A stretch of DNA of 61,219 nucleotides, from assembly GCF_000332155.1 (NCBI RefSeq), contig NZ_KB235903.1, positions 2,112,209 through 2,173,427 of the forward strand, given 5' to 3'. Shown piece after piece: positions 1-61,219 of the stretch (within the stretch, counting starts at the first letter, position 1; every line of letters begins with the position of its first letter). The translations under genes were made by a program, and so were the position numbers. Source of the DNA: Kamptonema formosum PCC 6407. GTDB lineage: Bacteria > Cyanobacteriota > Cyanobacteriia > Cyanobacteriales > Microcoleaceae. The notes under the pieces were generated by a model. That model saw nothing but the letters and a program-made list of their open reading frames with translations, did not search any database and had not been told where the DNA came from.

Positions 1-175
1 AGAGGGCAGAGGAGCAGAGGAGCAGAGGGCAGGGGGGCAGAGGGGAAATCTTTATCTTTCCTGTTTCATCTCCCCATCTCCCCCATCTCCCCCATCTCCC
101 CCATCTCCCCATCCTCCCCATCTTCCCCATCCTCCCCGCTCCCCCGCTCCCCATCTCCCCTATTCCTTCTTCCTG
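1..175. repeat. Low-complexity minisatellite (GGAGCAGA and CCCCATCTC units)
   Basis: Bases 1-45 are purine-rich units of the GGAGCAGAGG type. Bases 67-160 are degenerate tandem CCCCATCTC/CCCCGCTC units. The same sequence class recurs near 12925-13050, 18030-18090, 32131-32400, 46928-46998 and 61155-61219. No gene is visible in this stretch. It ends about 40 bases before rpsP. Confidence 0.8.
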
Positions 176-214
176 AAATAGCTTACAATCGATCAAGGAT
201 TATTTTGCACGAAC

Positions 215-502
215 ATGATCAAACTGAGATTAAAACGATACGGTAAAAAACGGGAGGCAAGCTACCGGATTGTAGCGATGAATAGTACCTCCCGTCGGGA
301 CGGCCGCCCTCTTGAAGAACTAGGTTTCTATAACCCCAGAACAGACGAAACAAGGCTGAATATCCCAGGAATTGTCAAGCGTCTCCAAGAAGGTGCTCAG
401 CCGACTGACACTGTGCGCGACCTACTGAGAAAAGCTAATGTTTTTGAACAAGTCGGAGCAGGAGCTAACCTTGAGTCCAGTAATCCAGCGATCGCCAGCT
501 AG
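215..502 (+). CDS. rpsP: 30S ribosomal protein S16
   Basis: This is the small-subunit ribosomal protein bS16, which binds 16S rRNA and helps assemble the body of the 30S particle. The N-terminus ([20 protein letters not shown], then a conserved [13 protein letters not shown] stretch near residues 30-42) is diagnostic. At 95 residues it is slightly longer than many S16 proteins because of a short acidic, probably disordered tail. The start is an ATG in a gap that otherwise holds minisatellite sequence. Its 3' end overlaps the start of the KH-domain gene, so the two are probably co-transcribed. Certain as to family. Confidence 0.97.
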
Positions 503-935
503 TCCTGATTATGTGGGGCTGGTGCGCTTTTTAATCGAGCCTTTTTTAGAATCACCTGGGTCTTTGCGAGTTGATTGCGAACTACACCCACGCCAATCGC
601 GGACGTGGATTCGGCTGGCTTTTGACGAGCCAGATAAGGGGCGCGTGTACGGCAGGGGTGGACGCAACATTCAGGCAATTCGGACTGTACTGGAAGCGGT
701 GGCAAAAACAGCAAGCGAATTCGTGTATTTAGATATATACGACGCTCAAGAGGGCGATCCTCGCTACTCCAATCCTAAGAGCGATTCGCGCTATGGAAGT
801 GCTAGGGGCGATCGCGACAGTCGCGACAGCAGACCCCGAAGTAGAGATATCGGCGGCAGACCATCGAGAGAACCGTCCCGCCGTTCAAGTCTGCCCCCAA
901 TTAAACCTAACAGAAGCAATCCAGACTTCGGTTAG
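471..935 (+). CDS. khpA: KhpA-type KH domain RNA-binding protein
   Basis: Small single-KH-domain protein of the KhpA (YlqC) family, which binds RNA in the cytoplasm and usually follows rpsP in bacteria. The KH core carries the GxxG loop as GRGG, around residue 65 of the form chosen here. The tail of roughly 50 residues is rich in Arg, Ser, Asp and Pro and looks disordered, which is unusual for compact KhpA proteins. An ATG at 438 would give 11 more residues. The TTG at 471 is preferred because AGGAG lies about six bases upstream and the overlap with rpsP shrinks to 32 bases. Start uncertain, family secure. Confidence 0.85.
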
Positions 936-1008
936 CAATTTTAGGGCGATCGGCAGTCTCTACATCATTTATATGTCTGTTGAGGAAGGCCGCGTTGCCC
1001 CCTTGGAT

Positions 1009-1045
1009 GCTAGGGCTTACGCTAAAGCCCCTAGCTTTTTTATTT
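1009..1045 (+). terminator. Rho-independent terminator after rpsP-khpA
   Basis: An imperfect hairpin (GCTAGGGCTT, a short loop, then AAGCCCCTAGC) is followed by a run of Ts. It lies 75 bases past the khpA stop and points the same way as that gene. Confidence 0.7.
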
Positions 1046-1049
1046 AAGA

Positions 1050-1112
1050 GGGGCTAGGGGCTAGGGGCTAGGGGCTAGGGAAGAGGGAAGAGGGAAGAGA
1101 GAAGAGGAAGAA
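1050..1112. repeat. GGGGCTA heptamer array and AAGAGGG array
   Basis: About four tandem copies of GGGGCTA are followed by AAGAGGG-type units. The GGGGCTA class recurs near 17990, 30630, 40560 and, inverted, near 11470 and 47345. Confidence 0.85.
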
Positions 1113-1198
1113 GGGTTTAGAATCAGGGTTTTAGGAATTCAGAATGTCCTAACCGCCTTGGCAATTGATAGTTTTAATTGGAGGGAGCTTATGTTAGC

Positions 1199-2152
1199 AT
1201 GACAGAAATATTAACCATTGAATTACCGAGTGTTGAGAGCGCGATCGCGATCGCGGGTTATCAAGAAGAAAATCTCAAAGTCTTGACCAAACAAACCGGG
1301 GCTAATGTAGTCTTGCGAGGGCAAGAGCTAGTGCTTTCTGGGACAGAAAATCAAGTAAAATTGTGCGAGAAATTAGTGCGATCGCTTACCCAATATTGGA
1401 AAACTGGTAAAAGCATTTCTGGAGTAGATATCCTCACCGCACGCCACGCCTTAGACACCAACCGCCAAGAGGATTTACAAGACTTGCAGCGCGACGTATT
1501 CGCCAAAACCCGACGAGGCGAAGAAATTAGAGCCAAAACCTTTCGACAGCGGCAATACGTCCAAGCTTTACGCACCCACGACCTCACATTTTGCATCGGC
1601 CCGGCGGGTACTGGCAAGACCTATTTAGCAGCAATTCTGGCAGTGCAAGCACTCCTTTCTAAGCAGTACGAACGGCTGATTTTAACACGCCCAGCAGTGG
1701 AAGCCGGCGAAAAATTAGGATTTTTGCCTGGTGATTTGCAGCAGAAAGTTAATCCTTATTTGCGACCGCTGTATGACGCTTTATACGAAATGATTGAACC
1801 AGAAAAAATGTCTGATTTAATGGAAAAGGGAACTATAGAAGTAGCTCCTTTAGCGTATATGCGCGGTCGCACTCTTAGCAATGCGTTTGTGATTTTAGAT
1901 GAAGCCCAAAATACTACTCCCGCGCAGATGAAAATGGTATTAACTCGTTTGGGTTTTCGTTCCCGAATGGTAGTTACTGGCGATCTAACTCAGACTGATT
2001 TGCCCTATAATCAACAGTCGGGATTATCAGTTGCCCATCATATTCTGCGTCACGTTGAAGGTATTGCTTTCTGCGAATTTTCTCAGGCGGATGTTGTGCG
2101 ACATCCTTTAGTGCAGCGGATTGTTGCTGCTTACGAACAGCACGAAAAATAA
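1199..2152 (+). CDS. phoH: PhoH-family ATPase
   Basis: Cytoplasmic P-loop ATPase of the PhoH/YbeZ family, linked to RNA and ribosome metabolism. The Walker A motif GPAGTGKT lies near residues 134-141 and the Walker B region VILDEAQN near 231-238. A small KH-like N-terminal region precedes the ATPase core, as is usual in this family. The ORF extends upstream to a TTG at 1178, but a GGAGGGAG Shine-Dalgarno sits just before the ATG at 1199, so that start is chosen. The order rpsP-khpA-phoH supports a shared RNA or ribosome role. At 317 residues it has a normal family length. Confidence 0.93.
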   Translation: MTEILTIELPSVESAIAIAGYQEENLKVLTKQTGANVVLRGQELVLSGTENQVKLCEKLVRSLTQYWKTGKSISGVDILTARHALDTNRQEDLQDLQRDVFAKTRRGEEIRAKTFRQRQYVQALRTHDLTFCIGPAGTGKTYLAAILAVQALLSKQYERLILTRPAVEAGEKLGFLPGDLQQKVNPYLRPLYDALYEMIEPEKMSDLMEKGTIEVAPLAYMRGRTLSNAFVILDEAQNTTPAQMKMVLTRLGFRSRMVVTGDLTQTDLPYNQQSGLSVAHHILRHVEGIAFCEFSQADVVRHPLVQRIVAAYEQHEK

Positions 2153-2264
2153 TCTTTGTAGTAGCGCTATGTTATAAGGATGACAAACTCAGGTGCAGAG
2201 CATTATTTTGAGAAAGATGTATTTCCGTTGTTTTACACTAATTTTTAGTGCAGGAGGTAAAAAA

Positions 2265-2678
2265 ATGATTGGTGACTATAAATTGTCAAGCGTAAAAAAT
2301 GGCATTGGTTATTTCGCTCGTGTTGTAGTAGAAGCTATGCTTTTTTCTGAAAAAGAATTGGTAATAGATGCCATAGGTCATCAGATCAATAGGAATGAAT
2401 GTGAGGTTAATGCAGAAACACATAAAGACTGGATTAATGCAGCAATTGAAGGTGCAAACTACACTTTAAAACATATCAAGCAATTAGATGAAATAAACAA
2501 ATCCGACGTTAAAATTATTAAAGTTATTGGACTTGAAACTGATACTACAGAAGATGCTGTAAGAACGGCAGCCTCTATTGCTACATGGCGAGCTATAAAT
2601 CTAAATTGCCCAGAACCTGAGCCTGTATTTGACAAAAATTGGTATGTTGTGTTTCCTGTAAGAAATCAACACCTTTAA
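2265..2678 (+). CDS. Hypothetical protein, family not recognised
   Basis: A 137-residue protein with no signal peptide, membrane segment or motif I recognise. An open frame continues upstream to 2193, but AGGAGG lies about seven bases before the ATG at 2265, making that the likely start. It is AT-rich compared with phoH. It mixes charged helical segments with a probable compact C-terminal region ending in a hydrophobic stretch. A longer AT-rich spacer and its own strong ribosome site separate it from phoH, so it may be an accessory gene. No function is proposed. Confidence 0.6.
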   Translation: MIGDYKLSSVKNGIGYFARVVVEAMLFSEKELVIDAIGHQINRNECEVNAETHKDWINAAIEGANYTLKHIKQLDEINKSDVKIIKVIGLETDTTEDAVRTAASIATWRAINLNCPEPEPVFDKNWYVVFPVRNQHL

Positions 2679-2721
2679 TTTTTAGTTTTTTTAGTTTAGT
2701 TACTTAACAACTCACAAAATC

Positions 2722-3126
2722 ATGCCTAATCTTAAAGAATTTCTGGAAGAATGTGAAAACCTCGGCACACTGCGTTTAATTGTTACAAGTAGTGCGGCTG
2801 TACTGGAAGCGCGGGGTAAGATTCAAAAGCTTTTCTACGCAGAGTTACCCAAAGGTAAATATGCAAATATGCACACAGAAGGCTTTGAATTTCACCTGAA
2901 TATGGACAAAATTACGCGGGTAAAATTTGAAACTGGTGAGGCAAAACGGGGCAATTTTACTACTTATGCAGTGCGCTTTTTAGATGAAAAAGAAGAACCT
3001 GCTTTGAGTGCATTTTTGCAGTGGGGAAAACCAGGGGAATATGAACCGGGACAAGTTGAATTTTGGCACGAATTAAAGGAGAAATATGGGGAGGTTTGGG
3101 AACCAGTACCAGTACAGGAGATTTAG
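2722..3126 (+). CDS. HutX/ChuX-like heme-utilisation family protein
   Basis: A 134-residue cytoplasmic protein whose middle (residues about 48-100) fits the ChuX/HutX fold: a GFEFHLNMDKITRVKFE strand pair followed by a segment ending in an AFLQWGKPGEYEPG turn. Family members bind or traffic heme and occur in many cyanobacteria. The match is by general pattern only, and no heme-binding residue is pointed out with confidence. The stop lies seven bases before the start of the next gene, whose ribosome site (AGGAG) is inside this gene's last codons, so the two are probably translationally coupled. Confidence 0.5.
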   Translation: MPNLKEFLEECENLGTLRLIVTSSAAVLEARGKIQKLFYAELPKGKYANMHTEGFEFHLNMDKITRVKFETGEAKRGNFTTYAVRFLDEKEEPALSAFLQWGKPGEYEPGQVEFWHELKEKYGEVWEPVPVQEI

Positions 3127-3132
3127 CTTATT

Positions 3133-3930
3133 TTGTTGAAAGTAATTGCATTCTTTAGTTTCTTTCTAGTTACATTGCTTTCAAGTGCTGAGGCTCAAGC
3201 TGGTATTTTAGCAGATAGATTAGCCAGTTTTCCGCATTGGGAAAGCAAGCCACTTGTTGCCTCAGCTAAGGGGGATTTGATTTATCCAGAATGGATGGCT
3301 GGTAACTGGACTGTAGAGAGTACGCTGGTGGATTTAGCAGCACCTTTAGCGCCGGATATCGTAACACCTGGATTTGATAGCAATCGCCAGTATTTGAATC
3401 AGCCAGTTAGATTTAAAGTTCGATTTCAGGCTGCAAATGCTCAGTTAAATACGATGAGTTTAGTTGAAAATTTACCTGCATCTAAGTCTAACTTATTAAC
3501 GAGAGGAGATAAAACCAAAAATGGAATTGTAGCAGATAGAGCTTTTAATGGGTTGAATATTGGTAGAGCTTATTTAGGTGATAATGGGGTGCTTTCCGTG
3601 AAAGTAGATCCCCATAATCCTAACCGTCAAATTACCTTGTTGAGAGATGACAAACAATTAATTTCTATTGTCACCAATCGCGGTATTGAAATCCCTAACA
3701 AAAACGAGTTTATAGGTACGGAAATTTCTCAGCAGATATTTCAAGGGGAGTCTCAGATTTATTTGAATGAGGTAGAAACAACCACTGCTTATCAGTTTTT
3801 AGAGTCGGATAATAAAATTTTAGCAGATCAAGTGACTGCGATCTATTTATCGCCCCAAGACCCAGATTATTTTGCAGCAATTGGTCGCCCCGTAGCTCTT
3901 TATCGATATCATTTGGAGTTAGTAAAATAA
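3133..3930 (+). CDS. DUF6816-type secreted or lumenal protein
   Basis: A 265-residue protein with a clear N-terminal signal segment (hydrophobic residues 3-20, then SSAEAQAG as a likely cleavage region), so it is exported, probably to the thylakoid lumen or periplasm. The mature part begins near an FPHWESKP segment and carries a PEWMAGNW motif, both typical of the DUF6816 family of cyanobacteria and plastids. Its biochemical role is unknown. The start is TTG (3133 or the adjacent TTG at 3136), using an AGGAG inside the upstream gene. The family call rests on recall of the motif pattern. Confidence 0.7.
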   Translation: MLKVIAFFSFFLVTLLSSAEAQAGILADRLASFPHWESKPLVASAKGDLIYPEWMAGNWTVESTLVDLAAPLAPDIVTPGFDSNRQYLNQPVRFKVRFQAANAQLNTMSLVENLPASKSNLLTRGDKTKNGIVADRAFNGLNIGRAYLGDNGVLSVKVDPHNPNRQITLLRDDKQLISIVTNRGIEIPNKNEFIGTEISQQIFQGESQIYLNEVETTTAYQFLESDNKILADQVTAIYLSPQDPDYFAAIGRPVALYRYHLELVK

Positions 3931-3944
3931 ATAAAACTTACCAA

Positions 3945-4652
3945 TCACTTAGAGTTATTAGAGTTATTATATCTACGGATAGCATTATTCATCAAGTTTA
4001 TTTGCTCTGCATGAAATGATGGTGGCATTAAGCTATGAATTGTATGATCCAGTCCATCGTGCATTACATCAGTCGGAAGTGAAGAATGATCTAGACCTAG
4101 TGTATGACCAATTTCATGGGCGATGGTATTAGCAATTAAGTTAGACATTTGATTAACACTCAGGCTAGCATTGTAAGAAGCATAGAATACTCGATCGATG
4201 CGGATAATAGCACGGTTTGTAACTACGCCTGATTGGAAACTAGCAACACCAAGATAGTCAACGGGTTGGTTGTCAGCGAATATATAGACATGAGTAAAGT
4301 TTTCACCCCATTCTTTGGGATCGGGGATATCTGATGTTAAAAATACCTTAACGCTTCTAAATGCACTGTAGAGTTTGGAGAAAGCATCTATAATTAGAGA
4401 AAACATCGCTTCTCTATTTTCTGATGTGACAGCCATTTCGGACACGTCTACCCAAATGCAACGACGGAAATCGCTATTCTTATCTATTAGAAATTTGCCA
4501 CAAGCAGGGCAAAAATCCCACTGAGGTTGAATGCGGGAACGACATCCCTGACAGCGAGGTTTAGGGGGTCTAGTCAGGTTTAGCCGTTGCGAAAGAGGGA
4601 GTTTGAGCTTACGATTGTGTTTGGTTAAGTCTAGGCGATCGTACAGAGACAT
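3945..4652 (-). CDS. Zinc-ribbon matrixin-like metalloprotease
   Basis: A 235-residue protein with two zinc sites. Cys34-X2-Cys37 and Cys48-X2-Cys51 form a zinc-ribbon-like N-terminal module. Residues 179-189 (HEIGHTLGLDH) are the HExxHxxGxxH zinc motif of the metzincin/matrixin peptidases, with Glu180 as general base and Met197 (DVMHDG) as candidate Met-turn. There is no signal peptide, so unlike most matrixins it should act in the cytoplasm. It lies 42 bases downstream of a terD gene on the same strand, at the end of the Ter cluster, and is probably part of it. The target is unknown. Confidence 0.8.
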   Translation of the reverse strand: MSLYDRLDLTKHNRKLKLPLSQRLNLTRPPKPRCQGCRSRIQPQWDFCPACGKFLIDKNSDFRRCIWVDVSEMAVTSENREAMFSLIIDAFSKLYSAFRSVKVFLTSDIPDPKEWGENFTHVYIFADNQPVDYLGVASFQSGVVTNRAIIRIDRVFYASYNASLSVNQMSNLIANTIAHEIGHTLGLDHSSLPTDVMHDGLDHTIHSLMPPSFHAEQINLMNNAIRRYNNSNNSK

Positions 4653-4694
4653 TTACAGCGTAAGTGTTTTTAAATTTAGGTATTGAGGGAGTGC

Positions 4695-5297
4695 TTAAGA
4701 ATATTTGGTAATAAGTTCCCCTAACCCATTAACCTTAACACCGTCACCAATTGCGGCCATTTTCCACTCATTATTATGTCTGTAGATTTCAGCCATAATC
4801 ATCCCAGTCATACCTTTGTATTCAGAACCCGATAGGTTATATCTGGCGAGTTCTTTATTATTGGATGTATTAACCAGGCGTACAAACGCATTTTCAACTA
4901 ACCCAAAGTCTTGTTTGCGAACAATACAATCGTAAATGTTAACTGTAAAAACCAGTTTCACAATCTCTAATGGCATTCGAGATAAATCTACCAAAATTTG
5001 CTCGTCATCTCCATCTCCCGCACCCGTGAGATTATCGCCGAGATGCGTAATTGCTCCTGAACGGTGTGATAGATTACCAAAGTAAACAATATTCGCAATA
5101 TCCTTTACTTTGCCATCTTGGTCTAAACAAATCACGGAAGCATCTAGGTCACAATCATGAGTATTGCTGAAGGCTCCAAATAAACCACTCCCTGAACGTT
5201 TGACAACATCCCACCCCAATCCACACATCAGTTTTGTGAGTCCTGGTGCTTCTTTAGAAAGCGAGATTCTCTGTCCTTTTTGTAGTTGAATTGCCAT
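4695..5297 (-). CDS. TerD-family protein (divergent)
   Basis: TerD-domain protein of 200 residues, a cytoplasmic beta-sandwich family linked to tellurite, phage and other stress resistance and to calcium binding. The family start (IQLQKGQRISLSKEAPGLT), the GLGWD element and the HLGDNLTGAGDGDDEQI acidic calcium-site region near residues 85-100 are all visible. An insert rich in Gly, Ser and Phe (about residues 33-48) replaces the shorter loop of the close paralogues. The 12-base gap to the next upstream terD indicates one operon, followed by the matrixin gene. Confidence 0.9.
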   Translation of the reverse strand: MAIQLQKGQRISLSKEAPGLTKLMCGLGWDVVKRSGSGLFGAFSNTHDCDLDASVICLDQDGKVKDIANIVYFGNLSHRSGAITHLGDNLTGAGDGDDEQILVDLSRMPLEIVKLVFTVNIYDCIVRKQDFGLVENAFVRLVNTSNNKELARYNLSGSEYKGMTGMIMAEIYRHNNEWKMAAIGDGVKVNGLGELITKYS

Positions 5298-5309
5298 TGA
5301 TTTTATCTC

Positions 5310-5885
5310 CTAGCTATAGCGGTCGAGTAGTGCTTGTAAGCCACCTTGATAACCTGCTCCCACTGCGTTAAGTCGCCACTCACCATCTTTACGATAAAGT
5401 TCAGCCATAATCAGGGCTGTTTCTATGGAATAATCTTCTACAAGATCGTAGCGAACTGCTTCTTGTTGTGTTTCCATATTGACGAGGCGAACGAAGGCAT
5501 TTTGTACTTGACCAAAATTTTGACGGCGTTGTTGGGCTTCATGTATAGTTACAGCTATAACTATTTTTTGGATATCCGCAGGCACTTTTTTCAGATTGAT
5601 TTTGATGACTTCATCATCACCCTCACCTGCACCCGTGAGGTTATCCCCCATGTGCTGAATTGATTTGTCAGGATCGGGACTGGTGAGGTTATTATAAAAA
5701 ATGAAATGGTTGTCAGAAATTAATTTTTCATTAGCCCCTAAGAGGAATAATGATGAGTCTAGATCGAAGTCGAAACCCGTGTCTGTAGCTTTAATATCCC
5801 ATCCCAGTCCCACAAATACTGCTGAGAGTCCGGGTGAAATTTTATCGAGCGATACACGCTGTCCTTTTGTCAGTGAAACCGCCAT
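5310..5885 (-). CDS. terD: TerD/TerE-family stress protein
   Basis: Canonical single-domain TerD/TerE protein of 191 residues. It has the N-terminal SLTKGQRVSLDK strand, GLGWDIKATDTGFDFDLDSS, and the HMGDNLTGAGEGDDEVI acidic loop, followed by the family's conserved VTIHEAQQRRQNFGQVQNAF stretch. It is first in the minus-strand pair, with a purine-rich GAGGAGGAC ribosome site before its ATG. About 300 bases separate it from the divergent lysyl-tRNA synthetase gene, so the shared spacer probably holds both promoters. Confidence 0.93.
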   Translation of the reverse strand: MAVSLTKGQRVSLDKISPGLSAVFVGLGWDIKATDTGFDFDLDSSLFLLGANEKLISDNHFIFYNNLTSPDPDKSIQHMGDNLTGAGEGDDEVIKINLKKVPADIQKIVIAVTIHEAQQRRQNFGQVQNAFVRLVNMETQQEAVRYDLVEDYSIETALIMAELYRKDGEWRLNAVGAGYQGGLQALLDRYS

Positions 5886-6189
5886 TATTCAGTCCTCCTC
5901 TGTTTGGGATTAAGCGATCTATAGGTAAAGTTGAAATGCTTGTTTAACGATCTGCTGAAAGCAGCTTAAAACCTTAAAATTAATATTTTAAGCTTATAAG
6001 CAAAGTGTAAAAACGTCAATAGTTTTGACAAATCTTTATTATTTTTTTATGCGCTCGGACAGAGAGCGATCGCTCTTTAGTAATTAACCAATTAAGAACC
6101 TGAATCAATAAACTATTAATATTGCGAACCCCAGAATTTCTATATTTATGATATGATACTGTGTCCACAACTTGAAAGGGTGAGAAGTA
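5886..6189. promoter_or_regulatory. Divergent intergenic region between terD and the lysyl-tRNA synthetase gene
   Basis: This AT-rich spacer lies between two divergently transcribed genes and holds no supportable ORF. A TATGAT hexamer at 6152-6157 could be a -10 element for the synthetase gene, but no matching -35 box at normal spacing was found. It must contain the 5' ends of both transcripts, so it is the obvious place to look for co-regulation of the synthetase with the Ter cluster. Confidence 0.45.
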
Positions 6190-7746
6190 ATGAGTCGGAG
6201 TGAAGCTGAAGTCCGTAGCCAAAAAATTGATGAGTTGCGATCGCAAGGGATAGAGCCTTATCCCAGTCAGTCTTACGCGCGATCGCACACAGCTAAAGAC
6301 GTACATGAATTATTTAGCCAGCCAGGAAAAGAACTCCAAAACGGAGAAACTGACCCCGAAGAAATTTCTCTCCGAGTTTGCGGCCGCATTACATCCAAGC
6401 GCGATAGTGGTAGCATTTGCTTTATTGACTTGAAGGATTTTTCAGACAAGATTCAACTCAAAATTGAGAAAAAAATCGTTACTGGCGAATCTGGTTTGAG
6501 CTTTAAACAAGTACAAAAATTACTTGATGTCGGAGATTTTGTCGGTGTAGAAGGAATTGGCTGCCGCACTCCACGCGGAGAACTTTCTATTTTGGTGCGA
6601 GAATTAAAGGTATTATCAAAAGCTACGATACAATTTCCTGATGCTTATTACGGCGTTAATGACCCAGAAATTTGTCGTCGTCATCGGGAGATGGATTTAG
6701 CAGGAAACCAAGCATCTTTCCATCGTTTCGCTCTTCGCAGCCGCATCCTTCAGAGTATCCGTTCCTATCTGTGGAAGGCAGATTTTTATGAGATAGAAAC
6801 ACCTACATTGCAAGCTATTTACGGCGGTGCTGCTGCCCGACCTTTTATTACTCACCATAATGCTTTAGATGTAGATTTGTATTTGCGAATCGCTCCTGAA
6901 TTATTTTTAAAGCGGGCAATTTGCGGCGGTTTCGATCGCGTTTTTGAACTAGGGCGGGTATTTAGAAATGAGGGTGTTGATAGTACCCACAATCCTGAGT
7001 TTACATCTTTAGAAGTTTACCAATCTTATGCTGATTACTTCGACATTTTGACTGTTGTAGAAGATGTCATGTGCTATGCAGCTAATGCTATTTTTGGTGA
7101 TATTAAGGAAATAGAAAATCAGGGAGAAATCATTAGTTTAGAACGAAAATTTGATTACACCCATACATATCCTGGTTTTAATGGTAAGCATTGGCAAGTG
7201 AAAACGATGGTGGAAGCGGTTAAAGATGAAACGCAACTAGATTTTGAAAGTTTGAGTTTGGAGGAAGCGATCGCATCTGCCCAAAAATTAGAATTACACC
7301 TTTCTAAACTCGAAAAACAAAGTTTAGGTTACGTACTCTACGCCATATTTGACAAAGTAGTTGTCCCTAAACTGATTCAGCCTACTTTCATCATTGACTT
7401 TCCTGTAGAAGTTAGTCCCCTAGCAAAAGGACACCGTAGCAAACCGGGATTTGTGGAACGCTTTGAGCTATTTATCAATGGTACAGAATACTCAAACGGC
7501 TTCTCCGAATTGAACGATCCCAAGGAACAAAGAAAGCGGTTTGAGGAACAGCTAGCCCAGAAAGATGCAGGCGATGATGAAGCACATCCTATGGATGAAG
7601 ACTTTATTCAAGCTTTATCTTTAGGGATGCCGAATTGTGCGGGGATGGGCATAGGTATAGATCGGTTAGTGATGCTTTTGACTAATACTCAAAGTATTCG
7701 CGATGTGGTGATGTTCCCAACTATGCGGCCTGTTAAAGATTCTTAG
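6190..7746 (+). CDS. lysS: Class II lysyl-tRNA synthetase inside the Ter cluster
   Basis: A 518-residue class II lysine-tRNA ligase, which charges tRNA-Lys with lysine using ATP. It has the N-terminal OB-fold anticodon-binding domain (about residues 1-150), class II motif 2 around VFELGRVFRNEG (near 250) with the HNPEFTSLEVYQSYAD stretch, and motif 3 GMGIGIDRLVM near residue 483. The Asn-Gly-Phe-Ser-Glu-Leu-Asn substrate region is intact, so it should be active. Sequence around motif 2 looks divergent, and the gene is the only plus-strand member in a minus-strand run of ter genes. It could be the sole LysRS or a stress-linked second copy; the window cannot decide. Confidence 0.9.
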   Translation: MSRSEAEVRSQKIDELRSQGIEPYPSQSYARSHTAKDVHELFSQPGKELQNGETDPEEISLRVCGRITSKRDSGSICFIDLKDFSDKIQLKIEKKIVTGESGLSFKQVQKLLDVGDFVGVEGIGCRTPRGELSILVRELKVLSKATIQFPDAYYGVNDPEICRRHREMDLAGNQASFHRFALRSRILQSIRSYLWKADFYEIETPTLQAIYGGAAARPFITHHNALDVDLYLRIAPELFLKRAICGGFDRVFELGRVFRNEGVDSTHNPEFTSLEVYQSYADYFDILTVVEDVMCYAANAIFGDIKEIENQGEIISLERKFDYTHTYPGFNGKHWQVKTMVEAVKDETQLDFESLSLEEAIASAQKLELHLSKLEKQSLGYVLYAIFDKVVVPKLIQPTFIIDFPVEVSPLAKGHRSKPGFVERFELFINGTEYSNGFSELNDPKEQRKRFEEQLAQKDAGDDEAHPMDEDFIQALSLGMPNCAGMGIGIDRLVMLLTNTQSIRDVVMFPTMRPVKDS

Positions 7747-7862
7747 ATCGATTGTCGATAGATCGTGCTTGTAGGGGCGGGTGTGCGAAAATTTTAGATG
7801 AGAAAATTAGAATATAAACCCGCCTCTACCAATGAAATTAACTAATCTACTACGATCGATTT

Positions 7863-8459
7863 TTACCGCATAAACGAACCAACAACAACATTAAAATCAT
7901 CAGCTAAAGGATTACCCAAAGCCTTAAATTTCCACTCTCCACCATCTCTGTAAACTTCCCCAATCAACATAGTTATCTTACCATCGAAAGAAGGCTCGCT
8001 CGACAAACTATATCGAGCTATTTCTTTCCCCGTTGCATCTATCGCCCTGACAAAGGCATTTTCTACCATCCCAAAATGTTGTTTTCGCTCTTTAGCCTGA
8101 TAGATATTCACACCCAAAATTATCTGATGATATTGTTCAGATAGAGAACTGAGCCTCACAACTATCTGCTCATCGTCTCCTTCACCTGCACCCGTTCGAT
8201 TATCGCCTAAATGAACTACGGTTTTATCTTTAGATTCCAAATGGCCGTAATAAATGACATCTTCCTTATAATTCTTTAACTTGCCATTTTCTCCCAATAA
8301 AAGAGCATAAGAATCCAAGTCAAAATCCTTACCACCGCCGCCAAAAAGACCACCTTTTGACTTAGCGATATCCCAGCCTAAACCCATCGTCAGCTTGGAT
8401 AAATCGTATTCACTTTTACTGAGAATAATGCTTTGCCCTTTCGTCAAATTAATAGCCAT
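7863..8459 (-). CDS. TerD-family protein with Gly-rich loop
   Basis: TerD-domain protein of 198 residues. It has the NLTKGQSIILSK start, GLGWDIAKS, and HLGDNRTGAGEGDDEQI acidic loop. Like the protein at 4695-5297, it carries a Gly/Phe-rich insert (GGLFGGGGKDFDLD) after the first conserved block, so the two form a subfamily distinct from the shorter TerD/TerE forms. It converges with the lysyl-tRNA synthetase gene and lies 90 bases downstream of the terF-like gene on the same strand. Confidence 0.9.
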   Translation of the reverse strand: MAINLTKGQSIILSKSEYDLSKLTMGLGWDIAKSKGGLFGGGGKDFDLDSYALLLGENGKLKNYKEDVIYYGHLESKDKTVVHLGDNRTGAGEGDDEQIVVRLSSLSEQYHQIILGVNIYQAKERKQHFGMVENAFVRAIDATGKEIARYSLSSEPSFDGKITMLIGEVYRDGGEWKFKALGNPLADDFNVVVGSFMR

Positions 8460-8549
8460 AGTTTTGTATTGTTTCTAAGGTTAATCTATGCTGGAGTTTG
8501 GTAATTGTAAATGAAGACTGAGCTTTATTTACCTTCGGAGGCTAACTCG

Positions 8550-9995
8550 TTATGGTAAAAGATGTTGACTTCGTGCTGATTTTACCCAATTTGGGTATTC
8601 AGTTGTCAGCAAATCATATAATTCTTCATCGGCAATAGCTTCGGGATCTTCTACACTAAAAAAATCGGCATTATCTAAGTAGCCATTTTTCATTTCATCA
8701 AGTTGCTCTAAAAAGCTAAAATCGCTTGTCATCGCCTTTGAAAACCAACCACCAATTCCCTTACTTTTTACATCCTTACTCGACTTGCCAATCGCCATAA
8801 ACTGCCAAAATATTGGCTCATAAGATGACCATTTTAAATGTTGTTTAGTATCTTGCTCGTCAGCAGTAGCTCCATCTGTGACAAACATAACATAAACAGG
8901 TCGATCTGCGGCAATGGGTGAGTTGCGGATTTGTCCATGACCATCAGGAAAATAGAAATTTCTGATCTCTTTCATTACTTTCCCATAATAAGTCCACCCT
9001 TCTAAAGGATATTGATGTAGTATATTGTGAATAAAGTTGGGAAAATTATCTACCGTCATTTCACCCGGATTGTGGGCATTAGCTCCAAACAGAAATATAT
9101 CAATAGAACCATCGTCATCAAATCGACATCCTAAAGCCAGAATCTTCTCTGCTAAGCGCTGAATTTTTCCAGAATTGTAGAGGGAGGTCATAGACGAAGA
9201 AATATCAAGACAAAGCGCTACTTTAGCCTGATGATTTGTTAAATTAGCTTTTGCCAGCGAGATATCTACTTTCTTAACAAGGTCAAAAATGTGCGGCGCT
9301 TTCTCCTCAAGCTTTTTCTCTAACATAATAGCTTTCAGATTTTTGTTGCCATGTTCAGGATGTGGTAATTTAGGTAACGTAGGTTCTACTTTTTTCTCGG
9401 ACTGTTTAATCTCTACGTAATATTTATCCACAAAACTTTGTAATCCCTGTTTATAACCTTGTCCTACGGCCTGAAATCTCCAGGTTCCATCCTTTCTATA
9501 AAATCGTCCAAATTCTACGGCTGTTTCTTCTGAAAAAGCCTCTTGTAAATCATACCGTGCTAGCTCAATTCCTGTATCTAGATCGTAAAATCGAATAAAA
9601 GCTATTTTGATTTGACTGAAGTTTTGATTTTTTGCCTGTCCTTCGTGAATAGTGACAACAAAAATCATTTCTTCAATCACCGAATTTACCTTAGCCAAAT
9701 TTACATAAATTGTCGCGTCATCCCCTTCAGTTTGCCCATATCTATTGTCTCCAGAGTGTCTTAAAGAATCATCCAAAGATTGAAGGTTGTTGTAAAATAT
9801 AAAATATTTTTCGTCGGGAACTTTGCCATCATCTCCTAACATAAAGACAGAGGAATCAATGTCATATTTATCATTAGTTTTCGAGCCACTTAAGCCCTTC
9901 TCTACTTTCCATCCAAGGGCTATAGCCACCTTGGTTAAATTGGGAGCTTCTTGAGAAAGATTAAACCTTTCGCCCTTCTTTAATTGAATTGACAT
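8550..9995 (-). CDS. terF: TerF-like protein: TerD domain fused to a vWA domain
   Basis: A 481-residue two-domain protein. Residues 1 to about 205 are a TerD domain with an HSGDNRYGQTEGDDATI loop. A charged linker leads to a von Willebrand A domain (about 258-450) with the metal-ion site DISSS near residue 264 and downstream Thr/Asp positions such as VTDGATADEQD. This architecture is that of TerF, thought to act as a metal-dependent scaffold in Ter systems. The ORF reaches 10034, but a GAGGA ribosome site favours the ATG at 9995. It lies between two single-domain terD genes on the same strand. Confidence 0.92.
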   Translation of the reverse strand: MSIQLKKGERFNLSQEAPNLTKVAIALGWKVEKGLSGSKTNDKYDIDSSVFMLGDDGKVPDEKYFIFYNNLQSLDDSLRHSGDNRYGQTEGDDATIYVNLAKVNSVIEEMIFVVTIHEGQAKNQNFSQIKIAFIRFYDLDTGIELARYDLQEAFSEETAVEFGRFYRKDGTWRFQAVGQGYKQGLQSFVDKYYVEIKQSEKKVEPTLPKLPHPEHGNKNLKAIMLEKKLEEKAPHIFDLVKKVDISLAKANLTNHQAKVALCLDISSSMTSLYNSGKIQRLAEKILALGCRFDDDGSIDIFLFGANAHNPGEMTVDNFPNFIHNILHQYPLEGWTYYGKVMKEIRNFYFPDGHGQIRNSPIAADRPVYVMFVTDGATADEQDTKQHLKWSSYEPIFWQFMAIGKSSKDVKSKGIGGWFSKAMTSDFSFLEQLDEMKNGYLDNADFFSVEDPEAIADEELYDLLTTEYPNWVKSARSQHLLP

Positions 9996-10100
9996 TTTGT
10001 TTATATCCTCATTCAGTCTGATTACTAAAATCAAGGGGAATATTCACCCCTATTTTGAATTTCCCCTTGATATATTTACCTTAGCTTGATAGAGTTTGTG

Positions 10101-10670
10101 TTAGGCATATTTGTCTACAAAACTTTGCAAACCAGCATTAAAACCTTGTCCTACTGCTTGGAATCTCCATTCGCCATCTTTCTTGTATAGCCGTCCAAAC
10201 TCAATGGCTGTTTCTCTGGAAAAATCCTCATCTAGATCGTACTTAGTTACTTCTGTGGAGGTAGTATTGTCGTAAATCCTGATAAAAGCATTCCTGACTT
10301 GACCAAAGTTTTGTCTTCTAGTTTCAGCTTCATGGATAGTGACAACAAAAACAATTTCTTCCACAGAAGCATCTACTTTGGATAAATCAATTAGAACTGT
10401 CTCATCATCTCCTTGACCTTCTCCGGTTCTACTATCTCCCAAATGTTGTACTGAACCATTTGGGGATTCTTTATTATTGTAAAAAACGAAGTATTTTTCG
10501 CTAGGAAGTTTCGCATTTGCACCCAGCATAAATACAGAAGCGTCCAAATCAAAGGCCGCTCCAGTATCGGTAGCATTGATATCCCATCCTAAACCAATAC
10601 CAGCATTCTTTAACCCTGGTGCTTCTTTGGAAAGATTGATTCTCTCGCCTTTGCTCAGATTGATAGACAT
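10101..10670 (-). CDS. terE: TerD/TerE-family stress protein
   Basis: Single TerD-domain protein of 189 residues, close to the one at 5310-5885 (same GLGWDINATDTGAAFDLDAS block, HLGDSRTGEGQGDDETV acidic loop and VTIHEAETRRQNFGQVRNAF segment). These paralogues probably arose by duplication inside the cluster. It leads the terE-terF-terD run on the minus strand, with about 105 bases to the terF-like start. The deformylase gene lies just upstream on the same strand. Which of TerD or TerE it corresponds to cannot be told from sequence alone. Confidence 0.92.
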   Translation of the reverse strand: MSINLSKGERINLSKEAPGLKNAGIGLGWDINATDTGAAFDLDASVFMLGANAKLPSEKYFVFYNNKESPNGSVQHLGDSRTGEGQGDDETVLIDLSKVDASVEEIVFVVTIHEAETRRQNFGQVRNAFIRIYDNTTSTEVTKYDLDEDFSRETAIEFGRLYKKDGEWRFQAVGQGFNAGLQSFVDKYA

Positions 10671-10724
10671 CTATATTACCTTGGTAAACTCAACAACTTT
10701 CACTAATATCAACTATAGCAAATT

Positions 10725-11258
10725 TCACAGCTTTTTGACAATTTGCTCTTGATATTCTTCTTCGGCCATTAGTTCTTGGGCATTTTCCACTCTGTCTAAA
10801 AATACGAGCCCATCTAAATGGTCGTATTCATGTTGAAAAATTCTGGCTACAAAATCCCTCAATTCTTGTCGATGCAGCTTTCCATCACGAGCCGTATATT
10901 CAATCTCAATCGCTTGATATCTCGGTACTAACCCGCGAATTCCCGGAATGCTCAAGCAACCCTCCCAGTCTTTGACGACATCATTTGAGCGTGCAATAAT
11001 TTGGGGATTAATCATCGCTGTAGGTTCCATTGTTGGTGCTTGTGGATAGCGAGTACTAGGACGTGAGGCGACGATCAATAAGCGGTAAGATTGAGCAACT
11101 TGAGGGGCCGCAATCCCCACGCCATTAGCATTTTGTGCTGTATGAATTAAGTTGTCAATCAGTTTTTGCAACTGCTCATCTTCAAGATTTTCGATAGTTT
11201 GAGCTTGGCGACGCAGTACGGGATTACCTAATTGAGAGATTTGTAATATTTCAGCCAT
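10725..11258 (-). CDS. def: Peptide deformylase
   Basis: Metalloenzyme that removes the formyl group from the N-terminal methionine of new proteins. All three metal-site motifs are present in the 177-residue chain: GVGIAAPQ (motif 1), EGCLS (motif 2, with the Cys ligand) and QHEYDH (motif 3, two His ligands and the catalytic Glu). It lies only 54 bases upstream of a terE-like gene on the same strand, so read-through into the Ter genes is possible. The upstream side is a long heptamer array rather than an ordinary promoter region. Whether this is the only deformylase is unknown. Confidence 0.95.
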   Translation of the reverse strand: MAEILQISQLGNPVLRRQAQTIENLEDEQLQKLIDNLIHTAQNANGVGIAAPQVAQSYRLLIVASRPSTRYPQAPTMEPTAMINPQIIARSNDVVKDWEGCLSIPGIRGLVPRYQAIEIEYTARDGKLHRQELRDFVARIFQHEYDHLDGLVFLDRVENAQELMAEEEYQEQIVKKL

Positions 11259-11280
11259 GATTTACTGTTAATTCATGTGA

Positions 11281-11440
11281 ATTGGTAATTGTTAGTTGTT
11301 AGTTGTTAGTTGTTAGTTGTTAGTTGTTAGTTGTTAGTTGTTAGTTGTTAGTTGTTAGTTGTTAGTTGTTAGTTGTTAGTTGGTAATTGCTAATTGCTAA
11401 TTGCTAATTGCTAATTGCTAATTGCTAATTGCTAATTACC
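11281..11440. repeat. Heptamer arrays TTAGTTG and TAATTGC between def and htrA
   Basis: About 13 tandem TTAGTTG units run directly into about eight TAATTGC units. It is the longest pure heptamer array in the window and fills the leader region upstream of def. A short CCTAGCC run follows at about 11470-11495. Confidence 0.95.
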
Positions 11441-11504
11441 CCCTATCTTCCCCATCTCCCTCTCTCTTTCCCTAGCCCCTAGCCCCTAGCACCTAGTCCC
11501 TTCT

Positions 11505-12755
11505 TTAGCGGGCAGATTGAACTGGGAGATTTCCTGGTTTTACTTCCAAATTAATCAGCTTACCATCGCGGTTTACCTCTACTTGTAAAGAAGTACCAAC
11601 TTTAGTATTCTGTACCAATTTTTGCACCGATTCCGATTTGAGCATGGGCTGATTATTGATCTTCTGAATGACATCTCCCGGCCGGAAACCTGCCCTAGCA
11701 GCAGGAGAAGCAGGAACAACGCTGTTAATTAAAATTCCTTCGCTAACATTGACACGAATTCTGCTATTCGGATCGTTGTTAACTAGCTGCTGAATTTCGG
11801 GTGTCAGCGTCGCCATCTCAATACCTAAATAAGCGTGTTCAACTTTGCCTGTTGTAATCAATTGTTGAGCAATTTGCTGTGCTTCATTAATAGGAATTGC
11901 AAATCCCAATCCTTGAGCACCGCTGATAATTGCCGTGTTCATACCAATCACTTCACCAGCAGCATTCAATAGTGGGCCGCCTGAATTTCCGGGATTAATT
12001 GCTGCATCAGTTTGAATAAAGCCAATCCGCTTATCTGGGACACCCACATCGCGACTAGAGCGGCCTGTAGCACTGATGATCCCAGCAGTTACCGAGTTAT
12101 CTAAACCCAAAGGATTACCGATCGCGATCGCCCATTCCCCAGGTAACAATTGGTCAGAGTTTCCTACCTTCGCAATTGGCAGCTTATCGGCCTCAATCTT
12201 CACCACTGCCACATCCGTTACTCGATCTTCCCCCAAAACTTTCCCCTCAAAGGTGCGACCGTCCTTGAGTGTCACACTTACTGTATCTGCCCCATCTACA
12301 ACGTGAGCATTAGTGAGTACCTGACCATCAGCACTGATTACAAAACCGGAACCAGTTCCCCGCTCAACCCGTCCTCTACCTTGTGGTTGTTCTCCCCTAA
12401 AAAAATCTTCAGGAGATTGTCCATCCAACCCTAGTCCTCCCGATCCTACCCGTCGAGAAGAGTCAATCCGAACCACCGCCGGCCCGACTTTCTGCACCGC
12501 CGCCGCAATAAAATTCTCCTCACCGGGAGCGATCGGCAGGGGAAGTTGTGAGACGATCTGAGCCTGAGAATTGCTATTGTCAGAAGGAATTTTGACTTGC
12601 GGTTGGTCAAGTTTCTGCTCTATTCGGTTCTGAGCAGAAACAGGTATTTTCGACAATACTAAGCGATCGCCAATTAGCGCCGCTCCTGCTCCCGTCACCA
12701 AAAGCAATATATAAATCGTCGGTTGTTTCCAAAATTTGCCAGTTGAACTATTCAT
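11505..12755 (-). CDS. HtrA/Deg-type serine protease with one PDZ domain
   Basis: Periplasmic or thylakoid-associated stress protease of the HtrA (HhoA/HhoB/HtrA) group. Residues 13-30 form a signal anchor. The trypsin-like domain carries the triad His151 (TNAHVV), Asp181 (VTDVAVV) and Ser258 (GNSGGP), and one PDZ domain occupies roughly residues 305-410. At 416 residues from the ATG at 12755 it has the normal length for cyanobacterial members; a TTG at 12776 in frame would add seven residues. It is on the same strand as def and the ter genes but separated from them by heptamer arrays. Which of the three paralogues it represents is not decided. Confidence 0.93.
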
Positions 12756-12924
12756 CGCGACCCCATTAGCCAACAAGCTAAATTACAACAGTTGCAGATT
12801 CAATCCCCGATTGTACTTTGTAAACTATTGTGTACTTTCAGGATACTTCCTTAACTTTAGCATTTCCAAGGCAGAAGGAAAGGATGGAAGAGATAGGGAG
12901 ATAACGACTTTTGAGTTGCGAATT

Positions 12925-13052
12925 CCCCACCCTCCCCATCTCCCCCATCCTCCCCATCTCCCCCACCCTCCCCATCTCCCCCCATCTCCCCCATCTCCCC
13001 CATCCTCCCCATCTCCCCCGCTCCCCCGCTCCCCATCTCCCCTGCTCAAGAG
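12925..13052. repeat. CCCCATCTCC minisatellite upstream of gatA
   Basis: Degenerate tandem units of CCCCATCTCC, CCCCATCC and CCCCGCTC fill the middle of the 370-base gap between htrA and gatA. Open frames across it in all directions encode only Pro/His/Ser or Gly/Arg-rich low complexity and are not genes. The rest of the gap shows nothing clear, apart from the sequence that must hold the two divergent promoters. Confidence 0.9.
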
Positions 13053-13128
13053 CTCCCCAATGGGTACAATTGCCAGGTATATTGGCTAAGGAGCTTTAAC
13101 TAGACTAGAAAAGATATAAGGAACAAGC

Positions 13129-14592
13129 ATGGCATCCATCCGCGAGTTGCACCAACAACTGGTTAATAAAGAACGCTCTGCTGTTGAAATCGCTCAAGAA
13201 GCACTAGATCGCGTTCACCAGCTAGAGCCGAAGTTGCGAAGCTTCCTGCACGTAACAGCAGACAAAGCCTTAGAGCAAGCTCGCAAGGTGGACGCTCAAA
13301 TCGCCGCAGGAGAAAACATTGGTCTGCTGGCGGGAATTCCCATTGCCGTTAAAGACAATATGTGTACCCAAGGGATACCCACAACTTGCGGTTCCCGGAT
13401 ATTGAAAGACTTTGTGCCACCCTACGATGCTACAGTCGTCTCCAAACTGGAGGCTACTGGTGCAGTTTGCTTGGGTAAAACCAACATGGACGAGTTTGCG
13501 ATGGGGAGTTCCACAGAAACCTCAGCGTATCAACTGACGGCAAACCCTTGGGATTTGGAACGAGTGCCCGGCGGCTCTTCTGGCGGTTCAGCGGCGGCGG
13601 TGGCGGCCCGCGAATGCGTGGTAGCCTTGGGTTCCGATACGGGAGGTTCTATCCGCCAGCCGGCCTCATTTTGTGGTGTAGTGGGGATGAAACCGACTTA
13701 TGGGTTAGTTTCTCGCTATGGTTTAGTGGCTTACGCTTCTTCTCTGGATCAAATTGGGCCTTTTGGTCGGACAGTGGAGGATGCAGCGATTATGCTAGGT
13801 GCGATCGCAGGCTACGACTCTAAGGACTCCACCAGCCTCAACGTCTCCGTCCCCGACTACCTGACGGCCCTGAGACCGAATTTGCGGCCCAAAGGTCAAA
13901 TTAGAATTGGCGTGATTAAAGAAACCTTTGGCGTAGGTTTAGACTCCGTAGTTGAAAAAGCTGTCACCAAAGCGATCGAGAAAATGCAAGAATTGGGCGC
14001 AGAAATACAAGTTATTTCTTGTCCCCGATTCCGTTACGGTTTGCCTACCTACTACATCATTGCTCCCTCAGAAGCTTCGGCAAATTTAGCTAGATACGAC
14101 GGTGTAAAGTACGGTTTCCGAACTCCAGACCCAGATAATTTGTTAGAAATGTATGCCAAAACTCGCGCTGAAGGTTTCGGAACAGAAGTCAAGCGGCGGA
14201 TTATGATTGGCACTTATGCTCTGTCGGCTGGTTACTATGACGCTTACTATCTCAAGGCTCAAAAAGTTCGGACTTTGATTAAAGAAGACTTTGATAAAGC
14301 CTTTGCTCAAGTAGACATTTTAGTATGTCCTACTGCTCCGACTACAGCTTTCAAAGCCGGTGAGAAAACTGACGATCCTTTGAGTATGTACTTGTCCGAC
14401 TTAATGACTATTCCAGTGAATCTGGCTGGTTTGCCCGCATTAAGTATGCCTTGCGGCTTTGACGAAAATGGGATGCCAATAGGGATGCAAATGATTGGCA
14501 AAGTATTGCAAGAATCACGGCTGTTTGAGGTAGCTTATGCCTACGAGCAATCAACTACTTGGCATCAGCGCCTTCCTCAAATTTCAATGTAG
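13129..14592 (+). CDS. gatA: Glutamyl-tRNA(Gln) amidotransferase subunit A
   Basis: Amidase subunit of GatCAB, which converts Glu-tRNA(Gln) to Gln-tRNA(Gln) and supplies the ammonia for that step. The amidase signature is clear: catalytic Lys75 (AVKDN), the GGSSGGS loop near residues 147-153 with the cis-Ser, and GSDTGGSIR near 169-177 holding the nucleophilic Ser. At 487 residues it is full length. It stands alone here, without gatB or gatC, as is common in cyanobacteria. An ATG with a moderate purine-rich leader is used as start. Confidence 0.96.
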
Positions 14593-14599
14593 TAAAATT

Positions 14600-14770
14600 A
14601 GGAATTGGTAATTGGTAATGGCTAATTGGTAATTGGGATACACAGATTTTACAGATTCCTCTGATTTCACAGAGTAAATAATCAGGACTCTAACTAATCC
14701 GTGTAATCCGTGTAATCGGTAAAATCCGTGTTCATAATTGGTAATTGCTAATTGCTAATGGTTAATTCAG
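14600..14770. repeat. Heptamer arrays flanking an imperfect palindrome
   Basis: TAATTGG/TAATGGC units at about 14600-14636 and 14738-14765 flank an imperfect inverted repeat. Its left arm (about 14637-14679) and right arm (about 14693-14731) contain ACACAGATTTTACAGATT and its degenerate complement, AATCCGTG repeats. It could fold into a long hairpin and resembles a dispersed palindromic element. Confidence 0.7.
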
Positions 14771-14856
14771 GAATTACGCAAAACCATCCGTAACGCTGCT
14801 AGAAAATTAAAAGTTAAAAGTTACAAATTAAATTCATCATTTTTAATTTTGCATTT

Positions 14857-15543
14857 TTAATTTTTAATTTTCTTCGGCGAAGGTTCAGTAGGTTTATATC
14901 CTCCTTCTAAGGCAAAGCGAACTAACTGAGAGCGATTTTCTAGTTGTAGCTTGCTGAAGATACTACTAAGATGAGCTTGCACGGTGCGGGGACTTATAAA
15001 AAGGCGATCGCTAATTTGCTTATTTGTATAACCTTGAATCACCTCCCAAAAGACTCTTTCCTCTGCGGGTGTTAAGGGTAAAGGTTGAGACTCCGGTGTT
15101 ACAGTTGGAGGTGGAATCTTTACCTGTTCAACACCAGAGTTTTGGAGCAAGCGGACAATTTCAGCATGAATACGGTGACTCCGCTCCAACTGTCCCTTCA
15201 CTTTAGCTAGTATTTCCTTTGGTTGAAAAGGCTTTACTAGATAGTCATCTCCGCCAATAGAATGACCTTCAACTTTCGATTCTAACTCTCCTTGACCTGA
15301 TAAAAATATAAATGGTACTAACTGACCCAAACGGCTCGAACGCAGGCGACGGCAAAATTCAAACCCGTCCATATGTGGCATCATCACATCTGAAATCACC
15401 AGATCTGGAGGATTGCTTTCAAAAATAGATAGGGCTTCAAGACCTGAACTCGCACATTCAACCTGATATCCTCGGCTTTCCAGATAAATTGCTAAGACTG
15501 CCTGACAGTCTAGTTCGTCGTCAACTACTAATATCTTTTGCAT
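14857..15543 (-). CDS. NarL/LuxR-type response regulator
   Basis: Two-component DNA-binding regulator of 228 residues. The receiver domain has the acidic pair Asp8/Asp9, phospho-acceptor Asp52 (VISDVMMP) and Lys104 (LVKPF). A Pro-rich linker follows, then a C-terminal LuxR-type helix-turn-helix (about 155-215) with the NKQISDRLFISPRTVQAHLS recognition region. It is expected to bind DNA as a dimer after phosphorylation. No kinase is adjacent; the neighbouring upstream gene is another receiver protein on the same strand, about 90 bases away, and the two may act in one pathway. Target genes unknown. Confidence 0.92.
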   Translation of the reverse strand: MQKILVVDDELDCQAVLAIYLESRGYQVECASSGLEALSIFESNPPDLVISDVMMPHMDGFEFCRRLRSSRLGQLVPFIFLSGQGELESKVEGHSIGGDDYLVKPFQPKEILAKVKGQLERSHRIHAEIVRLLQNSGVEQVKIPPPTVTPESQPLPLTPAEERVFWEVIQGYTNKQISDRLFISPRTVQAHLSSIFSKLQLENRSQLVRFALEGGYKPTEPSPKKIKN

Positions 15544-15631
15544 ACTCGCATTTTACCAAGTTGCGTTGCCCATAGTAGCGCCAACCCTTTGCGATCGCCA
15601 TTCCTTACTCCTAATTTAGCGTCGGAGTATA

Positions 15632-17014
15632 TCAATTAGCCCAAAAAGCTGACATTTGGTAGCTCAATCTAGAAGATTTTAAACCTGAAGAAAAAAATTG
15701 ATCCGATCCTTCTTCCTCTGAGATTGGCACCAAATTGATAACTCGACTAGATTTAGACATCAAAGAAGGGGATGATAATCGCTTACCTGCCGTTAAAAAG
15801 GTTTCAAATTCTGCGGCTGGTTTAGCTGGGCTAAACAAATACCCCTGTATGATATCACACTGTTTGTCTCTTAAAAAATCTAATTCTGCCTCAGTTTCTA
15901 CGCCTTCAGCAATCACTGTTAGCTCTAGATTATGAGCGAGTTGAATTACGGCTGTTGTAATTGCTTTATTATGAGCATCGCTGGCAACGTTACTCACAAA
16001 GCATTTATCAATTTTCAAACAATCAAAAGGAAATTGTTTGAGATAACCTAATGAAGCATAGCCAGTTCCAAAATCATCAATTGCGATCCGAATTCCTAGA
16101 GATTTAAGTTCATTTAAAGTAGCAGTAGCGACAGCAACATTTTCCATTACTGCGCTTTCCGTCACCTCTAATTCTAAATTGCCGGGTTCTAAGCCAGTAA
16201 CCTTTAATATTTCAATAATTCGGGGCAAAAGCTGGGGATCGGAGAGTTGACGAACTGATAGATTGACTGATATTCGGAAGTTAGCAAATCCAGAGGCGAT
16301 CCACCAGGCCGTTTGAGTGCAAGCAGTAAATAATACCCACTCTCCCATCTGGATAATTAAGCCTGTCTCTTCTGCTAGGGGAATAAATTCGGCTGGCGAG
16401 ATCGTACCTTTTTCGGGATGGTTCCACCGTACTAAAGCTTCTGCACCGATAATTTCGCCAGTGGCGAGTTCTACCTGTGGCTGATAGTAAACTTCAAATT
16501 CATTCTGTGCTAAAGCGTGGCGGATTTCAATTTCCAGCGCCAATTTCTCATTAGAAATCGTATTGGTAATTACCGACTCATTAACTAGATCGTTCAGCCT
16601 TGCTTCCGCTTGATGAAGTGCTTGAGTGAGAGGTTGAGTGATGGTTTTCCTCTTAGAGAGAATTGACGCGATCGCGCCGAGCAATTCTTCCTTCGTAAAT
16701 GGCTTAGTGAGGTAGTCATCCGCTCCCAATTCCATTCCCCGACGAAATTCAGCCTTGGCGGATTGAGCGGTGAGAAAAATAAACGGAACCGCAGAGGTGA
16801 GTCGGTTTTGGCGCAGGGCTTTGAGCACTTCGTAACCGTCTAGATCGGGCATCTGCACGTCACACAAAATTAAATCTGGGATCTCAGAAAGCGCCACTTT
16901 TACCCCCATCCGACCATTCTCAACAGCACTAACTCGAAAATCGTGGGCTTCCAGCAGTTCCACTAGCGTTTCCCGGATTAGTGATTCGTCTTCAATCACC
17001 AGAATTTTGATCAT
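15632..17014 (-). CDS. Receiver-EAL protein, c-di-GMP phosphodiesterase
   Basis: A 460-residue response regulator whose output domain should hydrolyse cyclic di-GMP. The receiver (1-120) has Asp9, phospho-acceptor Asp52 and Lys104. After a helical linker the EAL domain (about 160-415) carries EAL at 192-194, NLSVRQL, the ELEVTES metal residues and DDFGTGY around Asp313/Asp314, so the catalytic set looks complete. No GGDEF domain is present. A 25-bp palindrome lies just upstream of the start and could be an operator. The neighbour downstream on the same strand is a LuxR-type regulator. Confidence 0.93.
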   Translation of the reverse strand: MIKILVIEDESLIRETLVELLEAHDFRVSAVENGRMGVKVALSEIPDLILCDVQMPDLDGYEVLKALRQNRLTSAVPFIFLTAQSAKAEFRRGMELGADDYLTKPFTKEELLGAIASILSKRKTITQPLTQALHQAEARLNDLVNESVITNTISNEKLALEIEIRHALAQNEFEVYYQPQVELATGEIIGAEALVRWNHPEKGTISPAEFIPLAEETGLIIQMGEWVLFTACTQTAWWIASGFANFRISVNLSVRQLSDPQLLPRIIEILKVTGLEPGNLELEVTESAVMENVAVATATLNELKSLGIRIAIDDFGTGYASLGYLKQFPFDCLKIDKCFVSNVASDAHNKAITTAVIQLAHNLELTVIAEGVETEAELDFLRDKQCDIIQGYLFSPAKPAAEFETFLTAGKRLSSPSLMSKSSRVINLVPISEEEGSDQFFSSGLKSSRLSYQMSAFWAN

Positions 17015-17072
17015 GGTAGTTAAATAACAAATGGCACCTTACTATAGCACAATCAAATTAATCATACTATAC

Positions 17073-17132
17073 TAAATTCACTAATTTAGTGAATTTAGCC
17101 AAATAACCAATAAATACTTAGCCATTTGGCTA
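17073..17132. promoter_or_regulatory. Two palindromes upstream of the REC-EAL gene
   Basis: TAAATTCACTAA at 17073-17084 and its exact complement at 17086-17097 form a perfect 25-bp palindrome around one central base. TAGCCAAAT at 17096-17104 pairs with ATTTGGCTA at 17124-17132. Both lie in the 152-base gap between the nuclease gene and the REC-EAL start at 17014. They could be an operator or the terminator of the upstream gene; there is no T-run on either side. Confidence 0.5.
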
Positions 17133-17166
17133 GGTATTAACTTCTCACTTCAATAGTCTAATATTC

Positions 17167-17964
17167 TTAATCTAATTCTAGAGAAAGTTGCAAATGGCTT
17201 TGTTCTTTCGCCCGATCTGGTAGGGGATCGGGGGGGTCAGTAACAGCAGGACAATAGCGAGTATAGGTACATTTTGTACATTGTTTTCCGGGATTTGGCT
17301 GCCACTCACTATCTGTCCGCAACTGCACTGCAAGTTCGCCAATTGTTGCTTCTACCTGCTGTTTATGTTCGGGAGTAGCTTCAAATACAATTTCTTCTCC
17401 TAGTTGCACGTACAGTAGACTCATTTGCTTCAAACTCTGATGATATTTTTGTTCTAAAGCTAAGTAGTACAACCCGATCTGCAAGTCGATTTCATCGGGG
17501 TCAAAGGCTGGCATAGTTTTAGTGGATTTGTAATCGATTAGTTCTAATCCATCTTCGAGCCAGTCTAGGCGATCGTAGCGACCAGTAATCTTAAAATCTA
17601 CATTGCACAAATTCAAAGTTGCTTGGATTTTTCCTTCTACGGCTAAAGGCTTTCTTAACGATATCAAGGGCGCAATAAATTGGCAGTAATAAGTGTTTAA
17701 AATCTCTGCTCCCGAAGCCTGCAATTCGCTGCTCAAAAGAGAACTCACGCTTTCCCAACATTGGTTAATCCAAGTCATTTTCGGTAACGGATCGAGATAG
17801 TGCCAATCCCAATAAATTTTAGCGAGGGCTGCGTGTAAAGCTTTTCCTAAAGCGGGAGAAACGAAAAAAGCTTTAGTTTTCAATCCTCGTTCGTACTTGA
17901 AATAGTAGGATTTCGGACAGCGGTGATAGTCTTGTAATTTAGTAGCTGAGAGTGGGTAGGGCAT
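17167..17964 (-). CDS. PD-(D/E)XK nuclease, Cas4/RecB-like with Fe-S cysteines
   Basis: A 265-residue nuclease-fold protein. The catalytic core shows an Asp in GRYDRLDW followed by LELIDYKST, the D-(D/E)-x-K pattern of RecB-family exonucleases. Four cysteines fit the iron-sulfur staple of Cas4/AddB/Dna2-type enzymes: Cys16 near the N-terminus, and a C-x2-C-x5-C cluster (CTKCTYTRYC) near residues 233-245. It is expected to process single-stranded DNA ends. There is no CRISPR array or cas gene nearby, so it is more likely a repair-type member than a CRISPR Cas4. A GGGGCTA array begins about 20 bases upstream of the start. Confidence 0.85.
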   Translation of the reverse strand: MPYPLSATKLQDYHRCPKSYYFKYERGLKTKAFFVSPALGKALHAALAKIYWDWHYLDPLPKMTWINQCWESVSSLLSSELQASGAEILNTYYCQFIAPLISLRKPLAVEGKIQATLNLCNVDFKITGRYDRLDWLEDGLELIDYKSTKTMPAFDPDEIDLQIGLYYLALEQKYHQSLKQMSLLYVQLGEEIVFEATPEHKQQVEATIGELAVQLRTDSEWQPNPGKQCTKCTYTRYCPAVTDPPDPLPDRAKEQSHLQLSLELD

Positions 17965-17989
17965 AACTTCAGCAGGAAGAAAGGGGCTA

Positions 17990-18125
17990 GGGGTTAGGGG
18001 CTAGGGGCTAGGGAAGAGGAAGAGGGGGAGGCGGAGATGGGGAGATAGGGGAGATAGGGGAGATGGGGGAGCAGAGGAGCAGGGGAGAAATTTTCGATTA
18101 GCCATTAGCCATTAGCCATTAGCCA
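17990..18125. repeat. GGGGCTA, GGAGATGG and CCATTAG arrays
   Basis: Three tandem classes lie next to each other: GGGGCTA units (about 17990-18015), GGAGATGGGGGAGCAG minisatellite (about 18027-18087) and CCATTAG heptamers (about 18100-18126). Confidence 0.85.
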
Positions 18126-18209
18126 TTAATAATTAATAATGTTATAATTGATAATTAGGGAAAAACAATTAAATTTTACGATCTTTTTTAATGAGAGTTA
18201 GGAGTTTTC

Positions 18210-18599
18210 GTGATACAGGTACGGTTGAAAACTAGAAAAGTGAATGCGGAACCAAAGCCGCATAATGAGTCGCGGGTACGGGAACACTTATCAAACGAGC
18301 GTACTTATTTAGCTTGGATGCGGACTGCGATCGCGCTAATGGCCTTTGCGGTCGTAATCATCCGTCTGCGAGCTTTTCATCCACCCTTGGTTTCCAGTAT
18401 TGGGGTTGGCTGGAAGTTAAGCATAATTCTTTCTCTGGTTGCTTTGGGGACGGTGTTGATGTCAACTCAACACTATTTCGCTGTCCGCCAAGATATCGAT
18501 CGGGATGTCCATGAACCAGGCGATCGCTGGGTTATTCTTTTAAGTCTCACTGTCACGCTTTTAGGAACAGGGATTATATATTTGGTATTGTTTCAATAA
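18210..18599 (+). CDS. DUF202 (YidH-like) membrane protein
   Basis: A 129-residue inner-membrane protein with three hydrophobic segments (about residues 43-62, 72-92 and 107-128). The conserved family block RTYLAWMRTAIALMAFAVVI stands at the first segment, with the typical NERT-LAW-R pattern of DUF202. The start is GTG with AGGAG upstream. Function of the family is not established. It is a single gene flanked by repeats and a convergent hydrolase gene. Confidence 0.88.
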   Translation: MIQVRLKTRKVNAEPKPHNESRVREHLSNERTYLAWMRTAIALMAFAVVIIRLRAFHPPLVSSIGVGWKLSIILSLVALGTVLMSTQHYFAVRQDIDRDVHEPGDRWVILLSLTVTLLGTGIIYLVLFQ

Positions 18600-18690
18600 G
18601 ATTTAATTCCTCATATACTTTTTAAGTAATTAGCCCGTAAATCTGATTATTTCTAAGTATATTCTGAATTTCTGGAAATGTCTATTATGT

Positions 18691-19548
18691 CTATTGTAAA
18701 AATTCGCGTATTCTTTGAAGATATGCAGCACCAGCAGTTTTAGCCGTATTTGTGTGATCGGCATTAGGTACAATATATAATTCTTTGGGTTCGCGAGCTG
18801 CCTCAAACAATTTTTTGCTCATCTCAACAGGAACCACAGTATCAGCAGTACCGTGAATAAACAGCACGGGCATTTTTAGCTTGGAGACTTTAGCGATCGA
18901 GTCAAACCGCTGCGTCAGTATCAAATCTATAGGGAACATCCGAAAAGAACGCTTATAGTCCACCATCTCCCGTGTTGAAGTAAAGGAACTTTCGACAATC
19001 AACCCGGCTGCTTCTGGGTGATGCACAGCTAAATCAATGGCGATCGCACCACCTAAAGAATGACCGTAAATAAAAATTTGACTGGGAGGGATCTCCCGTT
19101 CTTTGACTAAATAACCCCAAGCAGTTTTAGCATCTTGATAAACCTGTGATTCATTGGGAAAATTGCCCGTACTCCGGCCGTAACCTCGGTAATCAATCAA
19201 CAATACTGACAAACCCAACTGGTGAAACCGATTAGCGTGTTCGAGATTAGCTCCTATATTGGAGCCATTGCCATGTAAATATAATACTACTTGCTGTTGT
19301 TGCTCTGGAATTGATTTCGCACTTGGCATCCACCAACCGTGAATGCGTTCCACCTGTCCAGTTTTAGTAACTATCGGCAACCAGACATCTTCATAGACCA
19401 AGTTAAAAAAATCAGGAGTAATATCGATCGCCTGTATCGGGAAAAATAGAAACTTAGTCTGGTTTATGAATAGGAACGTACAGATAGCAAAATAGCCCAG
19501 GGCGCAGACTCCTCCAACAACTGTCAGCAACTTATATAAAAAAGACAT
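18691..19548 (-). CDS. Membrane-anchored alpha/beta hydrolase
   Basis: A 285-residue serine hydrolase of the BEM46/YfhR-like group. Residues 5-30 form a signal anchor, so the catalytic domain is probably exposed at the membrane surface. The nucleophile elbow is GHSLGG (Ser near residue 166). The acid is in HGTADTVVP and the base in NADHTNT near the C-terminus, giving a complete triad. The oxyanion region YLHGNG is also present. Substrate unknown; peptidase and esterase activities both occur in relatives. No operon partner is visible. Confidence 0.88.
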   Translation of the reverse strand: MSFLYKLLTVVGGVCALGYFAICTFLFINQTKFLFFPIQAIDITPDFFNLVYEDVWLPIVTKTGQVERIHGWWMPSAKSIPEQQQQVVLYLHGNGSNIGANLEHANRFHQLGLSVLLIDYRGYGRSTGNFPNESQVYQDAKTAWGYLVKEREIPPSQIFIYGHSLGGAIAIDLAVHHPEAAGLIVESSFTSTREMVDYKRSFRMFPIDLILTQRFDSIAKVSKLKMPVLFIHGTADTVVPVEMSKKLFEAAREPKELYIVPNADHTNTAKTAGAAYLQRIREFLQ

Positions 19549-20012
19549 GAGTACCTACAAAATAGCGGTTTGCTCGAATATTACTAACATTGTACAAACT
19601 GCAATTGCTATAGGGAGGGGCGTACTGAGATTGCTAAAGTCTGGTAGAGCTGGGGCGATCGCAGTAGAGTGGGTGGCTGAGCGTTGTACAATTCGATCGG
19701 ACTTACAGGCAAGCGAACAATTAGCTCGTCAGCAAGCACAATTATGTCTACTGCAACGATCGCGATCGAGATCCCTTTTTTGGCAGATGAGATCGATAGA
19801 CCTCTCCAGAAATTAAGTTTCCGACCAAACAGGATCGGGCTTTCGGGTGCTTTTTCCCAGAGGTCTAATCGTCAAACTGCAAGAGACTGCTATAGCGCAA
19901 GGATAATTTAGCTGAACCTGAAAGACTTACAGCGTTGCTGGCTAAACAATCTTGCCTAATTCGCATCAATTAATTTTTCTATCTTACTGTCTGGATTAAG
20001 GAAATAGACCCG
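19549..20012. other. Intergenic stretch without a recognisable gene
   Basis: These 464 bases separate divergent genes (hydrolase minus, glgX plus). Short open frames exist but encode Arg/Ser/Gln-rich sequence typical of a non-coding frame. GATCGCGATCGAGATC at about 19758-19773 is a tandem HIP1-like site. The glgX promoter must lie in the last part, but no consensus stands out. Confidence 0.5.
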
Positions 20013-22082
20013 ATGAATTCTGAGATATTACCTGGTTTAAGTTTCCCCCTCGGCGCTACAGTCATCTCCGAAGGCGTTAACTTCTGCATTTACTCCAAAA
20101 ACGCTACAGCTTTAGAACTGCTGCTTTTTAATTCCCCTGATGCACCCGAACCCGATCGCGTCATTAAACTTGACCCTAAAGAAAATAGAACTCACTACTA
20201 CTGGCACGTTTTTATCGCCGATATTGGCGCAGGACAAATTTACGCTTACCGCGCCTACGGCCCCTTTATCCCAGAAAAAGGACTGCGTTTCGATGGCGAA
20301 AAAGTGCTGCTCGATCCCTATGCTCTCGCCGTAGTAGGATGGGAAAATTATAGTCGCTCAGCAGCCTGTCTTCCCGGAGACAATTGTTCAACCGCCTTGA
20401 GAGGCGTAGTTGTCGATCCGAGTACCTACGACTGGGAAGGGGATATCCCCCAACGCCGCCCCTATTCTCAGACTTTAATTTACGAACTGCACGTCGGCGG
20501 TTTCACGCGCAACCCTAACTCTGGGGTGTCCCCAGAAAAACGCGGTACCTATGCCGGTCTAATCGAAAAAATTCCTTACCTCCAAGAATTGGGGATCACC
20601 GCAGTCGAATTGCTACCTGTCCACGAATTTGATGAACAAGACGTGCGGCCAGGACTTAAAAATTACTGGGGTTATAGTACGATCGCATTTTTTGCTCCCC
20701 ATCGCGCCTACAGTTACCGCCGCGATCCCATTGGGCCCGTAGACGAATTTCGCGACATGGTTAAGGCCCTACACAAAGCTGGAATTGAAGTCATCCTCGA
20801 TGTCGTATTTAACCACACGGCTGAGGGTAGCGAAGACGGGCCGACACTTTCCTTTAAGGGATTAGAGAATGCAGCTTATTACATTCTGGAGGAGGATCAA
20901 TCTAAATATAGCAACTACAGCGGTTGCGGTAACACCTTGAAAGGTAATCACGATATTGTCGGGCGGATGATTATTGATAGCCTGGAATACTGGGTTTCCG
21001 AGATGCACATAGACGGGTTTCGCTTCGATTTAGCCTCCGTACTTTCTCGCAGCCAATCAGGTCATCCTCTCACAGATCCACCGATTTTGTGGGCGATCGA
21101 ATCTAACCCAATTTTGGTAAACGCCAAGGTAATTGCAGAAGCTTGGGATGCAGCGGGACTTTATCAAGTCGGTTCCTTTATTGGCGATCGCTTTGCCGAA
21201 TGGAATGGCCCTTACCGAGACGAAGTACGGCGTTTCGTCAAAGGAGATCCAGGAACCCTAGTCAGACTAGCAGCGCGGATTATGGGCAGTCCCGATATCT
21301 ACCCCCAAGTTGACCGCGAACCAAATCGTAGCATCAACTTTATCACCTGCCATGATGGTTTTACCCTCAACGATCTAGTTTGCTACAACGAGAAACATAA
21401 CGAAGCAAATAACGAAGATAGCCGCGATGGAGCTAATGATAATTTTAGCTGGAATTGCGGTGTAGAAGGAGAAACAGACGACCCTGCCATTGAAGCTTTG
21501 CGCTTACGGCAAATCAAAAATTTCTTCACAATTATTCTGACTTCTCAAGGTACACCGATGCTACTGATGGGGGACGAAGTGCGGCGATCGCAGGGGGGAA
21601 ATAATAATAGTTACTGTCAAGACAACGCATTGAGTTGGTTTAACTGGAATGGTGTAGAACAACACTCAGGTTTAGTGCGCTTTGTTAAAGGACTCATCCA
21701 ATTTTCTCAGTCCCTAGAGATTTTCCATCAAGAACGAATATTAACTGTTACCTTTGGCAGTCAAGAACCTCACATTATCTGGCACGGAGTGGAGTTAGGG
21801 AAGCCAGATTGGAGCATTAACTCTCACGTTTTAGCTTTTACTCTCCGACATCCTAAAGCTGGGGAAAACCTGCATATTATACTCAATGCCTACTGGAAAC
21901 CCCTAGCATTTGAATTGCCGCCGCTAGGAAGAGACGAATCTTGGCATCGCATTGTCGATACTGCATTAGCCACTCCTGATGATTTTTCTCCTCTAGAAGT
22001 AGCGCCGTCTGTTACGGGAAAAGCTTATCAGACAGAGGCGCGATCTGCTGTAGTCCTGATGGCGCGATCGAACTTTCATTGA
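20013..22082 (+). CDS. glgX: Glycogen debranching enzyme (isoamylase type)
   Basis: GH13 debranching enzyme of 689 residues that cleaves alpha-1,6 branches during glycogen breakdown. An N-terminal CBM48-like beta domain (about 1-140) precedes the TIM barrel. The conserved regions are clear: DVVFNHTAEG (region I), GFRFDLAS with the nucleophile Asp (region II), VIAEAWD with the acid Glu (region III) and TCHDGFTLNDLV (region IV). Length is normal for cyanobacterial GlgX. It starts at ATG 20013 after AGGAAATAG. The gene is followed by a hairpin at 22123-22149. Confidence 0.96.
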   Translation: MNSEILPGLSFPLGATVISEGVNFCIYSKNATALELLLFNSPDAPEPDRVIKLDPKENRTHYYWHVFIADIGAGQIYAYRAYGPFIPEKGLRFDGEKVLLDPYALAVVGWENYSRSAACLPGDNCSTALRGVVVDPSTYDWEGDIPQRRPYSQTLIYELHVGGFTRNPNSGVSPEKRGTYAGLIEKIPYLQELGITAVELLPVHEFDEQDVRPGLKNYWGYSTIAFFAPHRAYSYRRDPIGPVDEFRDMVKALHKAGIEVILDVVFNHTAEGSEDGPTLSFKGLENAAYYILEEDQSKYSNYSGCGNTLKGNHDIVGRMIIDSLEYWVSEMHIDGFRFDLASVLSRSQSGHPLTDPPILWAIESNPILVNAKVIAEAWDAAGLYQVGSFIGDRFAEWNGPYRDEVRRFVKGDPGTLVRLAARIMGSPDIYPQVDREPNRSINFITCHDGFTLNDLVCYNEKHNEANNEDSRDGANDNFSWNCGVEGETDDPAIEALRLRQIKNFFTIILTSQGTPMLLMGDEVRRSQGGNNNSYCQDNALSWFNWNGVEQHSGLVRFVKGLIQFSQSLEIFHQERILTVTFGSQEPHIIWHGVELGKPDWSINSHVLAFTLRHPKAGENLHIILNAYWKPLAFELPPLGRDESWHRIVDTALATPDDFSPLEVAPSVTGKAYQTEARSAVVLMARSNFH

Positions 22083-22122
22083 AATGTTGGTAATTCCTAA
22101 TTGCTAATTGCTCACAACAAAA

Positions 22123-22149
22123 AGCCCGATTTCTGCAAGAAACCGGGCT
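22123..22149 (+). terminator. Hairpin after glgX
   Basis: AGCCCGATTTCT (22123-22134) pairs with AGAAACCGGGCT (22138-22149) over 12 positions with one mismatch and a three-base loop. The T-run is weak. The GAAACCGGG core is shared with palindromic repeats at 26097-26166 and 59628-59692, so it may be a short relative of that family acting as terminator. Confidence 0.55.
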
Positions 22150-22169
22150 AAAATATTAACTTAAAACCC

Positions 22170-22431
22170 CAGAGAAACCTGACGGGGTGACAATGCGGCT
22201 GAAACCTTTATGGGCTCATGGTTAAGGCTCCTGAACCTCCAAAAAGATATCAGCGATTATGACTTGCTTATTGACAATTATGATAGTAGCGATCGCCGCC
22301 GCTCCTTATTCTCCGTTATCTACCGCCGAAAAAGTCGCGATCGCACGCACCTATCTTTTTTGAGGCAGATCAACTCAAACCCTTGTCTAATATGTCTTTC
22401 AACTTGCTTGTCACCCCGTCAGCAGAGAAAC
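22170..22431. mobile_element. 244-bp non-autonomous insertion with terminal inverted repeats and 9-bp target duplication
   Basis: CTGACGGGGTGACAA at 22179-22193 is exactly complementary to 22408-22422, giving 15-bp terminal inverted repeats that bound a 244-bp element. Immediately outside, CAGAGAAAC occurs at 22170-22178 and again at 22423-22431, an exact 9-bp direct repeat as expected of a target-site duplication. Inside there is no credible transposase; the one open frame (from 22210) runs out through the right end into pntB antisense. It is best read as a MITE moved in trans by an IS with the same ends. It lies between glgX and the 3' end of pntB. Confidence 0.85.
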
Positions 22432-22467
22432 TCTAATCAATCAGAATTTATCTGCGGTAAAAATTCC

Positions 22468-23874
22468 TTACAACTGCTTCACCTCAGACACCAACTTGGC
22501 AACTACATCCTTAGCGCCACCAAACAGCATCATCGTTTTATCCTTGTAGAAAAGCTCGTTATCTACACCAGAAAAACCAGCATTCATCCCGCGCTTAATT
22601 ACGATTGTATGCTTTGCCCTTTCTACTTCTAGAATTGGCATTCCATAAATCGGACTAGCTGTATCGTGACGGGCGGCTGGATTTACTACATCATTTGCCC
22701 CAATTACTAGAGCTACATCAGTCTCATCAAACAAAGGATTGATATCATCCATATCGTACAATTGCGGATAAGGCACGTTCGCTTCTGCTAATAGTACGTT
22801 CATGTGTCCCGGCATCCGTCCGGCTACTGGGTGAATCGCATATTTTACGTCAACGCCGAGGCCTTCCAATTGATCTGCTAATTCGCGGACAGCGTGCTGT
22901 GCTTGGGCTACGGCCATCCCATAACCAGGAATGATCACGACCGATCGCGCATAGCCTAACATCATGGCGCTTTCTTCCATGTCTATGCTGCGAACAGTCT
23001 TGTCGATCGCACTACCAGCAGCAGCAGTCGTGGCCCCGCCACCGCTACTACCAAAGGCACTAAACAAAACGCTTGCTAGAGAACGGTTCATCGCCTTACA
23101 CATAATCTGTGTGAGGATGATCCCCGAAGCGCCCACCAGTGCCCCCGCGATGATTAGCATATTGTTCATCAAGATGAACCCAGCTACACTCGCAGCGATC
23201 CCCGAATAGGAGTTTAGCAGCGAGATCACCACAGGCATATCGCCGCCGCCGATTGGCAGCACAAACATGATGCCGAGTATGTTGGAGATCAGGATTAAAC
23301 CCAGGAATACTGAGAAATTTTCGGGATCGAAGACTAAATAGGCGCTACCGGCTAAAAGTGCTATCGCCAATGCAGCATTTACCGGTTGCTGAAAGGGAAA
23401 GGTAATCGGCGCACCGGGAAGCAATTCTTGCAATTTACCAAAAGCCAATAAGCTACCAGTAAAGGTGATCCCGCCAATCAACACGCCCAAAACGATCGTG
23501 ATCGTAGCGTCGGGGGTCGGAGATTCGGGGATGCTGAGATAGCGCCAAAATTCACCGACGGCAACTAAGGCAGAAGCCGCACCACCAAAGCCATTGAGCA
23601 AACCTACCATCTGCGGCATATCTGTCATGGCCACAGTTTTTGCCATGATCGTTCCCAAAATGGAACCAGCGATGATACCGACGACAATTAGTTCGTAGCT
23701 GACAACTTGACGTTCCAGCAATGTACCAACGATCGCGATCGCCATCCCAATTGCAGCTAAAACATTACCTTGACGCGCCGTTGCTGGCGATCCTAATTGT
23801 TTCAAACCAATGATGAATAATGACGCAGCTACTAAATAGCTTAACTGAATGCCACTAGGCAGAAAATCGCTCAT
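22468..23874 (-). CDS. pntB: NAD(P) transhydrogenase subunit beta
   Basis: Membrane beta subunit (468 residues) of the proton-translocating transhydrogenase that transfers hydride between NADH and NADP+. About eight or nine transmembrane helices fill residues 5-260. The C-terminal NADP(H)-binding domain III (about 290-468) shows GYGMAVAQAQHAV (Rossmann loop) and the GANDVVNPAARHD segment. It is last in the minus-strand order pntA1-pntA2-pntB, 67 bases after pntA2. Full length. Its 3' end faces the 244-bp insertion. Confidence 0.96.
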   Translation of the reverse strand: MSDFLPSGIQLSYLVAASLFIIGLKQLGSPATARQGNVLAAIGMAIAIVGTLLERQVVSYELIVVGIIAGSILGTIMAKTVAMTDMPQMVGLLNGFGGAASALVAVGEFWRYLSIPESPTPDATITIVLGVLIGGITFTGSLLAFGKLQELLPGAPITFPFQQPVNAALAIALLAGSAYLVFDPENFSVFLGLILISNILGIMFVLPIGGGDMPVVISLLNSYSGIAASVAGFILMNNMLIIAGALVGASGIILTQIMCKAMNRSLASVLFSAFGSSGGGATTAAAGSAIDKTVRSIDMEESAMMLGYARSVVIIPGYGMAVAQAQHAVRELADQLEGLGVDVKYAIHPVAGRMPGHMNVLLAEANVPYPQLYDMDDINPLFDETDVALVIGANDVVNPAARHDTASPIYGMPILEVERAKHTIVIKRGMNAGFSGVDNELFYKDKTMMLFGGAKDVVAKLVSEVKQL

Positions 23875-23941
23875 AAGTCCTCAAAGAGAGTAGAAATCGT
23901 GAGGTTAACAAAAGAATCCCATTTCCAAAGGGTGGAAAGCC

Positions 23942-24235
23942 TTAAGCTTTCACCTCTTTTTTCTTGAACATTTGCAACATCCGATCTGTCACTAAGAAAC
24001 CGCCGACTACGTTAATCGTTGCCAATGCGATCGCGATCGTCCCTAAAATCGAAGTGACGCTAAGATTTCCTTGACCTGAAATCAAAATTGCCCCCAAAAC
24101 CGCGATCCCAGAAATCGCATTAGAACCAGACATTAAGGGTGTGTGCAGCGTTGGTGGAACTTTGTTAATTACTTCAAATCCCACGAAGGACGCTAAAACA
24201 AACACTACTAAACCCGCAATCAATCCTGATGCCAT
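23942..24235 (-). CDS. pntA2: NAD(P) transhydrogenase subunit alpha, part 2
   Basis: A 97-residue membrane subunit with three or four transmembrane helices, equal to the C-terminal membrane part of the undivided E. coli PntA. The conserved GFEVINKVPPTLHTPLMSGSNAISGI segment spans the first loop and second helix. Split alpha subunits are normal in cyanobacteria. The start has no clear Shine-Dalgarno: the 50-base gap to pntA1 is taken up by TTAACAG and AATTACC heptamers, so translation may depend on coupling or on the unstructured leader. Confidence 0.95.
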   Translation of the reverse strand: MASGLIAGLVVFVLASFVGFEVINKVPPTLHTPLMSGSNAISGIAVLGAILISGQGNLSVTSILGTIAIALATINVVGGFLVTDRMLQMFKKKEVKA

Positions 24236-24240
24236 AAATT

Positions 24241-24307
24241 TTGGTAATTGGTAATTGTTAACTGTTAACTGTTAACTGTTAACTGTTAACTGTTAACTGT
24301 TAACTGT
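24241..24307. repeat. TTAACTG heptamer array inside the pnt operon
   Basis: About seven TTAACTG units, with TAATTGG units at the left, fill the gap between pntA2 and pntA1 and run into the pntA1 coding end. The pntA1 stop codon and its last residues (QLTVNS) are encoded by array units. Confidence 0.95.
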
Positions 24308-25443
24308 TGAGCGGTGATACCTAAAGCTTCGCGTACCCGCTGATTGCGGATTTCACCACTGTGGGCAACGCAAGCTCCAGTGATGATGTCATCTTCAAAA
24401 TTCAAATTCAGGGCTTTATCTTTGACCATTAGCTGAAGTAAAGCCGAAATGTTTTTCGAGTAAGTTTCGCTGGCGTGTACCGGCATTGACGATGGCAAAT
24501 TAATCGGGCCGATCACCGTCACACCGTTCCACAGCACATCTTTACCAGGCTCAGTACATTCGCAGTTTCCACCTTGCTCAGCAGCTAGGTCAACAATCAC
24601 CGAGCCCGGCTTCATTTGAGCTACCATTTCTCTGGTAACAAGCACGGGCGCTTTCCGGCCTGGAACTTGAGCGGTAGTAATTACTGCGTCTGATGCGCCG
24701 ACGTGCTGGGTGAGCACTTCGCGGGTGTATTGCTTGGAGGCCTCGGAAAGTTCCTTGGCGTAGCCGCCAGCGGCGACTGTTTCTTCTTTTAGTTCGACAT
24801 CAATAAATTTAGCGCCCAAGCTTTGGACTTGTTCTTTGACATCGGGCCGGATGTCGAAGGCTTCGACTACTGCACCTAAGCGGCGTGCAGTTGCGATCGC
24901 CTGTAAGCCAGCTACGCCTGCACCCATTACCAGCACCTTCGCGGGACGAATTGTACCGGCTGCGGTGGTCAACATCGGAAAATATTTGGGCAAAGTCGCG
25001 GCCGCGATCAGCACTGCTTTATAGCCAGCAACGTTAGCTTGAGATGACAGCGCATCCATGCTTTGAGCGCGGCTGGTGCGGGGGATCATTTCCATGCTGA
25101 AGGCCGTTACTTGGCGTTCGGCCAAACGTTGCACTAAAGCAGGATTTCCCAAGGGGTTCAGAAATCCGATAAATACTGACCCTTCCCGCAACTGATGAAT
25201 TTCTGACTCTTGCAGTGCGCCAATTTTCAGCAGTACATCCGCCTCGCCCCACAGTGCGGCGGTATCGGCTACAATCTTTGCTCCTACTGCTTCGTAAGCA
25301 ATATCGGAGAAGAAGGATTGCTCGCCAGCACCGGCCTCAACCAACACTTCAATGCCCTGTTTTACTAACTTGGCTACAGCGTCGGGTATTAAGGCTACTC
25401 GGCGCTCGCCGGCCTCGACTTCTTTCGCGATCGCTACTTTCAT
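24286..25443 (-). CDS. pntA1: NAD(P) transhydrogenase subunit alpha, part 1
   Basis: Cytoplasmic NAD(H)-binding domain I of transhydrogenase, 385 residues, related to alanine dehydrogenase. It shows MKVAIAKEVEAGERRVALIPD at the N-terminus, VLVMGAGVAGLQAIATARRLG (about 169-190) as the Rossmann loop, and the PGRKAPVLVTREMV segment. The ATG at 25443 follows a good AAGGAGAG site. The last seven codons and the stop come from a TTAACTG array, so the C-terminus (QQLTVNS) is repeat-derived. It is the first gene of the pnt operon; a structured leader region lies upstream. Confidence 0.95.
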   Translation of the reverse strand: MKVAIAKEVEAGERRVALIPDAVAKLVKQGIEVLVEAGAGEQSFFSDIAYEAVGAKIVADTAALWGEADVLLKIGALQESEIHQLREGSVFIGFLNPLGNPALVQRLAERQVTAFSMEMIPRTSRAQSMDALSSQANVAGYKAVLIAAATLPKYFPMLTTAAGTIRPAKVLVMGAGVAGLQAIATARRLGAVVEAFDIRPDVKEQVQSLGAKFIDVELKEETVAAGGYAKELSEASKQYTREVLTQHVGASDAVITTAQVPGRKAPVLVTREMVAQMKPGSVIVDLAAEQGGNCECTEPGKDVLWNGVTVIGPINLPSSMPVHASETYSKNISALLQLMVKDKALNLNFEDDIITGACVAHSGEIRNQRVREALGITAQQLTVNS

Positions 25444-26234
25444 AAACTCTCCTTAAATTTTAGTTGGAATTCTGGGATTGCCACTTAACAGGATCTGGCT
25501 TGCCCTTTCAAGCTTGGGTCTGATGCGCCAGAGCATATTGCGCTAGAGGGCCCTATCCTGAGAGCAATAAAGCCACTCGCGCATCCTGGCCTGGAGTGCG
25601 ATTTCCACTCTGAGACCGGACGACTCCAGCGCCAGCGGCAAATAATCGGGTGTTATGTTCAAACTTCCAGCGCAATAAACTTCTCATTGTTGATGGTAAC
25701 GGCGATTCCTCCAAATCTAGCCAGTTCTTTAACTTGTCTTATACATTTAATCCGGTTAAAGTGCTGGGTCTGTGGGTTGCGATCCTATATCAATCCGCTA
25801 CCTAATTCTGTAACTTTAATGTCAAACATGGTACTACAGAGTCAGGGATTAGCAACTGGGAAAGGAAACCTTGACAAAAATGCAACTATAGCTAATTGGC
25901 TAAGGATTAGCCATAGCAATTAGTCCTTGGTATTTAGCAATTACTAACTACCAATTATCCTGATTCTAATGCCACTAAAAATCACTATATAACTATCTAC
26001 TTAATTAGATAGATGGCAGTAGGTGGCTGAGGGTATTAGTGGAAAAAGGTTAACCTACGGGGAATTTATGGCTATCTCAGAACTTACGCACTCAACCAAA
26101 GAAACCGGGTTTTTTGACGAAAATACTTTGCCCTTATCCACATACGATCGCAAAAACCCGGTTTCTGAAGCCATAAGCGTAAGTCCGATATTCTGATAAG
26201 GCTAATAATAGCCATAAATCCCCTAATTAAGATA
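25444..26234. other. 790-base gap upstream of pntA1 with possible structured RNA
   Basis: No supportable gene was found. About 25480-25650 is GC-richer than its surroundings and rich in complementary segments: CTGGCCTGGAG near 25590 pairs with CTCCAGCGCCAG near 25625 with one bulge, TCTGGC pairs with GCCAGA around 25493-25540, and TTGCC with GGCAA encloses most of it. This could be a leader of the pnt operon or a small RNA. The right part holds a palindromic repeat at 26076-26190. No class of RNA was recognised. Confidence 0.4.
26076..26190. repeat. Palindromic repeat, copy 1 (AGAAACCGGGTTTTT family)
   Basis: AAGAAACCGGGTTTTTTGACGAAAATACTT starts near 26099 and its right arm AAAAACCCGGTTTCT ends near 26167. 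Outer bases ACTTACGC (left) and GCGTAAGT (right) extend the inverted repeat. A second copy with the same inner and outer arms is at 59608-59700. Confidence 0.85.
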
Positions 26235-26720
26235 TCATTTATGACCAAAAATCAGATCGAAAAAACCATCATCTAAGTCATAACCAAACATCTGTGACAT
26301 CGACATCAACTTGGATTTACCTGCAATTCCCTGTTGATTTAACCAATCCGTTAGCACAAAAATTTTGTGCATCAAAAATATCTCTAAAGCTTCCGGGTTA
26401 TACTGAATTCCCTCCTTTTTATGAAACTGATGTGGCACTAGCATTGCTGCATATCGAGCTAATTCTCCCCCTTTCCAATCTAACAAAAATGGCAGCCAAG
26501 GATAGGAAGCATCTAACCGGATAAACCACAACCTCACTTCAGGAATCTCGGAAAGTTCTCGCGGATCTAGGGGATCGCGAGGATAGTCGATTTCAAACTT
26601 TAACTGTTGTTCGCTAGAGGCGATCGCGCCCTCTTCCAGCCACTTTTCAATCACCGTCTGAACCGATGACAGATCTAAATTATTTATACACTCAGAATTT
26701 AGCGAAATCACAATAGTCAT
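26235..26720 (-). CDS. crr6: CRR6-family NDH-1 (NdhI) maturation factor
   Basis: A 161-residue soluble protein of the CRR6 family, known in plants and cyanobacteria as a factor needed to assemble the photosynthetic NDH-1 complex through its NdhI subunit. The block DPRELSEIPEVRLWFIRLDA and the following YPWLPFLLDWKGGELARYAAMLVPHQF region (about residues 52-99) are highly characteristic. The length is normal. It lies upstream of the pnt operon on the same strand but 790 bases away, so it is probably a separate unit. A convergent or divergent partner is not evident. Confidence 0.88.
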   Translation of the reverse strand: MTIVISLNSECINNLDLSSVQTVIEKWLEEGAIASSEQQLKFEIDYPRDPLDPRELSEIPEVRLWFIRLDASYPWLPFLLDWKGGELARYAAMLVPHQFHKKEGIQYNPEALEIFLMHKIFVLTDWLNQQGIAGKSKLMSMSQMFGYDLDDGFFDLIFGHK

Positions 26721-26862
26721 AAAATCTCAACCTAATCGATCTTAGCTATTAGCTATCATACCAGTAATCAGCAAAAGTTGAGTTTATAAATCATTTAAAA
26801 GTGCTATAGACCTACTTAGCCACTACCCATCGCTAATTCCCTCTCTCCCTGAGTATAACCCA

Positions 26863-29007
26863 CTAGCGGATCGTCGCTGGCAATTTAATAGTAAAAATAG
26901 AACCCTTTCCCAATCTACTTTCAACCTGAATATCTCCCCCCATCATCTGGCAAAATTTCTTAGTTATAGCAAGTCCTAAACCACTACCGTCATATCGCCG
27001 CGTTGCAGACTCATCTGCCTGAGTAAAAGCTTGAAAAACTTTCCCAATTTGCTCAGGACTCATCCCAATTCCAGTATCGCTGACTTTGAAAATAATCCAT
27101 TCTTCCCCAGACATAATTTCCGATTCTTCTTGGTGATTATTGCGATGTCTGTATACCTCTAAATTAACGTAGCCGCCTTCAGTAAATTTGCTGGCATTAC
27201 TTAATACACTAAACAAACATTGGTGAGTTTTGATGACATCACCATACATAGTCCCAATATCTTCTGGGCAGTTAACGGTTAAAATATTAGCCCTTTTTTC
27301 AGCCAAAGGTTGAAGAGTATTTACTACATCCTTAACTATAGTCTCAATATTAAATAATTCTAAATCTAGCTGTATCTGACCCGATTCTATATTCGACACA
27401 TTCAAAATATTATTAACAAGTAACAACAAATGTTTGCCCGCACTATTTATTTTTTGTAAATCGGGGATAAAATTATCCAACTCAATCTCTAAAAATTCTT
27501 CAGCTAACATATCACTGTAACCGATAATCGCATTTAAAGGAGTGCGGAGTTCGTGGCTCATATTGGCTAAAAACAAGCTTTTAGCTTTGCTTGCCTCCTC
27601 AGCTTCAGTCCGAGCTTTTTGCGCTTCTTCATTTTTGGATTGCAAGTTAGTGAATAGTTTTTGTAACTCCCAAGCCATCTGATTAAAAGCCTTAGCTAAA
27701 ATTCCTAATTCATCTTTACGGTTAATATTTACTCTTTGGTTCCATTCCCCATTGCACAAAGTTTCTGCTGCAACTGTCAGATGAGTAATTGGTTGAATAA
27801 TGCGGCTAGTTAGTATCCATGTCAAACCGCCTACACCCAAAACGGCAATGATGGCAATCGCGATCGCTAATTTCAAAAATAACTTTTCATTTTCTAAAGC
27901 TTCGTGTTCTTGCTGCAAAATAATTACCCCCCAGCCTATGTCTAACTTTTTCCCATAGGATAGCCATTTTACACCTCGATCGTCAGTAAAAGAAAATGTG
28001 CCTGTTTGACCCTTTAATAAATTTTTGACTGCTGGATAGTTACTAAGGTTAGTTAGGTGATCTCCCGATACAAAATTGGGGTCAGGATGGGCTAGGACTG
28101 CACCATTTTCATCTACTAGGAAAGCAAAGCCTGTTTTCCCCAATCGTACTGCCCCAACTACGTGAGCCAGATCGCTAAGAAATGTGCCGATGATCGCTAC
28201 TCCTTTTGTTTTAGCTCTTCCATTTATAGGAGTAGAAGATAATTTGTCTGATAGCACTAATTTTTGTACTTCATCAACTGAATCTTCTTGCGGCGAGTGA
28301 GTTGCTAAATCTAGAAGTTGTTTAGTTGTAAGATTGACAGTACCGTTATCGGGTAAACCAGGATAAGCTTTCTGAAATTGGGAGACTGCTTTGGCTGTTG
28401 GGCGATCGTAATTACCAGTAATTAAGCCTTTGTAGTAGTCAAGTGTTTTAAGTTGCTCCTGTAATTCTTTTACAGACAAACTTCTATTACCGGGATAAAT
28501 ATTAGTAAATTCTCGAATCGGTGTAGAGAAGATCATCGCAGGTTTCCCTGTGCTGTAAGAAATCACAGCTTGGCGGGTAATTTCATGACCGGCAATTGCA
28601 TTTTTAAACCACTGGCGATGGCCTCGGTAAATGCGATCGAGTGGCTGACCATTGCCGCGAGAAATAACATAACCTTCTAAATTGTAAGTTTCCACAGCAT
28701 ATATGTGGTTGTAGGTGCGGTTAATAGCAGTAACTAGCGGCAATTGCTGGCTGACATCCATGCTGATCGTGTTGGGGTTGTGGCTGAGGCTGTATAAAAT
28801 CCGAACATTCATTTGTTCCCACCGCGAGACACTTTCCGTCAAGACATCTGCTTTTAATTCAAGATGCTGTTTGGCTTGGGTGCGGATAATCTCGGCGGCG
28901 CGATCGCTAGCAAACCAGATAGCAACTAACATGGCAGGTACTACTCCCACCATTACGCCAACTGTCATTTGGAATCGCAAACTTACGAAAAATGATCCTT
29001 TCATCAC
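26863..29007 (-). CDS. Hybrid-sensor histidine kinase with a peptidoglycan-binding insert
   Basis: Membrane histidine kinase of 714 residues. Transmembrane helix 1 spans about 12-33 and helix 2 about 382-402, bracketing a Cache-type extracytoplasmic sensor. Within it, residues 187-242 (VKELQEQLKTLDYYKG...YDRPTAKAVSQFQKAYPGL) match a peptidoglycan-binding type 1 fold. HAMP follows (about 403-455), then a coiled coil, HisKA with SHELRTPLNAIIGYSDML (phospho-His near 485) and HATPase with SNASKF, DTGIGM and GSGLGLAI. No receiver domain is attached. It is a single gene with no adjacent regulator. The start Met pair at 29007/29004 is ambiguous by one codon. Confidence 0.93.
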   Translation of the reverse strand: MMKGSFFVSLRFQMTVGVMVGVVPAMLVAIWFASDRAAEIIRTQAKQHLELKADVLTESVSRWEQMNVRILYSLSHNPNTISMDVSQQLPLVTAINRTYNHIYAVETYNLEGYVISRGNGQPLDRIYRGHRQWFKNAIAGHEITRQAVISYSTGKPAMIFSTPIREFTNIYPGNRSLSVKELQEQLKTLDYYKGLITGNYDRPTAKAVSQFQKAYPGLPDNGTVNLTTKQLLDLATHSPQEDSVDEVQKLVLSDKLSSTPINGRAKTKGVAIIGTFLSDLAHVVGAVRLGKTGFAFLVDENGAVLAHPDPNFVSGDHLTNLSNYPAVKNLLKGQTGTFSFTDDRGVKWLSYGKKLDIGWGVIILQQEHEALENEKLFLKLAIAIAIIAVLGVGGLTWILTSRIIQPITHLTVAAETLCNGEWNQRVNINRKDELGILAKAFNQMAWELQKLFTNLQSKNEEAQKARTEAEEASKAKSLFLANMSHELRTPLNAIIGYSDMLAEEFLEIELDNFIPDLQKINSAGKHLLLLVNNILNVSNIESGQIQLDLELFNIETIVKDVVNTLQPLAEKRANILTVNCPEDIGTMYGDVIKTHQCLFSVLSNASKFTEGGYVNLEVYRHRNNHQEESEIMSGEEWIIFKVSDTGIGMSPEQIGKVFQAFTQADESATRRYDGSGLGLAITKKFCQMMGGDIQVESRLGKGSIFTIKLPATIR

Positions 29008-29417
29008 AGCATTATTTGTTAAGAAACAAGATCGTTGGAGACATGGTGTTTACTCTAGGTTCCTTCATTTTTAATATCGATCTAAGTAGTTTTGTGAGAA
29101 TATATACATATAATTGGATTTAGTTCTACCTAAAATCCCTATTCAGGATAAAAATAATCCATTGGTACTCCTTCCTGGAGTTGTGGAAATTTGCGGTTGA
29201 TAGCTATTAGCTACACTTAGACCCTTTTTGCGCGTAAAGGCAAAAAGCAGCGACCTAAAGAGCTGTGACCTTTCCACTATGTCATAGGTTCGGGGATGGT
29301 GGCTATGATAATTTTACTGATGAGTGTTGCTATAGTTAGTACGATTGGATAGTATAGCTAGCGTCGGGCGGGTGCTGAAGCTCGTAAAATATTAAGATAT
29401 TACAAAGCTTTTCCTAA
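29008..29417. other. Intergenic stretch, nothing recognised
   Basis: The gap between the divergent histidine kinase and J-domain genes is 556 bases. These first 410 bases contain no convincing ORF. A short imperfect palindrome (TTTTTGCGCGTAAAGGCAAAAA) lies near 29225-29246. Promoters for the kinase gene are expected near its left end. Confidence 0.4.
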
Positions 29418-29567
29418 CTGCTAAGAAATGAGGCGAGCGAATTTGTTATAATCGCCAATACCGCTCATTTTCCGATGGTGGAAGATGCGCCAACTGAGGA
29501 AAAGCGAATCCGAGAGTTTTTGCTATCTATCTATAGCTTAGCTAAATCAGGAGACTTGCCCGCATGA
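29418..29567 (+). pseudogene. Remnant of an alpha/beta hydrolase 3' end
   Basis: An open frame without a good start encodes a segment reading VIIANTAHFPMVEDAPTEEK and then an REFLLSIYS tail. The pattern 'xxTxHFPMVExP...FL' is typical of the catalytic-His region at the C-terminus of alpha/beta hydrolases. Nothing upstream in this frame continues the fold, and a stop lies at 29415-29417. It looks like a truncated gene remnant. Its TGA overlaps the J-domain start as ATGA, so it could still be translated from the ATG at 29475 and coupled to that gene. Confidence 0.4.
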
Positions 29568-30613
29568 AGGAGCTAGATCAGTATTATAAGGTTCTAGGGT
29601 TATTGCCAGGGGCTTCCCAAGAAGAAGTTAACCAGGCTTATAAGGATTTGGCGTTTATTTGGCATCCAGATCGTATCCCTAATGATAATCCCAGACTGCA
29701 ACAAAAAGCTCAAGAAAAACTTAAGGAAATTAATCAAGCACGGGAAAAATTACGGGCAATTAAAGTCACTCCTGGATCGGCGCGATCGCCCAAGTCGAAA
29801 GAGTCGTCTCGCTATGCTCAATCTCAAGCACAATGGCGATCCCAATCTGAAGCGCAATCTCGCTATCAATCTTCTGCTCAAGCAAAATCCGAAGCGCACT
29901 CTAGCTATCAATCTTCTACTCAAGCAAAATCTCAAGCTCAATCTAGCTATCAATCTTCTGCTCAAGCAAAATCTCAAGCGCAATCTCCCTATCAATCTTC
30001 TACTCAAGCAAAATCTCAAGCGCAATCTCCCTATCAATCTCCTACTCAAGCAAAATCTCAAGCGCAATCTCCCTATCAATCTCCTACTCAAGCAAAATCT
30101 GCTGCTCAATCTTACTATCAATCTCCTGCTCAACCTCAAGCTCAATCTTACTATCAACCTCCTGCTCAATCTCCTGCTCAATCTTACTATCAATCCCCTC
30201 CTCAATCGCCATCCTATCCTACTTCTCCCCAGCCTAATCAAAACACAAGTCCCGATTTAAGCGGAGCAGACTTTAGGGGAGCTTCATTGAAAGAGAAGGA
30301 TTTATCAGGTAGAAATTTAAGTAATGCTAACTTAAGTGATGCCGATTTGAGCGATGCTTTCCTGCATAATGTAAACCTCAAAGGAGCAAATTTGTACAAA
30401 GCAAATTTATTTAGAGCCAACCTTTTGTCAGCCTGCTTAACCAATGCCAATTTGAGAGAAACTAATTTAATTGGAGCAGATTTAAGCGGTGCAGATTTGA
30501 GTGGTGCTGACTTAACTGGAGCGAAAATTGGTTACGGCGATCGCATTCTAGTAAAACTGACGGGAACTAAGTTAACAGGAGCAATTTTACCAGACGGAAG
30601 AATTCATCAATAG
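29564..30613 (+). CDS. J-domain protein with tandem Ser/Gln repeats and pentapeptide repeats
   Basis: A 349-residue fusion. Residues about 5-66 form a DnaJ-type J-domain with the DnaK-activating HPD at 34-36. Residues about 85-225 are low complexity with seven or so copies of a 14-residue unit (YQSSTQAKSQAQSP type), encoded by 42-base tandem repeats at about 29850-30130. Residues about 230-345 are pentapeptide repeats of the A(D/N)LSG type forming a right-handed beta-helix. It probably recruits Hsp70 to whatever the helix binds. No zinc-finger or client domain of classical DnaJ is present. The start overlaps an upstream stop (ATGA). Confidence 0.9.
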   Translation: MKELDQYYKVLGLLPGASQEEVNQAYKDLAFIWHPDRIPNDNPRLQQKAQEKLKEINQAREKLRAIKVTPGSARSPKSKESSRYAQSQAQWRSQSEAQSRYQSSAQAKSEAHSSYQSSTQAKSQAQSSYQSSAQAKSQAQSPYQSSTQAKSQAQSPYQSPTQAKSQAQSPYQSPTQAKSAAQSYYQSPAQPQAQSYYQPPAQSPAQSYYQSPPQSPSYPTSPQPNQNTSPDLSGADFRGASLKEKDLSGRNLSNANLSDADLSDAFLHNVNLKGANLYKANLFRANLLSACLTNANLRETNLIGADLSGADLSGADLTGAKIGYGDRILVKLTGTKLTGAILPDGRIHQ

Positions 30614-30628
30614 AATTGCTAAGACGGT

Positions 30629-30766
30629 TAGGGGCTAGGGGCTAGGGGCTAAGGGCTAGGGGCTAGGGAAAGAAAGGAAAGAGAAGGGACTGAGAGGGTA
30701 GAGGCTAGGGGAGAACAACGAACAACGAACAACTAACAAAGAACAACTAACAACTAACAACTAACC
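30629..30766. repeat. GGGGCTA and CAACTAA arrays between two convergent genes
   Basis: GGGGCTA units at 30629-30668 and AACAACGAAC/AACAACTAAC units at about 30714-30766. The second array supplies the stop codon of the carboxypeptidase gene. Confidence 0.9.
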
Positions 30767-32092
30767 CCCGATCAGAATATCATTACGATTTGCCGCACCC
30801 AAAGCAGGTCTAGCACCGTTAATGTGGGGCGTAATTGCAAAGGGTAAACTTGGTGCGAGTCCCCACTTGTTCACCAACTGCTGCAAGAACAAATCTTGTT
30901 CACTTCTCAATCCATCCCAATCACTACCGCGATTAACAATTGCGAACCAAACCAAACCCCGATCGCGCGTTGGTATAACTCCAGCCAAAGCAATCACACG
31001 ATCTAAAGTCCCAGTTTTCGCAACAGTTCCTTTAGGAATATGGCGATGTTCCAATGTCCCTTTATCGCGTCCCGACACTGGAAATAGATCGGCAATTGTT
31101 AGATTAGTGCCGTACAAATAACGTTGAATTGCTTGTAGCATTGCACAGACAGCCCTGGGAGAAATCCGATTTTCTTCCCCTAATCCAGAACCATTAATCA
31201 ATTGAACTTCTGACTGCGGAACCCCAGCCGCCCAAGCAGCTTGCTGCTGTACAACTTTCGCCCCGCCGACAACATCAGCCAGCATTTCCGCCATCTCATT
31301 ATCGCTGTAGATATTCATTTGCTTAAGAATTTCCGCTAGCGGAAGCGATCGCCTTTTTAACAGCAAGCGGCCACTAGCCACAGATTTCTTAGCTACAACA
31401 TTACCCGCGATCGCCACACGAGGTCGAGCAGTTCCCGGAGGCATCTTATAATACAAACCCTTAACTGCCGACGACCAAATTGTAGAATCGAGCCCCTCCC
31501 GCAATAACTCCCCCGCCACCATTGGATTCGAGTCGTAATTCATCCAAAACTTGCCCACAATCACCAAATTGCCAGCAACCCGATTAATCCCCATCTTATT
31601 CAGAGCATTACCAACAGCGATCGCCTCCTCCCAAACAAACAACGGATCGCCCCCACCCTCAACTACCAAATCCCCCCGTAAAACCCCATTCTTAATCGGC
31701 CCAGTAGCACTCAGCCGCGTTTCAAACTGATAATTCGCCCCCCAAGTTTGCAGCGAAGCCAAAGAAGTCGCAATCTTCGTCAGTGAAGCCCCAGGCACCG
31801 GCACAGTCCCCTCATTACTCACCAGAGGTCTAATTCCCGACTGCATCCACACCCCCTGAGAACCCTCAAGCATCCCCTTTGCCGATAACTGCTGTAAGTA
31901 TCCCTGTACCGCCGCTGCTGTAGCTCCATCAGGATTGACCAAAGGCGACTGGCTAACATCGCCACCAGCCAAAACCAAGCCAGATAGCCCCCCTTCCCAA
32001 GCCAGCACCGCAGCAGCATTCAGCCCAACTTTTTGTAGGCCCGCCGCTTCCAGCCATAAAGAAATTATCCCAGAACTCAATAATTCCAACAT
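30761..32092 (-). CDS. dacB: D-alanyl-D-alanine carboxypeptidase/endopeptidase (PBP4 family, S13)
   Basis: Cell-wall enzyme of 443 residues that trims or cleaves peptidoglycan cross-links. The penicillin-binding triad is present: SLTK (SxxK near 102-106), YSDNEMAEML (SxN near 262-264) and KTGTLDRV (KTG near 357-359). Residues 1-30 are only moderately hydrophobic, so export by a standard signal peptide is not obvious and the start may need revision. The stop TAG lies in a TTAGTTG heptamer array, right after the final Gly-Gly. It converges with the J-domain gene. Confidence 0.9.
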   Translation of the reverse strand: MLELLSSGIISLWLEAAGLQKVGLNAAAVLAWEGGLSGLVLAGGDVSQSPLVNPDGATAAAVQGYLQQLSAKGMLEGSQGVWMQSGIRPLVSNEGTVPVPGASLTKIATSLASLQTWGANYQFETRLSATGPIKNGVLRGDLVVEGGGDPLFVWEEAIAVGNALNKMGINRVAGNLVIVGKFWMNYDSNPMVAGELLREGLDSTIWSSAVKGLYYKMPPGTARPRVAIAGNVVAKKSVASGRLLLKRRSLPLAEILKQMNIYSDNEMAEMLADVVGGAKVVQQQAAWAAGVPQSEVQLINGSGLGEENRISPRAVCAMLQAIQRYLYGTNLTIADLFPVSGRDKGTLEHRHIPKGTVAKTGTLDRVIALAGVIPTRDRGLVWFAIVNRGSDWDGLRSEQDLFLQQLVNKWGLAPSLPFAITPHINGARPALGAANRNDILIGG

Positions 32093-32130
32093 TTTTAACT
32101 CCTATAGCACTTACACAGTCTTAAAGAGGA

Positions 32131-32400
32131 TACGGAGCGAGGAAGATGGGGAGGATGGGGAAGATGGGGAGGATGGGGAAGATGGGGAGGATGGGGAGGA
32201 TGGGGAGGATGGGGAGATAAATCCTCCCCATCCGACCGCGCTCCTCTGCTCCTCTGCTCCTCTGCTCCTCTGCTCCTCTGCTCCTCTGCTCCTCTGCTCC
32301 CCTGCTCCCCCGCTCCCCCGCTCCCCCGCTCCCCCTCGCCTCCCCCGCTCCCCTCGCTCCCCCGCCCCCGCTCCCCCGCCCCCCCGCTCCCCCATCTTCC
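32131..32400. repeat. Compound minisatellite upstream of plsX
   Basis: About eight GGGGA(A/G)GAT units (32139-32217) are followed by about eight CTCCTCTG units (32241-32298) and then CCCCCGCTC units to 32390. It fills the 400-base gap between divergent dacB and plsX. Frames through it encode only Asp/Gly/Glu, Pro/Ser or Arg/Gly repeats and are rejected as genes. Confidence 0.95.
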
Positions 32401-32493
32401 CTTTAGAACCCATCGCAAATACAGAATTCCTAGTTATGACTTGTGTATCCAGACTTCCTGGTAGAATTTTTAAGGTTTCTCATACTTTGGTCA

Positions 32494-33528
32494 ATGGGAT
32501 CGAATCGCGCAAGGATTGCAATAGACGCTATGGGTGGGGATCACGCCCCCGCTGAAATTGTTGCGGGAGCGCTGAAGGCACAGGAAAAATTAGGGGTGGA
32601 AATTTTGCTCGTGGGCGACCCAGAGCAAATCGAAGCCTCGCTCAAGCAACATCATGCCTCACCTCACCCAGAAATCGTTCCCTCTGAGGGGACGGTAGAA
32701 ATGCACGAAGAGCCTTTAAGCGCCTTAAAACGCAAACCCAAGGCTTCAATTAACGTGGCAATGGACTTAGTAAAACAGCAACGAGCCGACGCTGTGGTGT
32801 CAGCCGGTCACTCAGGAGCCGCGATGGCCGCAGCCCTGCTGCGGTTGGGCCGACTCCCTGGCATTGACCGCCCTGCGATCGGCGCTGTTTTGCCCACAAT
32901 GGTATCCAGCAGACCGGTACTCATCCTCGATGTCGGTGCTAATGTAGACTGTCGCCCTAAGTATTTAGAGCAGTTTGCCGTCATGGGAACGATTTACAGC
33001 CAGTACGTACTCGGAGTTACCGAGCCCAAAGTCGGACTTCTCAACATTGGGGAAGAACCTTCTAAAGGAAACGACCAGGCGGTACGCACCCACCAGATGT
33101 TAGTTGATAATCCTCAGATTCCTTTTATTGGAAATGCTGAAGGTCGTGACGTACTTTCTGGTAACTTTGATGTGATCGTTTGCGATGGGTTTGTGGGTAA
33201 TGTCTTATTGAAGTTTGCAGAGGCAGTAGGCGAAATTGTCCTGCAAATGTTTAAAGAGGAATTGTCCTCTGGGATCGAAAACAAAATTGCTGCCAAGATG
33301 TTGCAACCAAGTCTGAAGCGGTTTAAGCAGCGGGTAGACCACGTTGAACATGGAGGTGGTTTGCTTTTGGGTGTGGCTGGAGTTTGCATTATCAGTCATG
33401 GCTCATCTCAAGCAAATTCCATCAGCAATGCCATTCGTCTGGCAAAAGAAGCGATTGATAACCAAGTGCTAGAGCGCATTCAGTCGCAATATCAGAAAAG
33501 CGGTCAGGAACAAGAAGCTAGAAGTTAG
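32494..33528 (+). CDS. plsX: Phosphate acyltransferase PlsX
   Basis: Peripheral membrane enzyme (344 residues) that makes acyl-phosphate from acyl-ACP for phospholipid synthesis. It starts with ARIAIDAMGGDHAPAEIV, the family signature; the block MDLVKQQRADAVVSAGHSGA and the later IGNAEGRDVLSGNFDVIVCDGFVGN are also diagnostic. The open frame extends upstream to 32443, but the ATG at 32494 places the signature at the normal distance. It leads plsX-fabH-fabD on one strand, the usual bacterial fatty-acid cluster. Confidence 0.96.
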   Translation: MGSNRARIAIDAMGGDHAPAEIVAGALKAQEKLGVEILLVGDPEQIEASLKQHHASPHPEIVPSEGTVEMHEEPLSALKRKPKASINVAMDLVKQQRADAVVSAGHSGAAMAAALLRLGRLPGIDRPAIGAVLPTMVSSRPVLILDVGANVDCRPKYLEQFAVMGTIYSQYVLGVTEPKVGLLNIGEEPSKGNDQAVRTHQMLVDNPQIPFIGNAEGRDVLSGNFDVIVCDGFVGNVLLKFAEAVGEIVLQMFKEELSSGIENKIAAKMLQPSLKRFKQRVDHVEHGGGLLLGVAGVCIISHGSSQANSISNAIRLAKEAIDNQVLERIQSQYQKSGQEQEARS

Positions 33529-33677
33529 AGGAAGTTTGCAGGAATTAAAAATTGAAAAGGTAAAATCAAAAAGCTGTATTACTTATTATTAATAGTAGTT
33601 TCAGCTAATCAAAGCAACCTTTTTAATTTTTAATTTTTAATTTCTCCAACTGGTAGCTAATTATTGGGAGAGGAAAG

Positions 33678-34676
33678 TTGCAGCAATCAGGGATAGGTAT
33701 TGCCTTGACAGGGAGCGGCTCTTGTACGCCGCAAGTTACCCTAGATAATGATGGACTCAGTCAGATCGTGGAAACATCTGACGAGTGGATTAGTTCGAGA
33801 ACGGGGATTCGCCAAAGACGACTGGCGGATGCTGAGACTTCTGTGTGCGCGATCGCAGTCGAGGCATCCAAACAGGCGATCGAAATGGCACAAATAGCAC
33901 CAACAGATATCGACTTGATTATTTTAGCCACCTCAAGTGCTGACGATTTATTCGGCACTGCTAGCCAAATTCAAGTTCAGTTAGGCGCAACCAAAGCTGT
34001 AGCTTTTGATTTGACAGCCGCTTGTTCTGGCTTTGTTTTCGGGTTAGTAACCGCCGCGCAATTCATTCGCACTGGGGCGTATCAAAATGTCTTATTAATT
34101 GGCGCTGATATTCTCTCCCGCTGGGTAAATTGGTCAGATCGAGGCACTTGTGTTTTATTTGGCGATGGTGCGGGTGCAGTCATAATGCAAGCCAACGATC
34201 GCGATCGCCTTTTAGGATTTGAAATTCGCAGCGATGGCACCCAAAATGCCTGTCTCAACCTAGCTTACCGCCCCCAACCCAAAGAATTAGTTCCAGGCGT
34301 TACCATCGGTCAAGGCGCTTATCAACCTATCACCATGAACGGTCAAGAAGTCTATCGCTTTGCCGTCAAAAAAGTCCCCGAAGTTATTGAAAAAGCCCTC
34401 TTCCGCTCAAACATCAGTGTAGAGGAAATTGACTGGCTCCTGCTACACCAAGCTAATCAACGAATTCTCGACGCAGTAGCTCAGAGGTTAAAAATCCCCC
34501 CACAAAAAGTAATCAGCAATCTCGCTAATTACGGCAACACCTCAGCAGCTTCAATTCCCTTAGCTTTAGATGAAGCTTTGCGACAAGGTAAAATTAAACC
34601 AGGCGACGCGATCGCCGCTGCTGGTTTTGGTGCAGGATTGACCTGGGGAGCAGCAATTTTTCAATGGGGGCGTTAA
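33678..34676 (+). CDS. fabH: 3-oxoacyl-ACP synthase III
   Basis: Condensing enzyme that starts fatty-acid synthesis by joining acetyl-CoA and malonyl-ACP. The catalytic triad is visible in 332 residues: Cys near 115 (TAACSGF), His near 257 (LLHQANQRI) and Asn near 287 (NYGNTSAAS). The start is TTG with GAGAGGAAAG upstream. It is 150 bases downstream of plsX and 170 bases upstream of fabD, with the second gap holding heptamer arrays. Length and motifs are normal. Confidence 0.97.
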   Translation: MQQSGIGIALTGSGSCTPQVTLDNDGLSQIVETSDEWISSRTGIRQRRLADAETSVCAIAVEASKQAIEMAQIAPTDIDLIILATSSADDLFGTASQIQVQLGATKAVAFDLTAACSGFVFGLVTAAQFIRTGAYQNVLLIGADILSRWVNWSDRGTCVLFGDGAGAVIMQANDRDRLLGFEIRSDGTQNACLNLAYRPQPKELVPGVTIGQGAYQPITMNGQEVYRFAVKKVPEVIEKALFRSNISVEEIDWLLLHQANQRILDAVAQRLKIPPQKVISNLANYGNTSAASIPLALDEALRQGKIKPGDAIAAAGFGAGLTWGAAIFQWGR

Positions 34677-34776
34677 ACGGCTAACAGTCAGTTATTACAA
34701 AAGGGAGATCGGAACTAATGAAAGAAAATTACATAAAAAGAAAACGGATTTAACAACTATAACGAATTTGACAAAT

Positions 34777-34844
34777 TACCAGTTAACAGTTAACAGTTAA
34801 CAGTTAACAATTACCAATTACCAATTACCAATTACCAATTAGCA
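34777..34844. repeat. TTAACAG and AATTACC arrays before fabD
   Basis: Four or so TTAACAG units are followed by about five AATTACC units. The array ends about six bases before the fabD ATG. Confidence 0.95.
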
Positions 34845-34849
34845 AAAAA

Positions 34850-35731
34850 ATGACTAAAACAGCATGGGTATTTCCCGGTCAAGGTTCTCAGGCAGTTGGA
34901 ATGGGTGTAGATTTGTTAGAACTGCCAGGAGCAAAAGCCAAATTTAGCCTCGCAGAACAGATTTTAGGATGGTCTGTCCCCCAACTCTGCCAAGGTGATG
35001 AAGAGAAACTTTCTCGCACCCTTTATACTCAACCTTGCCTTTACGTTGTCGAAAGTATTTTAGCAGACTTAATGCGTCAAAAAGGCCATTACCCCGCTGT
35101 AGTTGCAGGTCACAGTCTAGGAGAATACACCGCTCTTTATGCCGCAGGTGTATTTGACTTTGAGACAGGATTGCGCCTAGTTAAACGTCGCTCCGAACTC
35201 ATGGAAAGCGCCTCCGGCGGTCAAATGGTAGCCTTAATGGGATTTGACCGTCAACAACTTGAATTACAAATTCAATATAGCCAAGACGTAGTGTTAGCAA
35301 ATGACAACAGCGACGGACAAGTAGTAATTTCTGGAAAACCTGCGGCAGTTGAGGGACTTTTAGCAAAGATAAAGGTAAAACGCGCCGTTAAATTAAACGT
35401 TTCAGGCGCATTTCACTCACCTTTGATGGCATCAGCAGCGGCAGAATTTCAACAAGTTTTAAAGTCTACAAGATTTTCAGATGCCAAAGTATTTGTACTC
35501 TCAAATGCTGAACCAGCACCGACTACAAATGCAGCTACTTTGAAGCAGCGTTTAACTCAACAGATGACCAAGGGTGTGCGGTGGCGCGAAATCTGTTTGC
35601 AATTACCCCAAGAGGGTGTTGAAAAAGTGATAGAAATCGGCCCCGGCAAAGTGCTGACAGGTTTAATTAAACGCAATTCTCCTGATTTAGAGTTAGAAAA
35701 TGTCAGCACTGCCGCTCAAGTACCGAATTAA
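34850..35731 (+). CDS. fabD: Malonyl CoA-ACP transacylase
   Basis: Cytoplasmic enzyme of 293 residues that loads malonate onto acyl carrier protein. It has the FPGQGSQ start, GHSLGEYTAL with the catalytic Ser near residue 90, and SGAFHSPLM with the His near 188. Length is normal. There is no Shine-Dalgarno: AATTACC heptamers and an A-run lie directly before the ATG. Position after plsX and fabH fits a fatty-acid cluster. Confidence 0.96.
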   Translation: MTKTAWVFPGQGSQAVGMGVDLLELPGAKAKFSLAEQILGWSVPQLCQGDEEKLSRTLYTQPCLYVVESILADLMRQKGHYPAVVAGHSLGEYTALYAAGVFDFETGLRLVKRRSELMESASGGQMVALMGFDRQQLELQIQYSQDVVLANDNSDGQVVISGKPAAVEGLLAKIKVKRAVKLNVSGAFHSPLMASAAAEFQQVLKSTRFSDAKVFVLSNAEPAPTTNAATLKQRLTQQMTKGVRWREICLQLPQEGVEKVIEIGPGKVLTGLIKRNSPDLELENVSTAAQVPN

Positions 35732-35763
35732 TTTTTAGTTAACTATCCTTTAACCTTTTGTCG

Positions 35764-35821
35764 GGTGGGCGCTCATAATTATTCGTAATAATACTTACGG
35801 ATTTAAATCAGAGCGCCCACC
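35764..35821. terminator. Inverted repeat after fabD
   Basis: GGTGGGCGCTC at 35764-35774 is exactly complementary to GAGCGCCCACC at 35811-35821, with a 36-base AT-rich loop that itself holds a small hairpin. It lies 33 bases after the fabD stop. It lacks a T-run, so it could be a terminator or a small dispersed palindromic element. Confidence 0.5.
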
Positions 35822-35893
35822 TTACTTTCTACATTGCTACCTTCCAAAATCCTGTAGTACACTGGGTGTAAAAATAAAATTCACCAAGCCCTT

Positions 35894-36604
35894 ATGAAAA
35901 AAGTAATTTACTGGTTGATGGGCGAAAAGGCAGGCAGAGCAATAGTCGGTACTTGGAATTGGCTGTGGGGAATACCAGTGGAATCTGGAGGCCAGGTAGC
36001 AGTAGAGGTAGCCGAGCAATCTCTACGCTCAATGCAGGAATCAGTGCAAAAACTGGCAGCAGCAGTCGCTACTCAAGTCGCAGCTTACCAGAGGGCCAAG
36101 CAGAAATATGAAGCAAAAATTAAGGACTTACAGACTTTCGAGCGCCAAGCAATGACGGCTCAACGCAACGGTAACGAAGATGCGGCGCGTTTGGCAATGT
36201 CGAAGGTAATTCAAATCGAGCAAATTTTGCCGCAGTTAGAAGAACAGGTAAAACAGGCCGAAAATTACGTGAATGCTTCCAAAGACAAATTAAACCGCGA
36301 ACGGCAAAAGCTGGAAGCTTACAAAATGGATATGCAGAATATGAAAGATATGGCTGAAATTAACGCAGCTTTGGGACAAATTGCTAAGGTTAACAATGAC
36401 CTTAGCATCGATTCTGCCCGCTCCCAATTCGAGCAAGCTAAAAGTGCTGTCCAGCGTCGCAATCTCAAAGAACACGCCTTCGCAGAACTATCAGAAAATC
36501 CCCAAGAAAAGCTCCAGGCAGATTTAGAAAAAATGACCGCAGACGACGAAGTTTCCCGCCGCCTGCAAATGTTGGATAGCACTAAAAAACAACTTCCCGA
36601 ATAA
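35894..36604 (+). CDS. PspA/IM30-family coiled-coil protein (atypical)
   Basis: A 236-residue protein of the PspA/IM30 (ESCRT-III-like) type. It is nearly all helical, with a long coiled coil from about residue 45 to 185 (AKQKYEAKIKDLQTFERQAMTA and following). The N-terminal 35 residues (KKVIYWLMGEKAGRAIVGTWNWLWG) form a Trp-rich amphipathic segment rather than the usual PspA/Vipp1 start, so this is a divergent member. It probably binds membranes. Nine bases separate it from the PstS-like gene, so the two should be co-translated and may act together at the envelope. Confidence 0.78.
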   Translation: MKKVIYWLMGEKAGRAIVGTWNWLWGIPVESGGQVAVEVAEQSLRSMQESVQKLAAAVATQVAAYQRAKQKYEAKIKDLQTFERQAMTAQRNGNEDAARLAMSKVIQIEQILPQLEEQVKQAENYVNASKDKLNRERQKLEAYKMDMQNMKDMAEINAALGQIAKVNNDLSIDSARSQFEQAKSAVQRRNLKEHAFAELSENPQEKLQADLEKMTADDEVSRRLQMLDSTKKQLPE

Positions 36605-36613
36605 GGAGAATTT

Positions 36614-37555
36614 ATGGCGAAAAGTAGCGGCCCTCCTCCAATTGTTTTTATTCTCATCTTTCTAGCTCTTGCGGCTGCTGGTTATTGGTTCTTCTTAAGA
36701 CAGCCAGCAGTAGAGACGAATCCCAGTGCTAATATAACTGGAACTACTCCACCACCACCGCCACCGCCGCCACCTACTGCACCAATAGCAGGCGGGTCAC
36801 AACCTTCTATTGCCTTTGCCGTTCCTGCTTCTGTACCTGCGGGCACTGCGTTGAAGATTGATGGTTCTACTAGCATGGTAACAATTAATCAAAACCTCAA
36901 GAATGGCTTTCAGGTGAAGTTTCCGGGGACTAATGTTAATACTAGCGCTAGTGGTTCTAATAAGGGAATTGCTGATGTAGCGGCTGGGAAGGCTGATATA
37001 GCAGCCTTATCCCGACCTTTGACATCTCAAGAACAGAGTCAGGGTTTAGTTGCAGTCACAATTGCAGCGGATCAAATTGCTGTAGTTGTTGGTAAGAATA
37101 ATCCGTTTACTGGTGGGTTAACGTCTGCTCAAGTTCAGGGAATTTTTACCGGAAAAATTAATAATTGGTCTAGCGTTGGAGGTGCAGCCATTCCCATTCA
37201 GGTAGTTAATCGACCGCCTGTTAGTGGTACTCATCAATCCTTTAAGGAACTGGTGCTCAAAGGTAGTGAATTTGGCACTACTCCTAATATTAAGACTATG
37301 CCATCGGATACTACAACTTTGCTGTTGCGAGAGTTAGGAAATAATGGAATTGCTTATGCTACCTATGCTCAAGTTGCTAATCAGCAAACTGTTCGGGTTA
37401 TACCTATTGATGGTGTAGCTCCTGGTACTGCTAATTATCCCTTTCAGCGACAGTTATTTTATGTTTACAAGAATCCTCCTAATCCAGCGGTTCAAGCCTT
37501 TTTAGGTTATGCGACTTCTCCTGAAGGTAGACAGGCAATGTTGGCGGTAAATTGA
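36614..37555 (+). CDS. Membrane-anchored PstS-like substrate-binding protein
   Basis: A 313-residue protein with one N-terminal transmembrane helix (about residues 9-29), a Pro-rich linker (eight prolines near 46-54) and a periplasmic binding domain (about 65-313). The binding domain shows the family's STSMVTINQNLKNGF, KADIAALSRPL and VQGIFTGKINNW segments, as in phosphate-binding PstS proteins. It is anchored rather than soluble or lipidated. AAGGAG lies just before its ATG. No ABC permease is nearby, so it may be a sensor or regulator; the PspA-like partner just upstream supports an envelope role. Confidence 0.85.
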   Translation: MAKSSGPPPIVFILIFLALAAAGYWFFLRQPAVETNPSANITGTTPPPPPPPPPTAPIAGGSQPSIAFAVPASVPAGTALKIDGSTSMVTINQNLKNGFQVKFPGTNVNTSASGSNKGIADVAAGKADIAALSRPLTSQEQSQGLVAVTIAADQIAVVVGKNNPFTGGLTSAQVQGIFTGKINNWSSVGGAAIPIQVVNRPPVSGTHQSFKELVLKGSEFGTTPNIKTMPSDTTTLLLRELGNNGIAYATYAQVANQQTVRVIPIDGVAPGTANYPFQRQLFYVYKNPPNPAVQAFLGYATSPEGRQAMLAVN

Positions 37556-37577
37556 TTCACGATTTATGAGTTAACGG

Positions 37578-37853
37578 ATGCGTTTCACCTGGGATGAAAA
37601 TAAGCGACAATTAAATTTGGGCAAACACGGATTTGATTTTGTGGATGCTTCCCAGGTCTTCGAGGGTGCAACATTCACGTTTGAAGATAATCGTTATACT
37701 TATGGGGAGCAGCGATTCATTACACTGGGACTGTTAGGCGGGCGTGTGGTGGTGCTTGCCCATACGGAAGTTGGGGATGAAATTCGTGTCATTTCAATGA
37801 GGGAGGGAACTAAACGTGAGCAAATCATTTTCTTCCAAAGCCTCTCAAACTAA
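37578..37853 (+). CDS. brnT: BrnT-family toxin
   Basis: A 91-residue protein of the BrnT family, RelE-like ribonucleases that stop translation unless bound by BrnA. The N-terminal FTWDENKRQLNLGKHGFDFVDA block and the later GEQRFITLG and IRVISMREGTKRE segments are typical, the latter holding candidate catalytic Arg/Lys residues. It overlaps the antitoxin gene by 38 bases, with the toxin first, as is usual for brnTA. It is likely autorepressed by the complex, but no operator was identified. Confidence 0.93.
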   Translation: MRFTWDENKRQLNLGKHGFDFVDASQVFEGATFTFEDNRYTYGEQRFITLGLLGGRVVVLAHTEVGDEIRVISMREGTKREQIIFFQSLSN

Positions 37854-38103
37854 TTGGGAGCGAATTGATACTATCCAAGATGAGGATATTGACCTTTCTG
37901 ACATCCCAGAAGTGACGGAAGAACAGATGAGGAATGCGGTACTACGGGTTGGCGGAAAACCTGTTGAACGAGGTCAGCGGCGGGTAGATATTCTCCTAGA
38001 TGCTTTCATCGTGGAATACTTCGAGGGAAAGGCAGGTAAGCAGGGATATCAAGCGCTGATTAATCAGGCGTTGGCAGAGTATATTCATAACCATGACCCT
38101 TGA
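37816..38103 (+). CDS. brnA: BrnA-family antitoxin
   Basis: A 95-residue antitoxin partner of BrnT. The N-terminal part is acidic (IQDEDIDLSDIPEVTEEQM) and should wrap the toxin. The C-terminal half (about residues 52-92, RRVDILLDAFIVEYFEGKAGKQGYQALIN) fits a ribbon-helix-helix DNA-binding fold. The start is GTG with GGGAGGGAAC upstream, inside brnT, so translation is coupled. A second, later start cannot be excluded. Confidence 0.9.
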   Translation: MSKSFSSKASQTNWERIDTIQDEDIDLSDIPEVTEEQMRNAVLRVGGKPVERGQRRVDILLDAFIVEYFEGKAGKQGYQALINQALAEYIHNHDP

Positions 38104-38234
38104 GAATCTTTTGAACTAGGAGTAATAAATTTAGCCGTAAATTGCCTAGTAATCATTGTATTCCCAGTCAAATCTGTGGAATGTTAGTTTAACCTGGTAG
38201 GCTAATATAAGCTGTTATTTAAAGATGGTGTTTG

Positions 38235-38873
38235 GTGAGTAAAAGCCGCGAACCGATTGAGAGTTTAATGCTCTACCACTTGTTCAAGTGGTCAGTTGTT
38301 AGTCCCATGCTGCACGTTTATTTTCGGGGTCGCATCTATGGTGCTGAAAATGTGCCTCAGCAGGGGCCGCTGGTGGTAGTCAGCAATCATGCTAGTGACT
38401 TTGACCCCCCGATTCTCTCTTCTTGCATGAAGCGGCCTGTGGCTTTTATGGCGAAGGAGGAGTTATTTGAGATTCCAATTTTGAAAAAAGCTATTTTACT
38501 ATATGGTGCTTATCCTGTCAAGAGGGGAATGGCAGATCGCAGTGCTATTCGCTCGGCTTTGAGCTATTTAGAGCAGGGATGGGCGACAGGAGTATTTTTG
38601 CAAGGAACTCGGACTGCTGATGGTAGGATTACGGAACCGAAGCTGGGGGCGGCTTTGATTGCGGCTAAGGCGAAGGTTCCGCTGTTGCCGGTATCTTTAT
38701 GGGGTACGAGCGAAATTAGCCGTAAGGGTTCTCCTGTGCCGCGCTCTGTGCCTCTGACGGTGCGGATTGGTGAGGTAATTGATGCGCCTGGTTCTAGCGA
38801 TCGCGAAGAATTAGAAGCTATTACCCAAAGATGTGCTACCGAGATCAATGCTATGCACGATTTAGGGAGATAA
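38235..38873 (+). CDS. plsC: 1-acyl-glycerol-3-phosphate acyltransferase
   Basis: Membrane enzyme (212 residues) that adds the second acyl chain in phospholipid synthesis. The HX4D catalytic motif appears as NHASDFDPP near residues 51-59, and the substrate-binding motif as FLQGTRTADG near 125-134, where the usual FPEGTRS has Leu-Gln in place of Pro-Glu. Start is GTG at 38235, with an in-frame TTG just before it. The stop TAA is the first codon of a TAATTGG array. It is separate from plsX by about 5 kb. Confidence 0.9.
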   Translation: MSKSREPIESLMLYHLFKWSVVSPMLHVYFRGRIYGAENVPQQGPLVVVSNHASDFDPPILSSCMKRPVAFMAKEELFEIPILKKAILLYGAYPVKRGMADRSAIRSALSYLEQGWATGVFLQGTRTADGRITEPKLGAALIAAKAKVPLLPVSLWGTSEISRKGSPVPRSVPLTVRIGEVIDAPGSSDREELEAITQRCATEINAMHDLGR

Positions 38874-39043
38874 TTGGTAATTGGTAATTGGTAATTGGTA
38901 ATTGGTAATGGCTAATTGCTAATTGGTAATTGCTAATCACTATGATTTATGAAGACAGCAAACAACTAACAACTAACAACCAACAACTAACAACCAACAA
39001 CCAACAACCAACAACTAACAACTAACAACTAACAACTAACGAA
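38871..39043. repeat. TAATTGG and CAACTAA arrays between plsC and the DUF2288 gene
   Basis: About eight TAATTGG/TAATTGC units (38871-38938) and about 11 AACAACTA/AACAACC units (38960-39040). The first supplies the plsC stop; the second ends about six bases before the next ATG. Confidence 0.95.
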
Positions 39044-39045
39044 TA

Positions 39046-39339
39046 ATGGAAAATTTGAACACACAGTTAGCAGACAATTTGGATGAGGCAAATTGGGAGT
39101 GGCTGATGCCTCACGTTGAGCGCGATGTTTTGGTGATCGTTGTACCTGAATTAGATTTGCTGGAAGTTGGAGAAGCGATCGCTTCTGATAATGTAAATTT
39201 TGTGCAGCGTTGGATTAGCGAACAACAGATGACTAAACCATCACCGGAGCAGATAGCTGAATGGAATGAAAACCGGGCTAAAAAATTCAATGCTTTGATT
39301 GTATCCCCTTATGTGTTAATTCAAGAACAAACCAATTAG
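39046..39339 (+). CDS. DUF2288-family protein
   Basis: A 97-residue soluble protein of the DUF2288 family, found across cyanobacteria and some proteobacteria with no assigned function. It has the family pattern: an N-terminal LDEANWEWLMPHVERDVLVIV stretch, an acidic helix and a C-terminal VSPYVLIQE. CAACTAA heptamers run almost to the ATG and no Shine-Dalgarno is present. The stop TAG lies in the first unit of an ATTAGCC array. Confidence 0.85.
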   Translation: MENLNTQLADNLDEANWEWLMPHVERDVLVIVVPELDLLEVGEAIASDNVNFVQRWISEQQMTKPSPEQIAEWNENRAKKFNALIVSPYVLIQEQTN

Positions 39340-39411
39340 CGATTAGCCATTAGCCATTAGCCATTACCAATTACCAATTACCAATTACCGATTACCGATT
39401 ACCAATTTTTA
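39337..39411. repeat. ATTAGCC and AATTACC arrays
   Basis: Four ATTAGCC units run into about six AATTACC/GATTACC units between two convergent genes. They supply the stop codon of the DUF2288 gene on the left and of the YdcF gene on the right. Confidence 0.95.
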
Positions 39412-39988
39412 ATTGCCCAAGGCTAGCTCCTGTATAACCAGTAGTTAACCAAACAATAGCTCTAACACCATCTCTAACTACTTTTTCAATTGGTTCTGGG
39501 GCTCGTCCAGAGGGAACGGGGATCGCCTTAAAACTAATACCTCTACTACCTAAAACTATCTCCCCAATAATCCGAGCTCGCCTCATGTGGTCGTCAGAAG
39601 TAATCAAATAAACACTTTGAATGCCTTGAGCTTTTAACTCATCCACTAGGGTTGTAAAATTAGTCACCGTATCCACAGCTCGGTAATCTAGATGTAAACG
39701 CTCTGGATCGATCCCGGCCTCCGCAAATACCCATTCTGCATATTCTGGATTGCTCCCAGAAGATACCCAGATAGGCAATTGAGGATGTTCGCGGGCAAAT
39801 TTGGCTGCAAACACCTCTCGCTCCGCAGCGCCCCCTAGTACAAATAAAGCCTGGGGTTGCTCCCAATAACTTTTGATTTGATTAAACCCAAACCAACACA
39901 CAATCAAAAGCACCATCAGAAACCAACTTTTACTAGAAGTTTTAGAACTTCGATAACGTCGCCTGCTTAAACCAATATTCAACCGCAT
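39392..39988 (-). CDS. YdcF/ElyC-like (DUF218) membrane protein
   Basis: A 198-residue protein with one N-terminal transmembrane segment (about residues 18-35) and a DUF218 domain of the YdcF/ElyC type: ALFVLGGAAEREVFAAKFA, the SSGSNPEYAEW loop, and VYLITSDDHMRRARIIGE with the conserved His/Arg. Family members are linked to envelope polysaccharide or lipid carriers. The frame extends to 40069, but the ATG at 39988 puts the membrane helix at the normal place. The last residues (KIGNR) and the stop come from AATTACC/GATTACC heptamers. Confidence 0.82.
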   Translation of the reverse strand: MRLNIGLSRRRYRSSKTSSKSWFLMVLLIVCWFGFNQIKSYWEQPQALFVLGGAAEREVFAAKFAREHPQLPIWVSSGSNPEYAEWVFAEAGIDPERLHLDYRAVDTVTNFTTLVDELKAQGIQSVYLITSDDHMRRARIIGEIVLGSRGISFKAIPVPSGRAPEPIEKVVRDGVRAIVWLTTGYTGASLGQLKIGNR

Positions 39989-40128
39989 TATATGTACAAA
40001 AACTCTGGCTAGCTGACAGAGGAGCCTTGATATAACATCCGACAGGCATACCCTACCAACAGGAATCAAAAATTAAAAATGAAGGGTATTCATTTTTAAT
40101 TTTTAATTTTTAATTCTTAATTATTTAA

Positions 40129-40444
40129 CGGGACTGGCCGGATTTGAACCGGCGACCTAGCGCTTCAGATTTGTGTGAGTTTCCCCACTCTCTGGACTAT
40201 TCCTTCACCGTAGACTTGTAGCCTTTAGGTGGTGGCCGTATGTTTAAGGAGATTTGTTTAAGCTCCTTAAAGCCAGTCTCTGCACCTTCTTTACCCGTTG
40301 TTGGGTAAAGCTTGGCTCAAGATTACCATATCTGCTGTCAGACTTAGGCTTCCTTGAGTTTGACCACATTCACTCCCGGAGTTTCCTCGCAGGGTGCCCG
40401 ATTTTTCAGGAGGCGCTTGCTCTATCCATCTGAGCCACAGCCCC
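40129..40444 (-). tRNA. trnR-CCU: tRNA-Arg(CCU) interrupted by a group I intron
   Basis: Exon 1 is 40408-40444 (37 nt) and exon 2 is 40129-40165 (37 nt). Joined, they fold as a standard tRNA: acceptor GGGGCTG with CAGTCCC and discriminator G, D-stem GCTC/GAGC, anticodon stem AGCGC/GCGCT with loop CUCCUAA (anticodon CCU), five-base variable loop, T-arm GCCGG-TTCAAAT-CCGGC. CCA is not encoded. The break falls right after U36, the third anticodon base. Without splicing the tRNA cannot form. Confidence 0.95.
40166..40407 (-). ncRNA. Group I self-splicing intron in tRNA-Arg(CCU)
   Basis: 242-nt intron. It begins after the exon's final U and ends in G, as group I introns do; exon CCU can pair with intron GGG as P1. 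The conserved core elements are visible on the minus strand: P at 40347-40361 (AAACTCAAGGAAGCC), Q at 40310-40327 (GGTAATCTTGAGCCAAGC), R at 40275-40289 (GAAGGTGCAGAGACT) and S at 40194-40205 (AAGGAATAGTCC). P, Q and R closely resemble the cyanobacterial and plastid tRNA-Leu intron (subgroup IC3). No homing endonuclease is encoded. Confidence 0.94.
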
Positions 40445-40534
40445 AAATACGAAATCGTTATGATGATAGCATTGCTAACTCGATATTTACGTATTTACGA
40501 TCGCAATTTTTTCAGGATTGAGACAAAATTGTTC

Positions 40535-40813
40535 GTAACGCCGCCCTTGCTAGGGGAAGAAGGGGCTAGGGGCTAGGGGCTAGGGGCTAGGGGAAGGGGC
40601 TAGGGGCTAGGGGCTAGGGGCTAGGGAAGAAGGGAATATAGGGAATATAGGGAATATAGGGAATAAGGGAATAAGGGAATAAGGGAATAAGGGAATAAGG
40701 GAATAAGGGAATAGAATCAGCGGGTTCCAGCAATCGTAGGCGTAGCCAGCCGGAGGCATCGTGTCTTAATTGCCTTGGTGAATGCTATAATTACTCCCTC
40801 TGGGCGGCGTTAC
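40535..40813. repeat. Split palindrome enclosing GGGGCTA and AGGGAATA arrays
   Basis: GTAACGCCGCCC (40535-40546) and its exact complement GGGCGGCGTTAC (40802-40813) enclose GGGGCTA units (about 40559-40625) and AGGGAATA(T) units (about 40630-40715). The gap of 365 bases between the tRNA and the HAD gene has no ORF. The same 12-bp arms form an intact hairpin at 54701-54752. The HAD stop codon lies in the right arm. Confidence 0.85.
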
Positions 40814-41613
40814 GGTTGATATGCGATCGCTAATTTCTCAATTTCTACTGGTGTCAACTGCTTAACATTGCTGAAAACCATTGCTGCACCTGCATTTATC
40901 AAAGTAGTAGTGTAGGATTCGCGGCGTTCTTGAGTCTGCTGAACGTGAGGGGGCAAAATTCCTACGCCAACCCAAACCCTAGACGGCTGAAGTTTTCGGG
41001 CTTTTTCAACTGTGTACATATCAGCAACGGTGTCACCGACATAAATCACTGGGGTAGATTCATCTATTCCCTGCTGACTTTGCAGTTGCTCAACTGTTGC
41101 GAATAGTCCAGTCGGGTCTGGTTTGCCGGGTGCATCTTCCATCGCCACAAGCACTGGTGAGGTTAAGCCGAGTTTACCTTGTAAGACATAAAGGGCTTCA
41201 TCTCGCATCGCGCCGCTGAAAAATCCCCAAGCGATCGCCCCTTGAGTTAGACTTTCCAGGTAGGCTGGCTGTAGCAGCAAAGGTTCAGAACAGATATAAC
41301 CCGTCCAGTTTTCGGGGTTTGTCCCTCGGTAGCGACTTTGGAAAAAGGCGATTAAGGCATCTCGGTCTAAATCAAGGTGCGATCGCAACTGACTTTTACT
41401 CTCGAAGTAGCGGTAAACTAACTCTTGGGAAGCATCCCAGTCGTTATTCCACAGACCCTCAGACTTGAGGCTGTCGATATCCTCAGAAGTGGGACGATAG
41501 GCGGATGAGGTGAAATGCTCAACTGTATCTGCGATCGCGCGTCGATACGATCCCCCCACGTCACGCACTACTCCATCAATATCAAACACAACAATAACTT
41601 TTTGATTTGGCAT
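40810..41613 (-). CDS. HAD-superfamily hydrolase (TIGR01548 type)
   Basis: A 267-residue HAD phosphatase-like protein. Motif I is VFDIDGVVRDVGGSYR near residues 9-24, with the two Asp residues that form and resolve the phospho-enzyme; motif III/IV is VIYVGDTVADMYTVEKA near 190-206. The sequence fits the cyanobacterial subfamily annotated TIGR01548; some relatives are fused to or mistaken for histidine-biosynthesis enzymes. Substrate unknown. The stop lies in a dispersed palindromic arm. It is divergent from the PSRP-3 gene. Confidence 0.88.
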   Translation of the reverse strand: MPNQKVIVVFDIDGVVRDVGGSYRRAIADTVEHFTSSAYRPTSEDIDSLKSEGLWNNDWDASQELVYRYFESKSQLRSHLDLDRDALIAFFQSRYRGTNPENWTGYICSEPLLLQPAYLESLTQGAIAWGFFSGAMRDEALYVLQGKLGLTSPVLVAMEDAPGKPDPTGLFATVEQLQSQQGIDESTPVIYVGDTVADMYTVEKARKLQPSRVWVGVGILPPHVQQTQERRESYTTTLINAGAAMVFSNVKQLTPVEIEKLAIAYQP

Positions 41614-41671
41614 CGATCCTTAAGCTCTGATAAAATTTAAATTTTGCATCTCTAATCTGCTAAAATTGTGG

Positions 41672-41677
41672 TACAAT
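41672..41677 (+). promoter_or_regulatory. Possible -10 element of the PSRP-3 gene
   Basis: TACAAT lies 25 bases before the ATG at 41702. A TTGCAT upstream (41644-41649) is at 22-base spacing, too far for a good sigma-70 promoter, so the call is tentative. Confidence 0.3.
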
Positions 41678-41701
41678 TAGCGATTGTATTAATTTTTTAA
41701 C

Positions 41702-42028
41702 ATGGCTAAGTCTACCCCGGAAGTTGGTTTGTCCAAGTTCATCTTAAAGGTTCTCTGGTTAGAAGAGAACGTGGCACTCGCCGTTGACCAAGTTGTAGGC
41801 AAAGGTACTAGCCCTTTGACAGCTTACTTTTTCTGGCCCCGCAAAGATGCCTGGGAAGAGCTAAAAAACGAACTAGAAGCCAAACACTGGATCGCCGACA
41901 ACGATCGCGTAGAAATCCTCAATAAAGCTACAGAAGTCATCAACTACTGGCAAGAAGAAGGCAGACGGCGGCCAATGGCAGAAGCTCAAGGAAGATTTCC
42001 CGAAGTGACTTTTACAGGCAGTAACTAA
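41702..42028 (+). CDS. 30S ribosomal protein PSRP-3 (Ycf65-like)
   Basis: A 108-residue ribosomal protein of the PSRP-3/Ycf65 family, a small-subunit component shared by cyanobacteria and plastids. The core [22 protein letters not shown] and the [16 protein letters not shown] segment are diagnostic. The start follows an AT-rich leader with no strong Shine-Dalgarno. Its stop is a couple of bases before a TTAACTG array. It gives strong support for a cyanobacterial source. Confidence 0.95.
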
Positions 42029-42029
42029 G

Positions 42030-42085
42030 TGGTTAACTGTTAACTGTTAACTGTTAACCGTTAACCGTTAACTGTTAACTCTTAA
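42030..42085. repeat. TTAACTG heptamer array
   Basis: About seven TTAACTG/TTAACCG units directly downstream of the PSRP-3 stop. Confidence 0.95.
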
Positions 42086-42177
42086 CTCTAAGGATTTTAT
42101 GAGTAATAACGGCACAGTCGAAAGCAATATTAACTCTCGGAGAAACTGTATCGATCGGCTCAAAAACTGTAAGTTTT

Positions 42178-43251
42178 ATGGGCAGTGAAAATACAATTGA
42201 CAACAGCGAATACTTGCCGCTGATAACTAATTCCGATGTCCTAAAACAGGCTATCCTCTACAAAGTTAATACTCGCGTTATTGCTCGTGGCGAGGTAATT
42301 TTCCCTTGCATACCGGGGATGCTTGAGGATTATCTTAAGTGGATAGACCAATTATTTCACGCTCTCGGTCGCCCACTGCCTCCAGAAAAACAAACAGAAT
42401 TGCGCCAGCTTATAGCAAGTAAATTAGCTACTGGGTTTAGCGTTTCCACTGCTTCCATGCTAATTCTCCAATACGAGTCAGTTCAGCCTCCTCAAACTGG
42501 TTTAGCTTGTAAATTAGTAATTGCTAGCTCCACAATGGGAGACCAGTATAAGACATGGGTAGAGACGAGAGAACCACCTCTTTTTGGCTCTCATCCAGAT
42601 GCTAAATTGATGGCAATTGCTGCTAAATTAGGCGATCCTCGTAAAGTAAGGATTTTGGATGTAGGAGCAGGAACAGGGCGTAATACACTGCCCTTAGCGA
42701 GACTGGGCCACCCTGTGGATGCGATCGAGTTAACTGCGGGTTTTGTCGAACAGTTGCGAGTTGCAGTCGAGTCAGAAAAGTTGCCTGTGAATGTGACTTT
42801 GGGGGACGTGCTCGATCCGTTAGTGCGGATGCGTCCGGCTAATTACCAAATTGCGATCGCGGCTGAACTAATTTCTCATTTTCGAGAATCCGATCAAGTC
42901 CGGCTATTTCTCGCTAAAATGTGCGATTTTCTATGTTCTGGCGGCTTATTGCTATTTAGTGTCTTTTTAACCGCCGATGGGTACGAACCCGATTCCCTAG
43001 TGCGAGAAGTGGCGCAAATGTCATGGTCTACCCTCTTTACCCCCAAAGAATTAGCAGCAGCAATGGAAGGACTGCCGCTAGTACAAATCTCCAATGAGTT
43101 AGTGTTTGAATACGAACGCCACAACTTGCCATCAGGGGCGTGGCCTCCTACGCCCTGGTTTTCTAGTTGGGCAACTGGCAGAGATGTATTTCCAATGGCA
43201 AATGCCCGTCCGCCAATGGAATTACGCTGGATTTTGTGTCGGCGGCTTTAA
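42178..43251 (+). CDS. Class I SAM-dependent methyltransferase
   Basis: A 357-residue protein. Residues about 155-270 are a class I methyltransferase with motif I ILDVGAGTGRN (near 159-169) and the post-I acidic residue in VDAIELTAGF. The first 140 residues form a helical domain of unknown role, and the C-terminal region (about 290-357) is Trp/Pro-rich. Substrate unknown. The region after the stop contains the first copy of the 100-bp duplication belonging to the next gene. Confidence 0.85.
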   Translation: MGSENTIDNSEYLPLITNSDVLKQAILYKVNTRVIARGEVIFPCIPGMLEDYLKWIDQLFHALGRPLPPEKQTELRQLIASKLATGFSVSTASMLILQYESVQPPQTGLACKLVIASSTMGDQYKTWVETREPPLFGSHPDAKLMAIAAKLGDPRKVRILDVGAGTGRNTLPLARLGHPVDAIELTAGFVEQLRVAVESEKLPVNVTLGDVLDPLVRMRPANYQIAIAAELISHFRESDQVRLFLAKMCDFLCSGGLLLFSVFLTADGYEPDSLVREVAQMSWSTLFTPKELAAAMEGLPLVQISNELVFEYERHNLPSGAWPPTPWFSSWATGRDVFPMANARPPMELRWILCRRL

Positions 43252-43253
43252 AA

Positions 43254-43443
43254 AGTTTTGAGTTTTGAGTTTTGACTTAGGTAATACTTTAAAACGATAG
43301 CCATGATTAACACTGTGAAAACTTCCTACACTAATGAATAGATCAAAGTTAGGAGTTTTGAGTTTTGAGTTTTGACTTAGGTAATACTTGGAAACGATGG
43401 CCATGATTAACACTGTGAAAACTTCCTACACTAACGAACAGAT
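43254..43443 (+). repeat. 100-bp tandem duplication covering the start of the next gene
   Basis: Copy 1 (about 43254-43343) and copy 2 (about 43354-43443) are offset by exactly 100 bases and near identical: each runs from an AGTTTTG repeat through the ATG and into codon 12 or 13. Copy 1 has an ATG at 43303, eleven more codons identical in protein to copy 2, and then TAG (43339-43341) where copy 2 has CAG. Confidence 0.9.
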
Positions 43444-44098
43444 TGCGGTTTGGCTGCGCGGCTTACTAACCATTGCTTGGGCTGATGGTAATTTTGATGA
43501 GGGAGAACAAGATTTGATTGCTTCCTTAACTCAAGCTGAATTTGCAGACGAGGCATCAGTTGATGCGATTTTTGAACCCATATCGCCACAGGAATTAGTG
43601 GCTGTTTTAGGGCAAGACAGGGTGACTGCTGAGAATTTCTTGAGGACAGCAGTAATGGTGGCTCTAGCAGACGGTATATATTCTTTCTGCGAAGATGAAT
43701 TGCTGCATGAGCTTTGCGATGCTTTTGGGGTGAAGGTGGATGCGATCGCAGCTTTGCGACACACTATAGAGGATACGAATAATGCTGCTGCATCAGAGGA
43801 AGAGCGTGCATTTAAGGCGGCACGCGATCGCAGCCCCCACAGAGATGTCTTGCAACCTGTTAGAGTATGGCTGGATGGCTGGGAAATCCACGATCCCAGT
43901 TTGGCTCATTTTGTCTGCAAAATGATTCCGCCCCAGTGCCCTTTTGAGCGAGACATCACTCTATTTGGCCGCAAGCTAGTTCACATTCCCCCAATGTGTA
44001 AACTAAATCCTCTCTACGATCAATTAGTAGGTTTGCGCTTCCGAGCTCTCTCTTATTTGGCAGATGACTGTAAGGAGGATATTTCGGAATACTGCTAA
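43403..44098 (+). CDS. TerB-like domain fused to Mo-nitrogenase C-terminal-like domain
   Basis: A 231-residue two-domain protein. Residues about 8-125 fit the all-helical TerB/tellurite-resistance fold (WLRGLLTIAWADGNFDEGEQDLI with its acidic metal-binding pattern, then VMVALADGIYSFCEDELLHEL). Residues about 145-230 match the domain annotated as Mo-dependent nitrogenase C-terminal (PVRVWLDGWEIHDPSLAHF, IPPQCPFERDI, IPPMCKLNPLYDQL). This pairing is common in cyanobacteria and does not imply a nitrogenase. The ATG at 43403 matches the start seen in the duplicated copy; earlier in-frame starts exist at 43388 and 43397. The stop begins a TAATTGG array. Confidence 0.85.
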   Translation: MINTVKTSYTNEQIAVWLRGLLTIAWADGNFDEGEQDLIASLTQAEFADEASVDAIFEPISPQELVAVLGQDRVTAENFLRTAVMVALADGIYSFCEDELLHELCDAFGVKVDAIAALRHTIEDTNNAAASEEERAFKAARDRSPHRDVLQPVRVWLDGWEIHDPSLAHFVCKMIPPQCPFERDITLFGRKLVHIPPMCKLNPLYDQLVGLRFRALSYLADDCKEDISEYC

Positions 44099-44558
44099 TT
44101 GGTAATTGGTAATTGGTAATTGGTAATTGGTAATAAATCGCTCGGCGGTTTAAACCGCTACTATACAAACAAAGTCCGCCTGCGCGGACTAGGAAATAAG
44201 GGGGATATTTAAGCCAGATTTGCGATCGGGAGAAGGAAGAAGGCAGCTATGCTAAAGATAAAAAGTAGAAAAATTCAGAGTAAATTTGTCAATATTACGA
44301 ATACCTCGGTCAGCATGAGTTTTTCTTCCTACCTAAATTCTTTTTCATAAATTCTTCCCAATCTTTTAGATAACTAAATCCTTGTTCCTTCTTATCAAAG
44401 ATGGGTTTCACTTACACTTCAACATCCTAACTTTTACTCCCAATCACCAATTACCCATTACCCATTACCCATTACCTATTACCTATTACCCATTACCTAT
44501 TACCAGTTAACAGTTAACAGTTAACAGTTAACAATTACCAATTACCAATTACCAAATT
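44096..44558. repeat. Repeat-filled gap before obgE
   Basis: The 460-base gap holds TAATTGG units (44096-44134), a palindrome-rich segment with GGTTTAAACC and AGTCCGCCTGCGCGGACT (about 44144-44195), about 230 bases without recognised features, then ACCCATT/ACCTATT units (about 44450-44502), TTAACAG and AATTACC units to 44554. No gene was found. Confidence 0.85.
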
Positions 44559-45611
44559 ATGCAATTCATAGATCAGGCAGAAATTCAAGTCGTAGCTGGC
44601 AAAGGCGGCGACGGCATGGTAGCATTTCGGCGGGAGAAATACGTCCCAGCCGGCGGGCCTTCCGGCGGCAATGGTGGCAAAGGCGGTTCTGTAAATATGG
44701 TAGCAGTAGAACGCCTACAAACACTCCTAGATTTTAGATACGCCCGCATTTTTAAAGGAGAAGATGGCAAACGCGGCGGGCCAAAAAATATGACAGGAGC
44801 TCAGGGAAGCGAACGCACTATTGAGGTTCCTTGTGGCACAGTTGTATATGATGCGGAAACTAACGAACTTCTGGGAGATTTAATTAAACCTGGTCAAACT
44901 CTTTGTGTTGCTCAAGGAGGTAAAGGTGGATTGGGAAATAAATGTTTTTTGACCAATTCTAACCGCGCTCCCGATTATGCTATGCCGGGAAAAGATGGTG
45001 AAGTACGGATGTTACGGCTAGAGTTAAAACTATTAGCTGAAGTGGGAATTATTGGTTTACCAAATGCGGGAAAATCTACGCTAATTTCTGCTTTATCTGC
45101 TGCCAGACCAAAAATAGCAGATTACCCATTTACAACTTTAGTACCGAATTTAGGAGTAGTAAGAAAGCCAACTGGTGACGGCACAGTTTTTGCTGATATT
45201 CCAGGGTTAATTGAGGGAGCACACGCGGGTGCAGGTCTTGGCCATGACTTTTTACGCCATATTGAACGCACTCGTTTATTGCTGCATTTGATTGATATTA
45301 CTGATGAAAATCCGGTTGCCAATTATCTAACTATTCAGGAAGAATTAAAGGCTTACGGGCGAGGTTTGGCGGATAGACAACTAATTTTAGCAGTCAATAA
45401 AGTGGATGCGATTGATACTGAAAGTGAGGAAATTCATAGTCTAATTAGCAGACTAGGTGAACTAGCAAAAGCTCCAGTTTTATTGATTTCTGCTGTTAGC
45501 CGCGTTGGTTTAGAAGAGTTAATGCAAGAAGTATGGGGTAAACTTGATGAGATGAATGAGAAGGAACGCGAAGAACGCCAGTCTGCGGAGTTAGTAATTC
45601 CCCTAAAATAG
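44559..45611 (+). CDS. obgE: Obg-family GTPase
   Basis: Ribosome-associated GTPase of 350 residues needed for 50S assembly and stress control. The Gly-rich Obg domain (1-158, with [10 protein letters not shown] and KGGLGNKCF) is followed by the G domain: G1 GLPNAGKST near 166-174, switch region [12 protein letters not shown]3 DIPGLIEGA and G4 NKVD. The tail is short and acidic/basic. The ATG stands four bases after an AATTACC array and has no Shine-Dalgarno, which is odd for an essential gene. Confidence 0.97.
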
Positions 45612-45718
45612 ATTAAGAATTACACAAAAAGAACTTGTTTTTGTCGTGTAATGAAGCAATCCCAAAACCTTGTTACATCGTTACAATACCTAAGTCCTGT
45701 AGATTAAAAGGATTAAGC

Positions 45719-47224
45719 GTGTCAGGTATAAAGTCTCAAGTAAAAATGCCTTTACTAGATGCCTTACGAGATTGTACAAATAAGTCCAATGCACCATTTT
45801 ATGCACCTGGACATAAGCTGGGGGTAGGCATATCAAAACCCCTTTCGGACTTGTTAGGAATAGCGGTATTTAGAGCAGATTTGCCGGAGTTACCAGAGTT
45901 AGATAACCTATTTGCTCCCGAAGGTGTAATTTTAGAAGCGCAACAGTTAGCTGCTGAGGCATTTGGTGCAGAATTTACTTGGTTTTTAACCAACGGTTCA
46001 ACTTGCGGAATAGTAGCTGCAATTTTGGCTACTTGCAGTCAGGGAGACAAGATTATTTTACCTCGAAATATCCATCAATCGGCTATTTCAGGTTTAATTC
46101 TTTCTGGTGCAATTCCAATTTTTGTTAATCCTGAATATGATGCTAATTGGGATATAGCTAACTGTATTACACCGAAAAATTTAGCAATTGCTTTAGAACA
46201 ACATCCCGATGCTAAAGCGGTGATGGTAGTTTATCCAACTTATCACGGCGTATGTGGAAATTTAGAGGAGATCGCGCAACTTACACATCAATATCATATT
46301 CCTTTATTAGTAGATGAAGCGCACGGCGCACATTTTAATTTTCATCCAGATTTACCAAGAACTGCCTTAAGTTGTGGTGCAGATTTAACGGTACAATCTA
46401 CTCATAAAGTTCTGGGTGCGATGACTCAGGCTTCTATGTTGCACGTTCAGGGAAATTATATTAATATCTCTAGACTAAATAGAGCCTTACAATTGGTTCA
46501 ATCTACCAGTCCTAGTTATCTACTTTTAGCATCTTTAGATGCAGCTCGTCAGCAAATGGCACTGCATGGAGAAGAGTTAATGACGCGAACTTTAATGTTA
46601 GCTGAGACAGCGCGATCGCGCCTTAGTGAAATTCCAGGATTATCAGTTTTAGAACTTTTAAATACTCCTGGTTTTGTTAGCTTAGATTCAACTAGATTAA
46701 CTGTTAAAATCTCAGATTTAGGATTGAGTGGCTTTGCAGTTGATGAAATTCTCAATGAAGAATTAGGTGTGACTGCTGAATTACCAATGTTAAAGCATTT
46801 AACATTTATTATCAGTCTGGGAAATACAGAGTCAGATATCGATCGTTTAATTGAAGCTTTTATGACTATTTCCCACCGAAATTTAAGCAGGAAAAATGTA
46901 AAAAGAAACGACAATCAACTAGAAAAATCTCCCCATCTCCCCCTCTCCCCATCTCCTCCTCTCCCTCTCTCCCCCTCTCCCCATCTCCTCTCCCCGCGCG
47001 ACGCTTTCTTTGCAACGGCGGAGGTGGTATTAGTAGATAGGGCTTGCGATCGCATCAGTGCTGAGCTCATCTGTCCCTATCCCCCTGGAATCCCAATTTT
47101 GATTCCCGGTGAAATCATCACCCAGGAAGCGGTAGAATATCTACAAGAAGTCTTGATTTTGGGTGGATGTATAACAGGATGCAGCGATCCAACCCTCAAA
47201 ACGTTTAAGGTAGTAAAAGATTAA
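45719..47224 (+). CDS. Orn/Lys/Arg decarboxylase-family PLP enzyme with minisatellite insert
   Basis: Fold-type I PLP enzyme of 501 residues, related to arginine, lysine and ornithine decarboxylases. FYAPGHKLG near the N-terminus, LVDEAHGAHF (PLP Asp) and STHKVLGAMTQASM (Schiff-base Lys near residue 229) are clear. Between the catalytic part and the C-terminal domain (about residues 404-427) lies a Pro/Ser/Leu-rich stretch encoded by an in-frame CCCCATCTCC minisatellite. GTG at 45719 with AAAGGA upstream is preferred over the far upstream frame start at 45635. The product could be cadaverine, putrescine or agmatine; the substrate is not determined. Confidence 0.88.
   Translation: MSGIKSQVKMPLLDALRDCTNKSNAPFYAPGHKLGVGISKPLSDLLGIAVFRADLPELPELDNLFAPEGVILEAQQLAAEAFGAEFTWFLTNGSTCGIVAAILATCSQGDKIILPRNIHQSAISGLILSGAIPIFVNPEYDANWDIANCITPKNLAIALEQHPDAKAVMVVYPTYHGVCGNLEEIAQLTHQYHIPLLVDEAHGAHFNFHPDLPRTALSCGADLTVQSTHKVLGAMTQASMLHVQGNYINISRLNRALQLVQSTSPSYLLLASLDAARQQMALHGEELMTRTLMLAETARSRLSEIPGLSVLELLNTPGFVSLDSTRLTVKISDLGLSGFAVDEILNEELGVTAELPMLKHLTFIISLGNTESDIDRLIEAFMTISHRNLSRKNVKRNDNQLEKSPHLPLSPSPPLPLSPSPHLLSPRDAFFATAEVVLVDRACDRISAELICPYPPGIPILIPGEIITQEAVEYLQEVLILGGCITGCSDPTLKTFKVVKD
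46928..46998 (+). repeat. CCCCATCTCC minisatellite inside the decarboxylase gene
   Basis: Tandem CCCC(A/T)CTC units of about 70 bases keep the reading frame open and encode HLPLSPSPPLPLSPSPHL-type sequence. They belong to the same class as the intergenic minisatellites. Confidence 0.92.
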
Positions 47225-47345
47225 TTATTAATATTTCTACACTATCAAAGTGATAGAATTATTCACAAAAATCTATAGCACCCCTAGCATTACTCTTGAT
47301 TTTCTTAAAGAGAGTGTCTTTATGAGTTAGATAGTTCTTCTATAT

Positions 47346-47445
47346 TCTTCCCTAGCCCCTAACCCCTTTTTCTATATTTATCCCTAACCCCTAACCTCTA
47401 ACCCCTTCTTTCCCTAGTCCCTAGCCCCTAGCCCCTAGCCCCTTC
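47346..47445. repeat. CCTAACC/CCTAGCC heptamer arrays before cbiT
   Basis: Degenerate arrays of CCCCTAA and CCCCTAG units separated by short TTCTTTCCC or TTTCTATATTT spacers. They end about 12 bases before the cbiT ATG. Confidence 0.9.
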
Positions 47446-47450
47446 TTATT

Positions 47451-48044
47451 ATGCTTTGGCCCTATGTTACCCCCGGTATTTCTGATGATTTATTTGAGCG
47501 TTTACCCGGCATTCCGATGAGTAAGCGAGAAAGTAGATTGCTGTTAATTTCCCATTTACGTCTGCAAGCAGACTCGGTGGTTTGGGACATTGGCGCGGGG
47601 ACTGGAACGATCGCAGTTGAAACAGGTTTATTATGCCCTAAAGGTCAAATTATTGCCATAGAACGCGATGAGGAAGTAGCGAGTTTGATTCGCAGAAATT
47701 GCGATCGCTTTGAGCTCAAAAACGTAGAAGTAATAGAAGGTAGTGCCCCAGAATGCCTTAAAGATTTGCCCTCTCGCCCTCACCGAGTTTGTATTGAGGG
47801 AGGTAGGCCACTTAAAGTCATTCTCCAAGAAGTTTGGCGGTATTTGCAACCCCAAGGTCGAGTTGTTGCTACTGCGGGAAATTTAGAGAGTTTGTATGCT
47901 CTTTCTGAAGGGTTTGCAGAGTTACAAGTTCGCAATATTGAGGTGGTGCAGTCGGCGGTTAATCGTTTGGAAACGCGGGGGATTCATCAAACTTTTGCGG
48001 CTGTAGATCCCATTTTTATTCTAAGTGGGGAAAAGTTGGATTAG
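47451..48044 (+). CDS. cbiT: Precorrin-6Y C5,15-methyltransferase (decarboxylating) subunit CbiT
   Basis: A 197-residue SAM methyltransferase of cobalamin (B12) synthesis, the decarboxylating half of the CobL reaction. The family block FERLPGIPMSKRESRLLLISHL precedes motif I WDIGAGTGTIAVE (near residues 45-58). It is a stand-alone CbiT, with no CbiE fusion or other cobalamin gene adjacent. A pyrimidine-rich leader from a CCCCTAG array runs up to the ATG, with no Shine-Dalgarno. Confidence 0.93.
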   Translation: MLWPYVTPGISDDLFERLPGIPMSKRESRLLLISHLRLQADSVVWDIGAGTGTIAVETGLLCPKGQIIAIERDEEVASLIRRNCDRFELKNVEVIEGSAPECLKDLPSRPHRVCIEGGRPLKVILQEVWRYLQPQGRVVATAGNLESLYALSEGFAELQVRNIEVVQSAVNRLETRGIHQTFAAVDPIFILSGEKLD

Positions 48045-48117
48045 ATGCGCGATCGTGTAGAGATGGGTTTGCGATCGCAGACAATCTCTTTATTCTCACT
48101 TAATTGGGCTGGTGACA

Positions 48118-48681
48118 CTACCTTGGGGCTCTGCGCCAGCCTGCTGCTACCGCTTCTGATTCAGAGCAGAACCACTTTTCTCCTTTTGCAGAATCAATGA
48201 TTGTTCCATCGTAGTCCTCCATCCCTGGAACGTGATAAAACTTATTCCCTGTGGAAATCGAGATGTTACCTTTGATAACACAGTTTGGTTTTATAATTGA
48301 TGTAATTGGCATAGGGGAACGACTAGGGAGCGACTGCATCTGAAAAAGCCCAATGGTAACTATAACCCCAACGCCAATAGTAGTTTCGAGCAACCCACCT
48401 TTCTTTCTTTTCCGTTTAGCTGGCGAAGTCTTGATTTTCTGTGTAGTTGAAGATTGAGAAATAACGCCTTGAATTGAAGCATCAGAAGCGCAAAATTTTC
48501 CATCCGTTCCCCTTGTCAATTTATAGAAAATTGTGTCTCCAATTTTTGGGCGGCGACCCTTTGTTTTTACGGCACTGATATGCAAAAATACTTCTCTACC
48601 ACCTGCGCTAGGTTTAATAAATCCGAAGCCCCTATCATCATTCCACTTTATCAATTGCCCCTTCGTCAAATCAAATTTCAT
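48118..48681 (-). CDS. Cold-shock-domain protein with membrane helix and Cys-poor C-terminal module
   Basis: A 187-residue protein. Residues about 6-70 are a cold-shock domain with the RNA-binding pattern GQLIKWNDDRGFGFIKP and VFLHISAV. A Lys/Arg-rich stretch (about 88-98) and one hydrophobic segment (about 99-117) follow. The C-terminal 60 residues (ending in GEKWFCSESEAVAAGWRRA) resemble the small module found at the end of thermonuclease-like and other envelope proteins. So an RNA-binding domain is tied to the membrane, with the module probably outside. The ATG at 48681 gives the normal CSD start; an upstream frame reaches 48726. Confidence 0.85.
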   Translation of the reverse strand: MKFDLTKGQLIKWNDDRGFGFIKPSAGGREVFLHISAVKTKGRRPKIGDTIFYKLTRGTDGKFCASDASIQGVISQSSTTQKIKTSPAKRKRKKGGLLETTIGVGVIVTIGLFQMQSLPSRSPMPITSIIKPNCVIKGNISISTGNKFYHVPGMEDYDGTIIDSAKGEKWFCSESEAVAAGWRRAPR

Positions 48682-48769
48682 GGAGAACCTCACCGCTGAC
48701 CGACATTTATTAAATAACAGCCACATTAGATAGTAGACTTTACTGGATACAACTTTTGTTTGTCAAGCT

Positions 48770-48959
48770 TTACTCCTCAGACTCAATTTTAGCTTTCCAA
48801 GCTTTAAGCTTAGCGCGAATTGCTTATTGCTCAGCTTTTGGAGGCATTGCTGCAATTTGGGCAAAACGTTCGTGGTTACGATCTTCCCAGTATTGCTGAA
48901 TTTCTTCTGCTTGCTGTAAAACAATTTGATATTCTGCTTCGACTTCAAACGGTTGTCAT
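48770..48959 (-). pseudogene. Decayed small cyanobacterial gene
   Basis: Reading the minus strand from an ATG at 48959 behind GGAGGCGATAG gives MTT, then a +1 shift is needed to enter a long coherent frame (FEVEAEYQIVLQQAEEIQQY, WEDRNHERFAQIAAMPPKAE), which meets a TAA at 48824-48826 and continues with AIRAKLKAWKAKIESEE to a normal stop. One frameshift and one nonsense codon in a coding-like sequence indicate a pseudogene of about 62 residues. The open frame in the shifted register gives a Lys/Leu-rich product that is not convincing. Confidence 0.65.
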
Positions 48960-49108
48960 GTCTATCGCCTCCTAGAAATTATCTCCATATTACCTCAAGA
49001 TCAAAATAGAGTTGCAACACTCTTGGTATTAAGAGCGATCGATAATTTCTTATTTTGTTAAAAACTGCTGTAAACTGGAAACAAACCAAATCATAAAAGC
49101 TAGAACTG

Positions 49109-52100
49109 ATGTCCTCCCCACCAAGTCAGCCGAATGAAATTGAGTTGATTGTTCAAGCTTCCCACCCGCAATTATTAGCCGGTCTAGATGCTTGGCTGCA
49201 TCTGGGTTTACTCTCAGAAACTCAGGTCAAACAACTATGCTACAAATACCTAGTATGTCGCCTACCAGAACCAGCCGCCGAGCCTTTTAGAATTCCTACA
49301 GTAACAACAACGCCCCTTTTACCTGCTAACATCACTCCCCAAACACAGGTAAAATCTCCGGCTACTCCCAATTTTATTACATCAGTTTTGCAGTCACTTA
49401 TGGCAGAACTCAGTGTAGTTTGGTTGTTATTTTTAGGAGTATTTTTAGTAGTAATATCCTCTGGAGTTCTCGCCGCTTCTCAGTGGGAGCGTTTTCCTGC
49501 TGCTGGACAATATGGAGTTTTACTAGGTTATACTTTGACATTTTGGGCTATTAGCACCTGGGTTAGTAAACAGAATAATTTGCAATTGACAGCTCAAACT
49601 TTGCAACTGGTGACGCTGTTGTTAGTACCGATCAATTTTTGGGCAATGGATACCTTTGGACTATGGCAATATCCCTTAAATTGGGTAGTAGCATTAGTGG
49701 CAGCCTTAATTCTGACATTTATTACTTGGAAACTCGTTAAAAAGCAATCGGAAAGACAACAAGAAACCAATAAATTAACTGCAATCAATCATTTAGCTTT
49801 GAGTTATTTGCATTCAGGCTGGATATTACCGGGAGGAGCATTAATTGCTGTTTATTTGGGGACAATTAGCACAGCTATTATTACATTCTATCAAACTCGT
49901 CAGCCGAAATCAACTCTAAGAGAGGGAGAGGATGTAAGCCAAATATTAGCTTTAAGAACCGATTTTCTTCCTTCTAAAAAAGCAGCTTTAGTAGTCTATG
50001 CTTTGGCAATCTTGCTAGGAAGAGCCATATTTGTTAAAGGTATAGAAATCAATCAATTGGGTTTAGCGTTGGGTATTTGTGGGGCGCTTTTAGCGTGGCT
50101 AGACCAACAACAAAAAGGTGATTTATCTGCCCAGCCTACTCCTGCAAAAGTATTCAACTGGGAAGCAGTGGGAGGCGCTTTATTGGCTATCGGCTGGTGG
50201 GTTTCTATATGGGATATTCCAGGTCAAGCGATCGCAGTTAGCGGCCTAGCCTTATGGTTTTTTAGTAGTCGCTTAGTTCGATTCTGGCGACGGATTGATT
50301 TGTTAATTTTATTTGGGATTGGACTTCAGGCAATTTTGCTATTTTGGCGGCTAATTCCCTTTGAATTTAAAACACAAACTCTAGCTATTTTAACTCAACT
50401 CACTAATTCTGAGGAAAATCCTTGGACATTGCTGAGCCTAGCGCTATTTCCTTACCTAATTTTAACAGTTAGTTTAACACAATGGTTGTATCGTCAGCGA
50501 CAGCCTCAACTTGCTGGCTTTGGAGAAGGAATTGCACTTTTTTTCGGGATAATTTTAACGATTATCAGTTCGATCGAACCTCTCCTACTAACTCTGAATT
50601 TACTATGCTCTACCTTAGTTTTAGGATGGGTGACATGGCAATATGCGATCGCAGATAATTCTAATCAAGTTTCATTATCTACACCTAATCTCACACCATT
50701 AAGTCCTAACATTGAAATCCCCGTTTACCTAACTCACATTATCGGCTTGTCAACAATATTTTCTGGGATACACCTATTTTTTCCCACTCTCAATCAAGCC
50801 CTATGGTCAATAATCATGCTATCAATAATGCTAGTAGAATGGGGATTATTTGTCAAAGCAAATGCCAACGTAGAAACAGTGAGCGATTTTAGGCTAAATC
50901 TACTACCTTTAGCCGTCAAAAGTTGTTGGCACTTAGGATTAGCTTTAGCTGGATTGAGCTTTATTTTATTAACCGATTATTATGCAACGTCATACAAAAG
51001 TTCTCTAAATTATCTGGATTGGTCTTTGTCGTGGCTAGTAACACCTATAGCTTTAACTACTGTTGGCAAATACACAGATTCACGTCAAAGAAGGACAGCA
51101 ATCGTATTAAGTACAATTGCTTTGCTAGCTGTTCAAGTTCTGACGCTAAGTTCACCAGGAAATCGATTAATTAGTTTAAGCATAGCAACGGGGTTGATGT
51201 TAATCAATACTTACTATTTACCCCTATCTTCTTTAGCAGTAACTACCATAGGATTTGGGCTAACTTTCTGCGGTAGTTTACTTTTAGAAGGAGTGCTAGG
51301 ATTTCCCAGACAATCAGCATCAGCTTGGTTAATAGTAGGTGCGATCGGGCTTACCAGTTTGTGGCTAATTCGCGATTTTTTAATTGGTACTACCAGCGTT
51401 AGAGAGAGGGAAAATAACCAATTACCACTCCAGCAAATTTACGCAAAAGCCGCAGATAATTGGGCGATATTAATCTGTTGCTTATTATTAGTAAGTGTAA
51501 CAATTCACTCTTTTGGTTTGTACGGAAAATTCACTTATATTACTTTTAGTCCATCAATTCAAGCTATTATTACACTCCTTGTAACCATAGCAGCTATTGC
51601 TTACCGTAGCTATCAACAACCTTCACATTGGGCAATTTACGGATTAGCTTGGGCGTTAGAATTACTAACAGCAGAAATATTAGGCTTTACAGACAGTCAA
51701 ACTGTTTATTTAGCAATTGCAAATATCGCCTTGGGTTTAGTTACTCAACTGTTAGGAGATTGGTGGAGAAATAGAGATCCAAATCGCGACATTTTCCCTA
51801 GTATTCATATTATACCATTGCTTTATGGTACATTGGGATTAATGTTGCGATCGCACACTTTCACCAGTTGGACTGGCTTAACTTCTTTAGGCATATCCTT
51901 AATTATTATCGGCGTTGGTAGAAGGAAACCAGAATTCAAACCCCTTGTTTATTTGGGAATAATTGGCATTTCCCTTTCTGCCTGCGAATTACTAATTTAT
52001 CAACTCAGTCAATTATCAGGCGGCGCTATTGGCGATGGATTAATTGCCTTAGCAACTCTGGGTACTACGATTGTCTATGCCTATCGTCTGCTTTATCCTT

Positions 52101-53113
52101 GGTTAATTAATTACTTGCGCCTTACCCCCCAAGAAATAAAAAATATTGCTCACATCCACTGGATTAGTAGTAGCTTACTCCTAGTTGTAGCCTCAGCTAA
52201 TCCCATTCAATCAGCGATGTTTTTAGGATTAGGAACTGGCGCTTTTCTAGTTCAATATGCAATTTTTCAAGGTCGCAATCATCCTTATCCTCAATGGGGA
52301 GAAGCCTGGGTTTACATCGGTTGGATTGAAGCATTTGCTATTAGGCTTTACTGGCTGAATACACCTGTATTCCGCTTGATTACGGGGCCGCTATTTTTGT
52401 GGAAAACTGCGATCGCATCAGTAATTGCCTATTGTATCTACATCCTACCTTGGGAAACTTGGGGTTGGTCAAAAAAACCTTGGAAAGTAGTCGCATTTCT
52501 CCTACCAATAATTGGCATTGCAGAAAGTCGAGGTGAATTTCACCTTCTTAGTTTACTAATAACAGCCGCCTTCTATATCTTCCTAGATTGGGATAACAAC
52601 CAAATCCGCTTTACTTACATTAGTTCCCTACTTATTGACTGGGTACTTTGGCGCTGGTTCGATCGCATAGGATTAACTCAGCCAGAGTTATACGTAACAC
52701 CTTTAGGATTCACTTTATTATACATTGCTCAAGTAGATCCTGAACTTAAATTACCTCAGCAAAAAGATACTAGACATCTATTGCGAATGGTAGGATCTGG
52801 ATTAATTTGCGGCGTAGCTTTACTAACTCAGCACGGCAATGGTTTAGTGCCAGGAATGTTTAGTTTAGCAGCACTTTTAGCTGGCTTAGGCTTGCGAATC
52901 CGGGCTTTTCTTTTCATTGGTAGCGTAGTGTTTTTAATCAATGCTTTCTATCAGTTAGTAATTCTAATTTTCGACTATCCCTTTATTAAATGGGTAATCG
53001 GTTTAGGCTTTGGGATTGTTTTTATCTGGATAGCGGCCACTTTTGAAACGCGGAGAGATCGGATTTCCGCTTTAGTCCAAAATTGGATTAACCAGTTACA
53101 AGCCTGGGAATAG
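49109..53113 (+). CDS. Giant polytopic membrane protein (DUF2157-like N-terminus)
   Basis: A 1334-residue protein with more than 30 predicted transmembrane segments by eye. Only the first 100 residues are soluble: a helical region with AGLDAWLHLGLLSETQVKQLC, like the DUF2157 N-terminal module, then a Pro/Thr-rich linker. Helix 1 starts near 106 (VWLLFLGVFLVVISSGVLA). No catalytic motif is seen in the body. Similar giant proteins occur in many cyanobacteria without known role. It is full length and ends 55 bases before a GH57 gene; they may share a transcript. Confidence 0.85.
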   Translation: MSSPPSQPNEIELIVQASHPQLLAGLDAWLHLGLLSETQVKQLCYKYLVCRLPEPAAEPFRIPTVTTTPLLPANITPQTQVKSPATPNFITSVLQSLMAELSVVWLLFLGVFLVVISSGVLAASQWERFPAAGQYGVLLGYTLTFWAISTWVSKQNNLQLTAQTLQLVTLLLVPINFWAMDTFGLWQYPLNWVVALVAALILTFITWKLVKKQSERQQETNKLTAINHLALSYLHSGWILPGGALIAVYLGTISTAIITFYQTRQPKSTLREGEDVSQILALRTDFLPSKKAALVVYALAILLGRAIFVKGIEINQLGLALGICGALLAWLDQQQKGDLSAQPTPAKVFNWEAVGGALLAIGWWVSIWDIPGQAIAVSGLALWFFSSRLVRFWRRIDLLILFGIGLQAILLFWRLIPFEFKTQTLAILTQLTNSEENPWTLLSLALFPYLILTVSLTQWLYRQRQPQLAGFGEGIALFFGIILTIISSIEPLLLTLNLLCSTLVLGWVTWQYAIADNSNQVSLSTPNLTPLSPNIEIPVYLTHIIGLSTIFSGIHLFFPTLNQALWSIIMLSIMLVEWGLFVKANANVETVSDFRLNLLPLAVKSCWHLGLALAGLSFILLTDYYATSYKSSLNYLDWSLSWLVTPIALTTVGKYTDSRQRRTAIVLSTIALLAVQVLTLSSPGNRLISLSIATGLMLINTYYLPLSSLAVTTIGFGLTFCGSLLLEGVLGFPRQSASAWLIVGAIGLTSLWLIRDFLIGTTSVRERENNQLPLQQIYAKAADNWAILICCLLLVSVTIHSFGLYGKFTYITFSPSIQAIITLLVTIAAIAYRSYQQPSHWAIYGLAWALELLTAEILGFTDSQTVYLAIANIALGLVTQLLGDWWRNRDPNRDIFPSIHIIPLLYGTLGLMLRSHTFTSWTGLTSLGISLIIIGVGRRKPEFKPLVYLGIIGISLSACELLIYQLSQLSGGAIGDGLIALATLGTTIVYAYRLLYPWLINYLRLTPQEIKNIAHIHWISSSLLLVVASANPIQSAMFLGLGTGAFLVQYAIFQGRNHPYPQWGEAWVYIGWIEAFAIRLYWLNTPVFRLITGPLFLWKTAIASVIAYCIYILPWETWGWSKKPWKVVAFLLPIIGIAESRGEFHLLSLLITAAFYIFLDWDNNQIRFTYISSLLIDWVLWRWFDRIGLTQPELYVTPLGFTLLYIAQVDPELKLPQQKDTRHLLRMVGSGLICGVALLTQHGNGLVPGMFSLAALLAGLGLRIRAFLFIGSVVFLINAFYQLVILIFDYPFIKWVIGLGFGIVFIWIAATFETRRDRISALVQNWINQLQAWE

Positions 53114-53168
53114 TTTGTATAAAAGCTCACATCATAGTATAATGGCAGTGAATAGCAAGGAAAATTAA

Positions 53169-54671
53169 ATGACTACACAAACTCCAGCTCTCAGCCTACC
53201 CGTTTTAGAAGAATTAAACTCAGAATCACCCAATATATGCGGTTTTGAAGCAGAAATCAGTGCCACAGTTCAAGAAAATCTGCCAGTATTTTTACCCAGC
53301 ACAAATTTACAATTCAAAGACATTGCGGCGGGATTTGCCTGTGCTTTACATATGCACCAACCCACCGTACCTGCGGGAATTAATGGTTCCTCAATCAGCA
53401 ATCTCCAGTATATGTTTGAACATCCCGGCCAAGGAGACAACCATAATGCAGAGGTATTTGCCTATTGCTATGGCCGGATGGGAGAATTTATTCCTAAATT
53501 GATTGCTGAAGGATGTAATCCTCGAATTATGCTTGATTATTCAGGTAATTTGTTGTGGGGATTGCACCAAATGGGCCGCGAAGATATACTCAACAATCTC
53601 AAACGAATTACCTGCGATCCTCAGTATCAACCTTATGTAGAATGGTTAGGGACGATGTGGAGTCACGCCGTTGTTCCCTCTACCCCAATTCCCGATATTA
53701 AACTACAAATAGTCGCATGGCAACATCACTTTGCTGCTATTTTTGGCTACGATGCTTTGAAGCGAGTTAAAGGGTTTTCTCCTCCAGAAATGCACTTACC
53801 AAATCATCCCGATACCCTCTATGAATATATTAAGGCTCTGAAAGAATGCGGCTATCGTTGGCTAATGGTGCAGGAACATTCAATCGAAAATTTAGACGGT
53901 TCGTCTCTGCAACAGGATCAAAAATATATACCCAATCGTTTAGTCGCCCGTAATTCCTCTGGCGAAATAGTCAGTATTACTATCTTGATTAAAACCCAAG
54001 GTTCTGATACTAAATTAGTCGGTCAAATGCAGCCCTATTATGAGGCAAAAGGGCGGAACAAACAACAAATTGATAACATTACTATTCCCTCTTTAGTTAC
54101 TCAAATTGCTGACGGGGAAAATGGCGGTGTAATGATGAATGAATTTCCTAGTGCTTTCTTCAAAGCTTGCCATGAAGTCCGCGAACAAGGCGGCGGAAAA
54201 TCAGGCGTTGTCGCCCTTAATGGCACTGAATATTTAGAGATAATTGAAGCAGCAGGCGTGAATCCTGACAATTATCCCCCTTGTCAAGCAGTTAATCAAC
54301 ACAAAATATGGCAGCGAGTTTCGCCGGAAAATGCTACGCCAGAAGCAGTAGAAAAAGCGATAGAAGATTTGAAACAAACAGACCACAATTTTCACATGGA
54401 CGGCGCTTCTTGGACAAATGATTTGAGTTGGGTTAAAGGATATGAAAATGTTTTAGGCCCCATGACTCAACTCAGCGCTGCCTTTCACAAAAAGTATGAC
54501 CCTTTATTACAGCAAGATTCTTCAGTAACTAAGCAACCTGAATATCAGCAAGCTTTGATGTATAACTTATTACTTCAAACAAGCTGTTTTCGGTACTGGG
54601 GACAAGGAATGTGGACTGATTATGCCCGTACATTTTATCAGCGCGGTGAGGCTTTAGTGGGATTAGTTTAA
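53169..54671 (+). CDS. Glycoside hydrolase family 57 protein
   Basis: A 500-residue GH57-like enzyme, a retaining alpha-glucan or alpha-galactan-active family with an incomplete TIM barrel. Motif 1 is FACALHMHQPTVP (near residues 53-65) with the typical His-Gln-Pro, and a later region HLPNHPDTLYEYIKALKECG belongs to the barrel; WSHAVVPSTP and FHMDGASWTND lie nearer the C-terminus. The catalytic Glu and Asp were not assigned with certainty. It is often near glycogen genes in cyanobacteria, but here it follows a giant membrane protein. ATG 53169 follows AAGGAAAAT. Confidence 0.87.
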   Translation: MTTQTPALSLPVLEELNSESPNICGFEAEISATVQENLPVFLPSTNLQFKDIAAGFACALHMHQPTVPAGINGSSISNLQYMFEHPGQGDNHNAEVFAYCYGRMGEFIPKLIAEGCNPRIMLDYSGNLLWGLHQMGREDILNNLKRITCDPQYQPYVEWLGTMWSHAVVPSTPIPDIKLQIVAWQHHFAAIFGYDALKRVKGFSPPEMHLPNHPDTLYEYIKALKECGYRWLMVQEHSIENLDGSSLQQDQKYIPNRLVARNSSGEIVSITILIKTQGSDTKLVGQMQPYYEAKGRNKQQIDNITIPSLVTQIADGENGGVMMNEFPSAFFKACHEVREQGGGKSGVVALNGTEYLEIIEAAGVNPDNYPPCQAVNQHKIWQRVSPENATPEAVEKAIEDLKQTDHNFHMDGASWTNDLSWVKGYENVLGPMTQLSAAFHKKYDPLLQQDSSVTKQPEYQQALMYNLLLQTSCFRYWGQGMWTDYARTFYQRGEALVGLV

Positions 54672-54700
54672 GAGTTTTTGTAACATAGGTAAAACCATTA

Positions 54701-54752
54701 GTAACGCCGCCCGGAAAGGCGGTGACTTGACCGCCTTTCCGGGCGGCGTTAC
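54701..54752. terminator. Perfect 23-bp hairpin after the GH57 gene
   Basis: 54701-54723 (GTAACGCCGCCCGGAAAGGCGGT) is wholly complementary to 54730-54752 with a six-base loop. It lies between convergent genes and could end transcription from both sides, although it lacks a T-run. Its outer 12 bp match the split palindrome at 40535-40813, so it is a dispersed repeat. Confidence 0.8.
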
Positions 54753-54790
54753 GTTAAGCGTGGGTAAGTCCTGTTACTGCTTATAAAGCT

Positions 54791-55408
54791 TTAACTCTCG
54801 TACATCCGCGCTTCTGCTGCCTCTGGATTCTCCTCACAATAGAGATCGAATGCCGTCTTTTCAATCTTTATGGCTCGCTGGTGAGAAGCTTCAGCTTGCA
54901 ATTCTTCCACAATATCCCAAGCAACAGCACACTCTTTAGAAGTAGCGCCTTTCTCTCTACAAGCCGTTCTTGCATCTTCGATCGCCTTCTCGATTTGTTG
55001 TTCTAGTAAAACACTTTTTGGTTTAGTCACAAAATCACTTTTATTCAGAATATCAGTGATTGAAATTATCCCCACCAGCGTATCTTTAATCACAGGAGCG
55101 CGGCGAATCCGAGTATTGGCAAACAGACGAGCCACATATTCCACGCCTAACTCAGGATTTACCACAATACAGGGCTTAGTCATAATCTCATAGACACGAA
55201 CATTTGCCGGGTCTTTTCCAAAAGCTGCTACCTTGTAAACAATGTCTGTCTCAGTCACTATCCCGTAGGCATCCTGCTCGTGGCGGCGTTCAACAATCAA
55301 GGCACGCAAACATAGATCGTTCATCATCGCCACCGCCTCAGCTACTGTTGCCGAACCACGAATGGTGACTACTTCTGTAGTCATAATATCTTCCGCTTTC
55401 ATCATCAT
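54791..55408 (-). CDS. CBS-CP12 fusion protein
   Basis: A 205-residue protein with two CBS motifs (about 1-60 and 68-125), an adenine-nucleotide-binding module, and a C-terminal CP12 domain (about 135-205). CP12 binds GAPDH and phosphoribulokinase to shut the Calvin cycle in the dark. The first Cys pair (Cys150, Cys160) and the AWDIVEEL core are present. In the second pair Cys191 remains but the usual partner in ECR is Ala200 (EAR), so only one regulatory disulfide can form. It ends with the family's RMYES tail. The fusion is known in cyanobacteria; the missing Cys is the notable point. Confidence 0.92.
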   Translation of the reverse strand: MMMKAEDIMTTEVVTIRGSATVAEAVAMMNDLCLRALIVERRHEQDAYGIVTETDIVYKVAAFGKDPANVRVYEIMTKPCIVVNPELGVEYVARLFANTRIRRAPVIKDTLVGIISITDILNKSDFVTKPKSVLLEQQIEKAIEDARTACREKGATSKECAVAWDIVEELQAEASHQRAIKIEKTAFDLYCEENPEAAEARMYES

Positions 55409-55536
55409 TAGCTTTTCCTCTAACCTTATTTACTCCAGCTTATTCCGAATCTGGACTCACTAAAAATATTGTTTGTAGGACTTACACAAAAACAAGGTAT
55501 TTTTGTCATCGAGAGCAAGTAATCCTGAGCCTGCCC

Positions 55537-56526
55537 TTATTCGCAAATATTACCATTAGGCCAGGTAGCGCCATTCAAATTCGTATCCTGCAAGTCTGCC
55601 CCCTCAATAGTAGCTCCTCTAAGACTGGCATTACGTAAATCAGCTCCTCTTAGCACCGCCTGTGAAAGATCCGCCTTCCAAAAATAAGCTCCTTCCAGGT
55701 TCGCATCGCTCAAGTCCGCCTCGTGTAAAATAGCTAAATTAAAATTAGCCGCGCTCAAATCTGCCCGACTCAAAATAGCGCCAGATAAGTCAGCCCTCAT
55801 CAGAATTGCATAACTCAAATTAGCTTCATTAAGATTAGCCTCCTTCAAGTTAGCTCCATTCAGAGCCGCATCCTGCAAATTCACCCGTTGTAATTCTGCA
55901 CCGCTGAAGTTAGTTGCTGTGAGGTTGCAGGCGCAAAAATTCGCATCTTTAAGTTTTGCCTCGCTAAAATTAACTCCATTCAAGTCCATCCCGTGAAAGT
56001 CAACATTCACCAAATGAGCTTTACTAAAGTTGATGCCCGTAAGATTGGCTCCATCCAGTACAGCTCCGCTCAATCTAGCTCGGCTCATATTGGCCCAACT
56101 CAGGTTAGCTCCTGTGAGCTTGGCATAGCGCAGATTAATCCCGCTCAGATTCGCGCCGCACAGATTCACCCCTGACAAGTTAGCAGAGCGTAGGTTTACC
56201 CCCGCCAGAGTCGCTCCGCTGAGTTTCGCTCCCGTAAGTTCCGACTTGACTAAAAAAGCTCCTCTGAGATCGGCTTTTGTCATGTCGGCATTGGTGAGAT
56301 ACCCTTTCCCTAGCTTCACAAAACTCAGATTGCTGCTGTAGAGGAAAGCGCCTGAGAGGTTAGTTTCGTATAGAGATGCCCAACTCAAGTCTGCTCCGGC
56401 TAAAGACGCTCTTGCTAAGTTTGCCCCCTCCAAAAATGCCCTTGTTAAGTTTGCGCCCATCAGATTTGCTTCAGCAAAATCTCTTTGTCCCGATGCGTAG
56501 CGATCGAGCAGTTCTCTAGCATCCAT
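55537..56526 (-). CDS. Pentapeptide-repeat protein
   Basis: A 329-residue protein made almost wholly of A(D/N)LSG-type pentapeptide repeats (about residues 20-320), forming a right-handed quadrilateral beta-helix of some 15 turns. The first 18 residues (MDARELLDRYASGQRDFA) are a short helical cap shared with the next gene upstream, which is a paralogue. No other domain is present. Partner and role are unknown; such helices bind proteins, and a few mimic DNA. The ribosome site AGGAGGAAG precedes the ATG. Confidence 0.93.
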   Translation of the reverse strand: MDARELLDRYASGQRDFAEANLMGANLTRAFLEGANLARASLAGADLSWASLYETNLSGAFLYSSNLSFVKLGKGYLTNADMTKADLRGAFLVKSELTGAKLSGATLAGVNLRSANLSGVNLCGANLSGINLRYAKLTGANLSWANMSRARLSGAVLDGANLTGINFSKAHLVNVDFHGMDLNGVNFSEAKLKDANFCACNLTATNFSGAELQRVNLQDAALNGANLKEANLNEANLSYAILMRADLSGAILSRADLSAANFNLAILHEADLSDANLEGAYFWKADLSQAVLRGADLRNASLRGATIEGADLQDTNLNGATWPNGNICE

Positions 56527-56683
56527 CTGCGCTTCCTCCTAAACTCTTAGCCAGTGCAGGCGCGGGTAGTCCTACTTCTGGCATAGCACATAATTTGTGC
56601 AGAAATAAACTCGCAGCAATAAATACAAAAAGTAAAAACTCCTAATTGTAATTTTTTAAAGAATTTCCATTTTTAAAGGACTC

Positions 56684-57523
56684 CTAATCATAGGTAGTAC
56701 CGTTGGGCATAATTGCCCTTCTCATATCTGCATCCCGGAAGTTGGCGCGATCTATGTTCGCGTCAATCAAAACTGCTTCTACTAGAATCGCCCCGCTTAA
56801 ATTTGACCAATTCAATTTGGCTCGGTACAAATTAGCTCCGGTCAAATTAGCTCCGCGCAAAGTTGACCAACTCACATTTGCTACTCTCAGGTTTGCTTGA
56901 GTCAGGTTAGCATCGCTGAGGTTAGAACCGATCGCGATCGCTTGCCGCAAGTCTGCCCCGCTGAGGTTAGCACCGTTAAGGGATGCGCCGCTGAGAATTG
57001 CCTGAGTGAGGTTAGCTCTCTCTAGAACTGATTCGTTCAAAAGAGCGTTTGTGAGGTTTGCTCCCTTGAGAGTTGACCAACTGAGAACTGTTTTAATTAA
57101 GTTGGTGCGGATCGTGCTTGCTTCCGTTAGGTTGGCTGCAAATAAATTTGCTCCCGTTAGATTGGCTTCTGTCAGGTTTGCTCCGCTTAAATTTGCTTTG
57201 CTCAGGTTGATATCTCTCGCCATTGAACCCCGCAAGTTAGCCCCAGTGAGATTAGCTCCGCTCAGGTTAGCGTTTGTGAGGTCAGTACCGATGAGGTTAG
57301 AGTCGCTGAGGTTGGCTTCGCTCAACTCAGCCCCGATGAGTTTCACCTCTCGCAGGTTAGCTCCGATGAGTAATGCTCCGCTCAAGTTGGCTTTTTGCAG
57401 GTTTGCCCGACTAAAGTTGGCATCGCTCAAGTCTACTCCTTTGAGGTTGCAGCCCATCAGGTCGATTTCGCGAAAATTTCTTTCTCCGGCCGCATATTGC
57501 CTCAGAATTTCATCGGCCTCCAT
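56684..57523 (-). CDS. Pentapeptide-repeat protein, paralogue of the neighbour
   Basis: A 279-residue pentapeptide-repeat protein. Its N-terminal cap (MEADEILRQYAAGERNFREI) is closely related to that of the gene at 55537-56526, and repeats fill residues about 20-270, with some blocks of SANLTEANLTGANL type. The pair probably arose by duplication; they are on one strand, separated by 157 bases that look like an independent promoter region. The antisense frame along this gene is open over 177 codons only because of the repeat composition. Confidence 0.93.
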   Translation of the reverse strand: MEADEILRQYAAGERNFREIDLMGCNLKGVDLSDANFSRANLQKANLSGALLIGANLREVKLIGAELSEANLSDSNLIGTDLTNANLSGANLTGANLRGSMARDINLSKANLSGANLTEANLTGANLFAANLTEASTIRTNLIKTVLSWSTLKGANLTNALLNESVLERANLTQAILSGASLNGANLSGADLRQAIAIGSNLSDANLTQANLRVANVSWSTLRGANLTGANLYRAKLNWSNLSGAILVEAVLIDANIDRANFRDADMRRAIMPNGTTYD

Positions 57524-57863
57524 GTCATTTGCCTCGTAATTTTTTCAGTTGGATAAGACTTAAGCCAAGACTTGCTCGTAACCCCGCCCTCTGAGCGGTT
57601 TAGCAACTAGCCTTACTGTAAGCGTAAGTCTTATTGGAGAGTCGTGGGTATTGTAAATCACAGAGATTATCCCAGATCGGCACAGATTCTGGCTCCAACT
57701 TGTGATTTTCAGGGGTTATTGGCGATACCCAAGACTATCTCCTCTACGGCGATCCAAACTGTCAAGGATTCTGAGACAATTAATCCTAGATGTCAGTGTT
57801 GACTGTTGAATGTTCGCAGGCTTCGGTCAACTGCCGCCAGTGAACAGACAAAGGAAATAGATC
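57524..57863. other. Gap between pentapeptide gene and ilvD
   Basis: 340 bases between divergent genes. ATAAGACTTAAGC near 57552-57564 and its partner GCGTAAGTCTTAT near 57619-57631 form an inverted repeat related to the ACTTACGC arms seen at 26080 and 59610. The remainder, upstream of ilvD, should hold its promoter but shows no consensus. Confidence 0.5.
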
Positions 57864-59549
57864 ATGTCGGAAAATTTTAGAAGCCACGTTGTTACTCAAG
57901 GAACTCAGCGATCGCCTAATCGAGCGATGTTACGGGCCGTCGGTTTTGGCGATGGGGATTTTACTAAGCCGATTGTAGGTGTTGCCAATGGGTACAGCAC
58001 GATTACTCCCTGCAATATGGGTTTGAACGATTTGGCCCTGAAGGCGGAATTTGGGGTGAAGCAAGCGGGCGCTATGCCCCAGATGTTCGGTACGATTACG
58101 ATTAGCGATGGTATTTCTATGGGGACTGAGGGGATGAAATATTCTCTGGTTTCTAGGGAGGTGATTGCTGATTCGATTGAGACGGTTTGTAATGGCCAGA
58201 GCATGGATGGGGTGCTGGCAATTGGCGGCTGCGATAAGAATATGCCGGGGGCGATGATTGCGATCGCCCGCATGAATATACCTGCTATTTTCGTCTATGG
58301 TGGCACGATTAAACCGGGGCATCATAATGGTTCGGATTTGACTGTTGTTAGTGCTTTTGAAGCTGTTGGTCAATACAGTGCTGGCAAAATTGATAATGCA
58401 GAATTGTTGGAAGTTGAACGCAAAGCTTGCCCTGGTGCGGGTTCCTGTGGAGGGATGTATACTGCCAATACGATGTCTTCGGCTTTTGAAGCAATGGGGA
58501 TGAGTTTGCCCTATTCTTCGACGATGGCTGCTGAGGATGCAGAAAAGGCTGAAAGTGCTGAAAAATCGGCGATGGTGTTGGTGGAGGCGATTCGATCGCA
58601 GTTACTTCCGCGCCAGATTTTGACTCGCAAGGCATTTGAAAATGCGATCGCGGTGATTATGGCGGTAGGTGGTTCGACAAATGCAGTGCTACACCTGTTA
58701 GCGATCGCCAATGCCGCTGGCGTAGAATTAGTTATTGATGATTTTGAAACGATCAGAGCTAAAGTCCCAGTGCTATGCGACCTTAAACCTAGTGGTCGCT
58801 ATGTCGCTACAGATTTACATCAAGCTGGTGGCATTCCGCAAGTGATGAAAATGCTCCTCGATCGCGGTTTGTTGCACGGTGATGCTCTTACAATTACAGG
58901 TCAAACTATTGCCGAAGTTTTGGCAGATGTCCCTGCGGAACCTCGCTCTAACCAAGACGTAATTCGCCCTTGGAATCATCCCATGTACGCCCAAGGACAC
59001 TTGGCAATTTTGAGGGGAAATCTGGCAACAGAAGGTGCAGTTGCTAAGATTACTGGTATTAAGAAAGCAGTAATTACTGGTCCAGCACGGGTATTTGAAT
59101 CTGAGGAAAACTGTTTAGATGCAATTCTAGCAGGAAAGATCAAAGCTGGAGATGTGATTGTCGTCCGCTATGAAGGGCCAAAAGGTGGGCCGGGAATGCG
59201 GGAAATGTTGGCCCCAACTTCGGCAATTATTGGTGCTGGTTTGGGCGATTCTGTGGGGTTAATTACTGATGGACGCTTCTCTGGTGGGACTTACGGAATG
59301 GTTGTAGGTCATGTCGCACCGGAAGCCCAAGTTGGAGGCGCGATCGCACTTGTGGAAGAGGGAGATTCTATTACAATTGATGCCCCTGGTCGTTTGTTGC
59401 AAATTAATATTTCGGATGCAGAATTAGAGCGGCGACGCGCTAATTGGAAGGCTCCTAAACCCCGCTATACTGTTGGCGTATTGGCTAAATATGCAAAGTT
59501 AGTTTCTTCGAGTAGTGTGGGGGCTGTCACCGATTTAGGTTTGGGTTGA
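57864..59549 (+). CDS. ilvD: Dihydroxy-acid dehydratase
   Basis: Iron-sulfur dehydratase of branched-chain amino-acid synthesis, 561 residues. Cluster and active-site segments are present: MGLNDLA region, [13 protein letters not shown] (Cys near 125) and [22 protein letters not shown] (Cys near 192-198). The C-terminal [18 protein letters not shown] and [18 protein letters not shown] blocks are typical. ATG 57864 follows AAAGGAAATAG. Full length, with no neighbours of the same pathway. Confidence 0.97.
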
Positions 59550-59554
59550 TGGTA

Positions 59555-59612
59555 ATGGGTAATTGGTAATTGGTAATGGGTAATGGGTAATTGGTAATTG
59601 GTAATTCAGGAC
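59555..59612. repeat. TAATTGG/TAATGGG heptamer array
   Basis: About eight TAATTGG and TAATGGG units lie directly downstream of the ilvD stop. Confidence 0.92.
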
Positions 59613-59700
59613 TTACGACCCAACTAAAGAAACCGGGTTTTTTGACGAAAATACTTCGTTGTTACCACAGATTCTCTCAAAAACCCGGTTTCTAGAGCCC
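59608..59700. repeat. Palindromic repeat, copy 2 (AGAAACCGGGTTTTT family)
   Basis: GGACTTACG, then AAAGAAACCGGGTTTTTTGACGAAAATACTT, an unrelated 25-base loop, and AAAAACCCGGTTTCT ending near 59693. The left 30 bases are the same as in copy 1 at 26076-26190, while the loops differ. Confidence 0.85.
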
Positions 59701-59713
59701 CGAAAATCCTGCA

Positions 59714-59830
59714 ATATCATGTCCGGTTAAATACTTGTCATTGCGAGCGAAGCGAAGCAATCCCAACACCTTGTGATTGCTTCGCGGAGCTCGCAATGAC
59801 AGATCGTAAGTAATTTGCCGGACATGATAT
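59714..59830. mobile_element. 117-bp nested palindromic element
   Basis: Outer arms ATATCATGTCCGG (59714-59726) and CCGGACATGATAT (59818-59830) are exact complements. Inside, TGTCATTGCGAGCGAAGCGAAGCAATC and GATTGCTTCGCGGAGCTCGCAATGACA form a second, nearly perfect stem. The inner motif is a widely dispersed bacterial repeat. The whole looks like a small MITE-like element between ilvD and mnmA, with no coding capacity. Confidence 0.8.
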
Positions 59831-59870
59831 AGTTGCTATGACAATACCCCTGTCTTTAAACCAGGGATTG

Positions 59871-60929
59871 TCAAGAACCTTGACTTTCAATAATTCCGCC
59901 GCCTAGTAAAATATCTCCATCGTACCAAACAGCCCCTTGTCCAGGGGTAATACCAAACTGCGGCTCATCAAAAATCAACTTTACCCTAGCATCTGGCAAA
60001 GGAATCACACTCACCGGTACAGGGTGCGATCGATAGCGAATTTGTACCTCCGCCCGGATGGGAGCTCCTGGTTCCGCGATCGAAACCCAATTTACCCGAT
60101 TGACAATACACTCATTTTGTGCAGCAGAAGCGCGATCGCCCACAATTACCCGATTTCGGGCCACATCCAAACCAATCACATAAAGCGGTTCCGCCCATGC
60201 AATCCCCAAACCCTTCCGCTGGCCAATCGTGTAATGTTGAATCCCATCATGTTGGCCCAACACGCGCCCATCTTTGTCAACAATGTCACCTTTAAGCGGC
60301 GCAATATACTTATCCAAAAAGGCCCGCATGGAACCATTACTTTCCACCAAGCATAAATCCTGACTTTCGGCCTTATCAGCAGTCTTCAACCCAAACTCAG
60401 CCGCAATCCGCCGAGTTTCTGTCTTCGCAATATCCCCCAAGGGAAAGACAGAACCCGCCAGCATTTCTTGTGTCAAATCGTACAAGAAATAAGACTGATC
60501 TTTCGTAGAATCCACAGCCCGCCGTAATTGATAGCGATCTACTGACCCATCGTAACTAATCTGAGCGTAGTGACCAGTCGCAATCTTCTCAATTCCCAAC
60601 TTTTCGCGAGCATAGCGCAACATCGGGCCAAACTTCACAGTCCGATTGCATTGCGAACAAGGTAGCGGCGTAATTCCCGCGCCGTAACCCTCCACCAAAT
60701 AATCTACAATACTTGCTTGAAACAGATCCCGGCTGTCCACAATCTCATGAGGAATGCCTAATTGTTCGCAAATCTGGGCCGCATCAACCATGCCCTCAGA
60801 GCAACACTGACCCTTACCCTTCATCAGCCACAGAGTCAATCCCACCACCTCATAGCCCTGATGGTGTAAAATTGCGGCTGCTGTCGAACTATCTACCCCA
60901 CCAGAGAGGCCTACTACAATTTTGTTCAT
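59871..60929 (-). CDS. mnmA: tRNA-specific 2-thiouridylase MnmA
   Basis: ATP-dependent enzyme of 352 residues that puts sulfur on U34 of tRNA-Lys, Glu and Gln. The PP-loop [11 protein letters not shown] is at residues 5-15. The catalytic Cys pair is Cys94 ([11 protein letters not shown]) and Cys193 ([10 protein letters not shown]), consistent with persulfide chemistry. [11 protein letters not shown] and the C-terminal beta-barrel ([14 protein letters not shown]) are typical. The frame extends to 60959, but the ATG at 60929 puts the PP-loop at the family position. It is a single gene. Confidence 0.96.
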
Positions 60930-61052
60930 GGTTTGAATCCCTAATAGGGATTTAGACAAGCAGTCGAATCCCTATTATAAACTATACGACAGAAGTTACT
61001 GATAAGTCTAATAAGCAAGCCTACGATCGCACCAATCGCGGAGGAACGCCGG

Positions 61053-61219
61053 ATGCCTTTACTATCGATTATATTACATAAATACTACAATTGGCTGTTA
61101 GTGCTCTTAGGAGTAAGTTTAGCAATAACACCTGCCGCTAGTGGCGCGATCGCAGAGCAGGGGAGCGGGGGAGCGGGGGAGCGGGGGAGCGAGGGGAGCA
61201 GAGGAGCGTGGGAGCGGGG
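61053..61219 (+). CDS. Start of a secreted protein, cut by the window edge, with minisatellite in frame
   Basis: An ATG at 61053 follows GAGGAACGCCGG, a good ribosome site, and opens a frame that runs to the window end. The first 34 residues look like a signal peptide (HKYYNWLLVLLGVSLAITPA core, then ASGAIA as cleavage region). From about residue 35 the frame is GGGAGCGG-type minisatellite, giving Glu/Gly/Arg/Ser repeats. Either the repeat invaded a real exported protein or the frame ends soon after. The remaining gap from mnmA (60960-61052) shows no other feature. Confidence 0.4.
   Translation, partial: MPLLSIILHKYYNWLLVLLGVSLAITPAASGAIAEQGSGGAGERGSEGSRGAWER
61155..61219. repeat. GGGGGAGC minisatellite at right edge
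   Basis: Tandem GGGGGAGC and GGAGCAGA units run off the window, matching in class the left-edge repeat at 1-175. Confidence 0.9.

Follow-up and report, generated by a model that had tools for sequence, protein, structure and literature searches.

A group I intron in the tRNA-Arg(CCU) gene of Kamptonema formosum and the LAGLIDADG reading frames carried by related introns

Is the tRNA-Arg(CCU) of Kamptonema formosum PCC 6407 split in its anticodon loop by a group I intron, as the original prediction had it, and what do the corresponding introns of other cyanobacteria tell about this one? The window, that is the whole stretch of DNA analysed here (61,219 nt, within which the positions of the locus are numbered), yielded zero tRNAs over its entire length when ARAGORN was run without the intron option; with introns allowed, the program called a tRNA-Arg(CCU) with an intron of 242 nt and a break at ctcct/aagcg, the bounds of this call being one base wider per end than 40129-40444. 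An intron-blind tRNA search does miss this gene, as had been anticipated. The gene is complete and lies on the minus strand at 40129-40444. Sequence and ARAGORN agree on a 5' exon of 37 nt (40408-40444, minus strand, tRNA positions 1-36) that ends with CUCCU at U36, and on a 3' exon of 37 nt (40129-40165, minus strand) that starts with AAGCGC and runs from A37 to the discriminator G, CCA not being encoded. Between them, the group I intron of 242 nt (40166-40407, minus strand; RF00028, ARAGORN -i and pair counts) begins with GAAAAAUCGGGC and ends with AAAUCUG, its last nucleotide being a G, and the break falls exactly after U36, which the original prediction had placed correctly. The joined exons give a tRNA of 74 nt, in which an AGCGC/GCGCU stem is predicted to carry a loop of seven bases, CUCCUAA, across the junction; the acceptor, D and anticodon stems are all complete in the ARAGORN cloverleaf. 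Two tandem arrays are found just upstream of the gene, in window positions 40559-40713 (AGGGGCT repeated 9.6 times and AGGGAATA repeated 11 times), and a BrnT/BrnA toxin-antitoxin pair is encoded at 37578-38103 (PF04365, E 2e-25; PF14384, E 2e-6).

The nature of the intervening sequence was addressed through its fold. RF00028 (Intron_gpI) matches it over the full model (1-253) with 54.5 bits and an E-value of 4.4e-11, above the gathering score of 50, so that the group I covariance check proposed with the prediction came out in its favour. Compared with 100 dinucleotide shuffles, none of which equals it, the pre-tRNA folds better than their mean by 4.6 s.d., and three structural hallmarks of group I introns are present: a P1 in which the 5' splice site is marked by a U.G, the P3-P8 core and the final G. 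Helices P1 to P9 were drawn by hand on the Kamptonema intron and their pairs counted in 44 intron-bearing sequences including that of Kamptonema, taken from 51 ORF-less introns shorter than 330 nt after dropping six near-duplicates and locus L163. In 38 of the 67 proposed pairs both partners vary among these 44 aligned introns, and 90.6% of cells pair, against 82.6% after shuffling (0 of 500 shuffles as high); the value falls to 33-45% when the partners are slid by 1-3 columns.

On the minus strand, the guide GGG (40397-40399), identical in 44 of 44 sequences, would pair with the exon CCU (40410-40408) in a three-pair P1 with the U.G at the splice site. P3 (40367-40362 with 40237-40232; 99.6% paired) encloses, within 40232-40367, P4 (40358-40353/40321-40316; 98.5%), P5 (40349-40347/40327-40325; 95.5%), P6 (40315-40314/40286-40285; 100%) and P6a (40310-40303/40296-40289; 87.6%). 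The guanosine-binding helix P7, made of the R and S elements (40278-40275 with 40198-40195, spanning 40195-40278), is recognised by RF00028 and invariant in 44 of 44 sequences. P8 (40231-40228 with 40209-40206, spanning 40206-40231) and its inner stem P8b are 100% and 93.2% paired, respectively, and P9, with its GAAA loop (40188-40184 with 40179-40175, spanning 40175-40188), is 100% paired. The outer P2 pairs poorly (61%) and is therefore drawn only roughly. Covariation shows the predicted core fold; because P1 (CCU/GGG), P6 and P7 do not vary in the 44 aligned introns, it is uninformative for these three helices, which are marked by invariance only. As to the subgroup, we presume IC3, as did the original prediction, this being a label in use for tRNA introns. 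The original prediction had singled out the short P1 as noteworthy, but the tRNA-Leu intron of Anabaena likewise has a P1 of 3 bp (PMC12702839, in a passage citing Zaug 1994), and a three-pair P1 is thus no peculiarity. With such a fold, the exon CCU would pair with the intron GGG, the guanosine bound in P7 would attack after U36, the freed 5' exon would attack after the final G of the intron, and U36 would be joined to A37, closing the anticodon loop. We infer both this reaction and the need for it from the sequence. In our view the locus is almost certainly a group I intron splitting tRNA-Arg(CCU), for which splicing is proposed: the covariance score, the intron-aware ARAGORN call and the covarying helices all bear out the prediction on this point.

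The spliced 74-mer matched its own two exons at 100% and three further places at 76-80%, which are other tRNAs, and a search of the Kamptonema genome with an intact-gene pattern gave zero matches. The genome has 70 Rfam tRNA matches; ARAGORN, applied to 30 of these loci and to 20 further stretches covering the remaining matches, found tRNA-Arg with the anticodons ACG, CCG, UCG and UCU and no intact CCU. Thus no intact tRNA-Arg(CCU) was found elsewhere by any of these three routes, in a genome with a completeness rating of 99.99%, which also speaks for the prediction on the question it had raised of a second copy. Judged by these searches, the intron-split gene is the only recognisable tRNA-Arg(CCU) of the genome. 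Three other tRNA loci deserve mention. A weak tRNA-like gene (L262, G000:C6:1425209-1425278; 43.9 bits) has a six-base loop, CUCUAA, without CCU, and its anticodon is left open by ARAGORN ('Arg or Pyl'). An array of 27 tRNA genes occupies 4.2 kb on one strand (L243, G000:C7:1120300-1124500) and contains a tRNA-Arg(UCU) and a second tRNA-Asn(GUU), without a tRNA-Arg(CCU). Finally, the genome has a second group I intron, of 278 nt, in a tRNA-Asn(GUU) gene after U35 (84.7 bits; L001 1477-1826, G000:C6:1354223-1354503), also present in relatives of g1, g11 and G042, and the literature passages on such introns do not list it.

In the family (Microcoleaceae) the exact intron pattern is found in 57 of 61 genomes and in 11 of 11 genera, the remaining four genomes giving no match to the exact pattern. 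Across the class, 23 of 388 genomes match the exact intron-bearing pattern (18 of the same order, 5 beyond it), 217 match the pattern of the intact gene at no more than 3 mismatches, and 148 match neither; none of the 23 intron-bearing genomes has an intact tRNA-Arg(CCU) copy. The intron is stably inherited within the family and patchily present outside it. A DUF218 (YdcF-like) gene lies downstream of the Kamptonema tRNA gene (39392-40069, minus strand; Pfam PF02698), and a relative of it turns up within the fetched sequence on either side of the gene in 31 of 47 intron-bearing locus rows, a few loci being represented by two rows, against 2 of 30 intronless loci, these being the ones fetched out of the 217 genomes with an intact gene (flanks usually 1.5-2.5 kb). 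A plasmid collection searched with the tRNA gene of Kamptonema gave no match. Introns that ARAGORN assigned in relatives to 'Leu(CAA)' and 'Ser(AGA)' were re-read as lying in initiator tRNA-fMet(CAU) and Leu(UAA), respectively, so that new introns in Leu(CAA) or Ser are not claimed here. Where the program misplaced the intron of an initiator tRNA-fMet, mostly calling it Leu(CAA), the exons read GGGCT / CATAACCCG (L050, L078, L080-L082, L086, L087, L089, L093, L098-L100, L104).

The conservation in the family also bears on whether the gene is alive. It might be a dead gene whose intron no longer splices, AGG codons being read by tRNA-Arg(UCU); this tRNA is present, also within the 27-tRNA array, and might read AGG by wobble, so that splicing may not be essential. 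We regard a dead gene as very improbable, because the exons give a full cloverleaf, the core helices are conserved across the 44 aligned relatives, and the retention of the same junction in those 57 family genomes is unlike the drift of a dead gene.

Several known introns resemble the one described here. Those of Alphaproteobacteria (Agrobacterium, and BbgpI of Bartonella) interrupt the same tRNA at the same site, have CCT repeats at their ends and are of similar small size (PMC7717549); the Kamptonema intron, inserted after U36 of tRNA-Arg(CCU), shares their site, although they belong to another phylum; the likeness is drawn from the published description. BbgpI splices in vivo and self-splices in vitro, and the tRNA gene that houses it had gone unannotated; the passages of the same paper on these introns describe neither an ORF nor a P7.1 hairpin. 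The tRNA-Leu(UAA) intron of Anabaena is likewise compact, lies in the anticodon loop and has the three-pair P1 already mentioned (PMC12702839), but in relatives the tRNA-Leu(UAA) intron follows U34 and not U36; the tRNA-Leu(UAA) of Kamptonema is intact and has no intron. The tRNA-fMet intron of Synechocystis PCC 6803 is another cyanobacterial tRNA intron with a protein-coding version, I-Ssp6803I (PMC1995217), which is an active PD-(D/E)XK nuclease, whereas the reading frame in relatives of the CCU intron is of the LAGLIDADG_2 type and mostly lacks the catalytic acids. In the passages of PMC1995217 on the subject, from 2007, group I introns are counted in four tRNA genes of bacteria, and chromosomal LAGLIDADG ORFs were placed in LSU rRNA introns. 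The relevant passage of PMC5733544 lists cyanobacterial tRNA introns in Leu(UAA) and fMet, followed by that study's own inserts of 22-49 nt in Arg(ACG), Gly and Lys; these, presented as group I introns, are in our judgement too short for a group I core. In the literature consulted, mostly open-access, we found neither a group I intron reported from a cyanobacterial tRNA-Arg(CCU) nor a bacterial tRNA intron reported to carry a LAGLIDADG ORF.

The CCU introns form 74 distinct sequences with one of two types of core, A (including Kamptonema) or B, and this split has full support in a tree of 72 of them (L152 and L155 missing). The joint between P7 and P3' has 4 nt in 12 of the 74 and an insert of 36-84 nt in 42; in the other 20 it is about 630-660 nt long and includes an ORF. 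All 11 of the 36-84-nt inserts that were folded form a hairpin. The ORFs are confined to type A cores, and the starred branches of the tree force at least two changes of ORF state; with short cores and 34 of 69 inner branches unresolved, the tree does not give the order in which hairpin and ORF were gained or lost. Three individual introns stand out. The 649-nt CCU intron of L177 (G247), of type B, carries in its P5 region an antisense HNH_2 ORF (PF13391, E 3.6e-10), so that the second intron lineage has an endonuclease of another kind. That of L096 (G017) has a 5' part like the type A introns of its congeners, a P4-P7 region of type B and no hairpin, and, judged by eye, is probably a chimera made by gene conversion. 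In the 394-nt CCU intron of L043 (G005), a long GC-rich insert occupies the P8 region.

The Kamptonema intron has no ORF. The CCU introns of three genomes are otherwise taken up by the coding sequence of a LAGLIDADG-type protein. Both copies that were scanned match the whole of PF03161 (E 1e-33 and 6e-33). When one genome per GTDB species was searched with five copies as queries, 19 named cyanobacterial ORF loci came up, among them those of Oscillatoria (PCC 10802, L148), Symploca, Microcoleus, Spirulina (CCY15215, L152) and Desmonostoc, a lower bound since short exact peptides were required; of these, 18 are situated in a tRNA-Arg(CCU) intron, and the remaining one is cut by a contig end. A search with the ORF protein gave matches in 12 genomes, in nine of them distant ones (E 2e-8 to 1e-5), and ARAGORN -i found no tRNA at the ten distant-match loci; viral contigs searched with the ORF gave no relatives. 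Structural modelling of L142 gave high confidence (mean pLDDT 89.9), and the model is nearest to I-WcaI and I-SceI, the bI3 maturase ranking ninth. By family, in the two copies scanned, and by fold, in the L142 model, the product is thus of the LAGLIDADG homing endonuclease kind. In 8 of the 21 distinct ORF loci (one frameshifted and one cut included), AUA stands in place of AUG (L141, L142, L143, L148, L151, L156, L157, L123), directly after a ribosome-site-like stretch, and L141 has no other in-frame start codon upstream; a conserved AUA start is possible.

The catalytic residues of this protein were compared among 17 intact named ORFs, leaving out L156 (frameshifted) and L157 (cut). The motif-1 acid, positioned by motif only, is D in 7 of 17 and E in one; the motif-2 acid, positioned by alignment to D145 of I-SceI, is D in 3 of 17, and a single copy (L150) has the aspartate in both motifs. 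D145, which we take to be the second catalytic aspartate of I-SceI, aligns with a K in the query ORF. Beside the catalytic positions, L19, L20, G21, W112, F113, D115 and G117 are invariant in all 17. In seven close ORF pairs, which share members and are thus not independent, and with codons overlapping RNA structure included, pN/pS is 0.10-0.40, each below 1 (Fisher p 0.0079 to 5e-17), and the codon changes indicate purifying selection on the ORF. That selection preserves a protein whose nuclease site is mostly gone suggests a splicing maturase. We take bI3 to be such a LAGLIDADG maturase, one that aids group I splicing. I-AniI is likewise an intron-encoded LAGLIDADG protein aiding group I splicing, according to a passage of PMC1995217. 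Both come from fungal mitochondrial mRNA introns, whereas the CCU ORF sits in bacterial tRNA introns and its maturase activity would be deduced from selection and missing residues. The protein could instead be a homing endonuclease of the ordinary sort, to which the intron owes its mobility, the degenerate copies being on their way out, as its LAGLIDADG_2 family and I-SceI-like fold, the frameshifted L156, the patchy distribution outside the family and the two aspartates of L150 would have it; with the motif-2 aspartate in 3 of 17 copies and both in one, some ORFs may indeed still cut DNA. Yet the catalytic positions vary while their seven neighbours do not, and five close pairs in which both members lack the motif-2 aspartate still have pN/pS of 0.10-0.40, including L152/L155, which lacks either aspartate (0.24, p 5e-17). 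We therefore consider an ordinary endonuclease unlikely, though by no means negligible, as a description of the whole set.

What links the ORF to the ORF-less intron of Kamptonema is the P7.1 hairpin in J7/3 (40271-40263 with 40251-40243, spanning 40243-40271, minus strand), 73.6% paired, absent from 10 of the 44 aligned rows and showing changes on both sides in 5 of its 9 pairs. The original prediction had the intron core right and left unmentioned this hairpin, which, bearing AAGGAG in its 5' arm (40268-40263), is more unusual than P1. Where the intron bears an ORF, AAGGAG or GGGAG is often found in the 5' arm of P7.1, followed after about 8-10 bases by the start codon, and the 3' arm consists of the last codons of the ORF; AAGGAG in Kamptonema stands where the LAGLIDADG ORF of relatives has its ribosome site. 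Of the 17 intact copies, 14 have a frame that continues across P3' and ends within P8; that of L151 ends earlier, and those of L153 and L154 extend past P8. Arms from the same intron pair with a mean of -12.7 kcal/mol against -9.0 when swapped, and 0 of 2000 shuffles are as stable (n=20, kinship uncorrected). With the ribosome site in the 5' arm, the last codons in the 3' arm and the stop usually in P8, translation and core folding would exclude each other: ribosomes on the ORF would hold the core open, and the ribosome site would be masked once the 3' half of the intron is made.

The hairpin of Kamptonema (UUUAAGGAG/CUCCUUAAA) has, by eye, the same arms as the ORF-bearing L123 and L142, with no ORF, and whether it is the scar of a lost ORF or is older than the ORF is about evenly balanced. 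That P7.1 is a structural hairpin of long standing, the ORF having entered its loop later, and that the Kamptonema intron never had an ORF, is a serious possibility that we still hold somewhat short of probable: a hairpin-length insert without ORF occurs in 42 of 74 distinct introns, and in the 11 inserts folded the arms pair whatever their sequence. Since AGGAG, GGGAG or AAGGA is found in the 5' arm of 15 of these 42 inserts, against 14 of 20 ORF-bearing introns, the hairpin could predate the ORF. On the other side, 12 of 74 introns have only 4 nt at the joint, and the ribozyme presumably works without the hairpin; moreover, AAGGAG in Kamptonema sits where the ORF has its ribosome site, and the 3' side resembles, by eye, the last codons of the ORF. 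The most far-reaching proposal, which we hold to be less likely than not, is a history in which the CCU introns carry or carried a LAGLIDADG maturase that no longer cuts DNA and is governed by the P7.1 switch, while the Kamptonema intron has shed its ORF, kept the hairpin as a scar and splices the only tRNA-Arg(CCU) of the cell without a protein of its own. To our knowledge, a LAGLIDADG maturase in a bacterial tRNA intron would be the first known.

Taken alone, the Kamptonema intron is a further example of an already known kind of element, and its wider interest comes from the intron family that surrounds it. It adds a tRNA to the cyanobacterial introns listed in the passage of PMC5733544 cited above, and ordinary tRNA annotation would leave the Microcoleaceae seemingly without a tRNA-Arg(CCU). 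Introns with no insert, with a hairpin, with an intact ORF with or without catalytic residues, and with a frameshifted ORF coexist in this lineage, so that the route proposed here, by which a homing endonuclease becomes a maturase and the intron finally does without a protein, would be directly testable in a bacterial tRNA.
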